DNA of 64,000 bases from contig NZ_SJPY01000001.1 in assembly GCF_007860185.1 (NCBI RefSeq), positions 1,015,132 to 1,079,131 of the forward strand, read 5' to 3'. Origin of the DNA: Novipirellula aureliae. GTDB lineage: Bacteria > Planctomycetota > Planctomycetia > Pirellulales > Pirellulaceae. A model generated the notes under the pieces. It had not been told where the DNA came from. It did no database searches and was given only the letters and a program-made list of their open reading frames with translations. Shown in pieces: positions 1-64,000 of the stretch. The position numbers and the translations under genes are program-made. Numbering within the stretch: the first letter of the stretch is position 1; each line of letters begins with the position of its first letter.

Positions 1-133
1 TCGAACAGCGATCTTTACCAAGGAAACGAAAGAAACGAAGCAACGGATTGGCTTCCAAGCGGACGACGGTTATGAGACGCGTCGGGTGAGCCACCTTTGG
101 GCCAGGTCTTCGGATCAGCATACTGGCCATCAT
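1..133 (-). CDS. Partial unidentified protein N-terminus at left edge
   Basis: From a double ATG at 133/130 on the minus strand the frame stays open for 44 codons to the window edge. It begins 30 bases after the flippase stop on the same strand, which would suit a downstream gene in one operon. The visible peptide (MMASMLIRRPGPK...) matches nothing I recognise and the ribosome-binding site is weak. It may equally be a chance open stretch. Confidence 0.3.
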   Translation of the reverse strand, partial: MMASMLIRRPGPKVAHPTRLITVVRLEANPLLRFFRFLGKDRCS

Positions 134-162
134 CAGTCCATTCTACTTGGAGCAATGCGTTT

Positions 163-1503
163 TCAGGTCTCGCGGAGGTATGCCCAATCTTGAGCTAAAT
201 TCTTGCTGAGTCGGCGCAGTCGGCGCATGGAGAATGCAACGACGCTTGCGGAGAGAGAGAGCAGCGGAATAGTAAAAGCGATCGCTGCTCCGAGAGGGCC
301 ATAGGCGGGGAACAGCCACGCCATAAAAGTAAACGTCGCCAAAATATGCAACCCCGCCAAAGTCACGAAGATTTGGTTTTTCCCTGTATACAAAAGGCAA
401 CTCGACGTGAACGAGCACACCGTCCAGGCACTCGAACCAATCCCGATGATCAGCATCCACCCATAGCCCACCGTATACCTCTCGCCATACAAATTCAATA
501 TTGCAGGCCCGCCCAGAAAGATTGTCAGCAGGTAGACCAGGACGACGGCCCAAACGATTCTCCCCCGGCGAGCCATCAGGACTCGCACATGCCGCCAACG
601 GCACCGTTGAAGATGCTCAGCTAGAATCGGTTGGTAGTACTTGTCGGTCGCCTTGCCGATCAGGGAGACTAAACAGCCAAGCTCGAACGCAGGGGCAAGG
701 TGTGCTACATCGCCTGCTGCGTGCGGCAAGTAACTGGCGATTACCAAAGGCGACCGCCAGATCACGATGATCAATAAGTAGTATTGTAAATAGGAAGAGC
801 TGATTTTGATCCATGACCACCATTGTACGAAAAATCTTGCTATCGATTTCTTTTCGACATGCGATTTCGGTTCCGTTGAAGCTTGGTTTAGCACGTTGGA
901 TTGCCAAATGGCCAGGGCGGAAACGACGAGCACCGCTACGGAACCTGACAGGTAACAACCAACCGCACCCATAGGCGACAGCAGGTCTTGGTAGATGCAA
1001 GTAATCAACAAACCGAACGTTGTCGCAGGCATCACGATCCGAGCAAGAACGACACCGAACAGCGGATGAAGAAAGGCAAACCACATGTCAATCGCAACGG
1101 CAGCCAGAGCAATAAGTGGCATTCCCAAAAATGCCAATCGAAGGGTTAGTGGATGCGGCGAATCGAGTAGGCGAATTGCGATCGGGTATCCTACCGCCGC
1201 AATCAACGCACTGAAGATGATAACGCTAAATACGGACAAAGCCACGTAGAGACGAACATGATAGGCTTTGCCTTCGCCTCGGTACGCTGGAATGATTCTT
1301 AGAGCATACTTCCCAAAGCCGGTTTCACCGAGACTCGAGAGTAAGCTTAAGGTGGCAACCGCTGTAATGTAATGCTCGAATGCGACTGGCGCAAGCGAAT
1401 TTGCGACGATCATGGTCGCGCCATAACCGAGCAAAACGCCAATGACATTGATCGAGATCAAAATCAAAGGTATGCGAATACCGATTCCGACATGCCGATT
1501 CAT
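163..1503 (-). CDS. Polysaccharide/lipid-linked oligosaccharide flippase (Wzx/MATE-like)
   Basis: This 446-residue polytopic membrane protein has about a dozen hydrophobic segments from residue 8 onward. It shows the features of the polysaccharide biosynthesis/MVF-MATE exporter fold: an N-terminal helix ending in GYGATMIVANSL, then SLGETGFGKYALR, and a second bundle half after about residue 230. Members flip lipid-linked glycans across the inner membrane for O-antigen or exopolysaccharide assembly. The ATG at 1503 is the first good start and the length suits the family. No glycosyltransferase neighbours are visible, although the cluster may continue beyond the left edge. The substrate cannot be told from sequence. 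Confidence 0.75.
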   Translation of the reverse strand: MNRHVGIGIRIPLILISINVIGVLLGYGATMIVANSLAPVAFEHYITAVATLSLLSSLGETGFGKYALRIIPAYRGEGKAYHVRLYVALSVFSVIIFSALIAAVGYPIAIRLLDSPHPLTLRLAFLGMPLIALAAVAIDMWFAFLHPLFGVVLARIVMPATTFGLLITCIYQDLLSPMGAVGCYLSGSVAVLVVSALAIWQSNVLNQASTEPKSHVEKKSIARFFVQWWSWIKISSSYLQYYLLIIVIWRSPLVIASYLPHAAGDVAHLAPAFELGCLVSLIGKATDKYYQPILAEHLQRCRWRHVRVLMARRGRIVWAVVLVYLLTIFLGGPAILNLYGERYTVGYGWMLIIGIGSSAWTVCSFTSSCLLYTGKNQIFVTLAGLHILATFTFMAWLFPAYGPLGAAIAFTIPLLSLSASVVAFSMRRLRRLSKNLAQDWAYLRET

Positions 1504-1801
1504 TCGGACAATTCATTTCTATTGTTGTTTTATGCGATTCAAAAGACGATGCAGGAACCAATATACTTGCAGCAGTGTCAACACAAGCTCAAAACTCGAT
1601 GAGATAATCAACATAATGCTGTTCTCTGAATCGCAATCCGCACGGAGTGGGCGATGGTTGCAACGCGTATTGTTCATCGGCGACCGAGGAGGCTGGGGGG
1701 GATTTGATGTTGTGGACAATGCGCGTTTTACCCGACCCGCCTTTCCCCGAAACAGACGGACAAGCATCTGACGAAAGCGTAGCGAAGATGTCAGTCGTAC
1801 G

Positions 1802-3091
1802 TCAAAATCGATCGGCTCGGTAGGGCTCGACGGCTAGATGCGTTGGTTTGCCCGAGATCATTTCACCGATCAGTTTGCCCGTGGCGGGAGCCATGCTGAG
1901 GCCTAGCATGTTATGTCCGGCAGCGATGTAGACGTTCGAGAAACTTGGGCACCGATCAATGACGGGAGTGCTATCGTAGGTCATTGGCCGCCATCCACAC
2001 CAAGTTTCCGAAAACTCGGTCGGCAATTCGCTCTTCAAGTATCTTCGTGCAACTTCGGTGAGCAAGCGTAGGCGTTTCGGATCGATTCTCGAATCGAAAC
2101 CGATGAACTCCATCATCGAGCCGAGCCTCAGTTCGGATTGCCAGGGGGTGACCGCCACCTTGTGTTCGGGAAAAATCATTGGCGTTTCAGGGCAAACCTG
2201 TGGTCGTGGCATCGTCACCGAATAGCCTTTGCCGGGTTGGATCGGAATCTGGTAACGCAAGATTTTTTCTAGCTGGGGCGTCCATGCACCGGTAGCAATG
2301 ACGAATTCGTCGGCATCGATTGTTTGAGAGGAAAGCAAAACGCGATCAGCGGCACCATCCTGCTCATTGATTCCGGTCAACGCTTGTTGTTCAACAAATT
2401 CCACACCACGTTCGAGTAGTGAGTCCCGCCAAGACTCCAGTAATCGATCGGGACGCAAATGGGCATCGTGTTCAAAGTACCAAGCGCCAACGACGTGTTC
2501 CCGAAGCGAAGGTTCGAAGTCCAGCAATTCTGCTTTTGTGAATCGCTTCGCCGGTTCGTTGAAATCGCGTCTTAGCAGTTCGTCCGTTGAAGCGTAAGAA
2601 TCGAATGCTGATTGGTTCTCGTACACGAACATCAATCCTTGGCGGGTCCATTCACAATTCAAATGGAACGAATCGACAAGCTCTTCGTAAAGCTGCATGG
2701 CGGAGGTCAGCAGCGGATGGATCGCACGCCCTGACTGGTTGCAATCGTTTGCATTGCAGCGGAGCGAAAACTTGAGTAACCATTTCCAGAGCGATACGTT
2801 CAGGCCAGGGCGAATTCGCATCGGCGAGTTCGGCTTCAGCATAGCCTTGAACGTTTTCGTTAGAGCGCCCGGTTCGGCAAGGGGCAATGCGTGGCTTGGG
2901 CTGATGTAGCCGCAATTGCCATGCGAGCATCCGCTTCCGATGCGGCTTTTGTCGACGACGGTGACCCTAAATCCACCAAGGTTCAAGTAGTGAGCACAAG
3001 CGATTCCGACCACTCCCCCGCCAATGACGACGACGTGCCGTGATTCGGCCAACGGCTCAGATTGCCGAACCGAATCATCCGAATCGGTCAT
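1802..3091 (-). CDS. FAD-dependent D-amino-acid (cis-4-hydroxy-D-proline) dehydrogenase, DadA family
   Basis: This 429-residue flavoprotein has an N-terminal Rossmann FAD motif (VIGGGVVGIACAHYL, about residues 22-36) followed by VVDKSRIGSGCSHGN. Near the C-terminus GWRPMTYDSTPVID and the glycine-rich AAGHNMLGLSMAPATGK are typical of DadA/glycine oxidase proteins. The family oxidises D-amino acids to imino acids and passes electrons to the respiratory chain. Its ATG overlaps the stop of the preceding hydroxyproline epimerase gene by 4 bases, so the two are translationally coupled. That makes cis-4-hydroxy-D-proline the most likely substrate; this is inferred from context. No signal peptide or membrane anchor is seen. 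Confidence 0.85.
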   Translation of the reverse strand: MTDSDDSVRQSEPLAESRHVVVIGGGVVGIACAHYLNLGGFRVTVVDKSRIGSGCSHGNCGYISPSHALPLAEPGALTKTFKAMLKPNSPMRIRPGLNVSLWKWLLKFSLRCNANDCNQSGRAIHPLLTSAMQLYEELVDSFHLNCEWTRQGLMFVYENQSAFDSYASTDELLRRDFNEPAKRFTKAELLDFEPSLREHVVGAWYFEHDAHLRPDRLLESWRDSLLERGVEFVEQQALTGINEQDGAADRVLLSSQTIDADEFVIATGAWTPQLEKILRYQIPIQPGKGYSVTMPRPQVCPETPMIFPEHKVAVTPWQSELRLGSMMEFIGFDSRIDPKRLRLLTEVARRYLKSELPTEFSETWCGWRPMTYDSTPVIDRCPSFSNVYIAAGHNMLGLSMAPATGKLIGEMISGKPTHLAVEPYRADRF

Positions 3092-4122
3092 ACAGGGATT
3101 CCGTAGCAGAATGGGTCTTCAGGGTCAAGAATCAATTGTGCTTCGGCGGTGACCGAAGCGGTGCCGGTGATGCTAGGGACAATCACGCCGCCCGAGTCGG
3201 CGACATCGTCAGCTAACGCCGCGCCACCTTGCACTCCCGTATTACCGAGTTTCTTCAGTTCGGATTCCGTCGGCAGTCGATATCGAGCTTCGAAATGGGT
3301 GCCGATGATGCTCTCTTGGTGCCAGAGCTTTCCTGGAGCAAGGAGTCCATCGGCAGCCAAGCACGCCAACTTTGCACTCGTCCCGGTACCGCATGGGGAC
3401 CGGTCCCATTGCCCGCCAGGGCAGAGCACAAAATTGCGTCCATCGGCAGTTGAGGTTTCGGCGAAGACTTCCACATGGTCAATCGTTTTGCCTTGGTGCC
3501 CGGTGATTTTCTGTTCGTCCAAGGCATTGCGAATTGCGCGGGTGTAAGTGAGTAAGTCCTCCAGGTGCTGAGGCCGGATTTGATCCGGCTCGCTGCGAAC
3601 TAAGAAGAACCAGTTTCCGCCCCAGGCGATATCGCCGACCACGCTACCAAAACCAGGGACTTCAACCGCCACTTCTTTGCGATAGCGATAGCTTGGGACG
3701 TTTTGAAACGTCACCCGGCGCAAGTCTTCATCGAGCTTGAATCCAATGGTACCGACCGGCGTTTCGATCTTGTGCTGACCGGGATCGATACGACCAAGAT
3801 GAGCCAAGGTGACTGCGACACCAATGACTCCATGACCACACATGCCTAGCGAGCCAACATTGTTAAAGAACATCACGCCAGCGACGCAATCGGCGACGGA
3901 AGGTTTGCAAAGCAACGCACCAACCATCACGTCATTGCCACGAGGTTCATTGACGATGGCGCTGCGAAAATAATCAAACTCATTCTCAAATCGCTGCTGC
4001 CGCTGCAACAGGCTCCCTTTACCCAAATCGGGACCGCCCGAAACGACCAGCCGAGTTGGCTCGCCACCAGTGTGAGAATCAAAAACCGAAATACGCTCGA
4101 GGCGTGGGGCTATATCTTTCAT
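3088..4122 (-). CDS. 4-hydroxyproline 2-epimerase / proline racemase family
   Basis: This 344-residue proline racemase-fold enzyme keeps both catalytic cysteines, Cys95 in GMCGHG and Cys244 in DRSPCGTGTSA. That argues for an epimerase or racemase, because the related dehydratases replace the first cysteine. HTGGEPTRLV near the N-terminus and WGGNWFFLV in mid-protein are also family signatures. Trans-4-hydroxy-L-proline would be converted to the cis-D isomer, which the overlapping downstream FAD oxidase could consume. It is the first gene of a two-gene operon; the 111 bases before it presumably hold the promoter. Proline racemase proper cannot be excluded. Confidence 0.88.
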   Translation of the reverse strand: MKDIAPRLERISVFDSHTGGEPTRLVVSGGPDLGKGSLLQRQQRFENEFDYFRSAIVNEPRGNDVMVGALLCKPSVADCVAGVMFFNNVGSLGMCGHGVIGVAVTLAHLGRIDPGQHKIETPVGTIGFKLDEDLRRVTFQNVPSYRYRKEVAVEVPGFGSVVGDIAWGGNWFFLVRSEPDQIRPQHLEDLLTYTRAIRNALDEQKITGHQGKTIDHVEVFAETSTADGRNFVLCPGGQWDRSPCGTGTSAKLACLAADGLLAPGKLWHQESIIGTHFEARYRLPTESELKKLGNTGVQGGAALADDVADSGGVIVPSITGTASVTAEAQLILDPEDPFCYGIPV

Positions 4123-4233
4123 TTTCGACTAAAAAGGGAGGCAACCAAGTTGATAAAAACTCGCCCCGACCGCAGCCGCCTGCTACAAATCCAAGATGCG
4201 AATTGCACCAACAAAAATCAGCAAAAACGAAGC

Positions 4234-4923
4234 TTAATCGGCATCTGCTGCTCTGTAAATGGAGGTTTGGTTTGTTTCATGGTCGGCTCTTGTGTTTATA
4301 TTCTGGCAATCGATGGCGGAAAGTTCAAAGATGCGGTGTGGACGAGTCGAGAACCAGGAAACCAAACCGCGTCGTTCGCTTTCTGCTAACGCACGAAGCG
4401 AATCGGCAAAACCGGCCGGATAGATCGCCACCAATGGCTGCAATTGCCCGTCCTCTGCACTCATCGCCACGATTAATTCGCCAGGCGATTTCAGCCACTC
4501 CTGACGCAGTCGCATCAGGTGTTTTGACGTCAGGTTTGGCATGTCGACGGGCGTTACCAAGCAACCCGCAAAATGCTCGTCCGCAGCACGGGCAACGGCC
4601 GCTGCGATACCAGTCGCAGGTCCTCGAAAGGCAACGGGATCGACAATCGTTGGGCAGGTTGCACCCGGCCGAGCGTAACCGGACAAATAGACATCCTGAC
4701 TCACTTCCTTGGCTCGATCTACGGCATGGTGGAGGAACGTTTTGCCAGTTGGGTGAATCAGTTCCGCTTTGTCGGTGCCCATTCGCGATGAGCGACCGCC
4801 ACACAGGACGACGCACAAAAGCTTCATGCGATCCCATTGTTCTGTAAAGGATTGGCTTGTCTTTAGCCTTCCCTTTTGCTCGCAATTGGCGGAGGAAGCG
4901 GAGTTGCTTTCGGGCGTTATCAT
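4234..4923 (-). CDS. mobA: Molybdenum cofactor guanylyltransferase MobA
   Basis: This protein attaches GMP to molybdopterin in molybdenum cofactor synthesis. The nucleotide-binding signature LCGGRSSRMGTDKAEL is clear, followed by FRGPATGIAAA and the metal-binding VTPVDMPNL. Two starts are possible. ATG at 4923 overlaps the stop of the upstream cobA-hemD gene (ATGA) and has GGGAG about 10 bases before it. ATG at 4827 lies directly before MKLLCVVLCGG and gives the family-typical N-terminus. I list the coupled start, which carries a non-conserved 32-residue extension. No other molybdenum cofactor gene lies in the window. Confidence 0.85.
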   Translation of the reverse strand: MITPESNSASSANCEQKGRLKTSQSFTEQWDRMKLLCVVLCGGRSSRMGTDKAELIHPTGKTFLHHAVDRAKEVSQDVYLSGYARPGATCPTIVDPVAFRGPATGIAAAVARAADEHFAGCLVTPVDMPNLTSKHLMRLRQEWLKSPGELIVAMSAEDGQLQPLVAIYPAGFADSLRALAESERRGLVSWFSTRPHRIFELSAIDCQNINTRADHETNQTSIYRAADAD

Positions 4924-6440
4924 GTCGATGGATGCTCCCGAACCGCCTTGATCAATTGGTCAATCGTATAGGGATCGGCTTCCGCATCGACTTGATAGCC
5001 CAGCCGTCGCAGTGCCGCTGACGTAATCGGGCTTAAACTCGCTAGCTTGCTCCGTTTCATCGCGGGCCCGAGCATGCGATGCAAACTCTCCGCCGTGGCA
5101 CTGCTAGCAATCGTTATCCAATCGATTTGCCCCTCGTTGGCCATTTCGAGAATGTCCGGATCGGGATTGGTGACGTCCGAATGGGAATAGGCAATCGTTT
5201 CGTCAACGATCGCTCCGTCCTGCTTGAGCCGCTCTTTGAGCAGATCCCTCCCGCGGCTGGCACGGATCAACAGCGTCCGTTTTCCGCCGACCGAATCCGC
5301 CAAAGCATCTGCCAACGATTCTGCGCGGAAATCAGGGGGCGTGATATCCGACTGGAGCGAAAACTCTCTGAGCGCCTGTTCGGTTTGTTTTCCTACACAT
5401 GCGATCGTGCAGTTACCAAGCCTTCGCATGTCGAAGCCCATTTGAAGAAGTCGCTGCAGAAAGAAGCGAACACCATTTTGGCTACTAAAAACGACGAAGT
5501 CTTGCTTGGGCAGGTCGATAATCGCCTGGTCCAAGTCGCGGCATTCGGCCAACGGGGCAATTTCAATCGCAGGCTGAATGAGTACGTTTGCACCCAGATC
5601 TCGTAGCGAAGCCGCCATCGTTTCAGCCTGATCGGCAGGCCGTGAAACCAGGATCGTTTTCCCGTAGAGAGGCTGTTGCTCCAACCAATTCGGAGTATCG
5701 GCCAGTTCGGCAACCGGTCCAATGATGACGATAACAGGGGGGCGGATTTTCGAAGCTGGGGTCATCCGATCGGCTACTTCGTCGAGCCGACATCGAAAAG
5801 TCTGCTGGTCTGGATAGCTGCAGCGTCGGACGATTGCCACGGGCGTGTCGGACGGTTTGCCTGCTTTGATCAGCGAATCGGTCCAGATTTTCGCCGTCGT
5901 AACCCCCATATAGATGACAAGAGTTCCAGGAAAACAAGCCAAGGCGTCCCAATCAAGCGCCGATTTCGTTTTGCCGGGCTCTTCGTGTCCTGTCACCAAA
6001 GCGACCGCCGAAGCGAGCTTTCGATGGGTGATCGGAATGCCCGCGTAGGAGCCTGCCGCCAACGCCGCCGTGATGCCTGGAACGATCTCGTAGGGGATTT
6101 TTGCTGCAGAAAGCGCGTCGACCTCTTCCGCAGTGCGAGCAAAAACCGCTGGATCGCCACCTTTTAACCGAGCAACCCGCCTGCCAACGCGAGCGTGGCG
6201 GAGCATTTCTTCAATGATCTCATCTTGGTGCCAAATCCTTTGTTGCCCATGCTTGCCAACGCAAATATGCTCTGCATTGGGGGCGTGTTTCAGTAGCTCA
6301 ACGCTGCTTAACCCGTCATACAGCACCACGTCACTGCCGCTAAGAAGCTCGGCGCCACGCAACGTGATCAGCCCTGGAGCGCCGGGGCCAGCGCCAATCA
6401 GGTAGACTTTTCCGTCTTCGTTCCTTTTATTACCATTCAT
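4920..6440 (-). CDS. Uroporphyrinogen-III C-methyltransferase / uroporphyrinogen-III synthase fusion
   Basis: This bifunctional tetrapyrrole enzyme has an N-terminal SAM-dependent SUMT (CobA) domain of about 250 residues and a C-terminal HemD domain. SUMT marks are YLIGAGPGAPGLITLRG, VARLKGGDPAVFAR and VPGITAALAAGSYAG. The HemD half starts near GKTILVSRPADQA and ends in a WITIASSATAESL segment. HemD closes hydroxymethylbilane to uroporphyrinogen III; SUMT methylates it to precorrin-2 for sirohaem or cobalamin. I place the start at ATG 6440 (MNGNKRNEDGKVY), because the 34 residues upstream are not family-like and the distance to rpsT fits. It is followed by mobA with a 4-base overlap. Confidence 0.9.
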   Translation of the reverse strand: MNGNKRNEDGKVYLIGAGPGAPGLITLRGAELLSGSDVVLYDGLSSVELLKHAPNAEHICVGKHGQQRIWHQDEIIEEMLRHARVGRRVARLKGGDPAVFARTAEEVDALSAAKIPYEIVPGITAALAAGSYAGIPITHRKLASAVALVTGHEEPGKTKSALDWDALACFPGTLVIYMGVTTAKIWTDSLIKAGKPSDTPVAIVRRCSYPDQQTFRCRLDEVADRMTPASKIRPPVIVIIGPVAELADTPNWLEQQPLYGKTILVSRPADQAETMAASLRDLGANVLIQPAIEIAPLAECRDLDQAIIDLPKQDFVVFSSQNGVRFFLQRLLQMGFDMRRLGNCTIACVGKQTEQALREFSLQSDITPPDFRAESLADALADSVGGKRTLLIRASRGRDLLKERLKQDGAIVDETIAYSHSDVTNPDPDILEMANEGQIDWITIASSATAESLHRMLGPAMKRSKLASLSPITSAALRRLGYQVDAEADPYTIDQLIKAVREHPST

Positions 6441-6584
6441 CTGCCCATTTTTGTCTGAAAAGTTGACTATGGACAGATGGCATCGATGTCGGCATAATGT
6501 GGGCCACTGAAAACTTTCTAGAACGACAGTTATTGCAGCCACACCGATCCGTACGAATATTCCGAAGCGAAATTAGAACCGAAG

Positions 6585-6857
6585 ATGCCAAATACCCAAA
6601 GTGCCAAGAAACGTCTGCGTCAAAGTGAAAAGTTACGTCTACGCAACCGAGCAACGCGAAGCAACATGCGTTCAACACTGCGTAACGTTCGCGAAGCAGT
6701 CAAGGAAGGCGATACCGATAAAATGCAAGCGGCATTTCGTTTGGCAGTCAAGAAACTAGACAAAGCAGCCAGCAAAAACATCATTCATCGCAACGCAGCC
6801 GCACGGACCAAGAGCCGTTTGAGCAAATTGGTCAAAGCCGCAGGCTGCAAAGCCTAA
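6585..6857 (+). CDS. rpsT: 30S ribosomal protein S20
   Basis: This 90-residue, strongly basic protein has the S20 pattern: [16 protein letters not shown] at the start, [13 protein letters not shown], then [21 protein letters not shown] and SRLSKLVK at the end. S20 binds 16S rRNA during early assembly of the small subunit. Length matches the family. The gene stands alone, divergent from cobA-hemD (145 bases apart) and convergent with the ferrochelatase gene. No clear intrinsic terminator follows it. Confidence 0.97.
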
Positions 6858-7083
6858 GGCGAGGAGCGTCGCAGGTTCGCTCAGCTCTCCGAACGGATGG
6901 CTCATGCCGATCGGCTCAAACCCGCTTTCCGCTCAAAAAAACTGTGAGTTCGTAGCGAAACTCGGCGAGAGTTTCGGCGATAGGCGAGAGCCACGATTTA
7001 GCTTGTTTTTTTGAAAAACACACACGCACTCGGAGAACAGGGCGATCTGGTCGCCCGCAGGAGGGGCTGCGCACCTATTGGTC

Positions 7084-8121
7084 TCAACCCTCGGATGGGG
7101 GCCGCACTGGATTGTACAAGCAACAATCCACTGGACATACGTCATGTCCCGGCCCGAGTTCGCCGAGTGCCGCTCGCTCGCGGTCGCCATGCAACCGTTC
7201 TTCGACCAATAAGCGAATCATCTTAATGAACTTTGGCGATACGCCGGCCGTAGCCGCTCGCGCCATTTTGATATTCTTGGCTTTGCAAAGGTCGGCTGCT
7301 TCATGGTCGAGATCGTAGACGACCTCCATGTGATCGCTGACAAAGCCGATCGGCACGACAATCAGTGATTCAATCGACTGATTTTCGCTGGCGGCCTCAA
7401 TGGAATCGCAAACATCTGGCTCGAGCCAAGGTTGATGAGGTGGTCCCGAACGGCTTTGGTAGACAAGGGACCAGTTCTCGATGCCAGCCATCCCGGCTAC
7501 CAATCGGCAAGTCTCGGTAAGCTGTTTGACATAATCGGAATTATCGGCCATCAACATCGGGACGCTGTGGGCAGTGAACATCACCGTTGCGGAATTCAGG
7601 TCGGTATCAATCAACCTTGCGGCGGCTTTGACATTGTCTGACATCGTTTCGATGAACAGCGGGTGATTAAACCCCATCCGTAGTTTTTCGACCACGGGGG
7701 AGTCCTTGCCGACTTCCGCTTGGGCCTCGATCAGATTTTCGCGGTACTGGCGGCATCCACTGTTGCAGCTGAACATGCTGGTGAAAAATGCCAATGTTCG
7801 CTTGCATCCATCGTCACGCATTTGGCGAAGCGTATCGGCGAAGTAGGGGTCCCAGTTCCGGTTCCCCCAATAGACGGGCAAATCGACCCCGTTCGCTTTG
7901 AATTCCTCCTTGATCGCCGCTAGCAGTTGGCGGTTTTGTTCGTTAATCGGGCTGACGCCACCAAACGCCTGGTAGTGCTCTGCAACCTCCAACATCCGCT
8001 CGTGTGGAACCGGTTTTCCACGCAGAACGTTTTCCAAGAAGGGGATCACATCATCGGGGCCTTCTGGGCCGCCGAAGGAAACAAGCATGAATGAATCGTA
8101 GGCAGGGTCAGGGGATTGCAT
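7084..8121 (-). CDS. hemH: Ferrochelatase (protoporphyrin or coproporphyrin type)
   Basis: This 345-residue ferrochelatase inserts ferrous iron into a porphyrin. Family marks are MLVSFGGPEGPDDVIPFL, AFGGVSPIN, the catalytic-histidine segment FTAHSVPM and the acidic VPIGFVSDHMEVVYDLD. It is cysteine-rich where some ferrochelatases bind a [2Fe-2S] cluster, with CNSGC in mid-protein and CPVDCC close to the C-terminus. Whether these bind iron-sulfur is an inference. The enzyme fits with hemB and cobA-hemD nearby but is not co-transcribed with them. Sequence alone does not say whether it uses coproporphyrin or protoporphyrin, although the soluble form without a membrane tail is noticeable. Confidence 0.92.
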   Translation of the reverse strand: MQSPDPAYDSFMLVSFGGPEGPDDVIPFLENVLRGKPVPHERMLEVAEHYQAFGGVSPINEQNRQLLAAIKEEFKANGVDLPVYWGNRNWDPYFADTLRQMRDDGCKRTLAFFTSMFSCNSGCRQYRENLIEAQAEVGKDSPVVEKLRMGFNHPLFIETMSDNVKAAARLIDTDLNSATVMFTAHSVPMLMADNSDYVKQLTETCRLVAGMAGIENWSLVYQSRSGPPHQPWLEPDVCDSIEAASENQSIESLIVVPIGFVSDHMEVVYDLDHEAADLCKAKNIKMARAATAGVSPKFIKMIRLLVEERLHGDRERAALGELGPGHDVCPVDCCLYNPVRPPSEG

Positions 8122-8164
8122 GAATACAGGCTGTTGAGGGAATAAATTCGAACGAAGACCGTAT

Positions 8165-8209
8165 GGATCTTGTTAATGATCCTTTGCAGCAGGATCTTTA
8201 ACAAGATCC
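8165..8209. repeat. Palindromic element, GGATCTTGTTAA family (copy 1)
   Basis: Two 18-base arms, 8165-8182 and 8192-8209, are inverted copies with one mismatch, separated by 9 bases. The element lies between the divergent ferrochelatase and glycyl-tRNA synthetase genes. A related element occurs at 54082-54127. Confidence 0.7.
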
Positions 8210-8364
8210 ACTACGGAAATGCTGTCGCGACAGTGTATCATTGCAGCAAGCGAATCGCATCTTCGCTACTCTCCCCAATCGAGACAAAAAACGATACATT
8301 CCTCTTTTCTCGACATCTTTGTCCTCTCCAAGTTCGTTCCCAAAAACTCGTTAAAGAAATCGCC

Positions 8365-9984
8365 ATGAAGTCGATGGATAAAATTGTATCGTTGTGCAAA
8401 CGACGAGGATTCTTGTTTCAATCAAGCGAAATCTACGGTGGTATTCAGGGTTTTTGGGATTACGGCCCGTTGGGTGTTGAGCTGAAGCGCAATTTAAAAG
8501 ACGCTTGGTGGCACGATATGATTGGCGGGCACAATGAGTTGGTTGTCCCCGAATCTGCGCCAGGTGCCTTTGAAATGGTCGGTCTCGACTGCACGATCAT
8601 CATGCATCCGCAAGTTTGGAAAGTCAGCGGCCATTACGACCTCTTTCACGACCACATGGTCGATTGTCGCGAAAGCAAGAAGCGGTACCGCTTCGATCAA
8701 GTTCGCGGGCGATATGTAACGTATGCCGATCGTGATCAAACCATTTTTGTCACGACGCTTGCTGATATCGAAACGGAGCTCGATGAGGTTCGTCGCCGCG
8801 GCATGAAATTCTTCAAACTACGGAACAAAGACGCTGATAAAATCACGATTGGCGATGAGTCGATCACAATCGACAAGCTCGATTCGACAAAAGAGGTTTT
8901 GGCGCCCGATGCAAAGAACCTTGACACGTTGACCGAGCCGCGTGAATTCAACTTAATGTTTAAGACGACGCTCGGGGCTTTGGGGGGCGACGAGGACACG
9001 ACGTTTTTACGTCCTGAAACCGCGCAGGGGATTTTTGTCAATTTCAAAAATGTGGTTGACAGCAGTCGTGTGAAATTGCCGTTTGGTATTGGCCAAGTCG
9101 GAAAAAGCTTCCGCAACGAGATCACTCCACGGAACTTCACGTTCCGATCGCGTGAGTTCGAGCAGATGGAAATCGAATTCTTTTGCCATCCGGATCAATC
9201 CCAACAATGGTATCGATATTGGCGTGATCGCAGGTTGGATTGGTACACGAATCTTGGGCTATCGAGCGAGTCGCTGATCATGCGCGAGCATCATCAGGAG
9301 GAATTGGCTCACTACAGTGTCGGGACGGCGGACATTGAATATGCGTTTCCATTTTTGCCCGAAGGCGAATATGGCGAGCTTGAGGGGATCGCCCACCGAG
9401 GCGACTTTGATCTCCGCAGCCACATGGAAGGCAAACTCAATCCCGCGACCCAGCCGATGCAGGTCGAGCTTGGGGAAAATGGCAAGCCAAAGTATCGCGG
9501 CAGCGGTCGCGACATGAGCTACCGTGACGAGGCGACCAACGAAAAGTATATCCCACATGTCATCGAACCCTCTGCGGGGGCTGACCGGGCAGTCTTGGCG
9601 TTTCTTTGTGAAGCGTTTACCGAAGACGAAGCTCCCGATGAGAACGGTAAAATGCAAACGCGGACGGTGATGAAGCTGCATCCACGCCTTGCTCCGATCA
9701 AAGCGGCTGTCTTCCCGCTGGTCAAGAAGGACGGGATGCCCGAAATTGCTCAAGAAATCTACGGCGAGCTCAAGAAGCACATGAACGTCTTTTACGACGA
9801 AAAGGGAGCCGTCGGACGCCGTTATCGTCGCCAAGACGAAGCGGGAACTCCGTTTTGCATTACCGTCGACACCAATTCGTTGGAGGACAAGACGGTTACC
9901 ATTCGTGACCGTGACACGCTCGAGCAATGGCGAGTCAAGATCGACGACGTCGTCAGCGATCTCTCCAGCCGGATCATGGCATGA
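8365..9984 (+). CDS. glyS: Glycyl-tRNA synthetase, alpha2 type
   Basis: This single-chain class II synthetase charges tRNA-Gly in the cytoplasm. It is the homodimeric type shared with Gram-positives, archaea and eukaryotes, not the alpha/beta type. Visible marks are SSEIYGGIQGFWDYGPLG near the start, motif 2 FRNEITPRNFTFRSREFEQME, then IAHRGDFDL and motif 3 around PSAGADRAVLAFL; an anticodon-binding domain follows. I place the start at ATG 8365 (MKSMDKIVSLCKRRG). The open frame extends 65 codons upstream, but that part is not family-like and crosses the palindrome at 8165. The resulting 539 residues suit the family. Confidence 0.96.
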   Translation: MKSMDKIVSLCKRRGFLFQSSEIYGGIQGFWDYGPLGVELKRNLKDAWWHDMIGGHNELVVPESAPGAFEMVGLDCTIIMHPQVWKVSGHYDLFHDHMVDCRESKKRYRFDQVRGRYVTYADRDQTIFVTTLADIETELDEVRRRGMKFFKLRNKDADKITIGDESITIDKLDSTKEVLAPDAKNLDTLTEPREFNLMFKTTLGALGGDEDTTFLRPETAQGIFVNFKNVVDSSRVKLPFGIGQVGKSFRNEITPRNFTFRSREFEQMEIEFFCHPDQSQQWYRYWRDRRLDWYTNLGLSSESLIMREHHQEELAHYSVGTADIEYAFPFLPEGEYGELEGIAHRGDFDLRSHMEGKLNPATQPMQVELGENGKPKYRGSGRDMSYRDEATNEKYIPHVIEPSAGADRAVLAFLCEAFTEDEAPDENGKMQTRTVMKLHPRLAPIKAAVFPLVKKDGMPEIAQEIYGELKKHMNVFYDEKGAVGRRYRRQDEAGTPFCITVDTNSLEDKTVTIRDRDTLEQWRVKIDDVVSDLSSRIMA

Positions 9985-10033
9985 TGGGGCCAATGCCAAT
10001 TGCAAAATGAAACAAAAGTGGCTCCCTTGATAG

Positions 10034-11113
<1,080 letters not shown>

Positions 11114-11124
11114 ACCGATCTGGC

Positions 11125-11182
11125 GTGGCGTAGGCTTCCAGCCTGCGATCGTGATCAAACGCAGACTGGAAGCCTACGCCAC
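11125..11182. repeat. Palindromic element, AGGCTTCCAGCCT family (copy 1)
   Basis: Arms 11125-11147 and 11160-11182 (23 bases each) are inverted copies with one mismatch and a 12-base loop. The outer ends read GTGGCGTAGG and CCTACGCCAC. It lies 12 bases after the hemB stop. Related elements are at 59345 onward and, degenerate, at 61274-61355. Confidence 0.8.
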
Positions 11183-11216
11183 TCGGGCCGTTTGGAAATC
11201 GAAATCGACAATCTCT

Positions 11217-11235
11217 TTGGCACGGCGCGTGCCAA
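11217..11235. terminator. Short GC-rich hairpin between convergent hemB and mqnD
   Basis: TTGGCACG and CGTGCCAA pair around a 3-base loop, 5 bases beyond the mqnD stop and about 100 after hemB. There is no T-run on either side, so intrinsic termination is possible but not shown. Confidence 0.3.
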
Positions 11236-11239
11236 GGCC

Positions 11240-12109
11240 CTACGCTGGCTTAAAAACCTCGATCTTTCGAGACGCGATGACTCCCGCTTGTGCCGCTCGC
11301 CGCGACAATTCATCGAGCGCTAATCGCCCTTCCGCCCCGAGATCGATTGTCCAATCGTTGACATAAAGATCAACGTGCTGCATCAGTACGCAATCGTCAA
11401 ACTCTTGAGCGTACTCTCGCATCGTCGGCAACGCTGACTCCGGTGTTTGACGCGCGTATTCAATCGACGATTGAATTACCTGCTGTATTCTTGAAAGCAC
11501 GTCGAAGGGAAGTGTCCTGCGAGCGACCATGCCACCGAGCGGCAGCGGAGCATGGGTCTTGGCTTCCCAAAGGACGCCGAGATCTTCGACAAGTCCAAGT
11601 CCTTGTTGCTGCCAGGTAAAGCGGCCTTCGTGAATACAGACTCCATAGTCGGCCTCGCCACGAAGTAGTTTCGGCATGATATCCGAAAACACACCGTGCT
11701 GAATTTCCGCCGTACCGCCATGGAAAATTTTGAACAATAGCGTCGCTGTTGTCTGTTCGCCTGGACATAAAACAACCTGCTTGTCTGCGGCCGAGCGCTC
11801 ACAGCTCGGCGGCTTGGTATTGTCCGCTGATGCAGAAAGTAGCAATGGACCGACTCCGAAACCCAGCGCTGATCCGCTGGGCAGCACAACGGTTTGGTCC
11901 GCCAACAACAGCGCCGCGTGGAAACTGGTCTTGGCAACATCGAACTCGCCACGAAACAAGCCTTCGTTTAACTCTTGAATGTCGAGCAACCGAACTTCAA
12001 AATCGAGACCTCGCCAGCTTACAAGTCGATGCATCAGAGCATGGAAAGCGAACGTGTCATTGGGGCAAGTTGAAATCGCGAGTTGGATCTTGCAAGGATT
12101 TGATTTCAT
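11240..12109 (-). CDS. mqnD: 1,4-dihydroxy-6-naphthoate synthase (futalosine pathway)
   Basis: This 289-residue MqnA/MqnD-fold enzyme forms dihydroxynaphthoate from cyclic dehypoxanthine futalosine in the alternative menaquinone route. Support comes from AISTCPNDTFAFHALMH at the start, then LDIQELNEG, FDVAKTSFHA and LGFGVGPLLL, and finally DYGVCIHEGRFTW. These are characteristic of MqnD rather than MqnA. ATG 12109 (MKSNPCKIQLAIS) is chosen over an upstream in-frame start at 12205 that adds 32 non-family residues. It follows mqnB on the same strand, 105 bases downstream of that gene's stop, so both are probably in one operon behind tsaD. Confidence 0.9.
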   Translation of the reverse strand: MKSNPCKIQLAISTCPNDTFAFHALMHRLVSWRGLDFEVRLLDIQELNEGLFRGEFDVAKTSFHAALLLADQTVVLPSGSALGFGVGPLLLSASADNTKPPSCERSAADKQVVLCPGEQTTATLLFKIFHGGTAEIQHGVFSDIMPKLLRGEADYGVCIHEGRFTWQQQGLGLVEDLGVLWEAKTHAPLPLGGMVARRTLPFDVLSRIQQVIQSSIEYARQTPESALPTMREYAQEFDDCVLMQHVDLYVNDWTIDLGAEGRLALDELSRRAAQAGVIASRKIEVFKPA

Positions 12110-12214
12110 GTTTTCGCTGCCAGGGGGGCGATGGAATGAATCCCGTTGGCTATGTTTTGGGGCTTCGTCACTAAGGGAAACAGGCAGCAAACGACGAGCT
12201 GCCACAAACGCAAA

Positions 12215-12841
12215 CTACCGGAGGTGTTCTAGCAGCATTGCCGCCACCGAATGAAGGGCCGCTTCGATTTGCCACATGGAATGGTCGCGGTTACCGGCTT
12301 GGTTTGATATTCCGCGAAAGATCTCCAGTGGCTTACCCGCAATCTGGCAGGCCGCGGCAACCGCAAACCCTTCCATATCCTCAGCGACCGCAGCTGAGTG
12401 ACGGGTCGATCGGTAATGAGATTCTTCGAGTGAACTTGAGGCCGCTGCGACACTCAACAGTTGCCGATTTGTGTCGGTAGCGAATGTGATGCGGTCGGCA
12501 ATCCATACGCCTGTGTCGTCGTCGTGATAGTGGTTCCATCCTGCGTCACCCGCCGATTGATGATCGCGTCCGATTCCAATGCCGATTCCGTCGCAAGCCA
12601 CTTGCCCGAATCGATAGGCTGATCCGATCGCGCATTCGCTCGCCAAGGTTCCTGCGATACCAGCTAAGATCACTTGTTGGGGATCATGTTCAGCGATTAG
12701 CTGAGCCGTTCGAGCCGCTGCCGCGATAAGCCCAAACCCACACCGCTCCGTCCGATCGAGTGATCGGGAAACGGGTTCGACGAGTAGCGGATCAAGGATT
12801 CGATACTCGAGCTCACTGGGAATCAAGATGAGGTTACGCAA
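12215..12841 (-). CDS. mqnB: Futalosine hydrolase (MqnB-like nucleosidase)
   Basis: This nucleoside-phosphorylase-fold hydrolase would remove the base from futalosine in the same pathway as mqnD. Seen are QQVILAGIAGTLA, the mid-protein histidine/aspartate stretch and AAVAEDMEGFAVAAAC, where the glutamate-containing segment is the purine nucleosidase signature; FRGISNQAGNRDHSMW closes the active site. The start is uncertain. A GTG at 12904 would overlap tsaD by 59 bases and add residues unlike the family. TTG at 12841 is 4 bases after the tsaD stop, has GAGGG about 10 bases before it and begins at the conserved first strand (RNLILIPSELEY). I use TTG. Confidence 0.82.
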   Translation of the reverse strand: MRNLILIPSELEYRILDPLLVEPVSRSLDRTERCGFGLIAAAARTAQLIAEHDPQQVILAGIAGTLASECAIGSAYRFGQVACDGIGIGIGRDHQSAGDAGWNHYHDDDTGVWIADRITFATDTNRQLLSVAAASSSLEESHYRSTRHSAAVAEDMEGFAVAAACQIAGKPLEIFRGISNQAGNRDHSMWQIEAALHSVAAMLLEHLR

Positions 12842-12845
12842 GTCT

Positions 12846-13901
12846 TTAAAACCCTCGTTGAAGTCCAGGCGTGATATCGAGGCTGAGCGATGCAAATTCA
12901 CCACGGCGAATTTTCTCTAGTGCAATCGCGCCCATCACCGCATTGTCGGTACACAAATCGGGTGGTGCAACCGAAAGACGAAACCGATCTTCTGACGCAG
13001 CCTCTTGCAAACGTTCACGCAAATACAGGTTCGCTGCGACCCCGCCGCCCACGATCAATTGATCACATGCGTACTGTTTGACCGCACGCCTGCATTTCCG
13101 CACAATCACATCGACCACGGCTGCTTCGAAGGATGCACACACGTCCGCCTTCACCGTGTCGCTAAGCTCGAGCCTGGAAAAATCTTGTTGTCCTGGCCCG
13201 ACGATCGCGTAGCGTACCGCAGTCTTCAATCCACTGAAGCTGAAATTGAAATGCTCCTCGTGGATCATCGATCGAGGAAAGGAGTAGGCATGACGGTTGC
13301 CCTGGGCTGCCATTTGGGAAACCGCCGGACCGCCCGGGAAGCCGAGGCTCAACATCGCTGCGACTTTATCAAACGCCTCGCCTGCGGCGTCATCAATCGT
13401 GCCCCCAAGGTAGTCTAGATCGAGGGGGCTGGTGCAATGATACAGCGACGTATGGCCGCCGCTGACGACCAAGCCGATACAGGGGTAGATCGAACCGGAA
13501 TGTCCAGGTGATTGTCGGTCGGATGATTGCAGGGCACTTAATTGGCAGGCATACAAGTGAGCGTGCAAGTGATTGATCGCAACGAGCGGTTTTTGCCAAG
13601 CGATCGCCAGTGTCTTGGCGGCGATCACCCCGACGAGCAGCGAACCTGCCAAACCGGGGCGATCGGCAACGGCAATCGCATCCAATTCCGAGGGTGACAC
13701 GCCCGATTCAGAAATGGCCGTATCGACAACCGGCAGGATCCGCTCCAAATGAGCGCGGGCGGCAATCTCGGGGACAACGCCTCCGAATCGCTCGTGCAAC
13801 GCTTCTTGGGTCGCAATGCACTCGCCGAGCACTTGGCAGTCATCACCGATCACCGCTGCAGCGGTTTCGTCGCAAGTCGATTCGATTGTTAGAATGGGCA
13901 A
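12846..13901 (-). CDS. tsaD: tRNA N6-adenosine threonylcarbamoyltransferase TsaD
   Basis: This universal Kae1/Qri7 family enzyme transfers threonylcarbamoyl to A37 of ANN-decoding tRNAs. Metal-binding histidines sit in NHLHAHLYA, with [31 protein letters not shown] and [12 protein letters not shown] also diagnostic. No ATG lies before the conserved start. TTG at 13901 gives [17 protein letters not shown], an almost ideal family N-terminus, and about 351 residues. A farther TTG at 14039 would translate a heptanucleotide repeat into SQLPTPN repeats and is unlikely. The repeat occupies the place where a ribosome-binding site would be. tsaD heads the tsaD-mqnB-mqnD run. Confidence 0.93.
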
Positions 13902-13902
13902 A

Positions 13903-13972
13903 GGGAGTTGGGAGTTGGGAGTTGGGAGTTGGGAGTTGGGAGTTGGGAGTTGGGAGTTGGGAGTTGGGAGTT
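13903..13972. repeat. Ten perfect copies of the heptamer GGGAGTT
   Basis: Seven-base units run without error from 13903 to 13972, ending one base upstream of the proposed TTG start of tsaD (minus strand). Seven is not a multiple of three, so copy-number change would shift any frame read through it. Confidence 0.95.
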
Positions 13973-14106
13973 GGCTACCATACTGGTTAGCCTTGATTGC
14001 GGCAAATGGCCCCGAGCATTCTGTCCAACCGCGTGCCAAGAGGCCTCACGTCTCAATCCGCGATGATGAGGACCCAATGACGAGGAACAAACCCAAAACC
14101 GATGCC

Positions 14107-14135
14107 TTGAAATATATCGGGCGAGTCGCTATCCT
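14107..14135 (+). promoter_or_regulatory. Sigma-70-like promoter upstream of rpmA
   Basis: TTGAAA (14107-14112) and TATCCT (14130-14135) are separated by 17 bases. The predicted transcript start is about 65 bases before the rpmA ATG, and AAAGGGA provides a ribosome-binding site close to the gene. Confidence 0.45.
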
Positions 14136-14208
14136 GCGGAGCCTCGAAAACAACTCAAGCGGCAATATGCGGCGAAAATCTAGCAAAAAACTCATAAAGG
14201 GATCTTAA

Positions 14209-14454
14209 ATGGCACATAAAAAAGGGCAAGGTTCGAGCCGTAATGGTCGCGATTCGAATGCACAACGCCGAGGCGTGAAGAAATTTGGTGGCGAAGCCGT
14301 TCGTGCTGGCAACATTCTCATCCGCCAGGTTGGCACTAAGTGGCACCCCGGAAAGGGGGTGGGTCAAGGCAACGACTACACCCTTTACGCACTCGTTGAT
14401 GGCAAAGTCATGTTCGACCGCGAAGGGCGACGGATTAACGTCGTTTCAGCGTAA
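14209..14454 (+). CDS. rpmA: 50S ribosomal protein L27
   Basis: This 81-residue protein is typical of L27, with [20 protein letters not shown] at the N-terminus, then [17 protein letters not shown] and [19 protein letters not shown]. It starts directly at MAHKKG, so there is no cleavable N-terminal extension as in Firmicutes. L27 reaches toward the peptidyl-transferase centre. The usual partner rplU (L21) is not adjacent, so the gene is alone between a good promoter and a clear terminator. Confidence 0.97.
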
Positions 14455-14492
14455 CGATCGATCTCCCAGAGGATCTTTTACGAGATTCACGA

Positions 14493-14531
14493 TAAAACCC
14501 CAGTTGCACCGTTCGTGCGATTGGGTTTTTT
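14493..14531 (+). terminator. Intrinsic terminator after rpmA
   Basis: AAAACCCCAGTTGCAC pairs imperfectly with GTGCGATTGGGTTTT around CGTTC, and the stem runs into a T-tract (14524-14531). It lies about 40 bases after the rpmA stop. Confidence 0.8.
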
Positions 14532-14633
14532 CATGCGCCCTACTCGAAATCGCCTCCCTCAGGCATAATTGTGCGCCACTTTTAAAAACGAATAACACGC
14601 CCAAAAATCGACTGGAAAATAGGTAAAGCGAAG

Positions 14634-16115
14634 ATGGACAACAAAATTGAAACGCTCGGCGTCACGTTTGATGACGTCCTCCTGCTGCCGCGTTACAGCG
14701 AGGTTGTTCCCAACGAGGTCGATGTGACGTCCAATTTGACCAATCGCATCACACTGCAAATCCCCCTGCTTTCCTCGCCGATGGACACGGTCACCGAATC
14801 GGAGATGGCAATCGCGCTAGCAAAAGAGGGCGGAATTGGAATTGTTCATAAAAATTTATCGCCCAAGGCTCAGACGCAGCAGGTATTGAAAGTCAAGCGT
14901 TCGGCGAACGGCATTATCGTCGATCCGGTGACTTTGCCACCCGAGGAAAAAGTGGGCCGGGCTGCGGAATTAATGGACCAGGCCAACGTTTCGGGCATAC
15001 CGATTGTCCAGCCTGACCGCACCTTAGCTGGGATCCTGACCCGCCGCGACCTGCGGTTCCTAGAGGACCCAAATCTCCCAGTTTCCGAGGTAATGACTCG
15101 CGAGAACTTAGTGACGGCGGTAGGAAATGTGACGCTTGAGGAAGCTGAGAAGATTTTAACGGCAAAAAGGATCGAGAAACTTCTCCTGATTGACGAAGAT
15201 AGAAGACTGACGGGGTTAATAACGATTCGTGACATCGACATGATGAAACGATTTCCTCGTGCTTGCAAAGACCCGCAGGGTCGATTGCGAGTCGGAGCGG
15301 CCATCGGAGTTGGCGATTTTGATCGAGCGGAAAGCTTGATTCGTCAAGGCGTCGATTTGTTGGTTGTCGATTCGGCTCACGGGCACAGCAAGAATGTGAT
15401 CGAAACCGTCCGAGAGATTAAGCATCAGAAAGGTTGGGACATTGACGTCGTGGCAGGGAATGTGGCCACGGGCGAAGCGACTCGCGAATTGATTGAAGCG
15501 GGTGCGGATGCAGTGAAAGTTGGCATCGGCCCTGGTTCGATTTGCACGACACGAGTCATTAGTGGCGTCGGCGTTCCACAGATAACAGCGATTTTGGAAG
15601 CGGTGAAAGTCGCCCAAGATCGAAACATTCCTATCATCGCAGACGGCGGCATTCGCTTCAGCGGTGATATTACCAAGGCGATCGCAGCGGGGGCGAGCAC
15701 GGTGATGATCGGCAGTTTGTTTGCCGGTTTGACCGAAAGCCCTGGAAAGCTGATTTTGTACCAAGGCAGGACGTTCAAGTCGTACCGCGGTATGGGATCG
15801 GTCGGGGCGATGGGAGAAGGAAGTAGTGATCGGTATCGGCAAAAAGGCACCCCAACGGACAAGCTTGTCCCCGAAGGTGTCGAAGGCCGCGTGCCGTTCA
15901 AAGGTCCACTTAGCGATTACGTCTACCAGTTGGTCGGCGGATTGCGAGCGGGCATGGGTTACGTTGGAACACGGACGATTGAAGAGCTACGTCGGGACGC
16001 CCGTTTCATACGCGTTTCGGCTGCCACGGTTAGGGAGAACCATCCGCATGACATTGCGATCACTCAAGAGTCACCGAATTACAGTCCCGATGTACCATCG
16101 GGCGAAACGCTTTAG
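14634..16115 (+). CDS. guaB: Inosine-5'-monophosphate dehydrogenase
   Basis: IMP is oxidised to XMP with NAD, the committed step to GTP. The 493-residue protein has the split TIM barrel with an inserted pair of CBS domains (about residues 95-205, with VSGIPIV and TRRDLRF). Catalytic Cys304 is in [11 protein letters not shown], the phosphate loop in [12 protein letters not shown], and the flap near [18 protein letters not shown]. Length and motifs are complete. It starts 103 bases after the rpmA terminator. The next gene's likely start overlaps the last 26 bases of guaB. Confidence 0.97.
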
Positions 16116-17808
16116 CTTGGTTTGTACGATCTTCGCTGCGAGCTCTGCTACCCTAGCGATGCCGACGGTTGCACCTGCTCAGCAGAGTTACGCTCAGCAG
16201 GGTTACGCTCAGCAGAGTTACGCTCAGCAGGGATTTTCCCAACCTCAGCCGGGAACCCTTCGTCCGGTTCCACAAATGGGGCACGAGCAACCAAGTCGAA
16301 CCGCTGAAAATCGAACGCACGATCCTCAGCGGGACGGTTGGGACCTGAAGTGGCGTAAGAGTTCAAGCGTCACGCCACCGGCAAGTCGCGAATCGGTAGA
16401 GCAGCGGTTCGCTCAGGAGGACCCATTCGCAGAAGATTCCCGTCTGCGAGCACAGCCATCAACGGCTCCACAAATTGTCGCCCACGGAACCATGCAAGTC
16501 GGTCATCTCCAAGTCGCTGCATCGGAGCCCGACTTGGCTCGGTTGAATTCGCATGCCAGCAACCGTACCGCAAAGACGGCACTCGTCGCTTACCCTCAGG
16601 CGGATGGTGGCTTCCAGTTGCCTGCACCCAACCCATCGGCACCGCAGCAAGCTGCTCCCGTGCAAGCGGAAACGCCCGACTTTTTCGAAAATCCGTTTGG
16701 AAGTGTTGATCAAGCGACGCCATCGCAGCCTGCCGCACCTCGATCAACGGACGGTGGAGCGAATAATGGGCTTCGCAGCGTGGAGCCGATTGAGCCGTTG
16801 CCGCCCCCTTCTTCGCCTGCGTTAAACAGTCCACCCGATCATTCGTTTAGCAAACCTTACGACGGTCCTTCGCTTGGCGACATGCTGCGAGAAGACCCGC
16901 CAAAAGCCGAAGAGCCACCACGCCGAGATTTCGACGAGAGCGTCGAGTCGCTTCCCGATCCACGTGGCGAGCGAGTCGAATCGCCATCGGATCGCCCGGG
17001 GCCATTTGAAAACCCGTTCAACCGGGATCGCGATGCAGAGGTATCCGAACATGAACGTGTCGAATCGTTGAGTGAGGATTCGATCGGTGATTACCGTGGC
17101 GGTCAAGACGAGCTCAAAAAGGATCTTGGATTGACGTGCGAAGAATTTCGCAATCGGATCGCCAGCCAAACCATTGACAAAGTATCGCTTGACATTAGCC
17201 CACCGTTCCGGCCAGACGTGATTAGCGAAACCGAATACGAGAAGCTGAAAAGCAAATTCGATGAAAACCAAGACGATCGCCAATGGCGTTCGATCGAAGG
17301 TCGCCCGTTGGCAGCGGGCCGCTTGGTCGATTTGGCCTATGAAAAGGCTGTTATCGAAACCGCTTACGGAACGACCGAAGAATTGTCGATCAATCGCCTT
17401 AGCGAACCCGACTTGGCATACATTTCCGAAAATTGGGGACTCCCCAAAGAATGCTTGGTCGAACAAGTGGCCTACACGCCTCGCCGTTGGCAAAAGACAA
17501 CGATGACTTGGAAGGCTTCGAACCTGTGTCACAAGCCGTTGTACTTCGAAGACGTCAATTTGGAACGCTACGGACACACTCGCGGTCCTCTGTGGCAGCC
17601 AGTTGTTTCGTCGGCTCACTTCTTTGCCAACATCGCTGTTCTGCCATACAAGATGGGCGTCCACACACCGGGTGAATGCCAGTATGCCCTCGGATATTAC
17701 CGACCTGGCAATTGTGCTCCCTGGATCAAGCCACCTGTACCAATCAGTTTAAGAGGCGGCTTGACACAAGCCGCCGTGATGACCGGGGCGTTTTGGTTGA
17801 TTCCGTAG
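16090..17808 (+). CDS. Secreted planctomycete protein with SYAQQ repeats, function unknown
   Basis: The protein has a signal-peptide-like start ([18 protein letters not shown]..., cleavage probably near VAPAQQ). Four 15-base repeats at 16177-16236 then encode [10 protein letters not shown], followed by a long Pro/Gln/Glu-rich, low-complexity stretch to about residue 330. The C-terminal 230 residues look folded and contain [23 protein letters not shown] and [20 protein letters not shown], whose cysteines may form disulfides. I recognise this ending as recurring in planctomycete proteins but know no function. ATG 16090 overlaps the end of guaB; ATG 16048 is also possible and adds 14 residues. 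An envelope or cell-surface role is inference. Confidence 0.75.
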
Positions 17809-17809
17809 T

Positions 17810-17830
17810 GCGACTTTGCTGCAAGGTCGC
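17810..17830 (+). terminator. Hairpin directly after the SYAQQ-repeat gene
   Basis: GCGACTTTGC and GCAAGGTCGC form a 10-base stem (one G:U pair) starting 2 bases past the stop. No U-tract follows, so this is a weak terminator candidate. Confidence 0.3.
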
Positions 17831-18185
17831 GATCCGCTCTCCGAGCTGATCGCGGCCACCGATTGACGCAGGTATAACTCTTGTGCTCTCGATCCCCTAT
17901 CGAACATACTTTTCGCTCGCGGGGCGGAGCGACATTTGCCGCAAAACGCGACCTCGTACTTCGTCACGGCTTGATTTTAGGCTTGGCACAAGAGTGGCTG
18001 GGGCATCGTGCCCCCGTAAGCTGCGGCTGGTAGCCACAGCCACGAAAGATTCTTATCTTCATGCTTAGTGGCATTCTTAGTGGTGACAAACGGCTAATCC
18101 CCAAATCAAATCTGGTTGATGCACTCGTTTTAATCCTTTCAGGGTCAACTTTACCCTTCATCACTCCTGCAATTTTGGCGTATCC
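17831..18185. other. Intergenic stretch without a recognisable gene
   Basis: About 355 bases. Only short shadow frames are seen. A GGGGCATCGTGCCCCC palindrome near 18000 and an imperfect one in GGCTGGTAGCCACAGCC are visible. It presumably contains the promoter of the epimerase gene. Confidence 0.5.
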
Positions 18186-19166
18186 ATGACGAAATCTCTT
18201 GAAAAGCTCCGCGGTCGTTTGTGTTTAGTCACGGGCGGGGCGGGGTTCATCGGCTCGCACCTGGTCGATCTGTTGCGTGGTGCAGGAGCTCGAGTCCGTG
18301 TACTCGACAACTTTAGCACCGGATTCGAGGACAATTTGAAGCACACTCAATTGGACAAGGACGTCGAATTGGTTCGCGGCGACGCATCGGATTCTGGCGA
18401 TGTCTCCATTGCGATGAAGGGTGTCGATTATGTGTTTCACCATGCGGCGATGGCGAGTGTGCCACGAAGTATTCGCGAGCCGGGGTTGTGTCACGCATGG
18501 TGTGCAACCAGTACGGTGGAGCTCTTGCAAGCGGCAGCTTCGGGTGGTGCGAAACGATTCGTGTTGGCTTCGACCAGTGCCGCTTATGGTGATTCACCAT
18601 TTGTTTCGAAACGAGAAACAGACCCGACCGATCCGTTATCGCCATACGCATCGGCAAAGTTAGCGGCGGAAGCCTACTGCAAAGCGTTTGGGCGTAGCTT
18701 TGATATCGAAACGGTTGTGCTCCGTTACTTTAACGTCTTCGGTCCTCGCCAAGATCCTCAAAGCGAATACAGCGCTGTGATTCCTCGGTTTGTCGCCAAG
18801 ATTCTGGCGAATGAAAAGCCGATCATTTACGGGGATGGTCAACAATCGCGTGACTTTGTTTTTGTACGTGATGTTGCCACCGCCAATCTGTTGGCTGCAA
18901 CCGTTCCTGAAGCAGCGGGTGGAACATTTAATATCGGACGGGGGCAACAAACAACCTTGCTTGAATTGCTAAGTACCCTGCGAGATATATTACAGCAGGG
19001 AATCGATCCGGTTCACGAACCCGCTCGCGTGGGCGACGTCCGCGATTCTCTTGCCGACATCAACGTTGCGCGAAACCGGTTGGGATTCGAGCCTGCCGTC
19101 GGGATAGAAGAAGGGCTACGGCTTAGTATCGACTATTACCGACAATTGGTCTCGAAAGCCAACTGA
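18186..19166 (+). CDS. NAD-dependent nucleotide-sugar epimerase/dehydratase (extended SDR, UDP-GlcNAc 4-epimerase-like)
   Basis: This 326-residue extended short-chain dehydrogenase has the NAD motif VTGGAGFIGSH (residues 15-25), the acidic end of strand 2 in VLDNFSTG, and catalytic Ser/Tyr/Lys in STSAAYGD and SPYASAK (Tyr154, Lys158). RYFNVFGPRQDPQSEYSAVIPRF is typical of the GalE/WbpP branch. It probably interconverts UDP-sugars for surface glycans. The substrate is not determined; dehydratase activity is less likely. Its end overlaps the convergent coiled-coil gene by 31 bases. Confidence 0.88.
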   Translation: MTKSLEKLRGRLCLVTGGAGFIGSHLVDLLRGAGARVRVLDNFSTGFEDNLKHTQLDKDVELVRGDASDSGDVSIAMKGVDYVFHHAAMASVPRSIREPGLCHAWCATSTVELLQAAASGGAKRFVLASTSAAYGDSPFVSKRETDPTDPLSPYASAKLAAEAYCKAFGRSFDIETVVLRYFNVFGPRQDPQSEYSAVIPRFVAKILANEKPIIYGDGQQSRDFVFVRDVATANLLAATVPEAAGGTFNIGRGQQTTLLELLSTLRDILQQGIDPVHEPARVGDVRDSLADINVARNRLGFEPAVGIEEGLRLSIDYYRQLVSKAN

Positions 19167-19585
19167 CGGGCTTTTCGCCGCAATTCACTCTCTCTTTTCT
19201 CCGCCGCGAGCTGTTTTTCTTTCAGCTCAGCGGCGATCCCTTGCTGGGTCATTCGGAATTGTCTTTCGCGTTGATCTTGCATCGCAGCGCGATGGTTTAA
19301 TTGGACTTCGCGAGCATCCAGGTCGGCGGCCCACGCTTGCAAACGTTCAATCAAATCGTCGCTGTGAAGCGAAAGCCATTCTGGGTGTGCTTCGACGTCA
19401 CACGGTTGGTGGGCTGCTAAAGCCGCCAATTTGACGTTCAACGCTGGCGATCGCATCGCGTTTGCTTGGGTTTCAACGGGCGGCGCGTGGTGGTGAGCCG
19501 AATCGATTCGCTGATAGGTGCGGTTCTGGCCCGCCTTTTGCACCATTCTCGGTTTTTCGATGCGGCAAGATCGATAGGAGAGCAT
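19136..19585 (-). CDS. Small coiled-coil protein, function unknown
   Basis: This 149-residue protein has an unstructured N-terminus and, from about residue 75, a strongly helical, charged heptad-rich segment (LIERLQAWAADLDAREVQL, then ELKEKQLAAEKRESELRRKARQ) that should form a coiled coil. There is no signal peptide and no known domain. It is convergent with the epimerase gene and shares 31 bases with it. The sustained helix pattern supports a real gene, but the start could be a later ATG (19546 or 19456). Confidence 0.6.
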   Translation of the reverse strand: MLSYRSCRIEKPRMVQKAGQNRTYQRIDSAHHHAPPVETQANAMRSPALNVKLAALAAHQPCDVEAHPEWLSLHSDDLIERLQAWAADLDAREVQLNHRAAMQDQRERQFRMTQQGIAAELKEKQLAAEKRESELRRKARQLAFETNCR

Positions 19586-19781
19586 GACGACTTAAGGGTC
19601 CGAGGAAGAATCCGTAATCCAATGAGTGCGATACCTAATCCATTCGGGATTTTCTGGCTTGCCCCTGCATCGAACCATGACGACTAGGTAAAATGAAGTG
19701 CCATCTAGCGACAATGATGTCAATTAACCGGGTAGAGCCGATCACACCGTCTTTTGTTCCTCCAAAAATAGAGTTTTGAAT

Positions 19782-20948
19782 ATGAATTGCTTGGTAAAGG
19801 TCCCGTCTTGTTCGAGTCTTCTGTATTCGAGTGTTCTGTGTTCGATTTTCGTCTGTTCGAGTTCAGGATTGTCCGCCATTGCCGAGACGCCAATGGATGC
19901 GGAGCCCGACAATCGGGCGCTCGATACGCGGATTGATGAGGCGACGGCGAAAGGGATTGAGTTTCTGAAGAGTCGCGGCCAGGCGGATGATGGTTCGTTT
20001 AGCGGCGAAACGGGCGTGGCTGTCACGGCTTTGTGCGTCAATGCAATCTTGACGCATCGTCCACAAGCGATCAACGATCCCGCGATTCAAAAGGCCCTCG
20101 CCTACATCGAAAAGCGAATCCAAAGTGATGGCGGTATCTATGCGGAGGGGTCGTACTACCGAAATTACGAGACGTCGGTCTCCGTCAGTGCTTTAATTTC
20201 CGCCAATCGTGACGGAAAATACGACAGTGTGCTCAAGCGTGCCGAGAGTTTTCTGAAGGGATTGCAGTGGGATGAAAGTGAGGACATTGAACCGTCGGCC
20301 CCAGAATACGGGGGTGCTGGTTATGGTAGTCACAAGCGGCCCGACTTGTCCAATACATCGTTTTTTATCGAGGCACTGCATGAACTCGGCAACGGACCCG
20401 ATGACGAAGCGATCCAAAAGGCGTTGAAGTTTGTTGTTCGCACGCAAAATTTGGCGGATGAGGGGAACGACACGGAATTTGCCAACAAAGTGAACGATGG
20501 AGGGTTTTACTACACACCGGCGGCGGGCGGGCAAAGTCAAGCGGGTGAAGCGGTCGGTGGTGGCTTGCGAAGCTACGGGTCGATGACGTACGCAGGGCTA
20601 AAGAGTATGATTTATGCTGGATTGACCCCCGATGATCCTCGCGTGCAAGCCGCCATGACGTTCATTCGTGATCACTACACGCTGGAAACGAATCCTGGCA
20701 TGGGGCACGCGGGTTTGTATTATTATTACCACACCTTTGCGAAAGCACTGGATGCCGCCAACGTTGAAATCATCGACGATGCCGACGGCAATCCAAGAGT
20801 TTGGCGCAAAGATTTAGTCGATCAATTGCTTGGCGAACAATTGGCCGATGGGTCATGGGTAAACAATGAAAGTGATCGTTGGATGGAAGGCGATCGTCAA
20901 CTTGTTACAGCTTATGTTTTATTAGCACTTGCACATTGTCGCCAATAG
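19782..20948 (+). CDS. Secreted prenyltransferase/squalene-cyclase-fold repeat protein
   Basis: This protein of about 388 residues has an N-terminal signal peptide (hydrophobic Ser/Cys-rich run, cleavage near SAIAET). An alpha/alpha toroid follows, made of terpene-cyclase/prenyltransferase-like repeats with recurring GGIYAEG-, DGGFYYTP- and DGSWVN-type loops. No DxDD or other cyclase acid motif stands out, so cyclase activity is doubtful. Related planctomycete proteins are annotated only by fold. ATG 19782 follows an in-frame TTG at 19776. It lies 9 bases before the FHA-cyclase gene, which suggests co-transcription. Confidence 0.8.
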   Translation: MNCLVKVPSCSSLLYSSVLCSIFVCSSSGLSAIAETPMDAEPDNRALDTRIDEATAKGIEFLKSRGQADDGSFSGETGVAVTALCVNAILTHRPQAINDPAIQKALAYIEKRIQSDGGIYAEGSYYRNYETSVSVSALISANRDGKYDSVLKRAESFLKGLQWDESEDIEPSAPEYGGAGYGSHKRPDLSNTSFFIEALHELGNGPDDEAIQKALKFVVRTQNLADEGNDTEFANKVNDGGFYYTPAAGGQSQAGEAVGGGLRSYGSMTYAGLKSMIYAGLTPDDPRVQAAMTFIRDHYTLETNPGMGHAGLYYYYHTFAKALDAANVEIIDDADGNPRVWRKDLVDQLLGEQLADGSWVNNESDRWMEGDRQLVTAYVLLALAHCRQ

Positions 20949-20957
20949 GTCTCCTCC

Positions 20958-22832
20958 ATGCTCGATCTGATTGCCCAAGGCCCTGCCGCTTCTGATCGCT
21001 GGCGACGTCCGCTTCCGGAACCGACATCAGGACGAGAGATTAGTCTGGGGCGGTCCGAGAGCGATTGGATCGTTCCTTGGGATGGAATGATCTCGCGCAA
21101 ACATGTCAAGCTGCGAACACTAGCCGATAAACAACTTGAAGTCGTTCGCAGTATGTCGGCACGCAATGCCGTTTTTTATCGTGGTCAGCAAAACCAGCGA
21201 TTTAAGCTAAGCGTGGGCGAGCACTTTGTGATCGGTGAAACCACGTTCACGTTCGCCAATCGGCCTGGAGTGGTAACGCCGGATGGCATCGATCCGAATA
21301 ACAATGATCCGGCATCGCGTTCACTTTCTGAACACGCCTACAATCATACGGAACTGCGTGAACGGAAGTTTCGTGATGGTGCATCGCGAATCGAGATGCT
21401 TACCTTTCTGCCCGACTTGATAACCAGCAGCGAAGCGGATGAGGAATTACTGGTCCGGATGACCAACGTGCTCCTTCAAGCGACACCCTCGGCCACGTCG
21501 GTTGCAATTGTTTCGCTCGGAGATTCGTCTCCTGGCGCTTTTGCAAACCGCTCGCCGAATCGTTCCGCTGTCGAGGTCCTGCACTATGACAGCCGCAATC
21601 TGAACTTGCGAGATGCTGCCGTCAGTACAAAGTTGGTACAAAACGCGATCACGAAGGGCGAGTCCATCTTGCAAATCTGGTCCCATCCATCCAAACCGAT
21701 TGATTCGGCGCCCAAGCAGGAGCCCGATCAGGAGATGGGTCAGGAGACCGCTTGGCCAGCCTACACGACTCAGGAAGGTGTCGACTGGGCCTATTGTGTA
21801 CCGCTTCGATCGGAGGCTTGCCGTGGATGGGGGATTTATGTCAGCGGCGAATTCTTGACAAACCCAGGTCCTGAAGAATTGCAAGACGACTTAAAGTTCG
21901 CGGAATTAGTTGGCTCAATGGTTGCCAATCTCCGCCAAAGTCATCGTCTTGAACGGCGCCAAGCCGCGATCCGCCAATTCTTTGCACCTGTCGTCATGGA
22001 CGCGCTGGCCCGGCGTGTTCCCGACGAGGTTTTAGCTCCACGTGAAACGATGTTGACGGTGATGTTCAGTGATCTACGTGGATTTTCGCGGCGAAGCGAA
22101 CAGCACGCCGACGCGCTTTTGGAATTGTTGGGGAGAGTCAGCGAATCATTGGGATTGATGACTCGAGCGATTCTCGAAACGGGCGGAGTGATTGGGGACT
22201 TTCACGGTGATGCTGCGATGGGATTCTGGGGATGGCCGCTTGAGCAATCTGATCGTGCCCTGAGAGCCGCACGGGCGGCGATGCAAATCCGCCATCAGCA
22301 CGCATCGAAAGACAACGGCAGCGATTTGCTGCAATACGGCATCGGCATCGCAAGTGGTCCAGCGGTCGCAGGCCAAATCGGCACCGCCGATCAGGTCAAG
22401 GTGACCGCTTTTGGGCCAGTCGTAAACTTGGCGAGCCGTTTGGAAGGGTTGACGAAGAGCTTTGGAGTCAACGTGATCGTCGACCAAGCGACGGTCAACG
22501 CGTTGGCTGATTCCGCCGAAAGTGATTTCCAATTTCGCCGACTCGCACGCGTCAGGCCAGCGGGATTCTCTCAGGCATTTGACCTGTTTGAGCTCTTGAC
22601 GCCGTTGGTTGCGAGTGCGGGTCAGAACCGGGCATTTTCCGCAAAGGAACGAATGGAATATGAAAAGTCGCTATTGCTCTTCATTAAGGGCGATTGGGCA
22701 CAAGCCCAGGTTGGATTGGAGCCTTTGGCGGTTCATGATTCCGCGAGCCGACTATTGCTGCGATTCATTGAGGGACAAAATGCAATCGCCCCCGACGATT
22801 GGTCGGGGGCGATCGATATTGGAAAAAATTGA
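20958..22832 (+). CDS. FHA-GAF-class III adenylate/guanylate cyclase
   Basis: This 624-residue signalling protein has an N-terminal FHA domain (about residues 25-100, with ISLGRS and SRKH for phosphothreonine binding), a GAF-like middle (about 145-330) and a class III cyclase catalytic domain (about 360-520). Metal-binding aspartates are Asp372 in FSDLRGFS and Asp418 in HGDAAMGFWG. Transition-state Asn490 and Arg494 occur in GPVVNLASRLEG, so the site looks active. It probably makes cAMP under control of a phosphoprotein partner; nucleotide specificity is not certain. The start is 9 bases after the preceding stop. Confidence 0.88.
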   Translation: MLDLIAQGPAASDRWRRPLPEPTSGREISLGRSESDWIVPWDGMISRKHVKLRTLADKQLEVVRSMSARNAVFYRGQQNQRFKLSVGEHFVIGETTFTFANRPGVVTPDGIDPNNNDPASRSLSEHAYNHTELRERKFRDGASRIEMLTFLPDLITSSEADEELLVRMTNVLLQATPSATSVAIVSLGDSSPGAFANRSPNRSAVEVLHYDSRNLNLRDAAVSTKLVQNAITKGESILQIWSHPSKPIDSAPKQEPDQEMGQETAWPAYTTQEGVDWAYCVPLRSEACRGWGIYVSGEFLTNPGPEELQDDLKFAELVGSMVANLRQSHRLERRQAAIRQFFAPVVMDALARRVPDEVLAPRETMLTVMFSDLRGFSRRSEQHADALLELLGRVSESLGLMTRAILETGGVIGDFHGDAAMGFWGWPLEQSDRALRAARAAMQIRHQHASKDNGSDLLQYGIGIASGPAVAGQIGTADQVKVTAFGPVVNLASRLEGLTKSFGVNVIVDQATVNALADSAESDFQFRRLARVRPAGFSQAFDLFELLTPLVASAGQNRAFSAKERMEYEKSLLLFIKGDWAQAQVGLEPLAVHDSASRLLLRFIEGQNAIAPDDWSGAIDIGKN

Positions 22833-22843
22833 TGCTCGTTCTA

Positions 22844-22904
22844 CCGCGTGCCCATCAGGCTGCGGTCTTCACGACGCAAACACGCGGCCCGTTGGGCACG
22901 CGGT
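22844..22904. repeat. Palindromic element, ACCGCGTGCCCATC family (copy 1)
   Basis: ACCGCGTGCCCA (22844-22855) and TGGGCACGCGGT (22893-22904) are perfect 12-base inverted arms around 37 bases. It sits between two convergent genes and may help end transcription. A sister copy is at 25681-25741. Confidence 0.65.
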
Positions 22905-22924
22905 TTTGCGGAAGAAACTCGCTC

Positions 22925-23770
22925 TTATTCAGCAGCTTGACGGTTGCCGCGACCGCCACGGGTTTGTTGACCACCCTGGGCGTCAGCACCACGACCGCCA
23001 CGGGTTTGTTGGCCACCCTGGGCGTCAGTGCCACGATTGCCACGTCCAGCACCTCGCGTTTGCTCAGGCATTTCAAAAGCCGTGCCTTTCATGTCACTAA
23101 AGGCCTTTTGTTGCTCGGAGGTCAAGACCTTCATCGCTGCCTCTTCCATCTCTTTGCGGACATTGGCAAACGCTTCTTGCATTGCAGCGCGGTCTCCACG
23201 ATTCTGCATTGCTTCCTGCATTTTCGTTCGGACATCCGCGTTAACGGTTTCGAGCTTTGTTTTTTGAGCTTCGGTGATCCCGAGCTTGGCTTGGACTTCA
23301 GGATTCGACAATGCGGCAACGCCCTGAACTTGAATTGCGATTTGATCGAGACGGGTCATTTGCTCGGGCTGCAATATTTTTTCGAGTTCTCCTCGAATTT
23401 TCTTGGTTTGCTCAGCTTGCTGTGCTTGCATCTTTTCGACGTATGCTGCTCTTTCTTCTTCGGTTGCATTACGATCGGGACGTTCTGCCCGGTCACCGGT
23501 TTCGATTTCTTGAATTTTTGCGACGTTGTCAGGTGACAACTGGAGTTCTAATTGAACTTCTTCCACTGCCAGCAGGCTCAGCAACTGGTTGGCGCCGCCT
23601 CTGGTTCGGCCGCCCATCATCCCAGCAGCTCCGCCGCGACCACCAGTGGCCCCTTGTCCGCCTTGTCCGCCACGGCCGCCGCCGCCACCGCCTTGTGCGC
23701 TAGCATCGCTGACAATCAGTGCCATCGTCGCAACGACGAAAAGACTTGCTACGAAATGTGTGAGTTTCAT
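22925..23770 (-). CDS. Secreted Gly-rich helical protein, Spy/LTXXQ-like
   Basis: The 281-residue protein has a clear signal peptide (MKLTHFVASLFVVATMAL..., cleavage near ASAQ). A run of glycines with Arg and Gln follows, then a charged helical core of about 170 residues with ILQPEQMTRLDQI and VLTSEQQKAFSDM, resembling the LTxxQ motif of Spy/CpxP periplasmic proteins. The C-terminus has repeated RGG/ADAQGGQQT units. By family it may bind unfolded protein or metal in the periplasm; this is inference. ATG 23770 is chosen over an upstream frame extension because it starts the signal peptide. Confidence 0.78.
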   Translation of the reverse strand: MKLTHFVASLFVVATMALIVSDASAQGGGGGGRGGQGGQGATGGRGGAAGMMGGRTRGGANQLLSLLAVEEVQLELQLSPDNVAKIQEIETGDRAERPDRNATEEERAAYVEKMQAQQAEQTKKIRGELEKILQPEQMTRLDQIAIQVQGVAALSNPEVQAKLGITEAQKTKLETVNADVRTKMQEAMQNRGDRAAMQEAFANVRKEMEEAAMKVLTSEQQKAFSDMKGTAFEMPEQTRGAGRGNRGTDAQGGQQTRGGRGADAQGGQQTRGGRGNRQAAE

Positions 23771-24003
23771 CAACTTGTTTCCTGTTAAGAAGAGATGTGG
23801 TATTACCGTCGACATAGTACGGGAGTATTTTTATCAACGACGGCTTGTTGATATGTGACTAAACCTTGCAAATCACCAATGGTTTCGCAAAAGAACTTAT
23901 ATTTCACTTTTTGTTAAGAAACAATCATCTTGTTTCCCAATATGCGTTTCACTAGAAGTCGTGTAAAATAAACTCAAACGGACGAAACGAGGCGAAACGG
24001 GCC

Positions 24004-24801
24004 ATGAGCAGTCATTTGAATGGCAAATCCGATCAAGATTCCGATCGGGAAGTGGATTCCGATCGGGAAGTGGATTCCGATCGGGAGAGTGAAGAAGAGC
24101 TTTCATTGGACGATCTTGGGGCTGCCTACGCTCGTGCCGCCGCCAAACATGATCCGGACGCATTTGCATCGATTGATCCGGCGAGCGAAGCGTCCGCTAC
24201 CGACGATGAATTGGCCGACGAACTCGCCGCTCTACCAGATCCATCGTTCGAAGAAGACGAGTTGGTGACGCCCGAAGCGATCATCGAAGGTGCTCTTTTC
24301 GTCGGCCATCCTGAGAACAAATCACTCAGCGAGCAGCGACTTGCGTCGCTGATGCGGGAGGTCGCTCCCGAAGAGGTGGTTGCATTGATCGATCAACTCA
24401 ATGAATCCTACCGTCAAGCGGACCAAGCGTTGCGAATCGTCCGCAGCGACGAGGGATACCGGATGACGATATCGCCCCAACAAGAGAAAATTCGTCGGTC
24501 TTTCCTAGGCAAAGTTCGCGAAACAAAATTAACTCAGGGCTTGATCGAGGTCTTGGCGTTGGTTGCCTACCAAAACGGGATCACTGCACAAAAGTTAATG
24601 GATCAACGAGGCCGAGATTGTGGGCCGCTGCTCAATCAACTAGTCCGTCGTCAACTGCTAAGCATCGAACGTAAAGCACCATCGGAAGGGGGGAAAGCAA
24701 TTCCCCATTACTATACAACGGAACGTTTTCTCGTTCTCTTCGAGCTGGAGTCGCTTGACGATTTGCCGCAAGTAGAAGAAGGTCTTAGAGGTGTCACCTA
24801 G
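24004..24801 (+). CDS. scpB: Segregation and condensation protein B
   Basis: The C-terminal 180 residues match ScpB, the double winged-helix protein that joins ScpA and Smc in the chromosome condensin: PEAIIEGALFVGHPENKSLS, IVRSDEGYRMTISP, GLIEVLALVAYQNGITAQ and RDCGPLLNQLVRRQLL. The first 80 residues are an unusual acidic extension rich in Asp/Glu/Ser. It includes an 18-base tandem repeat at 24037-24090 encoding DSDREV, and is probably disordered. scpA is not in the window. It is transcribed alone. Confidence 0.92.
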   Translation: MSSHLNGKSDQDSDREVDSDREVDSDRESEEELSLDDLGAAYARAAAKHDPDAFASIDPASEASATDDELADELAALPDPSFEEDELVTPEAIIEGALFVGHPENKSLSEQRLASLMREVAPEEVVALIDQLNESYRQADQALRIVRSDEGYRMTISPQQEKIRRSFLGKVRETKLTQGLIEVLALVAYQNGITAQKLMDQRGRDCGPLLNQLVRRQLLSIERKAPSEGGKAIPHYYTTERFLVLFELESLDDLPQVEEGLRGVT

Positions 24802-24826
24802 TTGACAGGGCTATCGCCAATCCTCC

Positions 24827-24874
24827 CCTGTGCGACGATCCCTGTGCGACGATCGAAAACCCTGTGCGACGATC
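24827..24874. repeat. Three copies of CCTGTGCGACGATC
   Basis: Identical 14-base units at 24827-24840, 24841-24854 and 24861-24874 lie just after scpB. The rest of the 187-base gap before the HAD gene shows nothing else. Confidence 0.85.
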
Positions 24875-24988
24875 GAAAGCCGCACTTCAAAACGCGTCTG
24901 CGGGGTACGGTCCTTGCTTACGCGTCGGGTTTAGGATGGGCAAATCCTTTGTCCGCAAACCATTTTTTCGAAATCCCCTTGCAGCTTC

Positions 24989-25657
24989 ATGTCAAACAAT
25001 CCCATTCTTCCGCCGATCCAAGGCGTTGCGCTCGATATGGATGGGCTTTTATTTGATACCGAACGTTTGTACTGGCAGGTAGGTGACGAGATACTCCGAC
25101 GGCGAGGGTTCCGCTTTGATGAGGAACTGCAAACGCGGATGATGGGCCGCGTTGGCACCGCAGCGATGCAGCAGATGATCGACATGCACAAGCTCGATGA
25201 CTCACCTGAACGTTTGCTTTTGGAATCGGAAGACCTGTTCGGAGCGCTGCTCGTCAAGGATCTTCAGCCGATGCCAGGTTTAGCCGAGTGGATCGATCTG
25301 CTCCAGCGGTCTAAATTGCCTTTTGGGTTGGCCACCAGTAGTCGGCGGATGTTTGTCGACGTGATTTTGGCCCGCTCCGATTGGAGGGGCTCGTTATCGT
25401 TTGTCTTGACCGGGGACGATGTCGTCAACGGAAAACCCCATCCCGAGATGTATCAATCGGCGGCTGCAAAGATGGAAATTGCCCCCGCGTCGATGCTGGT
25501 CTTAGAAGACAGCGGCAACGGGTGCCGCGCCGCCGTTGCAGCGGGGGCTCAGACCGTGGCGGTACCGAGCGAACATACGAAAACGCAGGACTTTGGTGGA
25601 GCGATCTTGATTGCCGAATCGCTACGTGACCCAAGATTACATGCTCTAATCAAGTAG
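24989..25657 (+). CDS. HAD-family phosphatase / beta-phosphoglucomutase-like
   Basis: This 222-residue haloacid dehalogenase-superfamily enzyme has motif I DMDGLLFDTE with Asp16 and Asp18, motif II in LATSS, motif III lysine in NGKPHPEMY, and motif IV VLEDSGNGCRAA. The helical cap between motifs I and II is of the type seen in beta-phosphoglucomutase and sugar or phosphoglycolate phosphatases. Substrate is not known. ATG 24989 is the natural start. Confidence 0.88.
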   Translation: MSNNPILPPIQGVALDMDGLLFDTERLYWQVGDEILRRRGFRFDEELQTRMMGRVGTAAMQQMIDMHKLDDSPERLLLESEDLFGALLVKDLQPMPGLAEWIDLLQRSKLPFGLATSSRRMFVDVILARSDWRGSLSFVLTGDDVVNGKPHPEMYQSAAAKMEIAPASMLVLEDSGNGCRAAVAAGAQTVAVPSEHTKTQDFGGAILIAESLRDPRLHALIK

Positions 25658-25680
25658 ACATTCGTTCTCAGACTTGTTGA

Positions 25681-25741
25681 ACCGCGTGGGCATCGCCCCA
25701 TGTGTGTCCGTGTCAAGCACTCAGCCCGATGGGCACGCGGT
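25681..25741. repeat. Palindromic element, ACCGCGTGCCCATC family (copy 2)
   Basis: ACCGCGTGGGCATC (25681-25694) faces GATGGGCACGCGGT (25728-25741); they are inverted with two central mismatches. The right arm matches the left arm of the copy at 22844. It again lies between convergent genes. Confidence 0.6.
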
Positions 25742-25798
25742 CATGCCACGAAAGGAATGGGGGGCGAGGCAGCGACCAGGGAGCCAGCAAGCACAAAA

Positions 25799-26050
25799 TC
25801 AAACATGTTTTTCGAGCAACTTAGCCACTTTGGCTGGGTCGTCGTCCTCCTGCAGTTGCTGAATTTGCTTCGCGGAAATGCCTATTTTCTCCAGATGGCT
25901 GGCCAAACGCTTCCAGATTTGGACGCGTTTTTTTCCTTCACTCAAATACAGGTCGGTAACCGCCTCTTGAGCTTTCTGAAGCCCAATGACATCTCGGTTC
26001 TGATAGTAATTTTTGATGATTTTTTCTTGGTGACGGCTGTGTTCTGCCAT
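25799..26050 (-). CDS. Small conserved planctomycete-type protein, function unknown
   Basis: This 83-residue charged helical protein (MAEHSRHQEKIIKNYYQNRD..., ending in a Lys/Glu-rich helix) has no signal peptide. The pattern of an N-terminal RHQEKIIKNYY helix followed by VTDLYLSEGKKR is one I associate with small conserved planctomycete proteins; no role is known to me. It is divergent from aroH, so the 119-base gap probably carries both promoters. Confidence 0.72.
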   Translation of the reverse strand: MAEHSRHQEKIIKNYYQNRDVIGLQKAQEAVTDLYLSEGKKRVQIWKRLASHLEKIGISAKQIQQLQEDDDPAKVAKLLEKHV

Positions 26051-26169
26051 TGCGGTCCTTAAATGGTTATGTTGTTGGGAAAGTTAGCCTCGAATTCATC
26101 ATCTTAGCGTAACGCGGATGAATTCAAGCCCCGTTCATTTCTATTCTTTATCTCGAAAGTTCGTTGACA

Positions 26170-26616
26170 ATGACCGCATGCCGTGGAGTTCGAGGAGCGA
26201 CAACCGTTGATATCGATGACCGCCATGAAATTCTCAAGGCGACTCGACAACTACTTGCTCTGATGATTCGTCAAAATGGGATCGATTCGAGTGACCTTGC
26301 CAATGCCCAATTTACCGTCACCGAAGACCTGCGAGCCGAGTTCCCGGCACTGGCTGCGCGGCAACTCGGGTGGGTAGAAGTCCCGATGATCTGCGGCTAT
26401 GAGATCTCCGTCGATGGTTCGCTTGAAAAATGTATACGAGTCATGTTGTTGTGGAATACCGACAAGGAGCAGTCCGAGATCCAGCACGTCTATCTACACA
26501 ACGCGAAACGCCTGCGTCCTGATCTGGCCGAGTACCCCCCCATCGACTTCGCGGAACTCGAAGAGTGGATCCAAGACCATTTGCAGGAAAACCCCGCGCC
26601 GCCTTCGAGTTCGTGA
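26170..26616 (+). CDS. aroH: Chorismate mutase, AroH class
   Basis: This monofunctional chorismate mutase of the Bacillus trimeric AroH type converts chorismate to prephenate for Phe/Tyr synthesis. Catalytic arginines fall in RGVRGATTVD near the start and in CIRVMLLWNT; LANAQFTVTEDLRAEFPA and IQHVYLHNAKRLRPD complete the match. Compared with the usual length of about 127 residues there is a short C-terminal extension (EELEEWIQDH...). ATG 26170 follows an in-frame TTG at 26164. No other aromatic pathway gene adjoins it. Confidence 0.93.
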   Translation: MTACRGVRGATTVDIDDRHEILKATRQLLALMIRQNGIDSSDLANAQFTVTEDLRAEFPALAARQLGWVEVPMICGYEISVDGSLEKCIRVMLLWNTDKEQSEIQHVYLHNAKRLRPDLAEYPPIDFAELEEWIQDHLQENPAPPSSS

Positions 26617-26683
26617 ACTGTGAACGTAAAACGGAATTCATTCCGTTCTGCAACCCTCCTTCGATTTTTGAAAGGTATCATTG

Positions 26684-27652
26684 ATGGCATCGGTAGCACG
26701 AATTCGTTGGAAAACTGATTCGGCCCTTAGCACGCTTCATGCAGCCCGTTGCGTCGCGATGGGATTCTCGATTACAGAACGGAAACTCGAAGAATCGCTG
26801 ATTCCTTTCGTTACGGCCATCAACGAGCGACTTCTGTCAGCTTCGGTCGACGTGCCGCAATTTTGGCAAGGTATGGTGCAGGAGACAGTGCGATCGCAAT
26901 CGCTCGCCAACGATTCGCTTGTGGCTGCTGCCGAAATCGTGCTCACCCACTCGGGGTGCAACGAACTGCAAGTGGACCAAACCGGGCGTGCCATCGTACG
27001 CAAAATTGACGATTGCCGGCTGGTGATGACTCAACGGTTTCCTCGATTAGAAGACCAATTAGAACTACGAGCGAGACCGCTCCGAGACCATTGGGATTCG
27101 GTGGGGCCTGGCTTGCTCCATCAAATCGCGAAACAGATTTGGCAAGATACCGTTCCAAAAACATGGTGGCCACCGCGGGTCAATGCATTGCTGGTTCAGC
27201 CGATGCGCGGTGGTGATGGCGGATTCGATTCGGGCGGATCGAAAATTTGGATCGAAGCGATGTTAACGAATGCCGATCCAAGAATTCCCGAAGTGTTGAG
27301 AGTCGCTTGGCTCGTCACGCGTCTTGCCATCGAGCAGCATTTAAGTGAAAAGCCGGTCACGCAGGTTGGTTTGTGCGAGGCTTGGAGTTTTGCAGCCGTA
27401 GCGATCACACTCAATGCCGCTGCTGAATTGGAATTGATCGCCGCCAAACCGTTGTCTGGCAAACCGTTGTCTGGCAAACCATTGTCTGCCAGCCCGTTGC
27501 CGATTGCCGATGCCGTTTCGCTGTGGCGGATTTCCGATCATTCGAGTCTCGGAAACCTCATTGACCATTGGTGGCAACAATTCGCGTCAAACCCCACACC
27601 CTTGCCTGTGGCACTGAAATCACTTGCTCATTCAATCAATCAAGTAAATTAA
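26684..27652 (+). CDS. Protein of unknown function, 322 residues
   Basis: I do not recognise this protein. It is soluble-looking and mostly helical, with no signal peptide. Trp-rich patches (HWDSVGPGLL, KTWWPPRVNALLVQP) and GGSKIWIEAML suggest a structured middle. Near the C-terminus three 15-base repeats (27446-27490) encode KPLSG. It stands 119 bases before the sigma-54 activator gene and 67 after aroH. The in-frame TTG at 26681 is less likely than ATG 26684. Confidence 0.75.
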   Translation: MASVARIRWKTDSALSTLHAARCVAMGFSITERKLEESLIPFVTAINERLLSASVDVPQFWQGMVQETVRSQSLANDSLVAAAEIVLTHSGCNELQVDQTGRAIVRKIDDCRLVMTQRFPRLEDQLELRARPLRDHWDSVGPGLLHQIAKQIWQDTVPKTWWPPRVNALLVQPMRGGDGGFDSGGSKIWIEAMLTNADPRIPEVLRVAWLVTRLAIEQHLSEKPVTQVGLCEAWSFAAVAITLNAAAELELIAAKPLSGKPLSGKPLSASPLPIADAVSLWRISDHSSLGNLIDHWWQQFASNPTPLPVALKSLAHSINQVN

Positions 27653-27771
27653 ATCGCAAAATTATTGCTTTTGACGCTGGAAACCTATCTTTCGAAGCTC
27701 GTCAATGAGGCCAGGATGTCTTATTATGAGACTTGCGTTTATTCAACCCTGTCGACCGGTCCATTTGAACG

Positions 27772-29640
27772 ATGTCAGCTTTCTTGAAAATTTGCAGTGG
27801 CCCCGAAAAGGGACGCCAGTTCTCGCTCGACGAGAATCGACCCATGCATATCGGTCGCGGCAAAAGCTGCGAAATCATGTTGACCGATCCCATTAGCAGC
27901 CGCTTTCACGCCGTCGTCTATTTCGATGAAAGCGGTTGGCAATTACGCGATACAAGCAGCCGCAACGGGACGATGGTGAACGGTCAAAAGACGGACCACG
28001 CTCGTTTGATCCACACGAATACCGTCACGATTGGATCGACAGAACTTGAACTTATCGAAGAGGATAGCGGGCCGGGCGGCAGCGAGTCCGAAGAAACGAA
28101 CTTGACGGAAACGTATAGCGTCGAAGATTTCAAGACTGAGAAGAGCTGGCTCGCCGAGGCCGAAGATCCAATCTCGACCGTCGCGGCGACCGGCCATCTG
28201 ATCGACCTTTATAGCCTAAGCCTGAGTCTACTTCGTTGTCGCGATTCCGATGGAGTCATCGACACACTGCTTGAACTGTTGCGGGATCGAACGGAAGCGG
28301 ACATCGTCGGTTTGACGTTTGATTCGGGAGACAATCAATTCAAACCGCGCAGAGTCCTGCCCGCTGGTTCCGAAGGATCGGTTATCATCGAAAAGTCTCT
28401 GGTGCGACGAATTGTTAGTGATGGTGAAGCAATTTGGATAGGCGATCGGACGTGTGGCCAGAAAAACAGGAGTCGTTCGAAGGGGATCGATTTCGAAGTC
28501 GATCGTATCGATGACAATTGGGCTGACATTATCTACGCTCCGCTCGTTTGTGACGGCTCCAACTTAGGTGTTCTACACCTTTACCGCCGAACACCCAAAT
28601 TTACGCAAGCTCATTTCGAATTAGTCGTGGCTGCTTCAAGACTGTTGGCGGTAGGGCTAAGCCAAGCCTTTGAAAGAGACTCTCTCAAGGCAGAGCGGAA
28701 GCGTATCGCCGACCGCAATGCCGACTCCGATGAAATGATTGGTTCAAGTCCCATTATGGTGAAATTGAAGGAACGCATCGGTCGAGTGGCGGCGGCGAGT
28801 GGCTCCGTTTTAATTCGTGGCGAGAGCGGGTCCGGTAAAGAGTTGGTCGCCCGAGCCGTCCATCGAGCAAGCCGCCGGGCGAAACGCCCCATGTTGACGG
28901 TCAATTGCGCTGCGATTCCCCATGAGCTAATTGAAAGTCAACTGTTTGGGCATCGCAAAGGCTCCTTCACCGGTGCCGACAAAGATCATATTGGATGGTT
29001 CCAACAAGCCCACAGTGGCACATTGTTCCTCGATGAAATTGGTGAATTGACGCTGGAAGGGCAAGCGAAATTACTGCGGATTCTTGAAGGACATCCCTTT
29101 CTACCCGTCGGTGCGACCGAAGAGGTGTTGGTCGATGTTCGCGTCATCGCAGCAACGAATCGAGACCTGGCCGAGTTCGTGCGTGAGAAACGATTTCGCG
29201 AAGATTTGTTTTATCGATTGAGCGTCTTTGAATTATTCGTTCCTCCACTACGAGACCGAGGCGACGATATTGATTCTTTGGTTAGCCATTTTCTGGATCA
29301 TTTTCGCCGTCAACATGGCCGACCCTCTTTGGCTTTGACCGAAGAGGCTCGCCATCGACTGCTGCAATATGCTTGGCCCGGGAACGTTCGCCAGCTTCGC
29401 AACGTGATCGATAGTGCCGTTGTGATGGCCGACGATCCCGCCATCGAAGCATCGGACCTTGGACTTCGTGACGCGGGGCTTAGCCGACTCGATACGCTGC
29501 GAATCGACGAATGGGAAAAACGACTTATTCGAAAAGCGATTGAGCGAACGAGTGGCAGTATCCCTGAAGCTGCGAAACTACTTGGTATTAGTCGTGCGAC
29601 CGCCTATCGAAAGTTAGCCGAGTATGAAATTGAACGTTAA
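27772..29640 (+). CDS. FHA-GAF sigma-54 dependent transcriptional activator
   Basis: This 622-residue enhancer-binding protein has an FHA domain (about 25-95, with HIGRGKSCEI and SSRFHAVV), a GAF domain (about 150-300), an AAA+ domain (about 320-550) and a C-terminal Fis-type helix-turn-helix (PEAAKLLGISRATAYRKL). Walker A is GESGSGKE at 350-357 and Walker B is TLFLDEIGEL. The sigma-54-contacting loop reads GSFTGA, a Ser variant of GAFTGA. FHA input implies control by a Ser/Thr kinase pathway instead of a two-component partner. Target genes are unknown; no -24/-12 promoter was located. Confidence 0.92.
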   Translation: MSAFLKICSGPEKGRQFSLDENRPMHIGRGKSCEIMLTDPISSRFHAVVYFDESGWQLRDTSSRNGTMVNGQKTDHARLIHTNTVTIGSTELELIEEDSGPGGSESEETNLTETYSVEDFKTEKSWLAEAEDPISTVAATGHLIDLYSLSLSLLRCRDSDGVIDTLLELLRDRTEADIVGLTFDSGDNQFKPRRVLPAGSEGSVIIEKSLVRRIVSDGEAIWIGDRTCGQKNRSRSKGIDFEVDRIDDNWADIIYAPLVCDGSNLGVLHLYRRTPKFTQAHFELVVAASRLLAVGLSQAFERDSLKAERKRIADRNADSDEMIGSSPIMVKLKERIGRVAAASGSVLIRGESGSGKELVARAVHRASRRAKRPMLTVNCAAIPHELIESQLFGHRKGSFTGADKDHIGWFQQAHSGTLFLDEIGELTLEGQAKLLRILEGHPFLPVGATEEVLVDVRVIAATNRDLAEFVREKRFREDLFYRLSVFELFVPPLRDRGDDIDSLVSHFLDHFRRQHGRPSLALTEEARHRLLQYAWPGNVRQLRNVIDSAVVMADDPAIEASDLGLRDAGLSRLDTLRIDEWEKRLIRKAIERTSGSIPEAAKLLGISRATAYRKLAEYEIER

Positions 29641-29845
29641 TTTAGCGTTAGTCGCTCGCCGTCTCCGTTTGAACAACATGTTCTTTTCGTCTTGCGAAGA
29701 TTGGGATTCTGTCGGTCGATCTTTGCCTACTCACCTGCCGAGTGGTCGGTAGACGCGGTTTCTGGGGATCCGTGTTTTTGGATGCGGGTAGGAAGATCGA
29801 GAACCCTTGCGTGTTGGCACAGCGGGTAATCGCTCAAAAGTTCTT

Positions 29846-30197
29846 TTAGGCTAGTTCGGTCCCATTCAAATAGATGGCGATCCCTTCCATTTTGCCAACA
29901 GGAACCTTTCGGTTCTTGTTGTATTGGGCCGTGAAAGATTGGAACGATCTCTTGGGATCGCCGGCGGACTCAAGAATAGACGTAATCAGGGGAACACCAC
30001 GAACAAGGTCGAAGATATCTAAGTCGATGCAGCAATATTCGACCTCGTTTCCTCCCCGGCAACCGTTGCGAGCCACCGCCAACGATGTCCGCAATCACGC
30101 CGCCATCCAATGCATCAAGGAGCGGATCCTCGTAGCGTTCCCCTCGATCCATCGGGCGAAGCCTTGCGTTCAGTGTTGCGAATGCGGTTAGGGGCAT
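29846..30197 (-). pseudogene. Frameshifted small protein gene (GERYEDPL / GxGGGSQ type)
   Basis: Two overlapping minus-strand frames join into one plausible protein. From ATG 30197 one frame reads MPLTAFATLNARLRPMDRGE, then YEDPLLDAL and DIVGGGSQ. From about 30055 another frame reads GGNEVEYCCIDLDIFDLVRG, then LESAGDPK and KMEGIAIYLNG, to a stop at 29846. The pattern (ERYEDPL...GGG...EYCDIDI...LE..GAPKGS) resembles a small family of uncharacterised or immunity-like proteins I have seen, which supports one ancestral gene broken between about 30055 and 30066. A sequencing error is the alternative. Nothing recognisable lies in 29641-29845. Confidence 0.6.
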
Positions 30198-30534
30198 CGA
30201 TCGAGCTCCAGACGATGCCGCCTTCGTGGACTCCACAAACCCTTTGCAGAATCAATCCACTTTGCGTTCGGAAAACATGCCCCTCGTATAGCAACCGTGC
30301 CTTGGGACGTGCGGTGGATAACTTGCGTTTTTGTGTTTCAGAGGGGTTGGCTCAATCGAATAGCTTAGCCGCTGGCATGCTGATATTTTTCCAAACGGAT
30401 GGGTGTCGGAGTCCAGCTAGTCGTTTGTCTCCCTTCGCTTGTTATTTTCTTTCGCTGTGCTGAAATCATCTACTCTGGGATCTTCTACCAATCGTTTTGT
30501 TTGGAGGAGTTCAATGGGGTGACAGGCTTCGCCT
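30198..30534. other. Intergenic stretch, nothing recognised
   Basis: About 337 bases between the frameshifted gene and the end of the GHMP-kinase fusion gene, both on the minus strand. No conserved frame, hairpin or repeat stands out. It should hold the promoter of the damaged gene. Confidence 0.5.
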
Positions 30535-33500
30535 TTACCAACAACACAGCGAATCGATGTAAGCGGCGCTGCCGTCTCGCCGCCATGGATCAAGTTGGGC
30601 TTGAGCCTTCAGTTGTTGACCGCGTCTTAGCGGGACCGCAAAGAACGCGTTGCTGATTTCGGGCAGTGCGGTCATGTCACCCCAAAGCTTTTCAAACTGA
30701 GCCACCGGGAAAACATCTTCCTGGGCGTTGCCCCAGCGTTTTTTTACGTCTTTCAACGTGATGTAAGTCGGTAGCCGGAGAGCCATTTTTCGAACCGCTT
30801 GGTCGACTCGTGTTTGATTTGACAAATCCTTTCGCACCAACCCGAACGCTTGAAGCAATCCATCGACATCGATCCATGTATTCATCGAGTTATAGAATGG
30901 AAGATCGAACTCGATTTGTTCATTCGGCATCGCTAATCCTTCGACCAAACGGGGGCGACCGTTGACCACCGCAAGTCCACCGCCACGGTCTTCCAACCGT
31001 CGTGTAATGACTTCAAAGGTCAGCGTTTTTCTTGCATCGATAAACCGACCTAAGAAACCTGGGTCGATGTTCGCACCAAGTGTATCGATGTTATGAAGCA
31101 ACAGGTAACGAAGATCCTTGTTGGCTTGTAGCAATTGGTTCAAGACACCGCTACGGAGTAAATTGGGAACTTCATACCAATGGCCGACCGGATGGATACA
31201 CTGGCTTGGCACGTTGTCCGTATAGTCACTCGCCTCGCCAACGGACTTGGCCCAATCGATCAGCGCCGAACGAGCGCTCTCGCGAACCTTTTGCTGTTGT
31301 TCGTCAAGGATCTGCTGTGACGTTTCCTCCCATAAAAATCGCAAATCGCGAACGGTGGGAACCATTCGCAAACCGACACTTCGTCCTGTCGACACCACAA
31401 GTTCGTCCCCAAAGCCAAATGAGTCGTGTCGGTCCAAGTACTGCCTGATCGGTTGGTCCGTCAAATGGCTGGTGGTAAACACGTGTGGGATGTGACCACC
31501 GTATTTTCGTGTGATCGCTCGATTCTTTGCCAAGTGAACTTCGAGGAAACTACGGTGTCGCCCAGCAAACCGGCAAAAGGGGTGAAGGGCCTTGCAAACG
31601 CCTGCACCCTCGGTCCATCGACTACCGACGCCAGCAGCCAAGGTTACCACGGCCACCGAGCCGTTTTGAATCGCTTTTCGACCTAAGTCAATATACTTTT
31701 GCTCGACGCCGTCGCGCAAATCAACCACTTGTTTGGGGCGAACGTCCTCGATCATCGTATTGACTGGCAAACGATTTTGAGCCAAACCGATTCGTCCACT
31801 CAGCAAATCGGATCGAATTTGTTCGTGTTGGACACGATCAAAACCAATCTCTGATAGAACCATTTGCAACGACGATTCTTGGTGGGCATCGCTCGATACC
31901 GATGGCAGCACGCTAGCGAGCAGCAAACTAGCTGTCTGGCGGCCTGAATCGGCATCGCGGCATCGCTCGCTAATGCGTTCAAGTTCACTTCGCGTCCTCC
32001 GCGACAACTCACGCAGCGGTGTACGTAGCAGTTCTGGCAAAACCAATGCATAATACCGATCCGGCAACATCGCCGATTCGCCCGTCATCAGCTCCGCAAA
32101 GGTTCCTCGGTCGTTGATCGAAAAATCATAGACAACCGGGTCCATCGCAAAGGGAAGCGATGTTGACAGCGTCTTTTTGGTTTCGACCATTGCTTCGCCG
32201 AGCCACGCCTGTGCTTCAGGCTTCACTTCGGGGTCAAAAATGAATCCCATTCCGCCGCCGGCCATGCCGCCGAGCATCCAAAAGCCCCAGAACTTATCGC
32301 CGTAGCGGTCGCGGCATTGCTCGATCAAGAGATCGGTAAAGCGATTGGTCGCCCACGGAATGATCGTTTGCAGTGGCCCCTCGAAGTTGCGCGTCGTCAC
32401 ATCACCGACTCGCTTGAGGTCGCCGGCTTGGAGCGCGTCGACCACTTCGTCAAGAATCAGCATCGCTTCTTTTCGGCCTTGCCATTCCTTTTCGCTTCTT
32501 AAGAGGTAATGCTCCGTGACCATTTCCAAAATCGGGCCGACATTTTGTGCCATTCCGCCGTGAACCAAGACGAGACTTTGTTGGATTTTCTCTCGTGTTT
32601 GATCGCTGATCGTCTCGTGATCGAGAACTTGGTGGACCGGCATCAGTCGCCCGCGGCTAATACCGAACTCGGGGTCGCCATCTTCAGCCGTGGTCCCGCA
32701 AATCAATTTGATACCAGGCCACACACCGCCGGAATCTTGCCACCCACCACCGCTACCACCAATCCACTCACCCAAGATGGCCCGTGCTGCGACCATTCGT
32801 CGATCGTTCTCGTCGAGCGCTCCGACGAGCGCACCAACTTGTCCGGTCGCTCGCATCAAGATTGAAATCAGCGAACCGAGTAAATTGGTTGAAACCGCTA
32901 GCCGTGAACCTTTGGGAATGTCGTTGATCTTGCTAACCAATTCCAAGCCGCGACCGGGCCCGAGCATCACGCCAAGCAGATCGGAAATCGATTCGCGACA
33001 CCCTTCGAGCCCAGGCGGAACGATACCCGAGGCAATCAATGCCGCTTTGAGTAGGCCCAAGTAGTCGCGAGCAAAGTCAAACGTGTCTGAGATCGAGTGC
33101 AGCGTCGTCGTCGCACCGAGGTCCACACTGACCAGCCGAATCACCGGTTCATCGATCACACGCAAATAGGTTTCAATCGGCGGTTTGGTTTCGTGGTCGC
33201 GACCGCGAACACCGAGATCGACCGAGACATTCAAAACCCGTGCCCCTTCAGGAAAATCCATTCCCAGGAAGAATATATCGCTCCATGCACTATGCGAAAA
33301 ATCCATTCGCACGGCGGTTGTTTCTTTCAATAACGGCGTGGTCTGACTCGACAGATCGACGGCGGTTAATTCGGGCCGGATTCTCAGTGGATGGTCATCG
33401 GGATGACCCACGCGAAACATCCATTGATTTCCGCGTACCGTTCGCACGCTTCGCCGCACTTGATCCGCCAAGGTTTGAAAACCAAGTTGGTGATAAGCGT

Positions 33501-33849
33501 GCGACAAAGCACTCGCTAAGCCATCACTTGGTCCACCCGATTGCTGGGCTGCTAAGAAAAAATCGATCGCTTCTTTGAAACGGCGAGATAGCAGATGTTC
33601 GTAACCCTCAAACGGAATTTGCCCCGATGGGCGTACGGGCAATTGGTCAGGTACGTGATATCGATAGATTGCCGATAAAAAGAAAAGTGCGCGAACTCGC
33701 CAATACAGATTACTCTGTTCACGCCGAAAGGTATCAAGCTCCGCTGCATCGTTTAGTAATTCCGCCAGGGTCGCGTTTTTGCATACCGATTCAAGTGACT
33801 GGTCGCGTAGGGAGTCGTCTGACGTGATGATCTCGATAAGTCGGTTCAC
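30535..33849 (-). CDS. GHMP sugar kinase (fucokinase-like) fused to a UDPGP-type nucleotidyltransferase
   Basis: This 1104-residue fusion has an N-terminal helical region (1-150), then an FKP-type GHMP kinase. Motif 1 is AVRMDFSHSAWSD (about 179-191) with VLNVSVDLG, motif 2 IPKGSRLAVSTNLLGSL (311-327), then GGGWQDSGGVWPGIKL (367-382) and a glycine loop GGMAGGGMGF (527-536). The C-terminal part is a UTP-sugar uridylyltransferase-like domain with VTLAAGVGSRW (735-745), VCKALHP and LLLHNIDTLGANIDPGF. It probably phosphorylates a sugar at C1 and converts it to a nucleotide sugar. Motif 2 departs from the usual GxGLGSS. The start is GTG 33849, overlapping the upstream stop (GTGA). Confidence 0.82.
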   Translation of the reverse strand: MNRLIEIITSDDSLRDQSLESVCKNATLAELLNDAAELDTFRREQSNLYWRVRALFFLSAIYRYHVPDQLPVRPSGQIPFEGYEHLLSRRFKEAIDFFLAAQQSGGPSDGLASALSHAYHQLGFQTLADQVRRSVRTVRGNQWMFRVGHPDDHPLRIRPELTAVDLSSQTTPLLKETTAVRMDFSHSAWSDIFFLGMDFPEGARVLNVSVDLGVRGRDHETKPPIETYLRVIDEPVIRLVSVDLGATTTLHSISDTFDFARDYLGLLKAALIASGIVPPGLEGCRESISDLLGVMLGPGRGLELVSKINDIPKGSRLAVSTNLLGSLISILMRATGQVGALVGALDENDRRMVAARAILGEWIGGSGGGWQDSGGVWPGIKLICGTTAEDGDPEFGISRGRLMPVHQVLDHETISDQTREKIQQSLVLVHGGMAQNVGPILEMVTEHYLLRSEKEWQGRKEAMLILDEVVDALQAGDLKRVGDVTTRNFEGPLQTIIPWATNRFTDLLIEQCRDRYGDKFWGFWMLGGMAGGGMGFIFDPEVKPEAQAWLGEAMVETKKTLSTSLPFAMDPVVYDFSINDRGTFAELMTGESAMLPDRYYALVLPELLRTPLRELSRRTRSELERISERCRDADSGRQTASLLLASVLPSVSSDAHQESSLQMVLSEIGFDRVQHEQIRSDLLSGRIGLAQNRLPVNTMIEDVRPKQVVDLRDGVEQKYIDLGRKAIQNGSVAVVTLAAGVGSRWTEGAGVCKALHPFCRFAGRHRSFLEVHLAKNRAITRKYGGHIPHVFTTSHLTDQPIRQYLDRHDSFGFGDELVVSTGRSVGLRMVPTVRDLRFLWEETSQQILDEQQQKVRESARSALIDWAKSVGEASDYTDNVPSQCIHPVGHWYEVPNLLRSGVLNQLLQANKDLRYLLLHNIDTLGANIDPGFLGRFIDARKTLTFEVITRRLEDRGGGLAVVNGRPRLVEGLAMPNEQIEFDLPFYNSMNTWIDVDGLLQAFGLVRKDLSNQTRVDQAVRKMALRLPTYITLKDVKKRWGNAQEDVFPVAQFEKLWGDMTALPEISNAFFAVPLRRGQQLKAQAQLDPWRRDGSAAYIDSLCCW

Positions 33850-34703
33850 TCGGTGGGTACTCCTTCGGTCCGGCTCGCGAGCAGTTCCACAAGTTCCGTT
33901 AGAATTTGATCGCGATCCTTGCCTGACAATCCGATCGCCAACTGGGCATTTAGTAGCCCGTAAGTCAAGCCCAAGTTGTACCGCGATCCATGAACTTGAT
34001 AGGCCAAGTATCGCTGGCGTGATGACAAAATCTCCATCGCATCGGACAGTGTCGCCTGTTCGGTAGACGGCACCGAAATCAATGATTCGATCGCCGCCAT
34101 CACTTCACTGGTCAACACGTGCATCCCAAAGAAACCTAGATAATGTCCCGCCCGGAGTCCCGGCGTTACTAATTCTTGTTCGGCGAAAGTGGGGGTCGGC
34201 TTTTCGACGACCCGTTCGACTTCGTAAATGTCGCTGCGGCGAGGAACCAGCGGACCGCTGACAATCCCAAAGTAGGGCAATTTATTCTCGCGGGTTGATT
34301 GCACGGCGGATACCGAACACTCAAATTCGGCCGCAATTTGAATCAATTGCTTCGCGCAGGGCACCTCGGTCGAACTGAGGTACAAGTGATCGCCAACGAG
34401 ATGCAAGAACGGATCGTCGCCGACGAAGCCCTTCGCCCGGTAAATCGCATCGGCGTAACCTTTGGGCTCGGGTTGTTCGACAAACAGGATGCTGCCCAGG
34501 TGGGTGCCCGCTGCTTGCTCATAAGCTTCTTGGTCACCCGGTCGAATGACCACACAAATCTCTTCGACTCCGGCTGCGAGCGTCTCCGCGACGATCAATT
34601 GCAACGCCGTTCTTACTTCGCCACCGCGATCGACGAGTTGTTGTAACGGCAGTGTATTTTGACTGGGGGCCGCCGCGGTAATGACTGCTTTTTGGACCTG
34701 CAT
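33846..34703 (-). CDS. Sugar nucleotidyltransferase (GalU/RmlA-like)
   Basis: This 285-residue nucleotidyltransferase-fold protein has an N-terminal AVITAAAPSQNTLPLQQLVD loop replacing the usual GxGTRxxP signature. LHLVGDHLY in the metal-binding position and PYFGIVSG, VERVVEKPTP and YLGFFGMHVL are typical of UTP-glucose-1-phosphate and dTDP-glucose pyrophosphorylases. The altered first loop makes full catalytic activity uncertain. Its stop overlaps the GTG of the GHMP-UDPGP fusion, so the two are co-translated and probably act in one sugar-activation route. Confidence 0.8.
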   Translation of the reverse strand: MQVQKAVITAAAPSQNTLPLQQLVDRGGEVRTALQLIVAETLAAGVEEICVVIRPGDQEAYEQAAGTHLGSILFVEQPEPKGYADAIYRAKGFVGDDPFLHLVGDHLYLSSTEVPCAKQLIQIAAEFECSVSAVQSTRENKLPYFGIVSGPLVPRRSDIYEVERVVEKPTPTFAEQELVTPGLRAGHYLGFFGMHVLTSEVMAAIESLISVPSTEQATLSDAMEILSSRQRYLAYQVHGSRYNLGLTYGLLNAQLAIGLSGKDRDQILTELVELLASRTEGVPTE

Positions 34704-34848
34704 ATCAATTGATTACAAATGGGAAAGTTAGGGCCGGAACGTTCACTAGCTTAACAGAAAAGAACCATCCCGCCATCGGATTACCTGATCGGCATCCAGC
34801 AAGCCAGCGTTCGAGGTCCACGACCTTCACGACGACCCGCACAAAATT

Positions 34849-34875
34849 GACGAGATAGACGAGATAGACGAGATG
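34849..34875. repeat. Three 9-base repeats GACGAGATA/G
   Basis: Units at 34849-34857, 34858-34866 and 34867-34875. The surrounding 250 bases (34704-34955) show no gene and lie between the divergent nucleotidyltransferase gene and the sulfatase region. Confidence 0.7.
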
Positions 34876-34955
34876 ATGGACACAAAGTATGCTGAGATCA
34901 ACGAAAGCCACGAACAAAATCAACGGAAGATCAGGTCGTCATGAGTACATGTTAG

Positions 34956-35399
34956 ATACGAGTTGCGACACTCTGTGTGTTACCGTGTGTCGCGTTTCCA
35001 TCGGCAAGTGATGCCGAATCGCTGGAAGAGGCAGGATATGCGACGGGGCATTTTGGCAAATGGCATCTGGCCGGCAAGGACCGTTCGTTCCCGAGTCATC
35101 AGGGCTTTGACGAGACCTACGATTCGTTTGGCAACGGTGAACTTCAAGAAGGCGCGAAAGGCAATAAGAAAGGGCCGCAGGAAGATCCCAAGGGTGTGTT
35201 CACGCTTACTCGCAAAGCATGCGACTTCATTGAACGAAACCATTTGGCTGAAACAAACACCGTCAAGCGAGACGAACGGATCGACGATCTATTGGCCTGG
35301 TTTGACTCAGCCGATGCACTGCTGCCTGAAAAGGCGAATCCGAAAGATGGCGCAGAGGCTCGTCGGAAAGCGGACCAGAAAGCACGCCTCAAGAATTAG
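34956..35399 (+). pseudogene. Sulfatase remnant with internal deletion
   Basis: A frame bounded by a stop at 34953-34955 encodes a hydrophobic signal-like stretch (RVATLCVLPCVAF) joined directly to sulfatase interior sequence: LEEAGYATGHFGKWHLAGKD, then SHQGFDETYDSFGNG, DPKGVFTLTRKACDFIERN, and a sulfatase-like C-terminal tail (LLAWFDSADALLPEKANP). The active-site CxPSR segment and most of the middle of a 450-500 residue enzyme are missing and no good ATG exists; GTG 34977 is possible. I read it as a decayed sulfatase gene upstream of an intact one. Confidence 0.75.
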
Positions 35400-35426
35400 T
35401 CCCATCGTAAAGCGAATTCAGTCACC

Positions 35427-37682
35427 ATGAAAACACACTTGCTCTTTCTCGTCCTGGCTCTCGCGACGATGCCGGTCACAAAACTTGTCGCCGCTAAACC
35501 CGCGCGTCCGAATATCCTCTATTTCTACGTTGATGATATGGGTTGGGGCTCAATCGGCCCAAATGGTCAAGCGGTGCGCAAGGCCAAAAACTTACCTTAT
35601 GTGCGAACGCCTAACCTGGATCGACTCGCGAAGCAGGGTGTCAATTTCACTCGCGGCTACGCCTGTCACGTCTGCTCGCCCTCCCGCTCGTCGCAACAAT
35701 CGGGCTTTCACCAGGGGCATACATTCGCGGATGACAATGATCCCAATAACGCCAGGAAAGCCATGCGTGCTGACGACGTCCTGATTGGCGACGCACTCTC
35801 GACTGCCGGTTACGTTACGGGCTATTGGGGCAAGTGGGGCTACGGTGGTTCCAGCGACCGTGTCAATCCAGTGATTCAAAATGTCCAGACTCTTCCAACC
35901 TCGCACGGTTACCAGCACGTCCTCGCCGAACTCCACCATGTCCGCGCTCATACGTTCTTTCAGCCGACACTTTGGAGTGCTCCAGCAGGGCCCCGAGCTG
36001 TAGGCGGATTGCAGCTCACGCCGAACTCGATGGCTCCCTATCAAAACAACACGGCTTATCCCAACCAGCCGGCTTTGCAAAACCACGCCGACTATCCCAA
36101 AACAGCGTACTGCGATGATGCCTACGCCTTTGCTGCTCTCGATTTTGTTCGCAACCAGGGGCAAAACTACAATCTGACCAATCAGCCTTTCTTTGGCTTA
36201 CTCGCGGTACAGATACCTCATGCGCCTTTCGGAGAAATCTCGGAACTCCCGGACTGGGACAAAGTGTACGCGGCAGACCCGCTCTTCGCATCACTCTCCG
36301 ATCAAACGCGTCAGTGGGCTGCGATGGTGACACGCATCGACGCTCACTTTGGCAATATTCTTGCCGCGCTCGAAGACCCAAACAACGACGGCGACAAGTC
36401 TGACTCCATCGCCGACAACACACTTGTCATCTTTCAGTCCGACAACGGTGGTCCCGGCGGAAAGAATAATGTCGAACTCGACGCAAACGGCGGACTGCGT
36501 GGCACCAAAGGCAAGATTCAAGAAGGCGGAATTCGCATCCCGCTTGTAATGCGATGGCCAGCTAGAATCACGGCGGATTCATCGCTGAAGGCAGGCACCG
36601 ACTGCGACAGGGTCGTTGACATAACAGACTTGTTGCCCACTTTCTGCGAACTTGCCGGCACTGCCGCCCCGCTCGGAATCGACGGCGTGTCGATCGCTCC
36701 CACGCTTGTTGGTAGTGGCTACCAGCGGCCTCGCGACTTCATTATTCACGAGGCGAGTAATGGCGAATCGATCATCCGCGGAAAGTACAAGCTCGTTCGC
36801 TCGAAGAAATCCCCATACACACTCTACGACCTCGAATCAGATCATACAGAAGCGAACGATATCGCCACCGACCATCCGCAACTCGTCAGCGAGCTCGAAT
36901 CGTTGCTGCTTGGAGAACGAGTTGCCGAGCCAAAAGGCTTTGCCAACACCTACCATCGCTGGACCGGAGTGGATGGTGCCGATACGTCTGACCCTGATCA
37001 TTGGTCCGATTACAAGTACACCAATGCTGGGATCACGTACATGAACGACGACGGTGCTCCGCGACTGTCATGGGTCGCATCCATCGAAAACACGAGTCTC
37101 GAATCAAGAACCGCTCAGGCTGACACCGACCTGGAATTCCTTGGTCTTGAAATTCGAGGCAACGCCAGCCGAGATGCCAATCAGACGCTCGATCTGGGCC
37201 CAAGTGTGAACCTCATCGGTCGAAATGAAATCCGCTTGGCTGGTGGCGCGAGCCTAACGGTAGACAACGGAACCGTTTCGTCGCTCCGCTGGATCGACAT
37301 TCAGCCCGGCGCCACACTTAGTGGCCATGGTACGATCAACGCCATCGTCTACAACAACGGATCCGTCGCTGTTGACGGCGGCGAGGATTTCGCTCTCCGC
37401 TTGAACAGCGACTACTATCAGTTCCCCAGCGCCGAGCTAAGCCTCACGATCACTGGCAAGATGCCCGCATTCAAAGTCGCCGACGAAGCGAAACTCGCCG
37501 GAGTACTTGCAGTCGTCAATGCCAGAGGGTTCAAGCCGAAGACCGGAGCGTCTTATACGGTGCTCATCGCCAATCAAGTAACGGGCGAATTCTCAAATCC
37601 AGATAGCGAAGTTGTGGCCAGCGATGGTTCTCGCTTCACCATCGGCTATTCGAAATCCAGTGTGACACTCACAGCGAAGTAG
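35427..37682 (+). CDS. Secreted type I sulfatase with C-terminal beta-rich domain
   Basis: This 751-residue protein has a signal peptide (MKTHLLFLVLALATMPVT..., cleavage near VAAKP). The sulfatase domain spans about 26-500: PNILYFYVDDMGWG with metal aspartates 36-37, and CSPSRSS at Cys83, the formylglycine-modification motif. GYWGKWGYGG, DNGGPGGKN and GLRGTKGKIQEGGIRIPL complete the site. From about 530 a tail rich in short glycine/asparagine turns (GHGTINAIVYNNGSVAVDGG) resembles a beta-helix or beta-sandwich, perhaps for substrate or surface attachment. It probably desulfates an algal polysaccharide; the target is unknown. It begins 28 bases after the sulfatase remnant. Confidence 0.9.
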   Translation: MKTHLLFLVLALATMPVTKLVAAKPARPNILYFYVDDMGWGSIGPNGQAVRKAKNLPYVRTPNLDRLAKQGVNFTRGYACHVCSPSRSSQQSGFHQGHTFADDNDPNNARKAMRADDVLIGDALSTAGYVTGYWGKWGYGGSSDRVNPVIQNVQTLPTSHGYQHVLAELHHVRAHTFFQPTLWSAPAGPRAVGGLQLTPNSMAPYQNNTAYPNQPALQNHADYPKTAYCDDAYAFAALDFVRNQGQNYNLTNQPFFGLLAVQIPHAPFGEISELPDWDKVYAADPLFASLSDQTRQWAAMVTRIDAHFGNILAALEDPNNDGDKSDSIADNTLVIFQSDNGGPGGKNNVELDANGGLRGTKGKIQEGGIRIPLVMRWPARITADSSLKAGTDCDRVVDITDLLPTFCELAGTAAPLGIDGVSIAPTLVGSGYQRPRDFIIHEASNGESIIRGKYKLVRSKKSPYTLYDLESDHTEANDIATDHPQLVSELESLLLGERVAEPKGFANTYHRWTGVDGADTSDPDHWSDYKYTNAGITYMNDDGAPRLSWVASIENTSLESRTAQADTDLEFLGLEIRGNASRDANQTLDLGPSVNLIGRNEIRLAGGASLTVDNGTVSSLRWIDIQPGATLSGHGTINAIVYNNGSVAVDGGEDFALRLNSDYYQFPSAELSLTITGKMPAFKVADEAKLAGVLAVVNARGFKPKTGASYTVLIANQVTGEFSNPDSEVVASDGSRFTIGYSKSSVTLTAK

Positions 37683-37748
37683 CAGAGCTCTTACCGACTT
37701 GATATCCCCTTAGCTTCATCGCCTCGACCTCGTAGGCAACGGGTCTGC

Positions 37749-40115
37749 TCACTCAGCTTTTGCCGAGAGATGCTTGTTGGACTCGAGAACGTAAACCGGC
37801 CCGAGTGTGATGAATTGCACCTTGATATCTGGTTTTTTCGAACCCTTGCTTGAGTCTGTGGTCACCGTGTTCGCGCCCTTGTTGACGGTGAACGACATCG
37901 TGTGTGCCGGTAGGGTGCGCAGCCTGTTCCAGTTGTTATCATAAACCTGAACGGCATCGCCCCCTTCAAACGTCATGTATTCGCCGGGTTGGATCTCCCC
38001 CTCAACGGACAGCATCCCTTTCTTGTTGATCGTTATTTGCGGATTTGCCAGAGTCGAGGAGGTTTCCTCGACGCGGATCACTACCTGCGGTTGCTGCGCG
38101 TCATAGGGATTCAACAACTCCATTGTCGTCCCGGCCTTAATCTGCTGGTAACGCGGTATCGCTCCCCATTCCTGGTCGATATGAATGAGAGGATCTTCCC
38201 CCGAAGTCCGGCCCATGACGCGGTGGGGCGTATAGATATAGCCGTCCCTAGGGTCCTTGCTGAGCACCACAACATCCTCGCCATGGTAATGATTGCTGCC
38301 GGGCCGTCTCTTCATCTTGGTTTGAATGTAGGCGACGTCGGCATCATCATACACCGGCGCAAGCTCGATCCAGTATTTGAAGAGCTCAAGCGCCTCATCG
38401 ATCAAACCGTACTTCTCGAGAATGTTCATGGTCAGGATGCCGCCGCTCCGGCCCCCCGTAAAGTTGGGTCGGCGACCGCCGAGCACAATCCTGTCCGCCA
38501 CATCAAAGTGAATATCCAGCATATTGGGTGAGAAATTCCGTTGCTCCTTCGCGGAGCCGCTCCCCATCCCGTGCAGGCGGGGACCAATCCGAATCCCCCA
38601 ATACCCCGTGGCCATCTTCGCGCGTTCGGCGATACTGAACATCTTTTCAAAATTGGCTGGGATGCCTCCTCCCACTCTGCTGCCCGTCACCGGCTGGTCC
38701 ACCCGGCTGTACACGTAGTCGGTGTAATCGCGGAGATACCACGGCGCTTCGACCTTTTGACCAGTGCCGTCGAAGTGCAAATGCCCTACGTTCACCTCGT
38801 TCAGAAAATCACCGTAGGCATTTAAAACCGCTTCGGCCAAACTGTTGGGTTGACCAAAGTCGTCCGCAAAATGAACGAAACCATAGGAGTGGACCACACC
38901 CGCTATCTCAGCTCCGGCACGGTGAGATTTGGGCGTGGTTGCGAATTGCCCGCGTTCACAATCGGAAAAGATCCACACACCGCGATCGGCGTCGATCGTT
39001 ATCTTATTCGCTTTGATGAGCTCGTTCCCGATACGGAGAAATCCAGAATCTCTTTTCCATACGTAATCTGGACCGGGTTTGAAGAGAAGGGTGGTGTCAG
39101 TCGTATCGATCTCTTCCACCAGCGTACCAGTCCCCCAACTCAGCAACCGAGTCTCACAGTAGGTATCCGAAAAGTAGCGTTCGTCATCGTGCCCCAACTG
39201 AGGAACAAGACTCTTGAGCTGCAAATGGGCGCCATGCTCGGCCAGGTAGTTGGAGTATTTAAGCAGGTCTTTTTTTCCATTTGGAAAGGCGTCCGCTGCA
39301 ACACTTTCGTTGGAGAGTTTTCTAAGGGTGTACTCGCCTCGCCAGTCGGTGGAAAACATATAAACCCGATTGGCTCCACAGGGGATGACTAATTTTTCCG
39401 TCATCTCGTAGAGCTCCTTCTCATTTTTTGGTGAAATCCCCACCACAACCATCGTTTCAAACTTCTCCACCCAATGCTCCACCCAGGCCATCACATCGGC
39501 TTCGGACCACGTCTCCTGACCAGCCGGGCGCACCATGTGGCCGGCCGTCCCCTGGGCCGACCAGATCTCAGCCAAAACCGCATCTCGCTCGGTCCCGCTC
39601 AGCCTGCCATCGAAGAGCACCACACTGCCACGCGTCCCGTTAGGGCGCGGCCACCCCCAGAGATAGGGCCAATTCAGTACGGTATTTTTTCTTCTTCGAT
39701 TATCTGTATTGGCCGTCATTAAATCATTAAGCGTATAAGCTGCGACGTCTGTAGAATTGAGCGTCAAACTCAAACTATAATTTCGGCCCGTTCCGATGCC
39801 CTCAGCGTCCAGTAAATGTATCGCCAGATGATTGGGATAGGTGTCGATTTGAAAGATAAAACTCGGCTTCCCGTCCGGATGGGATACCTTGATTGTATTG
39901 CCCGAGGTTGCAATCTTACTGAGAATGGTCTTCGTCACGTCCTCGCCATCGGTATAGCTGAGGTTAAACCCGGCGGAAGAACCGGACCGAAGCACATTCT
40001 TACCGCCCAGCACCAGTTTCGAGGGTCGTCCGGAAGTATCGAATGTGAGCTCCGATGCGGATAAGACCATTCCCGGCAGAACCAAACACAACAGGCAACA
40101 AATCTTTTTCATCAT
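37749..40115 (-). CDS. Secreted putative carbohydrate-active protein, family unknown
   Basis: This protein of about 788 residues has a signal peptide (MMKKICCLLCLVLPGMVLS). A beta-rich N-terminal part, a probable TIM-barrel-like middle (YMFSTDWRGEY, HLQLKSLVPQLGH, GHLHFDGTGQ, where Asp/Glu at strand ends would suit a glycosidase) and a beta-rich C-terminus (LVEGEIQPGEYMTFEGG-like region) follow. I cannot assign a glycoside hydrolase or lyase family. The adjoining sulfatase gene supports polysaccharide breakdown. GTG 40136 is an alternative start, but ATG 40115/40112 begins the signal peptide. It ends 66 bases from the convergent sulfatase gene. Confidence 0.72.
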   Translation of the reverse strand: MMKKICCLLCLVLPGMVLSASELTFDTSGRPSKLVLGGKNVLRSGSSAGFNLSYTDGEDVTKTILSKIATSGNTIKVSHPDGKPSFIFQIDTYPNHLAIHLLDAEGIGTGRNYSLSLTLNSTDVAAYTLNDLMTANTDNRRRKNTVLNWPYLWGWPRPNGTRGSVVLFDGRLSGTERDAVLAEIWSAQGTAGHMVRPAGQETWSEADVMAWVEHWVEKFETMVVVGISPKNEKELYEMTEKLVIPCGANRVYMFSTDWRGEYTLRKLSNESVAADAFPNGKKDLLKYSNYLAEHGAHLQLKSLVPQLGHDDERYFSDTYCETRLLSWGTGTLVEEIDTTDTTLLFKPGPDYVWKRDSGFLRIGNELIKANKITIDADRGVWIFSDCERGQFATTPKSHRAGAEIAGVVHSYGFVHFADDFGQPNSLAEAVLNAYGDFLNEVNVGHLHFDGTGQKVEAPWYLRDYTDYVYSRVDQPVTGSRVGGGIPANFEKMFSIAERAKMATGYWGIRIGPRLHGMGSGSAKEQRNFSPNMLDIHFDVADRIVLGGRRPNFTGGRSGGILTMNILEKYGLIDEALELFKYWIELAPVYDDADVAYIQTKMKRRPGSNHYHGEDVVVLSKDPRDGYIYTPHRVMGRTSGEDPLIHIDQEWGAIPRYQQIKAGTTMELLNPYDAQQPQVVIRVEETSSTLANPQITINKKGMLSVEGEIQPGEYMTFEGGDAVQVYDNNWNRLRTLPAHTMSFTVNKGANTVTTDSSKGSKKPDIKVQFITLGPVYVLESNKHLSAKAE

Positions 40116-40335
40116 TAAACTGCTATTTATATTCACTATTTGTGTAATGTCTCAAAATCGAATGTTTTTCTAAGCATCCACCAAAATAGGATTGGCAAAC
40201 TGCTCAGAACGCATCCGCAGGACGTTAAATCTGGCGTGATAACTGATGCTAGAACGAATACCCTGTCGTAGCAATACTCGGCACCCATGAATGTAAAGCT
40301 GTTGGGCCAGTTGAGTCATCCAAACCGAGGGACTG

Positions 40336-41515
40336 CTATTTTGACCGCATCGGGATAACAAGTGGCATTTGACGGTCGCTGCGAAGTCGCATGCCAAACT
40401 GTGATGCGCCAGTCAGTTGATAACGAAATTGTGAAGCATCAATATCGAAACCGGGGGCATTCACGCTGACACGGTAAACCTCCGACGGCAAGCCGGTAAA
40501 GCTGAATTCACCACGGTTCAGAACACGCGTCTCGCACCAGTCCCAAGCCGGATCGCGGCTCAGCCGCACTTTTACTTCACTAGGTCGTTGTGCGTCCGCA
40601 GGGAACGTCACTCGACCGGTCAGCGATAGACCGGCAACCAGCGTCAATTCACCCAATTCTGTCAATCCGCCGGAGTCGGTTGTTTCCAGCGATAGAGTCT
40701 TGAGTACAGGTGGATTTTGGATTAACAAATCCTCGCTGCGCGCCTCTTGGTTTGGTTCGCATAGTGTGTAGAGCACGTACTTCTGATTCGGTTGCAAGTC
40801 ATTGAACTGGAAACTGCCTGTGTGGTCCGTCACAACCACGCTCTCGCCAACGAAGGATTCAACATTTCGATATCGTTGCACGATCCCAACGGATCGGTTC
40901 GCGACCATCGAGATCAAAAAGTTGCGAAGGAAAGTCAGCAAAGCCTGGCGACGTAACTTCCAAATCAAGCCCAAGCTTAGCATCCTGGCTGGTGATAACG
41001 AAACGACCCTCTGCATCCGTCACGGAAGCTTCATCGACTCCCGGCAAACTTCCCCACCAGCGTTTTTCGCTGGTCTTCGCTCCAGAAGGAGAGACAACTG
41101 CACCGGCCAGCGGTTCGCCCTGGTCGTCTAGTACGCGTCCGTTGAGTATCCGGTCGATCGGGAGGTTTGTGGGGATTGGTTCGAGCTTGACATCGAGCTG
41201 CGTCGTTTGAGGATCAGTCAATCTTGTCAATTGTGGCCGTCGTCCTGGAGCCATCACCAGCACACGAAACAGCAGACCCGAATCGAGTTCGTTAAATGAA
41301 AACCGTCCCTCGGAGTCCGTCGTCGTCGACTTCGCGCAGTCACGGTAGCATGAAGGACAGGTGAGGGCGGCTCCCACTCGGGGCCGCGCCGTGTAGATGT
41401 CGACGATGGCGCCCGCAATGGGACTTCCATTCTCATCCTGAACTTTCCCTGTGAGCGCTGCGTTTCTAGGGGCAACGGCAGCGACAGCTAGCATAATTAT
41501 CATCAAAGCGGACAT
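40336..41515 (-). pseudogene. Carboxypeptidase-regulatory-like repeat protein, frameshifted
   Basis: From ATG 41515 (signal-like MSALMIIMLAVAAVA) the frame encodes two carboxypeptidase regulatory-like beta-sandwich repeats (LTGKVQDENGSPIAGAIVD, then LNGRVLDDQGEPLAGAVVS). It loses similarity near 40900 and stops at 40859. A second frame picks up with VGIVQRYRNVESFVGE, then VTDHTGSFQFNDLQPNQKY and a further repeat, to a stop at 40336. The join falls around 40890-40905, where a deletion plus frameshift best explains the sequence. A secreted or envelope role is expected for the intact ancestor. It directly follows the M56 relic, 5 bases beyond its last stop. Confidence 0.7.
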
Positions 41516-41519
41516 GTTG

Positions 41520-42923
41520 TTACTCCTCATCTTCTTGTAGTGATGGATCCAGCACGATACGAATATCCTGCTGATGGAGGTCGACGTCAAGTTTCGCAGG
41601 AAAGCGAATGGGGCCGCCTTTGGGGTTCGCGAAATAGGCCATGATCGAGAGCGGTTCATCAGGAAGTTCTTTCAAACTGAATCGACCTTGATGATCGGAC
41701 TTCGTCCACGGTGGCGGTCCCGATCGTGTCATGCGAGCGAGATGCTGACCACTACGAAGTTGAGCGGTCACCGAAGCACCTTCGACCGGATTGCCATCGG
41801 GATCGACAACAACGCCCGCGAACGGTTTTCACTTCCCTTTCATCAGCGGCTTGCTCGTCAATGCTGCTGATCGAGTCGCATCGTCATTTTGGATCGCCGC
41901 CGGTTTGTTGAACACTCCTTCATCGGCTCGAGCAGTACTTAGTCGAACAGTACCAACCAACAACGAAGCGATTAGCATAAAGAGCCCGGACAGCAATAAG
42001 AATACGCGTGGCGATCGTTCACGCAGGGATTGTTCTGAATTGAGCAACATCTTGATTCTCCGTGAAAGTTGGCTGGGGCGATCATAAAAACCGATGGCAC
42101 CCGCGATATTTGGGCTGCTCGTGTTTTTGGCAATAGACAAAAGAAGCTCTGAATACTCAATGCGATCAAGAGGATCGCCGGTAACTCCAGCGGCTCGATC
42201 ATCGGCAACCAAGTCCTGGCAAATTCGCAGTTCGCGGCGGAGTATCCAGAACAGCGGCTGATACCAAAGTAAATACTGCCTCCAACCGAAAACCATCGGG
42301 GCCGTAATCTGCGGAGTCACATGTAGGCGCACGGAGTCACCTAGATCACCCGAAATTTGAGTCCAAATATCCAACACCGATGAGCCCGGCGACGGTGCAT
42401 TCCGACATAGCTTTCGCAAACGAATCGCTCCAACGATCCATTCAAAGATGAAGTAACTTATTGCGAGACCGTGGCTCATCAACAAAATCGTAGCGGTAAT
42501 CAACCAGACATCGAGTCGGTTTGAAGTCAAACTATCCGGCGGAGCCGCGATTCTCGCAATCTCGTTCACTTCACTTAACGGTTGCGGTGAAATGGTCTCC
42601 TCAAGTTGCTCGGTGGGACGCCTCGCGGTGGTGCGTGGCACAGAGACCTGCGGCGGAATGGCCACGTCAGTCGTGCTCGCTACTTTAGTGGCAGCGAGGA
42701 GTTCTTGGTCAGTCGAAAAAAGTCCCAGATGCCAGCCTGGCAGCGACGCAAAACAGACCAGCAACGGCACGAAGGTGCTGACAACAAGACTCATCACGAT
42801 AAAATTAACGCGGTCAACCGGTTGCCCCAGCCGTCCGAGGATCGTTTTGGTCGCGATCAGCAGGATTGTTCCCGCGGTGGCGCACTCGATCCATCCAATC
42901 ACCAATGGTTGTGAAGAAATCAT
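41520..42923 (-). pseudogene. BlaR1/M56-type membrane sensor with regulatory-like tail, degenerate
   Basis: From ATG 42923 the first 364 codons encode an M56-like membrane protein with hydrophobic segments near 10-30, 40-60 and 140-165, and a final one near 310-330. The core jumps from APMVFGWRQ to YQPLFWILRRELRICQDL, so the HExxH zinc-protease helix is absent. An in-frame TGA at 41829-41831 then interrupts the frame. Without any shift, the same frame continues as KPFAGVVVDPDGNPVEGASV, a carboxypeptidase regulatory-like domain, to TAA at 41520. Planctomycetes often have this fusion intact. It starts 4 bases after the BlaI stop, as in bla/mec operons. The first part may still be translated. 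Confidence 0.75.
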
Positions 42924-42927
42924 CGAA

Positions 42928-43314
42928 CTAATCCTTTGCCTTCTTCTTTGCAGATCGGGCTTTCGCGATCAATCTTTCGAGTTCACGCATCTCGTCGGTG
43001 GAAACGTCCTCGGCTTGCAGCATATTGAGAACGAGTTTATCGAGCGAGCCATCGAAGACGCGATTCAAAAACCGCGAGCTAACTTGCTCGATCGTGTGTT
43101 TGGGAGAATAGTACAGCACTCGCCCCACCGCTCGGTGCTTCACCAATCCCTTTTCGGCCATGATCCGCAGCAGGGTTTGCACGGTGGTAAACGCCGTTTT
43201 TTGTTGAGCATTCAATGCCTCATGGACATCTCGCACTTTCGATTCGCCAAGTTCCCAAAGCACCTTCAGGACGTCGAGTTCTCGCTCACTAGGATTCACA
43301 TCTGCCGATTTCAT
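42928..43314 (-). CDS. BlaI/MecI/CopY family transcriptional repressor
   Basis: This 128-residue winged-helix repressor shows MKSADVNPSERELDVLKVLWELGES at its start, a recognition region with AFTTVQTLLRIMAEKGLVKHR, and VLYYSPKHTIEQVSSRFLNRVFDGS before the dimerisation helices. In BlaR1/BlaI systems a membrane protease triggers cleavage of this repressor. Here the repressor is intact but the adjoining protease lacks its active site. GGGAGGG lies shortly before the ATG at 43314, and a dyad upstream may be its own operator. Confidence 0.9.
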   Translation of the reverse strand: MKSADVNPSERELDVLKVLWELGESKVRDVHEALNAQQKTAFTTVQTLLRIMAEKGLVKHRAVGRVLYYSPKHTIEQVSSRFLNRVFDGSLDKLVLNMLQAEDVSTDEMRELERLIAKARSAKKKAKD

Positions 43315-43334
43315 TTTGCCCTCCCCTTTTGTAT

Positions 43335-43350
43335 AACTAAACTAATAGTT
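43335..43350. promoter_or_regulatory. Candidate BlaI operator
   Basis: An AACTA-N6-TAGTT dyad lies 21 bases upstream of the blaI start. BlaI/MecI operators are short dyads with TAC/GTA-like or TAGT/ACTA-like half sites, so autoregulation is plausible. Confidence 0.4.
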
Positions 43351-43930
43351 CAGGTGTTTGGCGATGACTGTTAATGCTGGTAGTGAAATTCCCGCGTAAA
43401 AGGACCCGTCAGCAGTTGATGTTTTGAAACCTGTGAACAATCACAACTTCTTCTGTATCGATTCCTTGCCCCGCCGTCGACGCGGCTCTTCATACGACAT
43501 ATGCAAGCTTAGGGCGTTAAAAAAACAACTTCCGTATCTGACTTACTTGATAGAGGAAAGTTGTTCGTGAGGGACGCATCGAGAAAAGCCAATTCTTTCA
43601 GTTAACGTTATTTCGCGTCCGTCTCGAACAGCCTTCTTCGATCAATGCGGCAGGGGGCTCCTCAGCACATTGAACTACAGAGCCAACTTGACAAAATCTT
43701 CATTATTGCACTGTTTTGACCAAAACCAGAATTGACGCGAAAGGAATTGCCAGCCACGCCAGACGTCGGCACCAGCTGGCTAACCTTGGTGGCGATTAGC
43801 GAGAAGTGTCAAATTTCGCTCGTTTTTTATCCAAGCAATCCCCGCCGGCAGAGTCTAAGGTAACAAATACGAGAGTTTTCCTAATAGCTAATAGCTCCTG
43901 ATCCGCTTTCACCCTGCCAGGTTTCCAAGT
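43351..43930. other. Intergenic region between divergent blaI and the sigma-factor operon
   Basis: About 580 bases with no credible gene. An inverted pair AACAACTTCC (43524-43533) / GGAAAGTTGTT (43555-43565) is visible. The region should hold the sigma operon promoter, possibly autoregulated, but no consensus could be named. Confidence 0.5.
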
Positions 43931-44494
43931 TTGACCTCGACAGACGAACCACCCGCACTCGAACAGGCAAATTCGGCGCACGATCCGTGCGCCGATGAAC
44001 TGGTGCGCCGATGTTTGCCTCGAGTGCGAAGAATCGTCTTTTCGATGGTTTTGCACCACCAGGAAGCCGACGATTTGACGCAAGAGATCATGCTCAAGGC
44101 GATTCGTAGCCTTGGCGGATTCAAGGGCCAAGCAAGCCTTGCGACTTGGACGACTCGAATTGCACTGAACACGACTTACACGTTTTTGCAGAGACGCCAG
44201 CGACGATCGGTTGAACCGCTGCTGAGCGACCCGGCGGACCGATCGACAATTCGTTCGCCTGTCAATGTGATCATCGGGAAAGAACTCGATTACGAGATTC
44301 AAAAGTCGCTTAACCAACTGACACCCAAACTAAGAGCCGCGATGGTGTTGACGGCCATCGACGGTTTAACGCCCAATGAAGCGGCCGAAATCGAGCAGTG
44401 TTCCGCCTCAGCCATGCACAGCCGAATTCATGAAGCGAGAAAGCATTTGCGAAACGATCTTAAAGAGTATCTGCCCAGCGGTGACAAAAAATGA
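43931..44494 (+). CDS. ECF-family RNA polymerase sigma factor
   Basis: This 187-residue sigma factor has region 2 (LVRRCLPRVRRIVFSMVLHH, DDLTQEIMLKAIRSLGGFKG, ASLATWTTRIALN) and region 4 (LNQLTPKLRAAMVLTAIDGL, LTPNEAAEIEQCSASAMHSRIHEARK) joined by a short linker. Regions 1 and 3 are missing, as in ECF factors. The only workable start is TTG 43931, behind a weak AGG. Its stop overlaps the ATG of the next gene (ATGA, 44491). It is the first gene of a five-gene operon and probably drives that operon or envelope genes. Confidence 0.88.
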   Translation: MTSTDEPPALEQANSAHDPCADELVRRCLPRVRRIVFSMVLHHQEADDLTQEIMLKAIRSLGGFKGQASLATWTTRIALNTTYTFLQRRQRRSVEPLLSDPADRSTIRSPVNVIIGKELDYEIQKSLNQLTPKLRAAMVLTAIDGLTPNEAAEIEQCSASAMHSRIHEARKHLRNDLKEYLPSGDKK

Positions 44495-45318
44495 ACGAGA
44501 ACCAAGTTGATGATGTCGACGTGCTTCTTAACCAATGGGCGGAATTGCAACAGCCATCGGCGGAGCATTTGGAAGCTGTAAGGCAGCGAATCGAGGACGC
44601 CTTAAAAAATGATCCGGCGCATGCCATCGTCCTGCCTGCTGCAGAGCCGTCTCGCTGGCGTTCTGCGGCACCGTTGCTTTTGGCGACCGCTGCTGCATTG
44701 GTTGCGTTGATTTCGGCAGCCGTTTGGATCGGCCGTGATATCGATTCCAATGTGGGATCTAACCGCACAAAAATAGCGGCTGCCCCCGAGACGGACTCAA
44801 TCGCCGAACCGATCGAGCGGTTCTCTGACGAACAACGCGAGCAGAAGTGGATTCTGCTTTGTGAGCTGGACCGCCTGTTCGACGGAAAACGTGTTTGGTT
44901 TGCTGAAACAGAATCCGATGTCGTGCTCGGGGGTGACGACAGGCCGCTCGCCAGCGATGTGGCGGCGGAGACGACGGTTGCGATGCGCATGGTGTTGGCG
45001 AAACGAACCTCCGCGACGAATCCGTGGGAACGAGTTTGGGCTGCGGACGTGATCTCACGATCCGATCAGGTGGTGCGATTTTTGACAGACGATCCGCAGC
45101 AACCGACGGCGTCGTTTACGGCATGGGCACACTTGTTGCCGGACGGACTCGTCGCTTGCGACGTGGATTTGAAGTGGGACAACGGAATTTCCGCACAGTT
45201 GAGCGACAGCTTATTGCTTTCGCCCAACGACACAACGCCCGGAGCATCCTTAAGCATCGATGGTGTGGAATACCGATTGTTTCATGCGGTTTCATTGTTA
45301 AAGGAGCCCCAAACGTGA
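44491..45318 (+). CDS. Single-pass membrane protein, probable anti-sigma factor
   Basis: The 275-residue protein has an acidic soluble N-terminus (MNENQVDDVDVLLNQWAELQ, helical to about residue 45), one transmembrane helix (about 60-80, LLLATAAALVALISAAVWI) and an outer domain of about 190 residues that I do not recognise. Position, overlap with the sigma gene and topology are those of an anti-sigma factor. No zinc HxxxCxxC motif is present, so the binding mode would be non-canonical. The first part of the outer domain is helical (FSDEQREQKWILLCELDRLF). Confidence 0.7.
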   Translation: MNENQVDDVDVLLNQWAELQQPSAEHLEAVRQRIEDALKNDPAHAIVLPAAEPSRWRSAAPLLLATAAALVALISAAVWIGRDIDSNVGSNRTKIAAAPETDSIAEPIERFSDEQREQKWILLCELDRLFDGKRVWFAETESDVVLGGDDRPLASDVAAETTVAMRMVLAKRTSATNPWERVWAADVISRSDQVVRFLTDDPQQPTASFTAWAHLLPDGLVACDVDLKWDNGISAQLSDSLLLSPNDTTPGASLSIDGVEYRLFHAVSLLKEPQT

Positions 45319-46367
45319 GAGATTTGTTGCGTTCGATCCACCAACCAATCTGCGTTGCTCTGTTGTCGCTCTCGGCCTTTTGGTGCAATATTGGATGGAC
45401 CGAAGAGTCGCTCGTGGCGAATCCGAATTCGGACCAAACCAGTTTCTTTTCGGACGAGAATGTCTCGTACCAAATTGATTTCGGAACGGAACAACCGATT
45501 GAGGGCGTTATTCAGTGGCAGCTAACGGTTCTGCATCGCACGTTTGGTCGCGGCGACATTCAAATTGATCTGAAGCCAGAGCAACGGAAAAGCGTGACGC
45601 TGAACTTCCAGATGCCGCACGTTAAAACGCATGTCATCCAAGAGTCAACGCTGTCACTCCGTCTCGCTCAAGCTGGCAACGGCGATGCGGTCACGATCTT
45701 TCAACGCGGTCTATGGGCTTTTCCTCGCGATGCATTCGCGGATCGCAACGCATGGCTCAACCAACTTGACCTGAGGCTTTATGATCCCGTTGGCGATACA
45801 GCCAAGGTTCTCGATGAAGCAGAAATCCCGTTCCAAGAGATCCGTTCGATAGCTGCTTTGGCCACGATCGAAAATGGGATCGTGATCATCGGCGAAGGCA
45901 TCGAGGTGCAAAGTAACTCGGGATTGGCGGAAACACTCTTTTCGCTCTGTGCCGATGGCCAACGAATTCTGTGGTTTAGCCCAGCCAATGGCCACTTTGG
46001 AATTCCGGGTATCGGCGACGATTCTGAAAAAAAAAGACCGGACCATTTATTGTTAATGGGGTCTGACAGATTGTGGCAGTTAGACAAGCGGCTCGATACG
46101 TTTGCATGGACCGCAGAGGATCATCAAGGGGTTGGTTTGCAACTTGCCGACGAGGGTGGCCGGATCGTGATCAAGTTTGTAGAACCGCCCGATGGTTGGA
46201 CGTGGCTGGAAGCCACATTCCGTGACACCGATGGACAGCTGATTCTATGCGGGCTGCAGCTGGCTGAAGTTTGGAATGTATCTCCGACGCCACGATACAT
46301 GCTCGCACGACTGCTCGAGCAATTGGACAACTCTCAAAAACCCGAAGAACAGGAAACGGAAAAATGA
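45315..46367 (+). CDS. Secreted protein of unknown function in the sigma operon
   Basis: From GTG 45315 (GTGA overlap with the previous stop, AAGGAG eight bases earlier) the product is 350 residues. It has a signal-peptide-like N-terminus (LLRSIHQPICVALLSLSAFW) and then a mixed alpha/beta body with no motif I know. Features include FSDENVSYQIDFGTEQPIEG, IENGIVIIGEGIEV and GQRILWFSP. The open frame extends far upstream inside the previous gene, but the ribosome-binding site decides for GTG. It overlaps the CsgG-like gene by ATGA. Periplasmic or outer-membrane location is inferred. Confidence 0.72.
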   Translation: MRDLLRSIHQPICVALLSLSAFWCNIGWTEESLVANPNSDQTSFFSDENVSYQIDFGTEQPIEGVIQWQLTVLHRTFGRGDIQIDLKPEQRKSVTLNFQMPHVKTHVIQESTLSLRLAQAGNGDAVTIFQRGLWAFPRDAFADRNAWLNQLDLRLYDPVGDTAKVLDEAEIPFQEIRSIAALATIENGIVIIGEGIEVQSNSGLAETLFSLCADGQRILWFSPANGHFGIPGIGDDSEKKRPDHLLLMGSDRLWQLDKRLDTFAWTAEDHQGVGLQLADEGGRIVIKFVEPPDGWTWLEATFRDTDGQLILCGLQLAEVWNVSPTPRYMLARLLEQLDNSQKPEEQETEK

Positions 46368-47383
46368 TCTCCCGGAAATCGATTGTGAAGTCAATATGGA
46401 CTAGAGGTCTGCTGGGTCTCTTCTCGCTCGTTTGTTTATTGCCAGCCACTGCGCAGGACAAACCGGCAAAAAAGGCTGCGACGCCTATTTACCCCGTTGC
46501 TGTGTTTCCGTTTCAGGAACGAGGTCGCGAGGTTAGCGAGGTGGGGAAGCAGGTGACGGATTTGCTATTTGCGAACTTGGTCGTCAACCCCGAACTGTAT
46601 CTCGTTGAACGCGAGGATTTGGCGAAAATTCTCCAAGAACAAGAATTGAGTGTTTCCGGCGTTGTCAATCCGGCATCCGCGAACAAGGTTGGACAATTGA
46701 CGGGGGCGAAAATTCTAGTGACTGGCTCGGTACTGGAAGTGAACGGAAAACTTTACCTGGTCGCCAAAGTGATCGGAACAGAAACCAGCCGTGTATTGGG
46801 CGCATCGGTAAAAGGAAACGTTGGCGACGACTTGGATAGGCTCGCTGAACAACTCGGCGCCGAAGTAGGTAAGACGATTGTCGACCGAGCGAGCGACTTG
46901 GTTGCCCAGACCGTTTCGCGTGAGGATCGAGTCGCTGCTCTTAAGAAAGCGATGGGTGGTGCAAAGTTGCCTTCGGTCTTTATCCGTATCGATGAGCGGC
47001 ATGTCGGGCAATCGACGATCGATCCGGCTGCGGAAACCGAGATCGCATGGTTCTGTCGAGAACTTGGCTTCGACGTGATCGATTCGGATCGAGGCAGCAA
47101 GGCGGATGCAGACGTGCTGATTGTTGGTGAGGGAGTGAGCGAATTTGCGGCGAGCAACGGGAACCTAAAATCAGTGAAGTCGCGATTAGAGGTGAAGGCT
47201 CTTGATCGAGAAACGGGTGCCGTCATCGCAATTGATCGTGACGTTGCGATTGCGATTGACCTGACCGAGCAGATCGCGGGCAAAGCGGCACTTCAAGACG
47301 CCGCCGCGAGTATCGCGTCACGTCTGCTGCCAAAACTTGCCAGCGACAAAAAGGATGTTCCTAAGCAAAATAGACGGAAATAA
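46364..47383 (+). CDS. CsgG-domain periplasmic protein
   Basis: This 339-residue protein has a signal peptide (TRGLLGLFSLVCLLPATAQ; no convincing lipobox). The first domain is CsgG-like: PVAVFPFQERG, then LVEREDLAKILQEQELSVSG, NKVGQLTGAKILVTGSVLEV. The second, from about 205, is another alpha/beta domain (VFIRIDERHVGQ, ELGFDVIDSDRGSKADADVLIVG, SRLEVKALDRETGAVIAID) resembling those of FlgT/LPP20-like envelope proteins. CsgG itself forms the curli export pore, but the membrane hairpins of that pore are not seen here, so a channel is not supported. ATG 46364 follows an AGGAAA and overlaps the previous stop. Confidence 0.82.
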   Translation: MISRKSIVKSIWTRGLLGLFSLVCLLPATAQDKPAKKAATPIYPVAVFPFQERGREVSEVGKQVTDLLFANLVVNPELYLVEREDLAKILQEQELSVSGVVNPASANKVGQLTGAKILVTGSVLEVNGKLYLVAKVIGTETSRVLGASVKGNVGDDLDRLAEQLGAEVGKTIVDRASDLVAQTVSREDRVAALKKAMGGAKLPSVFIRIDERHVGQSTIDPAAETEIAWFCRELGFDVIDSDRGSKADADVLIVGEGVSEFAASNGNLKSVKSRLEVKALDRETGAVIAIDRDVAIAIDLTEQIAGKAALQDAAASIASRLLPKLASDKKDVPKQNRRK

Positions 47384-47422
47384 CTAAAACTCCGACGCGG
47401 ATACTTTAGAAACACAACGATC

Positions 47423-50400
47423 ATGAACCGTCTTCCGTTTATCTATTTGATCTTCATTGGTGCATTGTTGTGCGGTCGCTTGCCAACGCTGCATGCACAG
47501 GACAATGAAACGCAAACGTATCGGTGGGCGATAATTGCTGCGGATGATGAATCACAATCGGTCGCCGACCTCTTGACCGTTCCCCTGTCGACGACCGACC
47601 GCGTGCAACTGGTCGAGCGTGATCAAATCCGCAAGGTATTGGACGAGCTAGCTTTGAACGCCAGCGGACTTGTTGCCAGTGGAACTGTTGATCGTGACCA
47701 TGCGACTCAATTCGGCAAACTCATTCAAGCCGACGCACTGGTGATCATCAATTCGCCACCGGACCCGACCGCAAGTCGGCAAGATCTGCGAGTCAGGCTG
47801 ATCGACACGCGTACGTCAATTCGTCTGTGGGATGCCCTGTTGCCTCGCCGCAGTATCGACGAAGAGATTCCGGCCATTATGACCGAGTTGCAGTCAGCGA
47901 GCGTGAAACTTTCTATTCCTCCCGAATCGATACGAGCCATTGGCATCACACCCATCATTAGTGGTGAGGCAGGGCATTTTTTGAAACCGTATTGTCGAAC
48001 GCTTACGGCATTGATTGCGGCGGAGTTGTTTCGTGTACCGGAGGTGGTCGTACTCGAGCGAAGCGACCTGCAACGACTCACTGCCGAAAGCCAGCTCAGT
48101 GGAATGGAGCTGCAAATGCGAGGAGCGACACAGTTGCTGGAAATCAGTGTGCATCGCAACACAAACGGCGATGGCATCGTCGCTTCGTGTCGAATCTCAA
48201 CGCCTGGGCACGGAGAATCGGTGGGCACCGAGATCGACATCGCAACTCGCGAAGCCGTCGATGCTCGAAAACCGATCGTCGATTGGGCGATTGAGAACCT
48301 AGACGTTGACAAAGGTAATCGCCAATCAGCTTCACCCGAGCAGGAGGCTCTCCGTTTTGATCACCGTGTACGCTGGACTCGCGGCGAGGATGCGGTTGCG
48401 TTTGCCGATGCCGCATTGGCGTTGGCACCGAGTCGAAAGCGGTTCGAGACAGCCGTCAACGGTAGAATGAAGCTCGCTGGTGAACATCGAGTCGCAAAAC
48501 GGACTCTGCCGACGTTAATCGCCTACCAAGACTGGGCGGAACGACGACTGCAGTACCTGCAACAGTATCAACATGAATTTCGAGAGCCGACATATCGACC
48601 AATCTATTGGAACTTCGGCAGTCCAAACAAAGCCAGCACCGATGAGGAAAAGCGAATACTGGTTGAGAATAGCGATCTTGTAAAACGCATTCGACGATCC
48701 GAATATCAGCATGCTGCCGACAATCCTAGGGCGCGACTACTTGCCGTGCTGCAGTTAATCTATGTCGAACTAGAATGGACGCCTTCCGCATCCGACGGAG
48801 CAATGCAGGTACGCGATTTGCTAAATGAGGCGTTTCAATTGCGAGAGTCGGCAGGTGTGCCGCAGGATTTACACGACCCCTATTTCAATGAAATGATCCG
48901 CGTTTTGATGGTCGCGATTGCCCGTGTGCATGATCATACGATGAAAAAGAGCGGTCATTTACAAACAAGAGACTTCGACAGCTGGGCAAATGATTTGCTC
49001 AGCCTGAATGAAACCTTCGCAAAGGCAGCCATCCTGCGAACACGGACGTTTCACCCCGGCTCCGACGGGAAAAACGCAGCTCGCGAACTCGTGGCGTATC
49101 TGGACGAAATTCCGCTGGTCGACACCAAGCATGTTGACCTACCTTTACGTATCGCCGCACTTTCGAAAATTTCAGACGAGGAACTCTTTGCGTTTTTCAA
49201 GCGAATGCTTGACCAATCCGAAGCACTTGAGAACCCCAATCGAGTACTGGTGTTCCAAACCAACATCAGCGACCTACTAACGCGATTGACAACCGACCAA
49301 GCCACGACGATCGCACGCCGGATGATAGGATTGCTAAAGTTGGAACACGAATCAAACACCATGTTCACGACAACACAGATGCTAGCGTCACTCACTAAGT
49401 TTGTGCCAAGAGAAGAATCGCCATTCCAGCCGCTACCAGTGTTTCGTTTAGCCGAGGAGTCGGCGCCATGGCAAAACTATCGAACCGTGCCAATACAACT
49501 TGGTCGCTTTGGCAGATTGCCAGCGGCAATTGCGATCGATGGTTCTGCTAGTTCGAATCAAAAAAATGTTTATCTTGTTTGGTCGACGGCTGACAATATG
49601 GCGTCAATTCAACGTGTCGGCATTGACACCGGACTAGCCGAACCGTTTGGCCAGGATGTCCCCGGTTTTCGTCGTCACAAGCCGATAAAGATGGTGATCG
49701 GAAATGGTGCGGCTTTCTTGGTCGGCAATCGACCGGGGGTGACGATGGTTACGGCCAACTCAGTCAAACATTTCACGGAAGCTGACGGCGCTGCATCCGA
49801 TCAAATCAAGGAGATCGCTTGGTGCAAAGACAGACTGTTCATTGTTTATGAAGCAGCGTTGGGAAGCTACGATCCGAAAACAGAACGGTTCGAACTACAT
49901 GTTTCGTCCTCTTCCGTCGCCGCTGGCAACCCACTCGATTCACGCGGCTATTTTCAAATTCGACGAATGCTCACTGACCAAGACGCTGTTTGGCTATCGA
50001 TCCATGATCGCACTGAACCGAAAGATCGCACTGAACCGAAAGATCGCACTGGCGTTTGGCGGTGCGAACCGTGGAACAACCAATATGAACAAGTCACCCA
50101 CTATCCGGGCGATCTATCGTTGGGTGACGGCGGGATTTTGATTCACAGCAGCGCTGAGCCGCGTGTTTCTTGGGTCGACGGAGAGTCGTTGAAAGTCACA
50201 GCCATGCCCGATTTTGGATTTGCCAGCGCAACGAAGGGGCCTGGTCCGCCGAATTTTGTCAGCCCTTACGTCGGGCAGCCGATGCCGGAATACTCGTATC
50301 CCGGACCCCATTTGATCAAGGTTGGCGATCACCTGATCGGCATGAACTGTACTCTGTTCACTCGTGACGGCGAATCGCACAGGCTGGACTGTATGCCATC

Positions 50401-50497
50401 TTGGATGCATTGGCTTGGGTTGCAACGATTGGGCAAGGGCTTCATCACTCACTACGATTCATCCCGACGAGTTCTTTGGTACGTCGAACCGAAATAG
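47423..50497 (+). CDS. Large secreted protein with two CsgG-like modules and a C-terminal propeller-like part
   Basis: This 1024-residue protein has a signal peptide (MNRLPFIYLIFIGALLCGRL, cleavage near LHAQ). Two CsgG-like modules follow: WAIIAADDESQ...QLVERDQIRKVLDELALNASG (about 35-140) and IGITPIISGE...VVLERSDLQRLTAESQLSG (about 170-290), close in signature to the previous gene. Residues about 300-650 are helical. The C-terminal 350 residues have repeated beta patterns (VYLVWSTADNMASIQRV, LFIVYEAALGSYDPKTERF, HLIGMNCTLFTRDG) like a beta-propeller. An 18-base tandem repeat encodes HDRTEPKDRTEPKDRT. It starts 39 bases after the CsgG-like gene. It probably lies in the periplasm or on the outer surface. 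Confidence 0.8.
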   Translation: MNRLPFIYLIFIGALLCGRLPTLHAQDNETQTYRWAIIAADDESQSVADLLTVPLSTTDRVQLVERDQIRKVLDELALNASGLVASGTVDRDHATQFGKLIQADALVIINSPPDPTASRQDLRVRLIDTRTSIRLWDALLPRRSIDEEIPAIMTELQSASVKLSIPPESIRAIGITPIISGEAGHFLKPYCRTLTALIAAELFRVPEVVVLERSDLQRLTAESQLSGMELQMRGATQLLEISVHRNTNGDGIVASCRISTPGHGESVGTEIDIATREAVDARKPIVDWAIENLDVDKGNRQSASPEQEALRFDHRVRWTRGEDAVAFADAALALAPSRKRFETAVNGRMKLAGEHRVAKRTLPTLIAYQDWAERRLQYLQQYQHEFREPTYRPIYWNFGSPNKASTDEEKRILVENSDLVKRIRRSEYQHAADNPRARLLAVLQLIYVELEWTPSASDGAMQVRDLLNEAFQLRESAGVPQDLHDPYFNEMIRVLMVAIARVHDHTMKKSGHLQTRDFDSWANDLLSLNETFAKAAILRTRTFHPGSDGKNAARELVAYLDEIPLVDTKHVDLPLRIAALSKISDEELFAFFKRMLDQSEALENPNRVLVFQTNISDLLTRLTTDQATTIARRMIGLLKLEHESNTMFTTTQMLASLTKFVPREESPFQPLPVFRLAEESAPWQNYRTVPIQLGRFGRLPAAIAIDGSASSNQKNVYLVWSTADNMASIQRVGIDTGLAEPFGQDVPGFRRHKPIKMVIGNGAAFLVGNRPGVTMVTANSVKHFTEADGAASDQIKEIAWCKDRLFIVYEAALGSYDPKTERFELHVSSSSVAAGNPLDSRGYFQIRRMLTDQDAVWLSIHDRTEPKDRTEPKDRTGVWRCEPWNNQYEQVTHYPGDLSLGDGGILIHSSAEPRVSWVDGESLKVTAMPDFGFASATKGPGPPNFVSPYVGQPMPEYSYPGPHLIKVGDHLIGMNCTLFTRDGESHRLDCMPSWMHWLGLQRLGKGFITHYDSSRRVLWYVEPK

Positions 50498-50992
50498 TGA
50501 TGCCGAGCGACGAACGTAGGCACCCCCTCTGGGCTATCTTCAATCGTCTTTCTTCATTCCATGAACGGTTACCGTTTGTCCCGGATGTTGCTGTATCACT
50601 CGAGATGATGGTCTGTCCCTTGTCTCATGTCCCTTGTCTCATGTCCCTTGTCTCATGTCCCTTGTCTCATGTCCCTTGTCTCATGTCCCTTGTCTCATGT
50701 CCCTTGTCTCACCCGTTCCTTGGCTCAACTGTTCCTTGGCTCCCCCCTCTGTCCCTTGGCTTCCCCCCTCATAGACATTATTTAAGTATTCATCAAGAGC
50801 TATCTCAATAGCCGTTGACAGCGGGTTTGCTCATTTGATAAACCGAGAGCTAGTCAAACCGAGCTTGGTGAGCCGAGCTCGGAAATCTGAGCATGGCGTC
50901 TAAATGCGTTTCGAATTCCCGCAAACGAGTTCTTTCGCCGTTCCCGCCGTGTTCTCCTTACCTCACAAGCTCAACCATGGAAGGTTGCTCTT
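50498..50992. other. Intergenic region with 14-base tandem repeats
   Basis: This 495-base gap follows the sigma operon. The repeats at 50617-50712 and the degenerate CCTTGGCTC units after them fill its centre. No gene is credible. The last 200 bases should hold the DegT gene promoter. Confidence 0.6.
50617..50712. repeat. Six perfect copies of CCCTTGTCTCATGT plus a partial
   Basis: Fourteen-base units run from 50617 to 50700, with a seventh that diverges at its end. Related but degenerate CCTTGGCT units continue to about 50766. Function unknown. Confidence 0.95.
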
Positions 50993-52153
50993 ATGGCCGA
51001 TCCTAGCTCCGGCGTCCCTTTGTTGGACGTCAATCGTGATAACCGTCCTCTTCGGGATGAATTTGTCGAAGCGTTAACTGGAGTTGTCGACAGTGGTCGA
51101 TTCCTTTTCGGTCCCGACGTGACGTCACTTGAAAGTGAAATTGCTGCCTATTGCCAAGTCGAAAACGCCATCGGATGTGCTTCTGGCAGCGACGCGCTGC
51201 TACTGCCTCTGATGGCACTCGGCATCGGGCCTGGCGACGAGGTAATCGTGCCAAGTTTTACCTTTTTCGCTTCGGTAAGCTGCATCACTCGACTCGGTGC
51301 AACACCGATTTTTGCCGATATTTGTCCTGATACGTTCAATGTTGATCCCGAATCGATTCGCGGATTGATCACAGACCGCACTCGCGCGATTATCCCCGTT
51401 CACCTGTTCGGTCAATGTGCCCAGATCGATCGGATCTGTCAAATTGCGGGCGATGACGATATACCTGTGATTGAAGATGCCGCCCAAGCGATTGGTGCAG
51501 CTTATCATTCTCGCCCCGCCGGAAGCTGGGGGGACGTTGGCTGTTTTAGCTTTTATCCAACCAAGAACCTTGGCGGGATGGGCGACGGTGGCATGATGAC
51601 GACCACCAGCGCGGGCATGGCCGATCGGCTCCGCTTGTTCGCAGGACACGGCATGCGACCTCGCTACTACCATCAAGTCGTTGGTATCAACAGTCGTCTG
51701 GATACCTTTCAAGCTGCGGTACTTCGTGTCAAGCTACGTCATCTTGCCGACGCGGTTCACAACCGTCAAGCCAATGCCGATCGTTACACCCGGTTGCTGA
51801 TGGAAGCAAACTTGGTGGCTGCCGATCAGGTGGTCGTACCAGCGGTCGACAAGAATGCGTTCCACGTTTGGAACCAGTATTCGATTCGAATTGGCGAAGG
51901 TCGCCGAGATGCCCTCAAGGCTTATCTGTCCGAGCGTGGGATCGGAAGTGAAATCTATTATCCGGTTCCGATGCACCAACAAGAGTGTTTTAATTACTTA
52001 GGGGTCGATCCGTCGACAATGGTTGAAACCGAACGGGCAAGTCGCGAGATTTTGAACCTGCCGATCTTTCCCTCCTTGACCGAATCGGAACAACACCAGG
52101 TCGTCAAAGCGATCAAAGGTTTTTATGCGGCTGGTGCGAAAGCCGCCGCATAG
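50993..52153 (+). CDS. DegT/DnrJ/EryC1/StrS-family sugar aminotransferase
   Basis: This 386-residue PLP enzyme carries internal lysine Lys191 in SFYPTKNLGGMGDGG, the cofactor pocket GCASGSDALLLPLMALG and VIEDAAQAIGA. GINSRLDTFQAAVLRVKL and the C-terminal YYPVPMHQQECF are also diagnostic. These enzymes transaminate keto-sugar nucleotides for surface glycans or antibiotics. No partner dehydratase lies beside it; the epimerase gene at 18186 is too far for an operon. ATG 50993 with AAGG upstream is the start. Confidence 0.92.
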   Translation: MADPSSGVPLLDVNRDNRPLRDEFVEALTGVVDSGRFLFGPDVTSLESEIAAYCQVENAIGCASGSDALLLPLMALGIGPGDEVIVPSFTFFASVSCITRLGATPIFADICPDTFNVDPESIRGLITDRTRAIIPVHLFGQCAQIDRICQIAGDDDIPVIEDAAQAIGAAYHSRPAGSWGDVGCFSFYPTKNLGGMGDGGMMTTTSAGMADRLRLFAGHGMRPRYYHQVVGINSRLDTFQAAVLRVKLRHLADAVHNRQANADRYTRLLMEANLVAADQVVVPAVDKNAFHVWNQYSIRIGEGRRDALKAYLSERGIGSEIYYPVPMHQQECFNYLGVDPSTMVETERASREILNLPIFPSLTESEQHQVVKAIKGFYAAGAKAAA

Positions 52154-52244
52154 TCGCGGCACGCTTCGCGAATGCAACCGATATTCCCGATGGGGGAACT
52201 CTCTGCGAGTTCCTCTAGTGGACGGATCTGGCATCGCCCCCCTC

Positions 52245-52547
52245 GAGGTACATCAAGGTCTCGTTTTCGGGTCGTGGACGAGATAGAGTAGCCGCGTCTC
52301 TCCGAGACGCGAGGTACGTCAAGGTCCCGTTTTCGGGTCGTGGACGAGGTAGAGTAGCCGCGTCTCTCCGAGACGCGAGGTGCATCAAGGTCCCGTTTCG
52401 GGTCGTGGACGAGATAGAGTAGCCGCGTCTCTCCGAGACGCGAGGTGCATCAAGGTCCCGTTTTTGGGTCGTGGACGAGATAGAGTAGCCGCGTCTCTCC
52501 GAGACGCGAGGTGCATCAAGGTCCCGTTTCGGGTCGTGGACGAGGTG
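52245..52547. repeat. Tandem array of a 66-base unit, about 4.6 copies
   Basis: Units begin at 52245, 52311, 52377, 52442 and 52508. Each reads GAGGTRCRTCAAGGTCYCG, then GGGTCGTGGACGAG, then GTAGCCGCGTCTCTCCGAGACGC, and so contains the hairpin GCGTCTC-TCC-GAGACGC. The fifth unit lacks the hairpin part. The array fills most of the 480 bases between two convergent genes. Confidence 0.93.
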
Positions 52548-52631
52548 CCGAATCCTCTTGGACCGCTGTGCAGTCAGGGACTCGTAACCTCGTCCCCTAC
52601 GACCAACGCTGATTTTTTATCTGACAAAGCA

Positions 52632-53963
52632 CTAGCCGATCCAACGCTGCTCGGCGGTCACTCGGAAACGCGATCCGAAATAGATCGTTGTGGCACTGAG
52701 GCAGACGACTCCGACCGTCGCGAAGAGGGCAGGAAACCCATAGCGTTGGCCAAGCATCCCGAGCACCGGTGCTCCGATAATCGTTCCAAGGTCCAACATC
52801 ATGAGTGCCAGAGTCGATCCGGTACCATGTGCGGAGGACGGAAAGCGAGCGAGCGTTAGCGAGACCATCGTATGGAACATCATCGAATGCCCCACGCCTC
52901 CGAGTAATGCGGGAACAACCAACATGGTCGCCCGCTGGGGTGTCACCAGGGCAAAGGCAAACATCCCAAGCGACATAAACAGGGAACCGACAATCAATAC
53001 TTTTGCGGGTCCAATCAAGTCGGGTAGTCGGCGAAAACCAACGCGAACGGTAATTGCGACTCCCGCATAACACCAAAAATACAATCCGATCACCGAAACG
53101 CCGTCAATGCGCAGCGCTGCGGTATCAATAAAACTAGCGACAAAGATCATCGGTGCAGTGACGCAGATTCCAAAGGCAAAGTCGACAAGCAGAATGGTAC
53201 CGGGCCAATAGCGAAATACGGTCGTAGCAAACTCACTCAACCGCGCCGGTCGCCGGTCACCCACACTGTTGGGAGCATGCAAAAAGAACAGCATTCCGGC
53301 GGGGATCAGATTGGCGACCGTTGCTGCGGAGAACAGCATTACGAAGTCAAAACGAACCCGATGATCGCTGCCAAGAAACAGATCCCCGAGAGCGGGCCCG
53401 AGCAGCATCCCCATAAACCCCCCAACGCCCAGAATGCCGATCGCTTCGGTTCGCCGATTCGCAGGCGCGGTCTGTGATACGAAAGTCAATCCACTGGCAA
53501 ACACGATCGCGGCCCCCAATACGACGCCGCCTCGTAAAAGATAAATGGCTGGGCCGATTTCATCGACCAACAAGTTGCCGAGCGAGCTGAGAGCAAACAC
53601 CAGATAGCCGACCGCCCACATTGCTCGAGCCCCAATCCGATTGATCCACTGAGCCATCCACGGGCGCAGAATCAACCCCATCAACGCCGCGGTTCCCATG
53701 ATCAATCCCACTTGGCGAAGATCGCCGCCGAGAAATTCGATCCAGCGGGCGTAGTGGGCCATCAACGTGTTTGCCAGTACAAAACTCGTTTGACTGGCGA
53801 CCGCCAGCAAAAAATCGCGGTCATAGAGACGCGTTTGCCCGGCAACGGAGACCCCGGCAACGGAGCCCCCGGCAACGGAGGGGGGGGCTGGAGGGCTAAC
53901 CGCAGCTTGACACGGCGACTGTGAGCACAAGGGCTGCGAACGACGGGATAAAGTGGATGACAT
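52632..53963 (-). CDS. Major facilitator superfamily transporter
   Basis: This 443-residue protein has 12 predicted membrane segments after an unusual 45-residue Ser/Pro/Gly-rich N-terminus. The cytoplasmic loop between helices 2 and 3 (RPWMAQWINRIGARAMW) is the MFS motif-A region, and GGVGHSMMFHTMVSLTLARF lies in the second half. The N-terminus includes three 15-base repeats (53838-53882) encoding VAGGS/VAGVS. Substrate unknown; the set of helices resembles drug or sugar exporters. The start is ATG 53963. Confidence 0.85.
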   Translation of the reverse strand: MSSTLSRRSQPLCSQSPCQAAVSPPAPPSVAGGSVAGVSVAGQTRLYDRDFLLAVASQTSFVLANTLMAHYARWIEFLGGDLRQVGLIMGTAALMGLILRPWMAQWINRIGARAMWAVGYLVFALSSLGNLLVDEIGPAIYLLRGGVVLGAAIVFASGLTFVSQTAPANRRTEAIGILGVGGFMGMLLGPALGDLFLGSDHRVRFDFVMLFSAATVANLIPAGMLFFLHAPNSVGDRRPARLSEFATTVFRYWPGTILLVDFAFGICVTAPMIFVASFIDTAALRIDGVSVIGLYFWCYAGVAITVRVGFRRLPDLIGPAKVLIVGSLFMSLGMFAFALVTPQRATMLVVPALLGGVGHSMMFHTMVSLTLARFPSSAHGTGSTLALMMLDLGTIIGAPVLGMLGQRYGFPALFATVGVVCLSATTIYFGSRFRVTAEQRWIG

Positions 53964-54081
53964 AAGAGCCAGGGACGATCAATCGAGGGGTTCAAGGGGG
54001 ACGAAAAGAATAGCGGCAAATTGGCCGACTTGCACGATGGCTACTCGGCAGCTACCAAATAGTGGAAGGGGCGGGGGGAGT

Positions 54082-54127
54082 GGATCTTGTGAAAGATCCC
54101 CGTCCCTCAAGATCGTTAGCAAGATCC
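54082..54127. repeat. Palindromic element, GGATCTTGTTAA family (copy 2)
   Basis: GGATCTTGTGAAAGATCC (54082-54099) faces GATCGTTAGCAAGATCC (54111-54127). Outer ends GTGGATCTTG and CAAGATCCAC are exact. It lies between the divergent MFS and RecQ-like genes, a position like that of copy 1. Confidence 0.65.
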
Positions 54128-54203
54128 ACTACCCCAAAACGGCACTCTAACCAACCCCCCTTTTTCGCTTCGCTTGTCTTCGACCGCAAACGCTTTGAGC
54201 TTC

Positions 54204-55640
54204 ATGACATCGCCTTCTCCTCTTGATCTCCTTCGTCGCCATTTCGGCCACGATTCCTTTCGCCCTGACCAGCAAGCGATCATCGAACACGTGCTTTGTG
54301 GGAGGCATGCGATGGTGGTGATGCCGACCGGGATGGGGAAGTCACTCTGTTACCAAATCCCTGCTTTAACGATTCCTCCTGACAACCCTCATCGCGAGCT
54401 GGTATTGGTCTTGTCGCCATTGGTGGCCTTGATGCACGACCAAGTTTCGTCGCTTCAGAGAAAGGGGGTCGATGCGGCCTACATCAATTCGTCCCTCGAC
54501 CGCTCAAGCCGCAACGACCGCTACCGTGAAGTCGCTGAGGGAAAGTACCGACTGCTTTATGTAACCCCCGAGCGTTTTCGCAAGGCGGAGTTTCGTGAAG
54601 CAATCGGCAAACGGTGCGTCAAGTTGTTGGCGATCGACGAAGCTCATTGCATCAGCCAATGGGGGCATGATTTTCGGCCCGATTATTCTCGCGTGATGGA
54701 GATCCGCGATAGGGTTGAGCATCCTCCGACGATCGCGTTAACCGCCACAGCGACGGCGGATTGCCGAAGTGATATCTATCGCCAAATTGGGATCGATGAA
54801 TCCGACATTCGATTGTTTTATCAAGGTATTGAACGGCCGAATCTGACACTTGACGTGCAAAGCGTCCTCGGCGATTCCGAAAAACTTGAAGCGATGATGG
54901 AGTGTTTAAATGACCCCGCTTACTCCGGCGGCAGCGTCATCGTTTACTTTTGCTTGATCAAGACATTAGGCCGGTTTAGCGACGACCTAAGACGACTCGG
55001 CATCGATCATGATTGTTATCACGGCGATTTGTCGAGCCAAGACCGCAGACGAGTTCAAAATCGATTCCTGTTCGAAGACGGCGACATCGTCTTGGCAACG
55101 AATGCGTTTGGCATGGGGATAGACAAAGGGGACATTCGGATTGTCATTCATGCCGAAACCCCAGGATCGATCGAATCGTACTACCAGGAAGTCGGACGTG
55201 CCGGACGCGACAATCAACCGAGTCGTTGTTTGTGGCTCTATGACCAACAGGATTTGATGACTCAGATGCAGTTTATTGAATGGTCGAATCCAGACGCCGC
55301 GTTTTACGGTCGTTTGTACGACACCCTGGTTGAGCACAATGAATCGTGCCGAGCGTTCGGGTTGGAATGGCTTCGCGGTCGTCTTCAGCGACTTAGTCGT
55401 CACGATCACCGGCTCGCCACCGCGATGGCAATCCTTGATCGTCTGGACGTGGTCGCCGGTCCCCAGCCGCCCGAGTGCTTTGAGGTTACAGGGGCGTTAC
55501 CGAACCAGCTAAAAAGTGACGAGGTACTTTCCGAGAAGAAACGCCGAGACCAGCAGCGGCTCTATGCGATGGTGCAATTTGCTGCAGCAAGCGGAGACCG
55601 GAAGGCGTTTTTGGCACGGTACTTCGAAGGAACGCACTAG
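54204..55640 (+). CDS. RecQ-family ATP-dependent DNA helicase, short form
   Basis: This 478-residue superfamily 2 helicase has motif I MPTGMGKSLCYQIPAL, motif II AIDEAHCISQWGHDFRPDY, motif III ALTATAT and motif VI YYQEVGRAGRDNQPS. The RecQ zinc-binding CxxCxxC, RQC winged helix and HRDC domains are not present, so it is shorter than E. coli RecQ by about 130 residues. It probably unwinds DNA 3' to 5', but substrate choice may differ. ATG 54204 (MTSPSPLDLLRRHFGHDSF) fits the family; TTG 54174 is in frame. Its stop overlaps the convergent 70-residue gene. Confidence 0.9.
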   Translation: MTSPSPLDLLRRHFGHDSFRPDQQAIIEHVLCGRHAMVVMPTGMGKSLCYQIPALTIPPDNPHRELVLVLSPLVALMHDQVSSLQRKGVDAAYINSSLDRSSRNDRYREVAEGKYRLLYVTPERFRKAEFREAIGKRCVKLLAIDEAHCISQWGHDFRPDYSRVMEIRDRVEHPPTIALTATATADCRSDIYRQIGIDESDIRLFYQGIERPNLTLDVQSVLGDSEKLEAMMECLNDPAYSGGSVIVYFCLIKTLGRFSDDLRRLGIDHDCYHGDLSSQDRRRVQNRFLFEDGDIVLATNAFGMGIDKGDIRIVIHAETPGSIESYYQEVGRAGRDNQPSRCLWLYDQQDLMTQMQFIEWSNPDAAFYGRLYDTLVEHNESCRAFGLEWLRGRLQRLSRHDHRLATAMAILDRLDVVAGPQPPECFEVTGALPNQLKSDEVLSEKKRRDQQRLYAMVQFAAASGDRKAFLARYFEGTH

Positions 55641-55849
55641 CCCGGCGGATCGATCTGATACAACACGACGAGCAAAATGTCGCTGGCGGCAAACGTATTG
55701 AGCGGGCCTGCCGATGCATGGGGCGAAGACGCGAGGTTGCCCGTGATCGAGATGACCTTGGCACCGCTTTTTCGCATCCAGCGATTGATTTGCTGCTCCA
55801 AGTCGGCTAACTCGGTGTCAACGCTTTTGAAGATTTTTACTTGTTGCAT
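55637..55849 (-). CDS. Small conserved-looking protein, function unknown
   Basis: This 70-residue protein begins MQQVKIFKSVDTELADLEQQ, then INRWMRKSGAKVISITGNLA and ends ILLVVLYQIDPPG. The alternation of helix and strand looks like a small folded domain, and a KIFKSVE-like start followed by GAKVI.I.GN is a pattern I associate with small planctomycete proteins. It is convergent with the RecQ-like gene, with 4 bases shared. Confidence 0.68.
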   Translation of the reverse strand: MQQVKIFKSVDTELADLEQQINRWMRKSGAKVISITGNLASSPHASAGPLNTFAASDILLVVLYQIDPPG

Positions 55850-55930
55850 TTTATTCCGCAGGGATGTTTTTCAGGGACAAAGGAGGCTCGAAACCCGTTT
55901 TATTGGCCAGCCCGTTCATCATACCGCCGG

Positions 55931-58660
55931 TCAATCAGGCTGCCAAACACGAAGTTCTACTTCGTCAATCATCGCTTCACCATCGCCCATCAGTTCGAAC
56001 ATCACACTGACTTCCGTCTCATCGATCGCCTGCCGGTACAAGCGAATCGGTGTCCAGGTTGGTCGGCCGCGAACGAGCACGCCCATCTCTTGGCCGCCTA
56101 CGGTATCGTAAACGAGGACACCTTGATGAGCCCCGCCGAAGCCGATGGTACGAACGAGAGCATCAATACGAATGGCGGTATTCGCAGCCACTCGCACGGC
56201 GGGGCTGCGGACCTGCAGCACGGTTCCTTCAAATCCGCCGGAAAGCGGTTCATCGACGAGTGATACCGTGCGAGCGGTCAATGCCCCTGGTCCCTCATAC
56301 GAACCTCGGTCAGCGAACAAAACTTCGCTACGGGCTTTGTCTTCGAATCGTTTTCCAAACGTCCAGCGATCTGCGGCAATCATATCACGGCTATCGAGCG
56401 ATCCGGTCGTCAAATAATTGTGGCTCCATCCACGGTCACGCATCAATGGATACCAAACCGCTTGGACCTCGGCAGCCCCACAATCAATTGGTGGACAACT
56501 CGTCGGGCGGGGCCAATCGGGCATTAGTATTTCGCTCAATTGCCATTCACTACGAAGCGCCCAGGCGTCGGCACGGCGAGCCATTCGAATGCTCGCGTCG
56601 GCATCGCCTGCTCGGTAGAGCGGTTCCGCATCGGCAAGCGTCTTTTGGGCGACCGCGATCAAATCGCTTGGCGGCGGACGACTGGTTACCCTCGAAACGA
56701 CCGTCGTTTGCCATTGGTCTTTCGTGCGGCGGACCAAATCGCCAGCCAGCTGCCAGCGATCAAGGGCTGCTTGTTTTGCGAACCGCGATGCGGATCGACT
56801 TAGATTTGCTCCGATGGCCGGATCGCTGCTAACGACAATCACCTCCGCCGCATCGGGCGAAACGATTTCAATCCGCGTTCCGGTGGTCGTTGTTTCAGGT
56901 GTTAACCGCTCGGCAGAGAAATGAGTCATGCGCCAAAACGTTTTGGTTGCATCACTTGGCGAAAGCTTCAATTCGATCGATTGACCATCTCCCGCTAGGA
57001 CCTCGCTGCCGCGCATCGTTGATGATGTCAGAACCAGCACCTCCACACCATTCTTGGTCAATCGTGAACAGTGATAAGAGGCACCAGAGATTGCGATGGG
57101 TGGCGATGACGTTGCACCGGCAATCCACGGTTCGAGCATTGCAATCATGCGGTTGACGTAGCTGAGAGCCATCGAACGTTGGTTCTCAATTTCGGAGCCC
57201 GCGACCAGGGAACGTGTGGATCGATAGAGGATTGCGGAAGGAGCGGATTGTAGACTTCGCATCGCTTGCAGCCACATCGAGTGCCAGCGAAATCCGTTTG
57301 GCCGCGGTGCTCCGATCGAATCGGCAATCGACTCGGTTTGCCGCATCACAACTTCGGGTGACATGCTCATCACAGCGGCTGCGATCTGCATCTGGTCTCC
57401 CACCCGCTTTCGAAGACTTGCAAACTGTTCGACTTCTTCCGCGTCGGTGACCCCGCGCAATCGGATGGGCAGGTCATAAACGATGCCGTCAAGTGATTTT
57501 GCATAGCGAGGAAAGCTTTCCGACGGTGCGGCGATAAGCGGCCTCCGCCAAGCTGCCGGGAAAGCTCGCAGTCGCTGCGTCGCCGCCTCCACGTTTTCGA
57601 CTTGTAACGAATCCAAGGCTTCGCCATGACCGAGATACCAGCCAGCAATCGGTTGCAGTAGCGGCGTTAACGCCGGATCGGGGGCCGTCGGTGGCGGACA
57701 ATAGAGCGCAACGCGAGCATGAATTGCTTCGCTGAGGATCTCGGAGTTGGGCGGACGCGACAACAAGACCGCATCAAAGCCGAGCGAGCGGACCCATGAC
57801 AATGGTTCGCCGTTGTGTTGGAGGATGCGTGTTACACGGCCAAACGGAAACGCGTTGCTTGGTCCGTCGCCAATCGAGGAATCGAGATTGCTAGAAAGGT
57901 CATCGATTCCGTTTTCCAATTGTCGGCGGGTTTGAATTCGATCCGATGCCGATACAATTTTTGTGGGCGATACTTCGCTCACGCTGACCAATCCGTCGAC
58001 TCGCAATTCGTCGATCCGCAGCGACCGCAAACCGGCACCCATGTAGGCGTCAACAATCACCGCATCGACGTAAGGATCTTTCAAATTGGCGGCTGAGCCA
58101 TATTTTTGGCGGAGCGAGAACTCCTTTGTCATCAGCGGAGCCTCGATCATGCCGACACCGATCGAAGCGAAACGACCGGGATCTTTGTAACTCGTGCCAA
58201 ACACCACCACGGAAACCGCTTGGCGAGAATGATCTTCACGCAAATATGGAAAACGGACACGGAATCCAATTCGTGCTCCGGCCATGGCACTCATCACGGA
58301 AACGTTTGCCGTCAATCCATCGATCGGTAGGACAGGTTCAATCGGATAAGCAAGCAAAATCTCGCTACCGTGCTTGGCATCCACTGTCAGAATTTCACAA
58401 GGGCGTCCGTCCACTCCGCCATCCACCAGATGCTTGTGTTCGACGACGCGTGCGTCGCAATCGGAACTGTCCAAGTGCCAACGGGGGGGATAAGCATCAA
58501 GCGAATCGTAGATTTGGGCCGACGTTGTTGCGGGCTGGAAAAACGAGAGGCAAAGCAGCGTTATGATCGTAAAAAGCGTACTCGAGGCCGTAGAACGTAC
58601 CGCTTGCCAAGTCCGAGCGACCGGCGGTATTTCGGTTAGGCTTTGATTCGCAGCAGACAT
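55931..58660 (-). CDS. Large secreted protein, function unknown
   Basis: This 909-residue protein has a late signal peptide (hydrophobic TLFTIITLLCLSFFQPATTSAQ at about 29-49). Residues 50-220 are beta-rich and may be a carbohydrate-binding or concanavalin-like domain. A central part (about 290-520, with IAGWYLGHGEALDSL) could be a TIM barrel without recognised catalytic signature. The last 170 residues (GSYEGPGALTARTVSLVDEP, VRVAANTAIRIDALVRTIGF, VSVMFELMGDGEAMIDEVEL) look like a galactose-binding beta-sandwich. I know no function. It probably acts in the periplasm or outside the cell. Confidence 0.75.
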   Translation of the reverse strand: MSAANQSLTEIPPVARTWQAVRSTASSTLFTIITLLCLSFFQPATTSAQIYDSLDAYPPRWHLDSSDCDARVVEHKHLVDGGVDGRPCEILTVDAKHGSEILLAYPIEPVLPIDGLTANVSVMSAMAGARIGFRVRFPYLREDHSRQAVSVVVFGTSYKDPGRFASIGVGMIEAPLMTKEFSLRQKYGSAANLKDPYVDAVIVDAYMGAGLRSLRIDELRVDGLVSVSEVSPTKIVSASDRIQTRRQLENGIDDLSSNLDSSIGDGPSNAFPFGRVTRILQHNGEPLSWVRSLGFDAVLLSRPPNSEILSEAIHARVALYCPPPTAPDPALTPLLQPIAGWYLGHGEALDSLQVENVEAATQRLRAFPAAWRRPLIAAPSESFPRYAKSLDGIVYDLPIRLRGVTDAEEVEQFASLRKRVGDQMQIAAAVMSMSPEVVMRQTESIADSIGAPRPNGFRWHSMWLQAMRSLQSAPSAILYRSTRSLVAGSEIENQRSMALSYVNRMIAMLEPWIAGATSSPPIAISGASYHCSRLTKNGVEVLVLTSSTMRGSEVLAGDGQSIELKLSPSDATKTFWRMTHFSAERLTPETTTTGTRIEIVSPDAAEVIVVSSDPAIGANLSRSASRFAKQAALDRWQLAGDLVRRTKDQWQTTVVSRVTSRPPPSDLIAVAQKTLADAEPLYRAGDADASIRMARRADAWALRSEWQLSEILMPDWPRPTSCPPIDCGAAEVQAVWYPLMRDRGWSHNYLTTGSLDSRDMIAADRWTFGKRFEDKARSEVLFADRGSYEGPGALTARTVSLVDEPLSGGFEGTVLQVRSPAVRVAANTAIRIDALVRTIGFGGAHQGVLVYDTVGGQEMGVLVRGRPTWTPIRLYRQAIDETEVSVMFELMGDGEAMIDEVELRVWQPD

Positions 58661-59052
58661 TTATCGTTGACCTAGGGGATCGATTACGAAACAATCACAT
58701 GCTCAGTCGTTGCTCGTGGAGTGAATCGCTCCTACACTGGCAAACTGCAGCGAGCGTGCGGTAAATGCGACGTTGTGTTGAAAAAAATCCACAACCGGTC
58801 GCCAGCCGCCTCAGTAGCACGTAACACCTTTGCATACCAAGATTTAGATCGCCAAAGCTAGGCGAATTTGTGTTCTTTTTTGCAACATTGCCTTTTGACA
58901 ATCTCGATAAGGTTTCTGTCGTAACGTCTTGTCTGCAAACAGTTTGCGTTATCTACAACCAACTCCGCCAAGGAATCGGCACCTCAAATGCAATGGATGG
59001 CAAACAACGAAAATCGAACAACTTGCTGTTTTTTCCTCGGAGTAGACCCACG
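58661..59052. other. Divergent intergenic region
   Basis: About 390 bases between the minus-strand 909-residue gene and the plus-strand 95-residue gene. The plus frame stays open from 58870, but the upstream peptide is unlike a protein start. No repeat or hairpin stands out; both promoters should be here. Confidence 0.5.
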
Positions 59053-59340
59053 ATGCCAAAGACCATCAAAAACGCTGACACGACCAACGAGCAAACCCCG
59101 GTTGAGCTTCAAGAAATGGCCGAAGCAATCAACGCGTTGCCCGCACGTTACCGCGACGCCGTCACGCCAGCTTTGACGCGGGTGATTGAGTGCAGCACTC
59201 GTCGTCGCCGAATTTTGAATTTGGTTCAAGAAGCATTGTCGCAATTGCGACTCGACATGAAGTACTTGATTTTTGATCTCGAAGCGACACGCCGCGAACG
59301 AGACAGCTATCGCGAGCAGCTTGAAGAACAAGGTGAGTAA
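59053..59340 (+). CDS. Small helical protein, function unknown
   Basis: The 95-residue soluble protein (MPKTIKNADTTNEQTPVELQ, then EMAEAINALPARYRDAVTPA) is almost wholly helical and ends in a probable coiled coil (LEATRRERDSYREQLEEQ). No signal peptide or known motif. The ATG at 59053 is preferred to the longer frame from 58870. It stops 4 bases before a palindromic repeat array begins. Confidence 0.72.
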   Translation: MPKTIKNADTTNEQTPVELQEMAEAINALPARYRDAVTPALTRVIECSTRRRRILNLVQEALSQLRLDMKYLIFDLEATRRERDSYREQLEEQGE

Positions 59341-59344
59341 AAGC

Positions 59345-59539
59345 GTGGGACAGGCTTCTAGCCTGTCGTCCCTCACAACCAGGCTGGAAGCCTGTTCCAC
59401 AACAAACAGACGTGGGACAGGCTTCTAGCCTGTCGTCCCTCACAAACAGGCTGGAAGCCTGTTCCACAGTCAACAGACGTGGGACAGGCTTCTAGCCTGT
59501 CGTCCATCACAAACAGGCTGGAAGCCTGTTCCACAGTCA
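59345..59539. repeat. Three 67-base units of the AGGCTTCCAGCCT palindrome family
   Basis: Units start at 59345, 59412 and 59479. Each has a left arm GTGGGACAGGCTTCTAGCCT and a right arm AGGCTGGAAGCCTGTTCCAC (inverted, two mismatches). The last unit runs into the 27-base array. Confidence 0.92.
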
Positions 59540-59834
59540 ACAGGCTGGAAGCCTGTTCTACGGCCAACAGGCTGGAAGCCTGTTCCACAGTCAACAGGCT
59601 GGAAGCCTGTTCCACGGCCAACAGGCTGGAAGCCTGTTCCACAGTCAACAGGCTGGAAGCCTGTTCCACAGTCAACAGGCTGGAAGCCTGTTCCACAGTC
59701 AACAGGCTGGAAGCCTGTTCCACGGCCAACAGGCTGGAAGCCTGTTCCACAGTCAACAGGCTGGAAGCCTGTTCTACGGCTAACAGGCTGGAAGCCTGTT
59801 CCACGGCTAACAGGCTGGAAGCCTGTTCTATGGC
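59514..59834. repeat. Twelve 27-base tandem repeats with palindromic core CAGGCTGGAAGCCTG
   Basis: Cores recur every 27 bases exactly from 59514 to 59811. Spacers are TTCCACAGTCAA or TTCTACGGCCAA-type and are not unique. The period is 9 codons, so both strands stay open through it, but the peptide repeats are a by-product. The array ends 9 bases from the stop of the M24 peptidase gene. Confidence 0.96.
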
Positions 59835-59842
59835 AAGCCGTC

Positions 59843-60979
59843 TTAGGACCAATCGAGCCCGTAGGGCAAGCGATTTAAATTCTTGGACTCGGTTTCGCCG
59901 GCGACCAGCATATCCTCGACACGGACTCCGCCGTCGATTCGTCCGTAGAGGCCTGGTTCGATTGTAAAGACTTCTCCCTCTAGCATTTCACCACCTCCCT
60001 CATCGAGCAGGATCGGTTCGTGTACATCGAGCCCGATGCCGTGTCCGGTACCATGTTGGATGCTCGGCGCGTCGGTCAACGTACCACGTGATATCGGGTA
60101 GCCATGTTCGATCAGTACCGCTTCGGACGCTTGATGCACTTCGCTGGCTAGATTGCCAGCGACCAACTTTTTGTCGGCAGCTTGTTTTGCCGCGATGACG
60201 GCGGCATGCATCGCCTTGACTGTGTCGGAAGCTTCGCCATGCACAACCGTCCGCGTGCAGTCTCCGTTGTAACGAGTCGAATCGTCTCGCGGGTACAAGT
60301 CGACAATGACCGGGTGGCCTGTCGAAAGCGGCCCGGTACCGGAGTGATGGCAGTCGGCAACATGGGGAGCCGTGGCGATGATCGCACCGTGAGTCATGCT
60401 AAATCCACGCTGTAGAAATTCGATCGCGGCAAATCGCTTCATGTTTTCACTGGTCAGTACTTCACCATCGACGGTTAGAAAACCGTCGGCATTTGCATTT
60501 GCTCGAGCGATACGGCGAAGCATTATCTCCATCACCTCTTCGGTCGTCGCCTGAGCTTTGGCTAACGCCTCGATTTCCTGGTCGCTTTTTGATCGCCGAT
60601 CGATCACGCCGAGCTCTTCGTCGTAAGCCAGTTCCATCTCGGCTTGTTGTAGGTGCCAAGCAAACAGGTAGGGCAACGACCGATCGGTCACGACTCGCTC
60701 AATTTTCTTGGACCGTAGCAGTTGGACGACCGCCTGAGCGGTTGCGGTTTCGCGATCGGCACTTAGGCCCAGTGGCGCGGGATGTTCGGCTGGACAAGTC
60801 ACGTGGTCGGTATGGCCGGCTTGGCGAACTCGGTCCATTTCCAAGTCACGGACCAACGCCGTGGTATGCCCCTGAATGTCAACCCAAGCCGCGGGATCGC
60901 CAAGCGGAACTTGGATACGCCGAAACAGAGATGCGTTTTTGTCAGGATAGCCAGCGAGCAATATCGCAGTCGTGTTCAT
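59843..60979 (-). CDS. M24 metallopeptidase, Xaa-Pro aminopeptidase/dipeptidase-like
   Basis: The 378-residue protein has an N-terminal creatinase-like domain (to about 150) and a pita-bread catalytic domain. Metal ligands are visible: IVDLYP and NGDCTRTVV (two Asp), HGTGHGIGLDVHE (His), EGEVFTIEPGLYG (Glu) and GGVRVEDMLV (Glu). These enzymes cleave Xaa-Pro bonds using two metals. Start ATG 60979 follows an in-frame TTG at 60982. A 3'-terminal palindrome array abuts its stop. Confidence 0.9.
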   Translation of the reverse strand: MNTTAILLAGYPDKNASLFRRIQVPLGDPAAWVDIQGHTTALVRDLEMDRVRQAGHTDHVTCPAEHPAPLGLSADRETATAQAVVQLLRSKKIERVVTDRSLPYLFAWHLQQAEMELAYDEELGVIDRRSKSDQEIEALAKAQATTEEVMEIMLRRIARANANADGFLTVDGEVLTSENMKRFAAIEFLQRGFSMTHGAIIATAPHVADCHHSGTGPLSTGHPVIVDLYPRDDSTRYNGDCTRTVVHGEASDTVKAMHAAVIAAKQAADKKLVAGNLASEVHQASEAVLIEHGYPISRGTLTDAPSIQHGTGHGIGLDVHEPILLDEGGGEMLEGEVFTIEPGLYGRIDGGVRVEDMLVAGETESKNLNRLPYGLDWS

Positions 60980-61273
60980 CAAAGCCTCAGGGTCGATCGT
61001 TAAATGGAGTAAGTGTTGGAGTCAAGTCTTTAACCGATTCGCACGTCGCAAGGAATCGTCTGAAGGCTGCACTCCAAGCTTTGTGACGATTGATGATGTC
61101 GGAACCATCTTAGCAGAATATCCCCATCAGGGCATAGATCCCGCGCAAACGGACGAAAGCTGCAAATGGGTAAAGAGCTATCGCAGTCAATCAGAATGTC
61201 GCCATCTAGCCAATTTTGCGGAGCTCCTTTTTAGGCGTCTTGCCTTGTCCTATACTAAGGTGCTGAAAAATAA
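60980..61273. other. Intergenic region, nothing recognised
   Basis: About 294 bases upstream of the M24 peptidase gene and, with the next repeat, of the hemolysin III gene. Divergent promoters are expected; no motif is clear. Confidence 0.45.
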
Positions 61274-61355
61274 GTGGCGTAAGCTTCCTGCTTGCGAATT
61301 ATCAGAACCCACGACTTGCGAATATTAGGTCACGCAAACGGAAAGCTAGCGCCAC
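61274..61355. repeat. Palindromic element, AGGCTTCCAGCCT family (degenerate copy)
   Basis: GTGGCGTAAGCTTCCTGCTTGCG (61274-61296) and CGCAAACGGAAAGCTAGCGCCAC (61333-61355) share most positions as inverted arms around 36 bases. The right arm ends at the base before the ATG at 61356. Confidence 0.6.
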
Positions 61356-62039
61356 ATGACGCGGGAGACACCAGGAAAAGTGAGTGCAATTACAAATCCA
61401 CCCATGTTCAACGGCGGAGACGCTCCGGTCAAATGGGACCAGGAATGGGCCAATGCGTTTACACACGGACTTGCAGCAATCGTGTCGATCGTGGGCCTGT
61501 TTTTCTTGGTGGCAAAAGCGGGAAGCGTCGATGTCGGATTGGCGATCGCCTGTACCGCTTACATGTCAGGTGTGATAGGAACATTTATTTGCTCCACATT
61601 GTCGCACACGATTCTTCGGCAACCGCTGCTCGATACGCTTCGGGCATGGGATCAAGCGATGATCTATGTGATGATTTCGGGAACCTACACACCGATCGTT
61701 TACGTTTGTGCCGCCGATAGCGTCCGGATTCCGCTGTTGGTCGCGATTTGGATTGCCGCAGGAGTAGGTTTTTTCCACAAGGTTCTGGCTCGCCACCGAG
61801 TCAACTCGATTGGGACGTTATCCTATCTTATGTTAGGATGGCTGCCGGCAATCCCGCTTATCGGTCAAGTTCCCGGCGCAGTCATTGCGGCGATGTTTTT
61901 GGGCGGCGTGCTATACTCGCTGGGTACCATCCTGCTGGTCAACGATGGCAGAATCCGTTATCTGCACGCTGGATGGCACATCAGCGTGATGTTGGCCGCA
62001 GCGGTTCATTTCTTCGGCATCTATCTTTATCTAATCTGA
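61356..62039 (+). CDS. Hemolysin III / PAQR-family membrane protein
   Basis: This 227-residue protein has seven hydrophobic segments. PAQR-type residues are visible: EWANAFTHGLAA near the start, STLSHT in the second helix region, WDQAMIYVMISGTYTP and HAGWHISVMLAAAVHFFGI near the end. Histidines and Asp in these motifs bind zinc in eukaryotic relatives. Bacterial members are named for hemolysin III, but hemolysis is not established for most. ATG 61356 sits at the end of the palindrome; MFNGGD at 61404 is an alternative. The gene stops right before the TPR gene. Confidence 0.9.
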   Translation: MTRETPGKVSAITNPPMFNGGDAPVKWDQEWANAFTHGLAAIVSIVGLFFLVAKAGSVDVGLAIACTAYMSGVIGTFICSTLSHTILRQPLLDTLRAWDQAMIYVMISGTYTPIVYVCAADSVRIPLLVAIWIAAGVGFFHKVLARHRVNSIGTLSYLMLGWLPAIPLIGQVPGAVIAAMFLGGVLYSLGTILLVNDGRIRYLHAGWHISVMLAAAVHFFGIYLYLI

Positions 62040-63413
62040 ATGATTGGCGGCAAATTGATGAACAAAAGCAAGGCGGACCGATCCGTCAAACGCAATCTCG
62101 TTCGCTGGCTCATCGCAATGCTTTGCTTTTTGCTGCTGCTGCCTGATGCGGTCGAAACCCGCTCCGCTTGCGCCGACATTTTGACCGACATGCCTGCCGA
62201 CGGCGGCTTGGCGGTCGATCAGGCATTCTTGAAGGAAGCTCAAATCTATGTCCGCGAAAACGAGATCGAAAAAGCTCGTGAATCGCTCAAACGGTACGCC
62301 GAAAAGAAACCTGATTCGCCGCATCCTGAAATCATCTTAAGCCAATTGCTTGCGGGGGCCGGTCGCGGTGCGGAAGCGGGTGAGGTGATCGAGTCGTTAG
62401 CAGCTGAAAATCCAGACCGGATGGATGTCCGGCTATTCTTTGCTCGAAATGCCATCGCTCAATCGCGGTGGTACGACGGTTGGACCCATTTGCAAATGGC
62501 GGCGGCAGCCAAGAAATCAGAGCGATGGAGCGAGGAGTACAAGTCGCAATTAGACGACGACCGAATGCGGTTGCTGGCGGCCTATCACGAGGATCGCGGC
62601 CAATTGGAAAAAGCGGATGCAATCTACGAATCGCTTGCTCGAAAACCTGACGTTTCCGCTGATGCGCTAACGGCATTCGGTCGCGTTCGTTTCCGCTTGG
62701 ACGACAAGGTAATGGCAAGAAAAGCGTTCGATAGAGCATTCGAGCTCGACCCGACTCGCGAGGTCCCCGCCTTGTCGATGGCCCTGCTCTACGATCTAGA
62801 AAAAAAGTCAAATGAAGCCGAAAGACAGTTTCGCTCCGCAATCAATCATCCCAATCAAAAAGGAGCCGAAAGAGCAAAAATCGGTTTCGCACGGTGGTTG
62901 CTCTGGAACAACCGACCCGCTGATATTCTCGACGTGCTCGCCGGTCCGTTTGAGAGCGCCGAAGCCAACGGGGAGCGGCTCGTGCTACAAGCGATGGCGA
63001 AAAGAATGAATGGCGATTTTTCGGGAGCGATTGAAATCCTCTCGCCTATTCACCAGCAAAACCCGACACAACTCACGGTGGGCAACGAAATGGCGCTTGC
63101 GATGATTGAGTCGAAAGACGAACGGCTGCGAAGTCGAGCTCTTCAAATCGCCCAGCTCATGGTCCGAAACAACCCGAACCGTACCGATTGCTGGGCAACC
63201 CTTGGCTGGGTCCAATTTCGACTCGGCGACATCACGTCAGCCAAGGATAGCTTTTCACGAGCGGTTTCCGGCGGCGGGATCTCTCGTGATACCGCCTGGC
63301 ATTTGTCCCAGCTTCAAAGCCAGCTTGGAAACCAAGAACAAGCTGAACAACTACTCGAAAGTGCCAAGGTATCCAAGGGCCCCTTCTTTTCGGAGGCCCT
63401 CATCAAGGACTAG
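62040..63413 (+). CDS. Secreted or periplasmic TPR-repeat protein
   Basis: This 457-residue protein has a signal peptide (LVRWLIAMLCFLLLLPDAV, cleavage near ACAD). Many tetratricopeptide-like helical pairs follow: AQIYVRENEIEKARESLKRY, ADALTAFGRVRFRLDD, WATLGWVQFRLGDITSAKDS. TPRs bind partner proteins. The ATG at 62040 follows the hemolysin III stop with no gap; ATG 62058 (MNKSKADRS) is also possible. The two genes form an operon. Confidence 0.82.
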   Translation: MIGGKLMNKSKADRSVKRNLVRWLIAMLCFLLLLPDAVETRSACADILTDMPADGGLAVDQAFLKEAQIYVRENEIEKARESLKRYAEKKPDSPHPEIILSQLLAGAGRGAEAGEVIESLAAENPDRMDVRLFFARNAIAQSRWYDGWTHLQMAAAAKKSERWSEEYKSQLDDDRMRLLAAYHEDRGQLEKADAIYESLARKPDVSADALTAFGRVRFRLDDKVMARKAFDRAFELDPTREVPALSMALLYDLEKKSNEAERQFRSAINHPNQKGAERAKIGFARWLLWNNRPADILDVLAGPFESAEANGERLVLQAMAKRMNGDFSGAIEILSPIHQQNPTQLTVGNEMALAMIESKDERLRSRALQIAQLMVRNNPNRTDCWATLGWVQFRLGDITSAKDSFSRAVSGGGISRDTAWHLSQLQSQLGNQEQAEQLLESAKVSKGPFFSEALIKD

Positions 63414-63639
63414 CTTGCGGTTTCATTATGAAAGACATGTGACATCATAATGACGTCACCCTGGGTTTCCTTCTGGTTGCGTGATAGTGTCGGAAATACC
63501 GTGAAACACGTCGTAAAACAGAGGCGGCTTGCTGTCATTGCCGTATTGGCACACCCGATGCAATTACTGACGAGGTAGAGATGGCTCATTCTCAGAGCCC
63601 TCCAATCAACCTCCTCCTGCAGTAAAAAGAAGAGCAGCC

Positions 63640-64000
63640 ATGAAACGACGATTCACAAAGAGCCTTGCATTCGGATTCGCCACCATATTTGCTGGCGTGA
63701 TGTTCACGAGCACCGCGAGTGCAAGTTCTCGCGGCCCGCTCTACGAAGCATCAGACAATTATCGCGATGCGGTATGCGACTTTGAGGGGCACGTGCTTCG
63801 CCTGCGGTATATCGAGCGAGAAGACCGGCGATTGGTCGATCAATTAGAGGATGCAACGAGTCGATTGCGGTCGGATGCAAGGCGTGCGAGTGATTTGGAC
63901 CTGCGAGCTCTTGAGCGTTTGAACGGCACCTGGGCAGAAATCGAAAGTCTGCACCACACGGTCGAGATCGCATTGTTCGACCAGCCCAGCTATCCGTGCA
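63640..64000 (+). CDS. Secreted helical protein, cut by the right edge
   Basis: From ATG 63640, behind AGAAGAG, the frame remains open to the window end (120 codons). A signal peptide is clear (MKRRFTKSLAFGFATIFAGV, cleavage near ASAS), then a charged helical stretch with REDRRLVDQLEDATSRLRSD. I do not recognise the family. It is separated from the TPR gene by 226 bases without a gene. Confidence 0.7.
   Translation, partial: MKRRFTKSLAFGFATIFAGVMFTSTASASSRGPLYEASDNYRDAVCDFEGHVLRLRYIEREDRRLVDQLEDATSRLRSDARRASDLDLRALERLNGTWAEIESLHHTVEIALFDQPSYPC

Follow-up and report, generated by a model that had tools for sequence, protein, structure and literature searches.

The five genes at 43931-50497 of the window (the whole 64 kb stretch of DNA analysed here) probably form an operon in which an ECF sigma/anti-sigma pair regulates its own expression and that of a modular envelope complex built on a CsgG-like scaffold. 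The regulation by the sigma factor and the architecture of the proteins are well supported, and we infer the assembly and the function of the products. On comparison of sequences, these genes represent a widely shared and seemingly undescribed unit in four phyla of the PVC bacteria. The envelope of PVC bacteria is unusual, and their genomes encode ECF sigma factors in very large numbers, with few known targets. In the present case, comparison alone links one such sigma factor with a promoter sequence and, across four phyla, with a defined target set, and the operon offers a directly testable regulon. The CsgG-like protein family defined here belongs neither to curli nor to any named system and, if the scaffold idea is true, the CsgG fold serves in it as a pore-less base for assembly.

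Organization of the operon

The genes lie head to tail on the + strand in the order sigma factor, anti-sigma factor, Ig protein, csgS and csgL; CsgS and CsgL, the fourth and fifth products, are labels coined in the present analysis. The successive junctions are ATGA, GTGA and ATGA, i.e. three 4-base overlaps, followed by a 39-base gap, and the ORF coordinates agree exactly with this layout as given in the preliminary description. On sequence grounds, the unit is taken to begin at the predicted promoter, at 43830.

Several features were observed around the operon, their gene assignments being made by eye. Divergent from it, on the - strand, are genes for a BlaI/CopY-like repressor and an M56-like membrane peptidase (40859-43314), after which come carboxypeptidase-regulatory-like proteins. 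About 117 bases past csgL, a 14-base repeat, TGTCCCTTGTCTCA, is present in seven perfect copies (50614-50711), with degenerate repeats up to 50770, and a 66-base tandem array (52244-52544; 4.6 copies, 95%) lies between aminotransferase-like and MFS-like transporter genes.

Sigma and anti-sigma factors

ECF sigma factors are usually held by a membrane anti-sigma factor. The first gene (43931-44494, + strand; 187 aa, TTG start) encodes an ECF sigma factor, as had been proposed, with matches to Pfam Sigma70_r2 (8.8e-16, residues 24-92), r4_2 (6.8e-12, sigma4 at 122-173) and TIGR02937 (5.4e-24). It consists of sigma2 and sigma4 only, with a linker of fewer than 50 residues, an architecture that is a criterion for ECF factors with a class I anti-sigma factor (PMC8103513). 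When a profile of the operon sigma factor was run over 60 genomes of the family, the best six matches scored 190-244 bits and the next ECF factor 159 bits, a gap (190 vs 159) that is partly built in because five operon sigma sequences belong to the profile. Five of these six matches are operon copies and the sixth lies at a contig end; orthologous sigma genes lacking these neighbours, which would have spoken against a system, are thus not the rule. Four CsgS-bearing genomes (G019, G020, G043 and G048) are without a sigma gene of the operon class. The sigma factor may already carry an ECF group number in the main planctomycete ECF surveys.

The second gene (44491-45318, + strand; 275 aa) encodes a predicted one-TM anti-sigma factor. 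Its product matches the NF052375 antisigma model at 4e-4, under that model's cut-off, and the window copy has no Pfam match. The zinc anti-sigma domain zf-HC2 is found in 2 of 33 positional homologues, identified by alignment as those of L060 and L071, which carry a cysteine motif in their N-termini. Alignment and hydropathy indicate a short N-terminus in the cytoplasm, where an LDxxLxxW pattern is conserved, followed by one TM segment and a periplasmic domain that is also conserved; the single strong hydrophobic segment, at residues 62-80, bears out the earlier reading of this product as a one-TM protein. An anti-sigma factor with a TM helix thus adjoins the sigma gene, as in class I, whose known anti-sigma groups mix zinc and non-zinc forms (PMC7406223). 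In the Pfam/NCBIfam search, neither the second nor the third product had a Pfam family of its own.

Promoter and regulon

A count of gapped words upstream of 42 sigma genes revealed AAGAT-N16-TCTA in 12 of them, against a maximum of 4 in shuffles, and the resulting promoter matrix reads GCMAAGATTT-N11(12)-GCGTCTAAT. About 38 of the 42 upstream regions score at least 16.6 bits, the shuffled-control maximum being 16.3. The window copy of this predicted sigma-specific promoter (43830-43860, + strand; TCCAAGCAAT-N11-GAGTCTAAGG) contains the bipartite sequence CMAAG-N17-GTCTAA at 43831-43858, 70 bases ahead of the sigma start. A separate matrix, built from 19 loci of non-Planctomycetota or unassigned bacteria so that the test would not be circular, ranks 43830-43860 first in the whole window (18.2 bits vs 13.4 for the next site) and also recovers the site in most planctomycete loci. 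The comparison of regions upstream of orthologous operons, which the preliminary description had proposed, hence yielded a shared promoter, including a cross-phylum prediction of the window site. Its -35 element is CMAAGATT, in which the AAC of class I promoters is not consensus, and the CGT of their -10 element is represented by a frequent CGTC in that of the operon promoter.

With a threshold of 18 bits, the loci taken together hold 50 sites near module genes, i.e. up to 450 bases upstream of them (187 kb), vs 5 in the remaining 2.65 Mb; among these five, one belongs to a locus chosen because of its site (L126) and another lies inside an overlong sigma ORF call (L037). Sites not used for training were found ahead of csgL, csgS or the Ig gene in gap-split operons of other loci, and ahead of an unlinked csgL in G024 (L027:5024, 124 bases upstream), a genome whose operon sits on a different contig. 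G024 holds many csgL copies, and the unlinked csgL paralogues L128, L129, L130, L133 (G024), L131, L132 and L134 have no sigma promoter close upstream.

In the 7.27 Mb of the own genome, searched with the consensus pattern only, the exact consensus occurs just three times, so the sigma regulon seems to extend hardly beyond the operon. The strongest further match (C4:341415, i.e. L126:5415-5445; 27 bits) lies antisense inside a GNAT-like gene, 1.3 kb ahead of an HtrA-like protease gene, and was treated as a probable chance occurrence. The other exact-consensus site (C14:15081, 16 bits) was also considered to be due to chance.

Exported products

The third gene (45315-46367, + strand; 350 aa) encodes an exported protein for which AlphaFold2 predicts, with a pLDDT of 92, an Ig-like beta-sandwich followed by an alpha/beta domain. 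Its Foldseek matches in the PDB are beta-sandwich proteins, among them the Ig-like domains of dextranases and GH2 enzymes, and a few homologues weakly match LacZ_4 and DUF4350; no catalytic site could be named from the structure and profile matches.

CsgS (46364-47383, + strand) comprises a signal peptide, a CsgG/LpoB/FlgO-like domain (40-165) and a second domain (200-330). The CsgG domain announced for this product in the preliminary description was recovered by Pfam (2.2e-13), the match spanning roughly half the profile (positions 9-99 of 210). Among 55 members, the N-terminal domain matches CsgG in all 55 and, weakly, LpoB in 32, FlgO in 12 and TolB_N in 4; these matches to an alpha/beta domain place CsgS in the LpoB/FlgO/TolB_N superfamily, and CsgG in the PDB is weakly matched (E 0.04). 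An internal duplication of the CsgG domain within CsgS was considered and rejected, since the second domain is unrelated in profile-profile comparison. A conserved lipobox is absent as a family trait (8 of 83 CsgS have one); the signal peptides suggest a periplasmic location for CsgS and CsgL.

CsgL (47423-50497, + strand; 1024 aa) carries a signal peptide, two CsgG-like domains (31-165 and 166-295), an alpha-solenoid (305-660) and a beta-propeller (686-1023). It matches Pfam CsgG at 1.3e-7, and its two N-terminal domains match the CsgS N-domain with profile-profile probabilities of 99.2% and 94.4%, respectively; they repeat the same order of elements in the predicted structure, the pLDDT of which is moderate (77.6). 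The two further CsgG-like modules first noticed in this protein are therefore real by these measures, and both of the last two products are related to CsgG by profile, as the system idea demanded. The propeller resembles in structure kelch and WD propellers, the BT4673 sensor, BamB and TolB. Domain searches found no histidine kinase or regulator domain in CsgL, which is thus not a hybrid two-component protein, with kinase and regulator in one chain. Its relatives include proteins with FGE-sulfatase-like domains (L036, L097, L102, L108), WD40 and SHD1 (L019), ankyrin (L047), LRR (L017), PQQ (L085), and TPR or 3-keto-disaccharide-hydrolase-like (L066) domains. The gene diverges fast, and CsgL is a modular, multi-copy family. 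An 18-base repeat encoding DRTEPK units (50006-50051; 2.6 perfect copies) was also observed in the propeller part of csgL.

Conservation and gene neighbourhood

A single-sequence CsgS search of genome contigs gave no match, so an alignment query was needed to find its relatives. In a scan of one genome per species, CsgS relatives were found in 129 loci, of which 80 were kept; these belong to Planctomycetota, Lentisphaerota, Kiritimatiellota and Verrucomicrobiota or are unassigned, and every one with a named phylum is PVC. Within the family, 8 of 59 sampled relatives have orthologues with about 50-62% identity; in the phylum, orthologues were found in 10 of 392 genomes sampled, counting the own genome. 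Two family relatives also encode pairs of more distant CsgG-domain proteins without sigma or Ig genes (L025:6021-11133; L026:6198-9587).

Neighbourhoods were counted with a profile for each of the five products, searched against every open frame in the loci. The Ig gene immediately precedes csgS, in the same orientation, in 68 of 68 loci where 1 kb of sequence is available; where 3.5 kb is available, the sigma and anti-sigma genes lie upstream of csgS together with the Ig gene in 33 of 51 loci. In about 18 of these 51, the module (Ig protein, csgS and often csgL) is present without linked sigma genes. Downstream of csgS, a csgL gene lies no more than 2.5 kb away in 42 of 53 loci, commonly as two or three tandem copies. 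The search for the same five-gene order suggested earlier therefore had a positive outcome, the order recurring across four phyla; no recurrent neighbour at a fixed place was found across the loci beyond the five families. In 43 loci, the pairwise distances among sigma factor, anti-sigma factor, Ig protein and CsgS are correlated (r 0.62-0.80), with values of 0.80 for sigma/anti-sigma, 0.78 for Ig/anti-sigma and 0.71 for Ig/CsgS (p 0.001). The CsgS tree groups for the most part, though imperfectly, by phylum, and shared descent accounts for part of both this grouping and the distance correlations.

Proposed mechanism and alternative explanations

In the scheme that we favour, the sigma factor would be kept at the inner membrane by the anti-sigma factor and set free by an envelope signal, after which it would amplify its own operon and, in some cases, csgL copies at a distance. 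The Ig protein, CsgS and CsgL, all of them predicted to be exported, could then form a soluble, pore-less envelope scaffold from CsgS, the tandem CsgG-like domains of CsgL and the Ig protein. The solenoid-propeller arms, which FGE, WD40, ankyrin, LRR, TPR or 3-keto-disaccharide-hydrolase-like modules would replace or extend in relatives, would bind variable envelope or extracellular ligands, a role suggested by the kinds of domains. As regards the sigma-controlled envelope assembly put forward in the preliminary description, comparison upheld the dedicated sigma factor, the promoter and the set of exported products, while their union in a single physical assembly is still something that we infer. 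About a third of the loci lack a linked sigma gene and several unlinked csgL lack the promoter, which counts against this best reading.

In the main rival reading, the exported proteins would act chiefly as an input: through the propeller they would sense an envelope or extracellular ligand and relay this to the anti-sigma factor by way of its periplasmic domain, as in a sensor that has its own synthesis amplified. This is possible, if clearly not the likelier case. It agrees with the resemblance of the CsgL propeller, among many others, to the extracellular sensor domain of BT4673, with the best co-variation of the Ig protein being that with the anti-sigma factor, and with a regulon that seemingly holds nothing beyond the module. 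However, about a third of the loci hold the module without linked sigma/anti-sigma genes, and unlinked csgL copies exist both with and without the promoter; the exported proteins as output of the sigma factor fit these facts better than a sensor does. A bolder version of the scaffold, in which CsgS and CsgL form a pore-less CsgG-like ring or platform with exchangeable propeller arms and recognition modules, as a PVC-specific machine with its own sigma factor and promoter code, is tentative and rather doubtful.

A system for competition or defence between bacteria that displays variable recognition modules is unlikely; the variable C-terminal modules, the tandem csgL paralogues and the patchy spread (8 of 59 family relatives) would suit it, but no recurrent toxin, nuclease, immunity gene or mobile element is found beside the module. 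An export machine for curli-like or other fibres, with CsgS as outer-membrane pore, is suggested by the CsgG profile match and is nonetheless very improbable, given that only the first half of the profile is matched, that no pore or transmembrane hairpin is visible in the CsgG-like products, that 8 of 83 CsgS carry a lipobox, and that curlin repeats and CsgE are absent from the genome (E. coli controls positive for both). The statement that this is not a known curli locus, made from the sequence at the outset, thus holds. That unrelated genes merely adjoin is hardly credible, the fast divergence of csgL being all that speaks for it, against a gene order kept across four phyla, a shared promoter and correlated distances.

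Comparison with known systems

Among the papers searched, none deals with CsgG proteins beside ECF sigma factors in these phyla, nor was anything relevant found on CsgG with Planctomycetes, ECF or LpoB/TolB.

CsgG domains belong to curli export and related periplasmic proteins. The operon shares with the CsgG curli exporter (type VIII) the N-terminal alpha/beta domain, present once in CsgS and twice in CsgL, whereas its products have no pore hairpins, conserved lipoprotein signal, curlin or CsgE, and the CsgS match extends over half of the profile. TolB and LpoB/FlgO are comparable by their CsgG/TolB_N-like domains, with LpoB profile matches in 32 of 55 CsgS and, in CsgL, a propeller joined to such domains. 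TolB, however, has one N-domain and a six-bladed propeller in a tol-pal setting, while CsgL has two N-domains plus a solenoid of alpha-helices some 350 residues long, with no further recurrent neighbour, in an operon with its own sigma factor and without a Pal or PBP partner. With hybrid two-component sensors of the BT4673 type, the operon has in common an extracellular propeller fold and a regulated envelope setting, but it combines a separate exported protein with an ECF sigma factor and has no kinase. Finally, the class I ECF pairs RpoE/RseA and SigW/RsiW resemble it in their sigma2/sigma4-only factor, adjacent one-TM anti-sigma factor and own operon promoter; the operon differs from them in its -35 (CMAAGATT) and -10 (GTCTAA) elements, in place of the common AAC/CGT, and in its conserved targets, which are a CsgG-like module.
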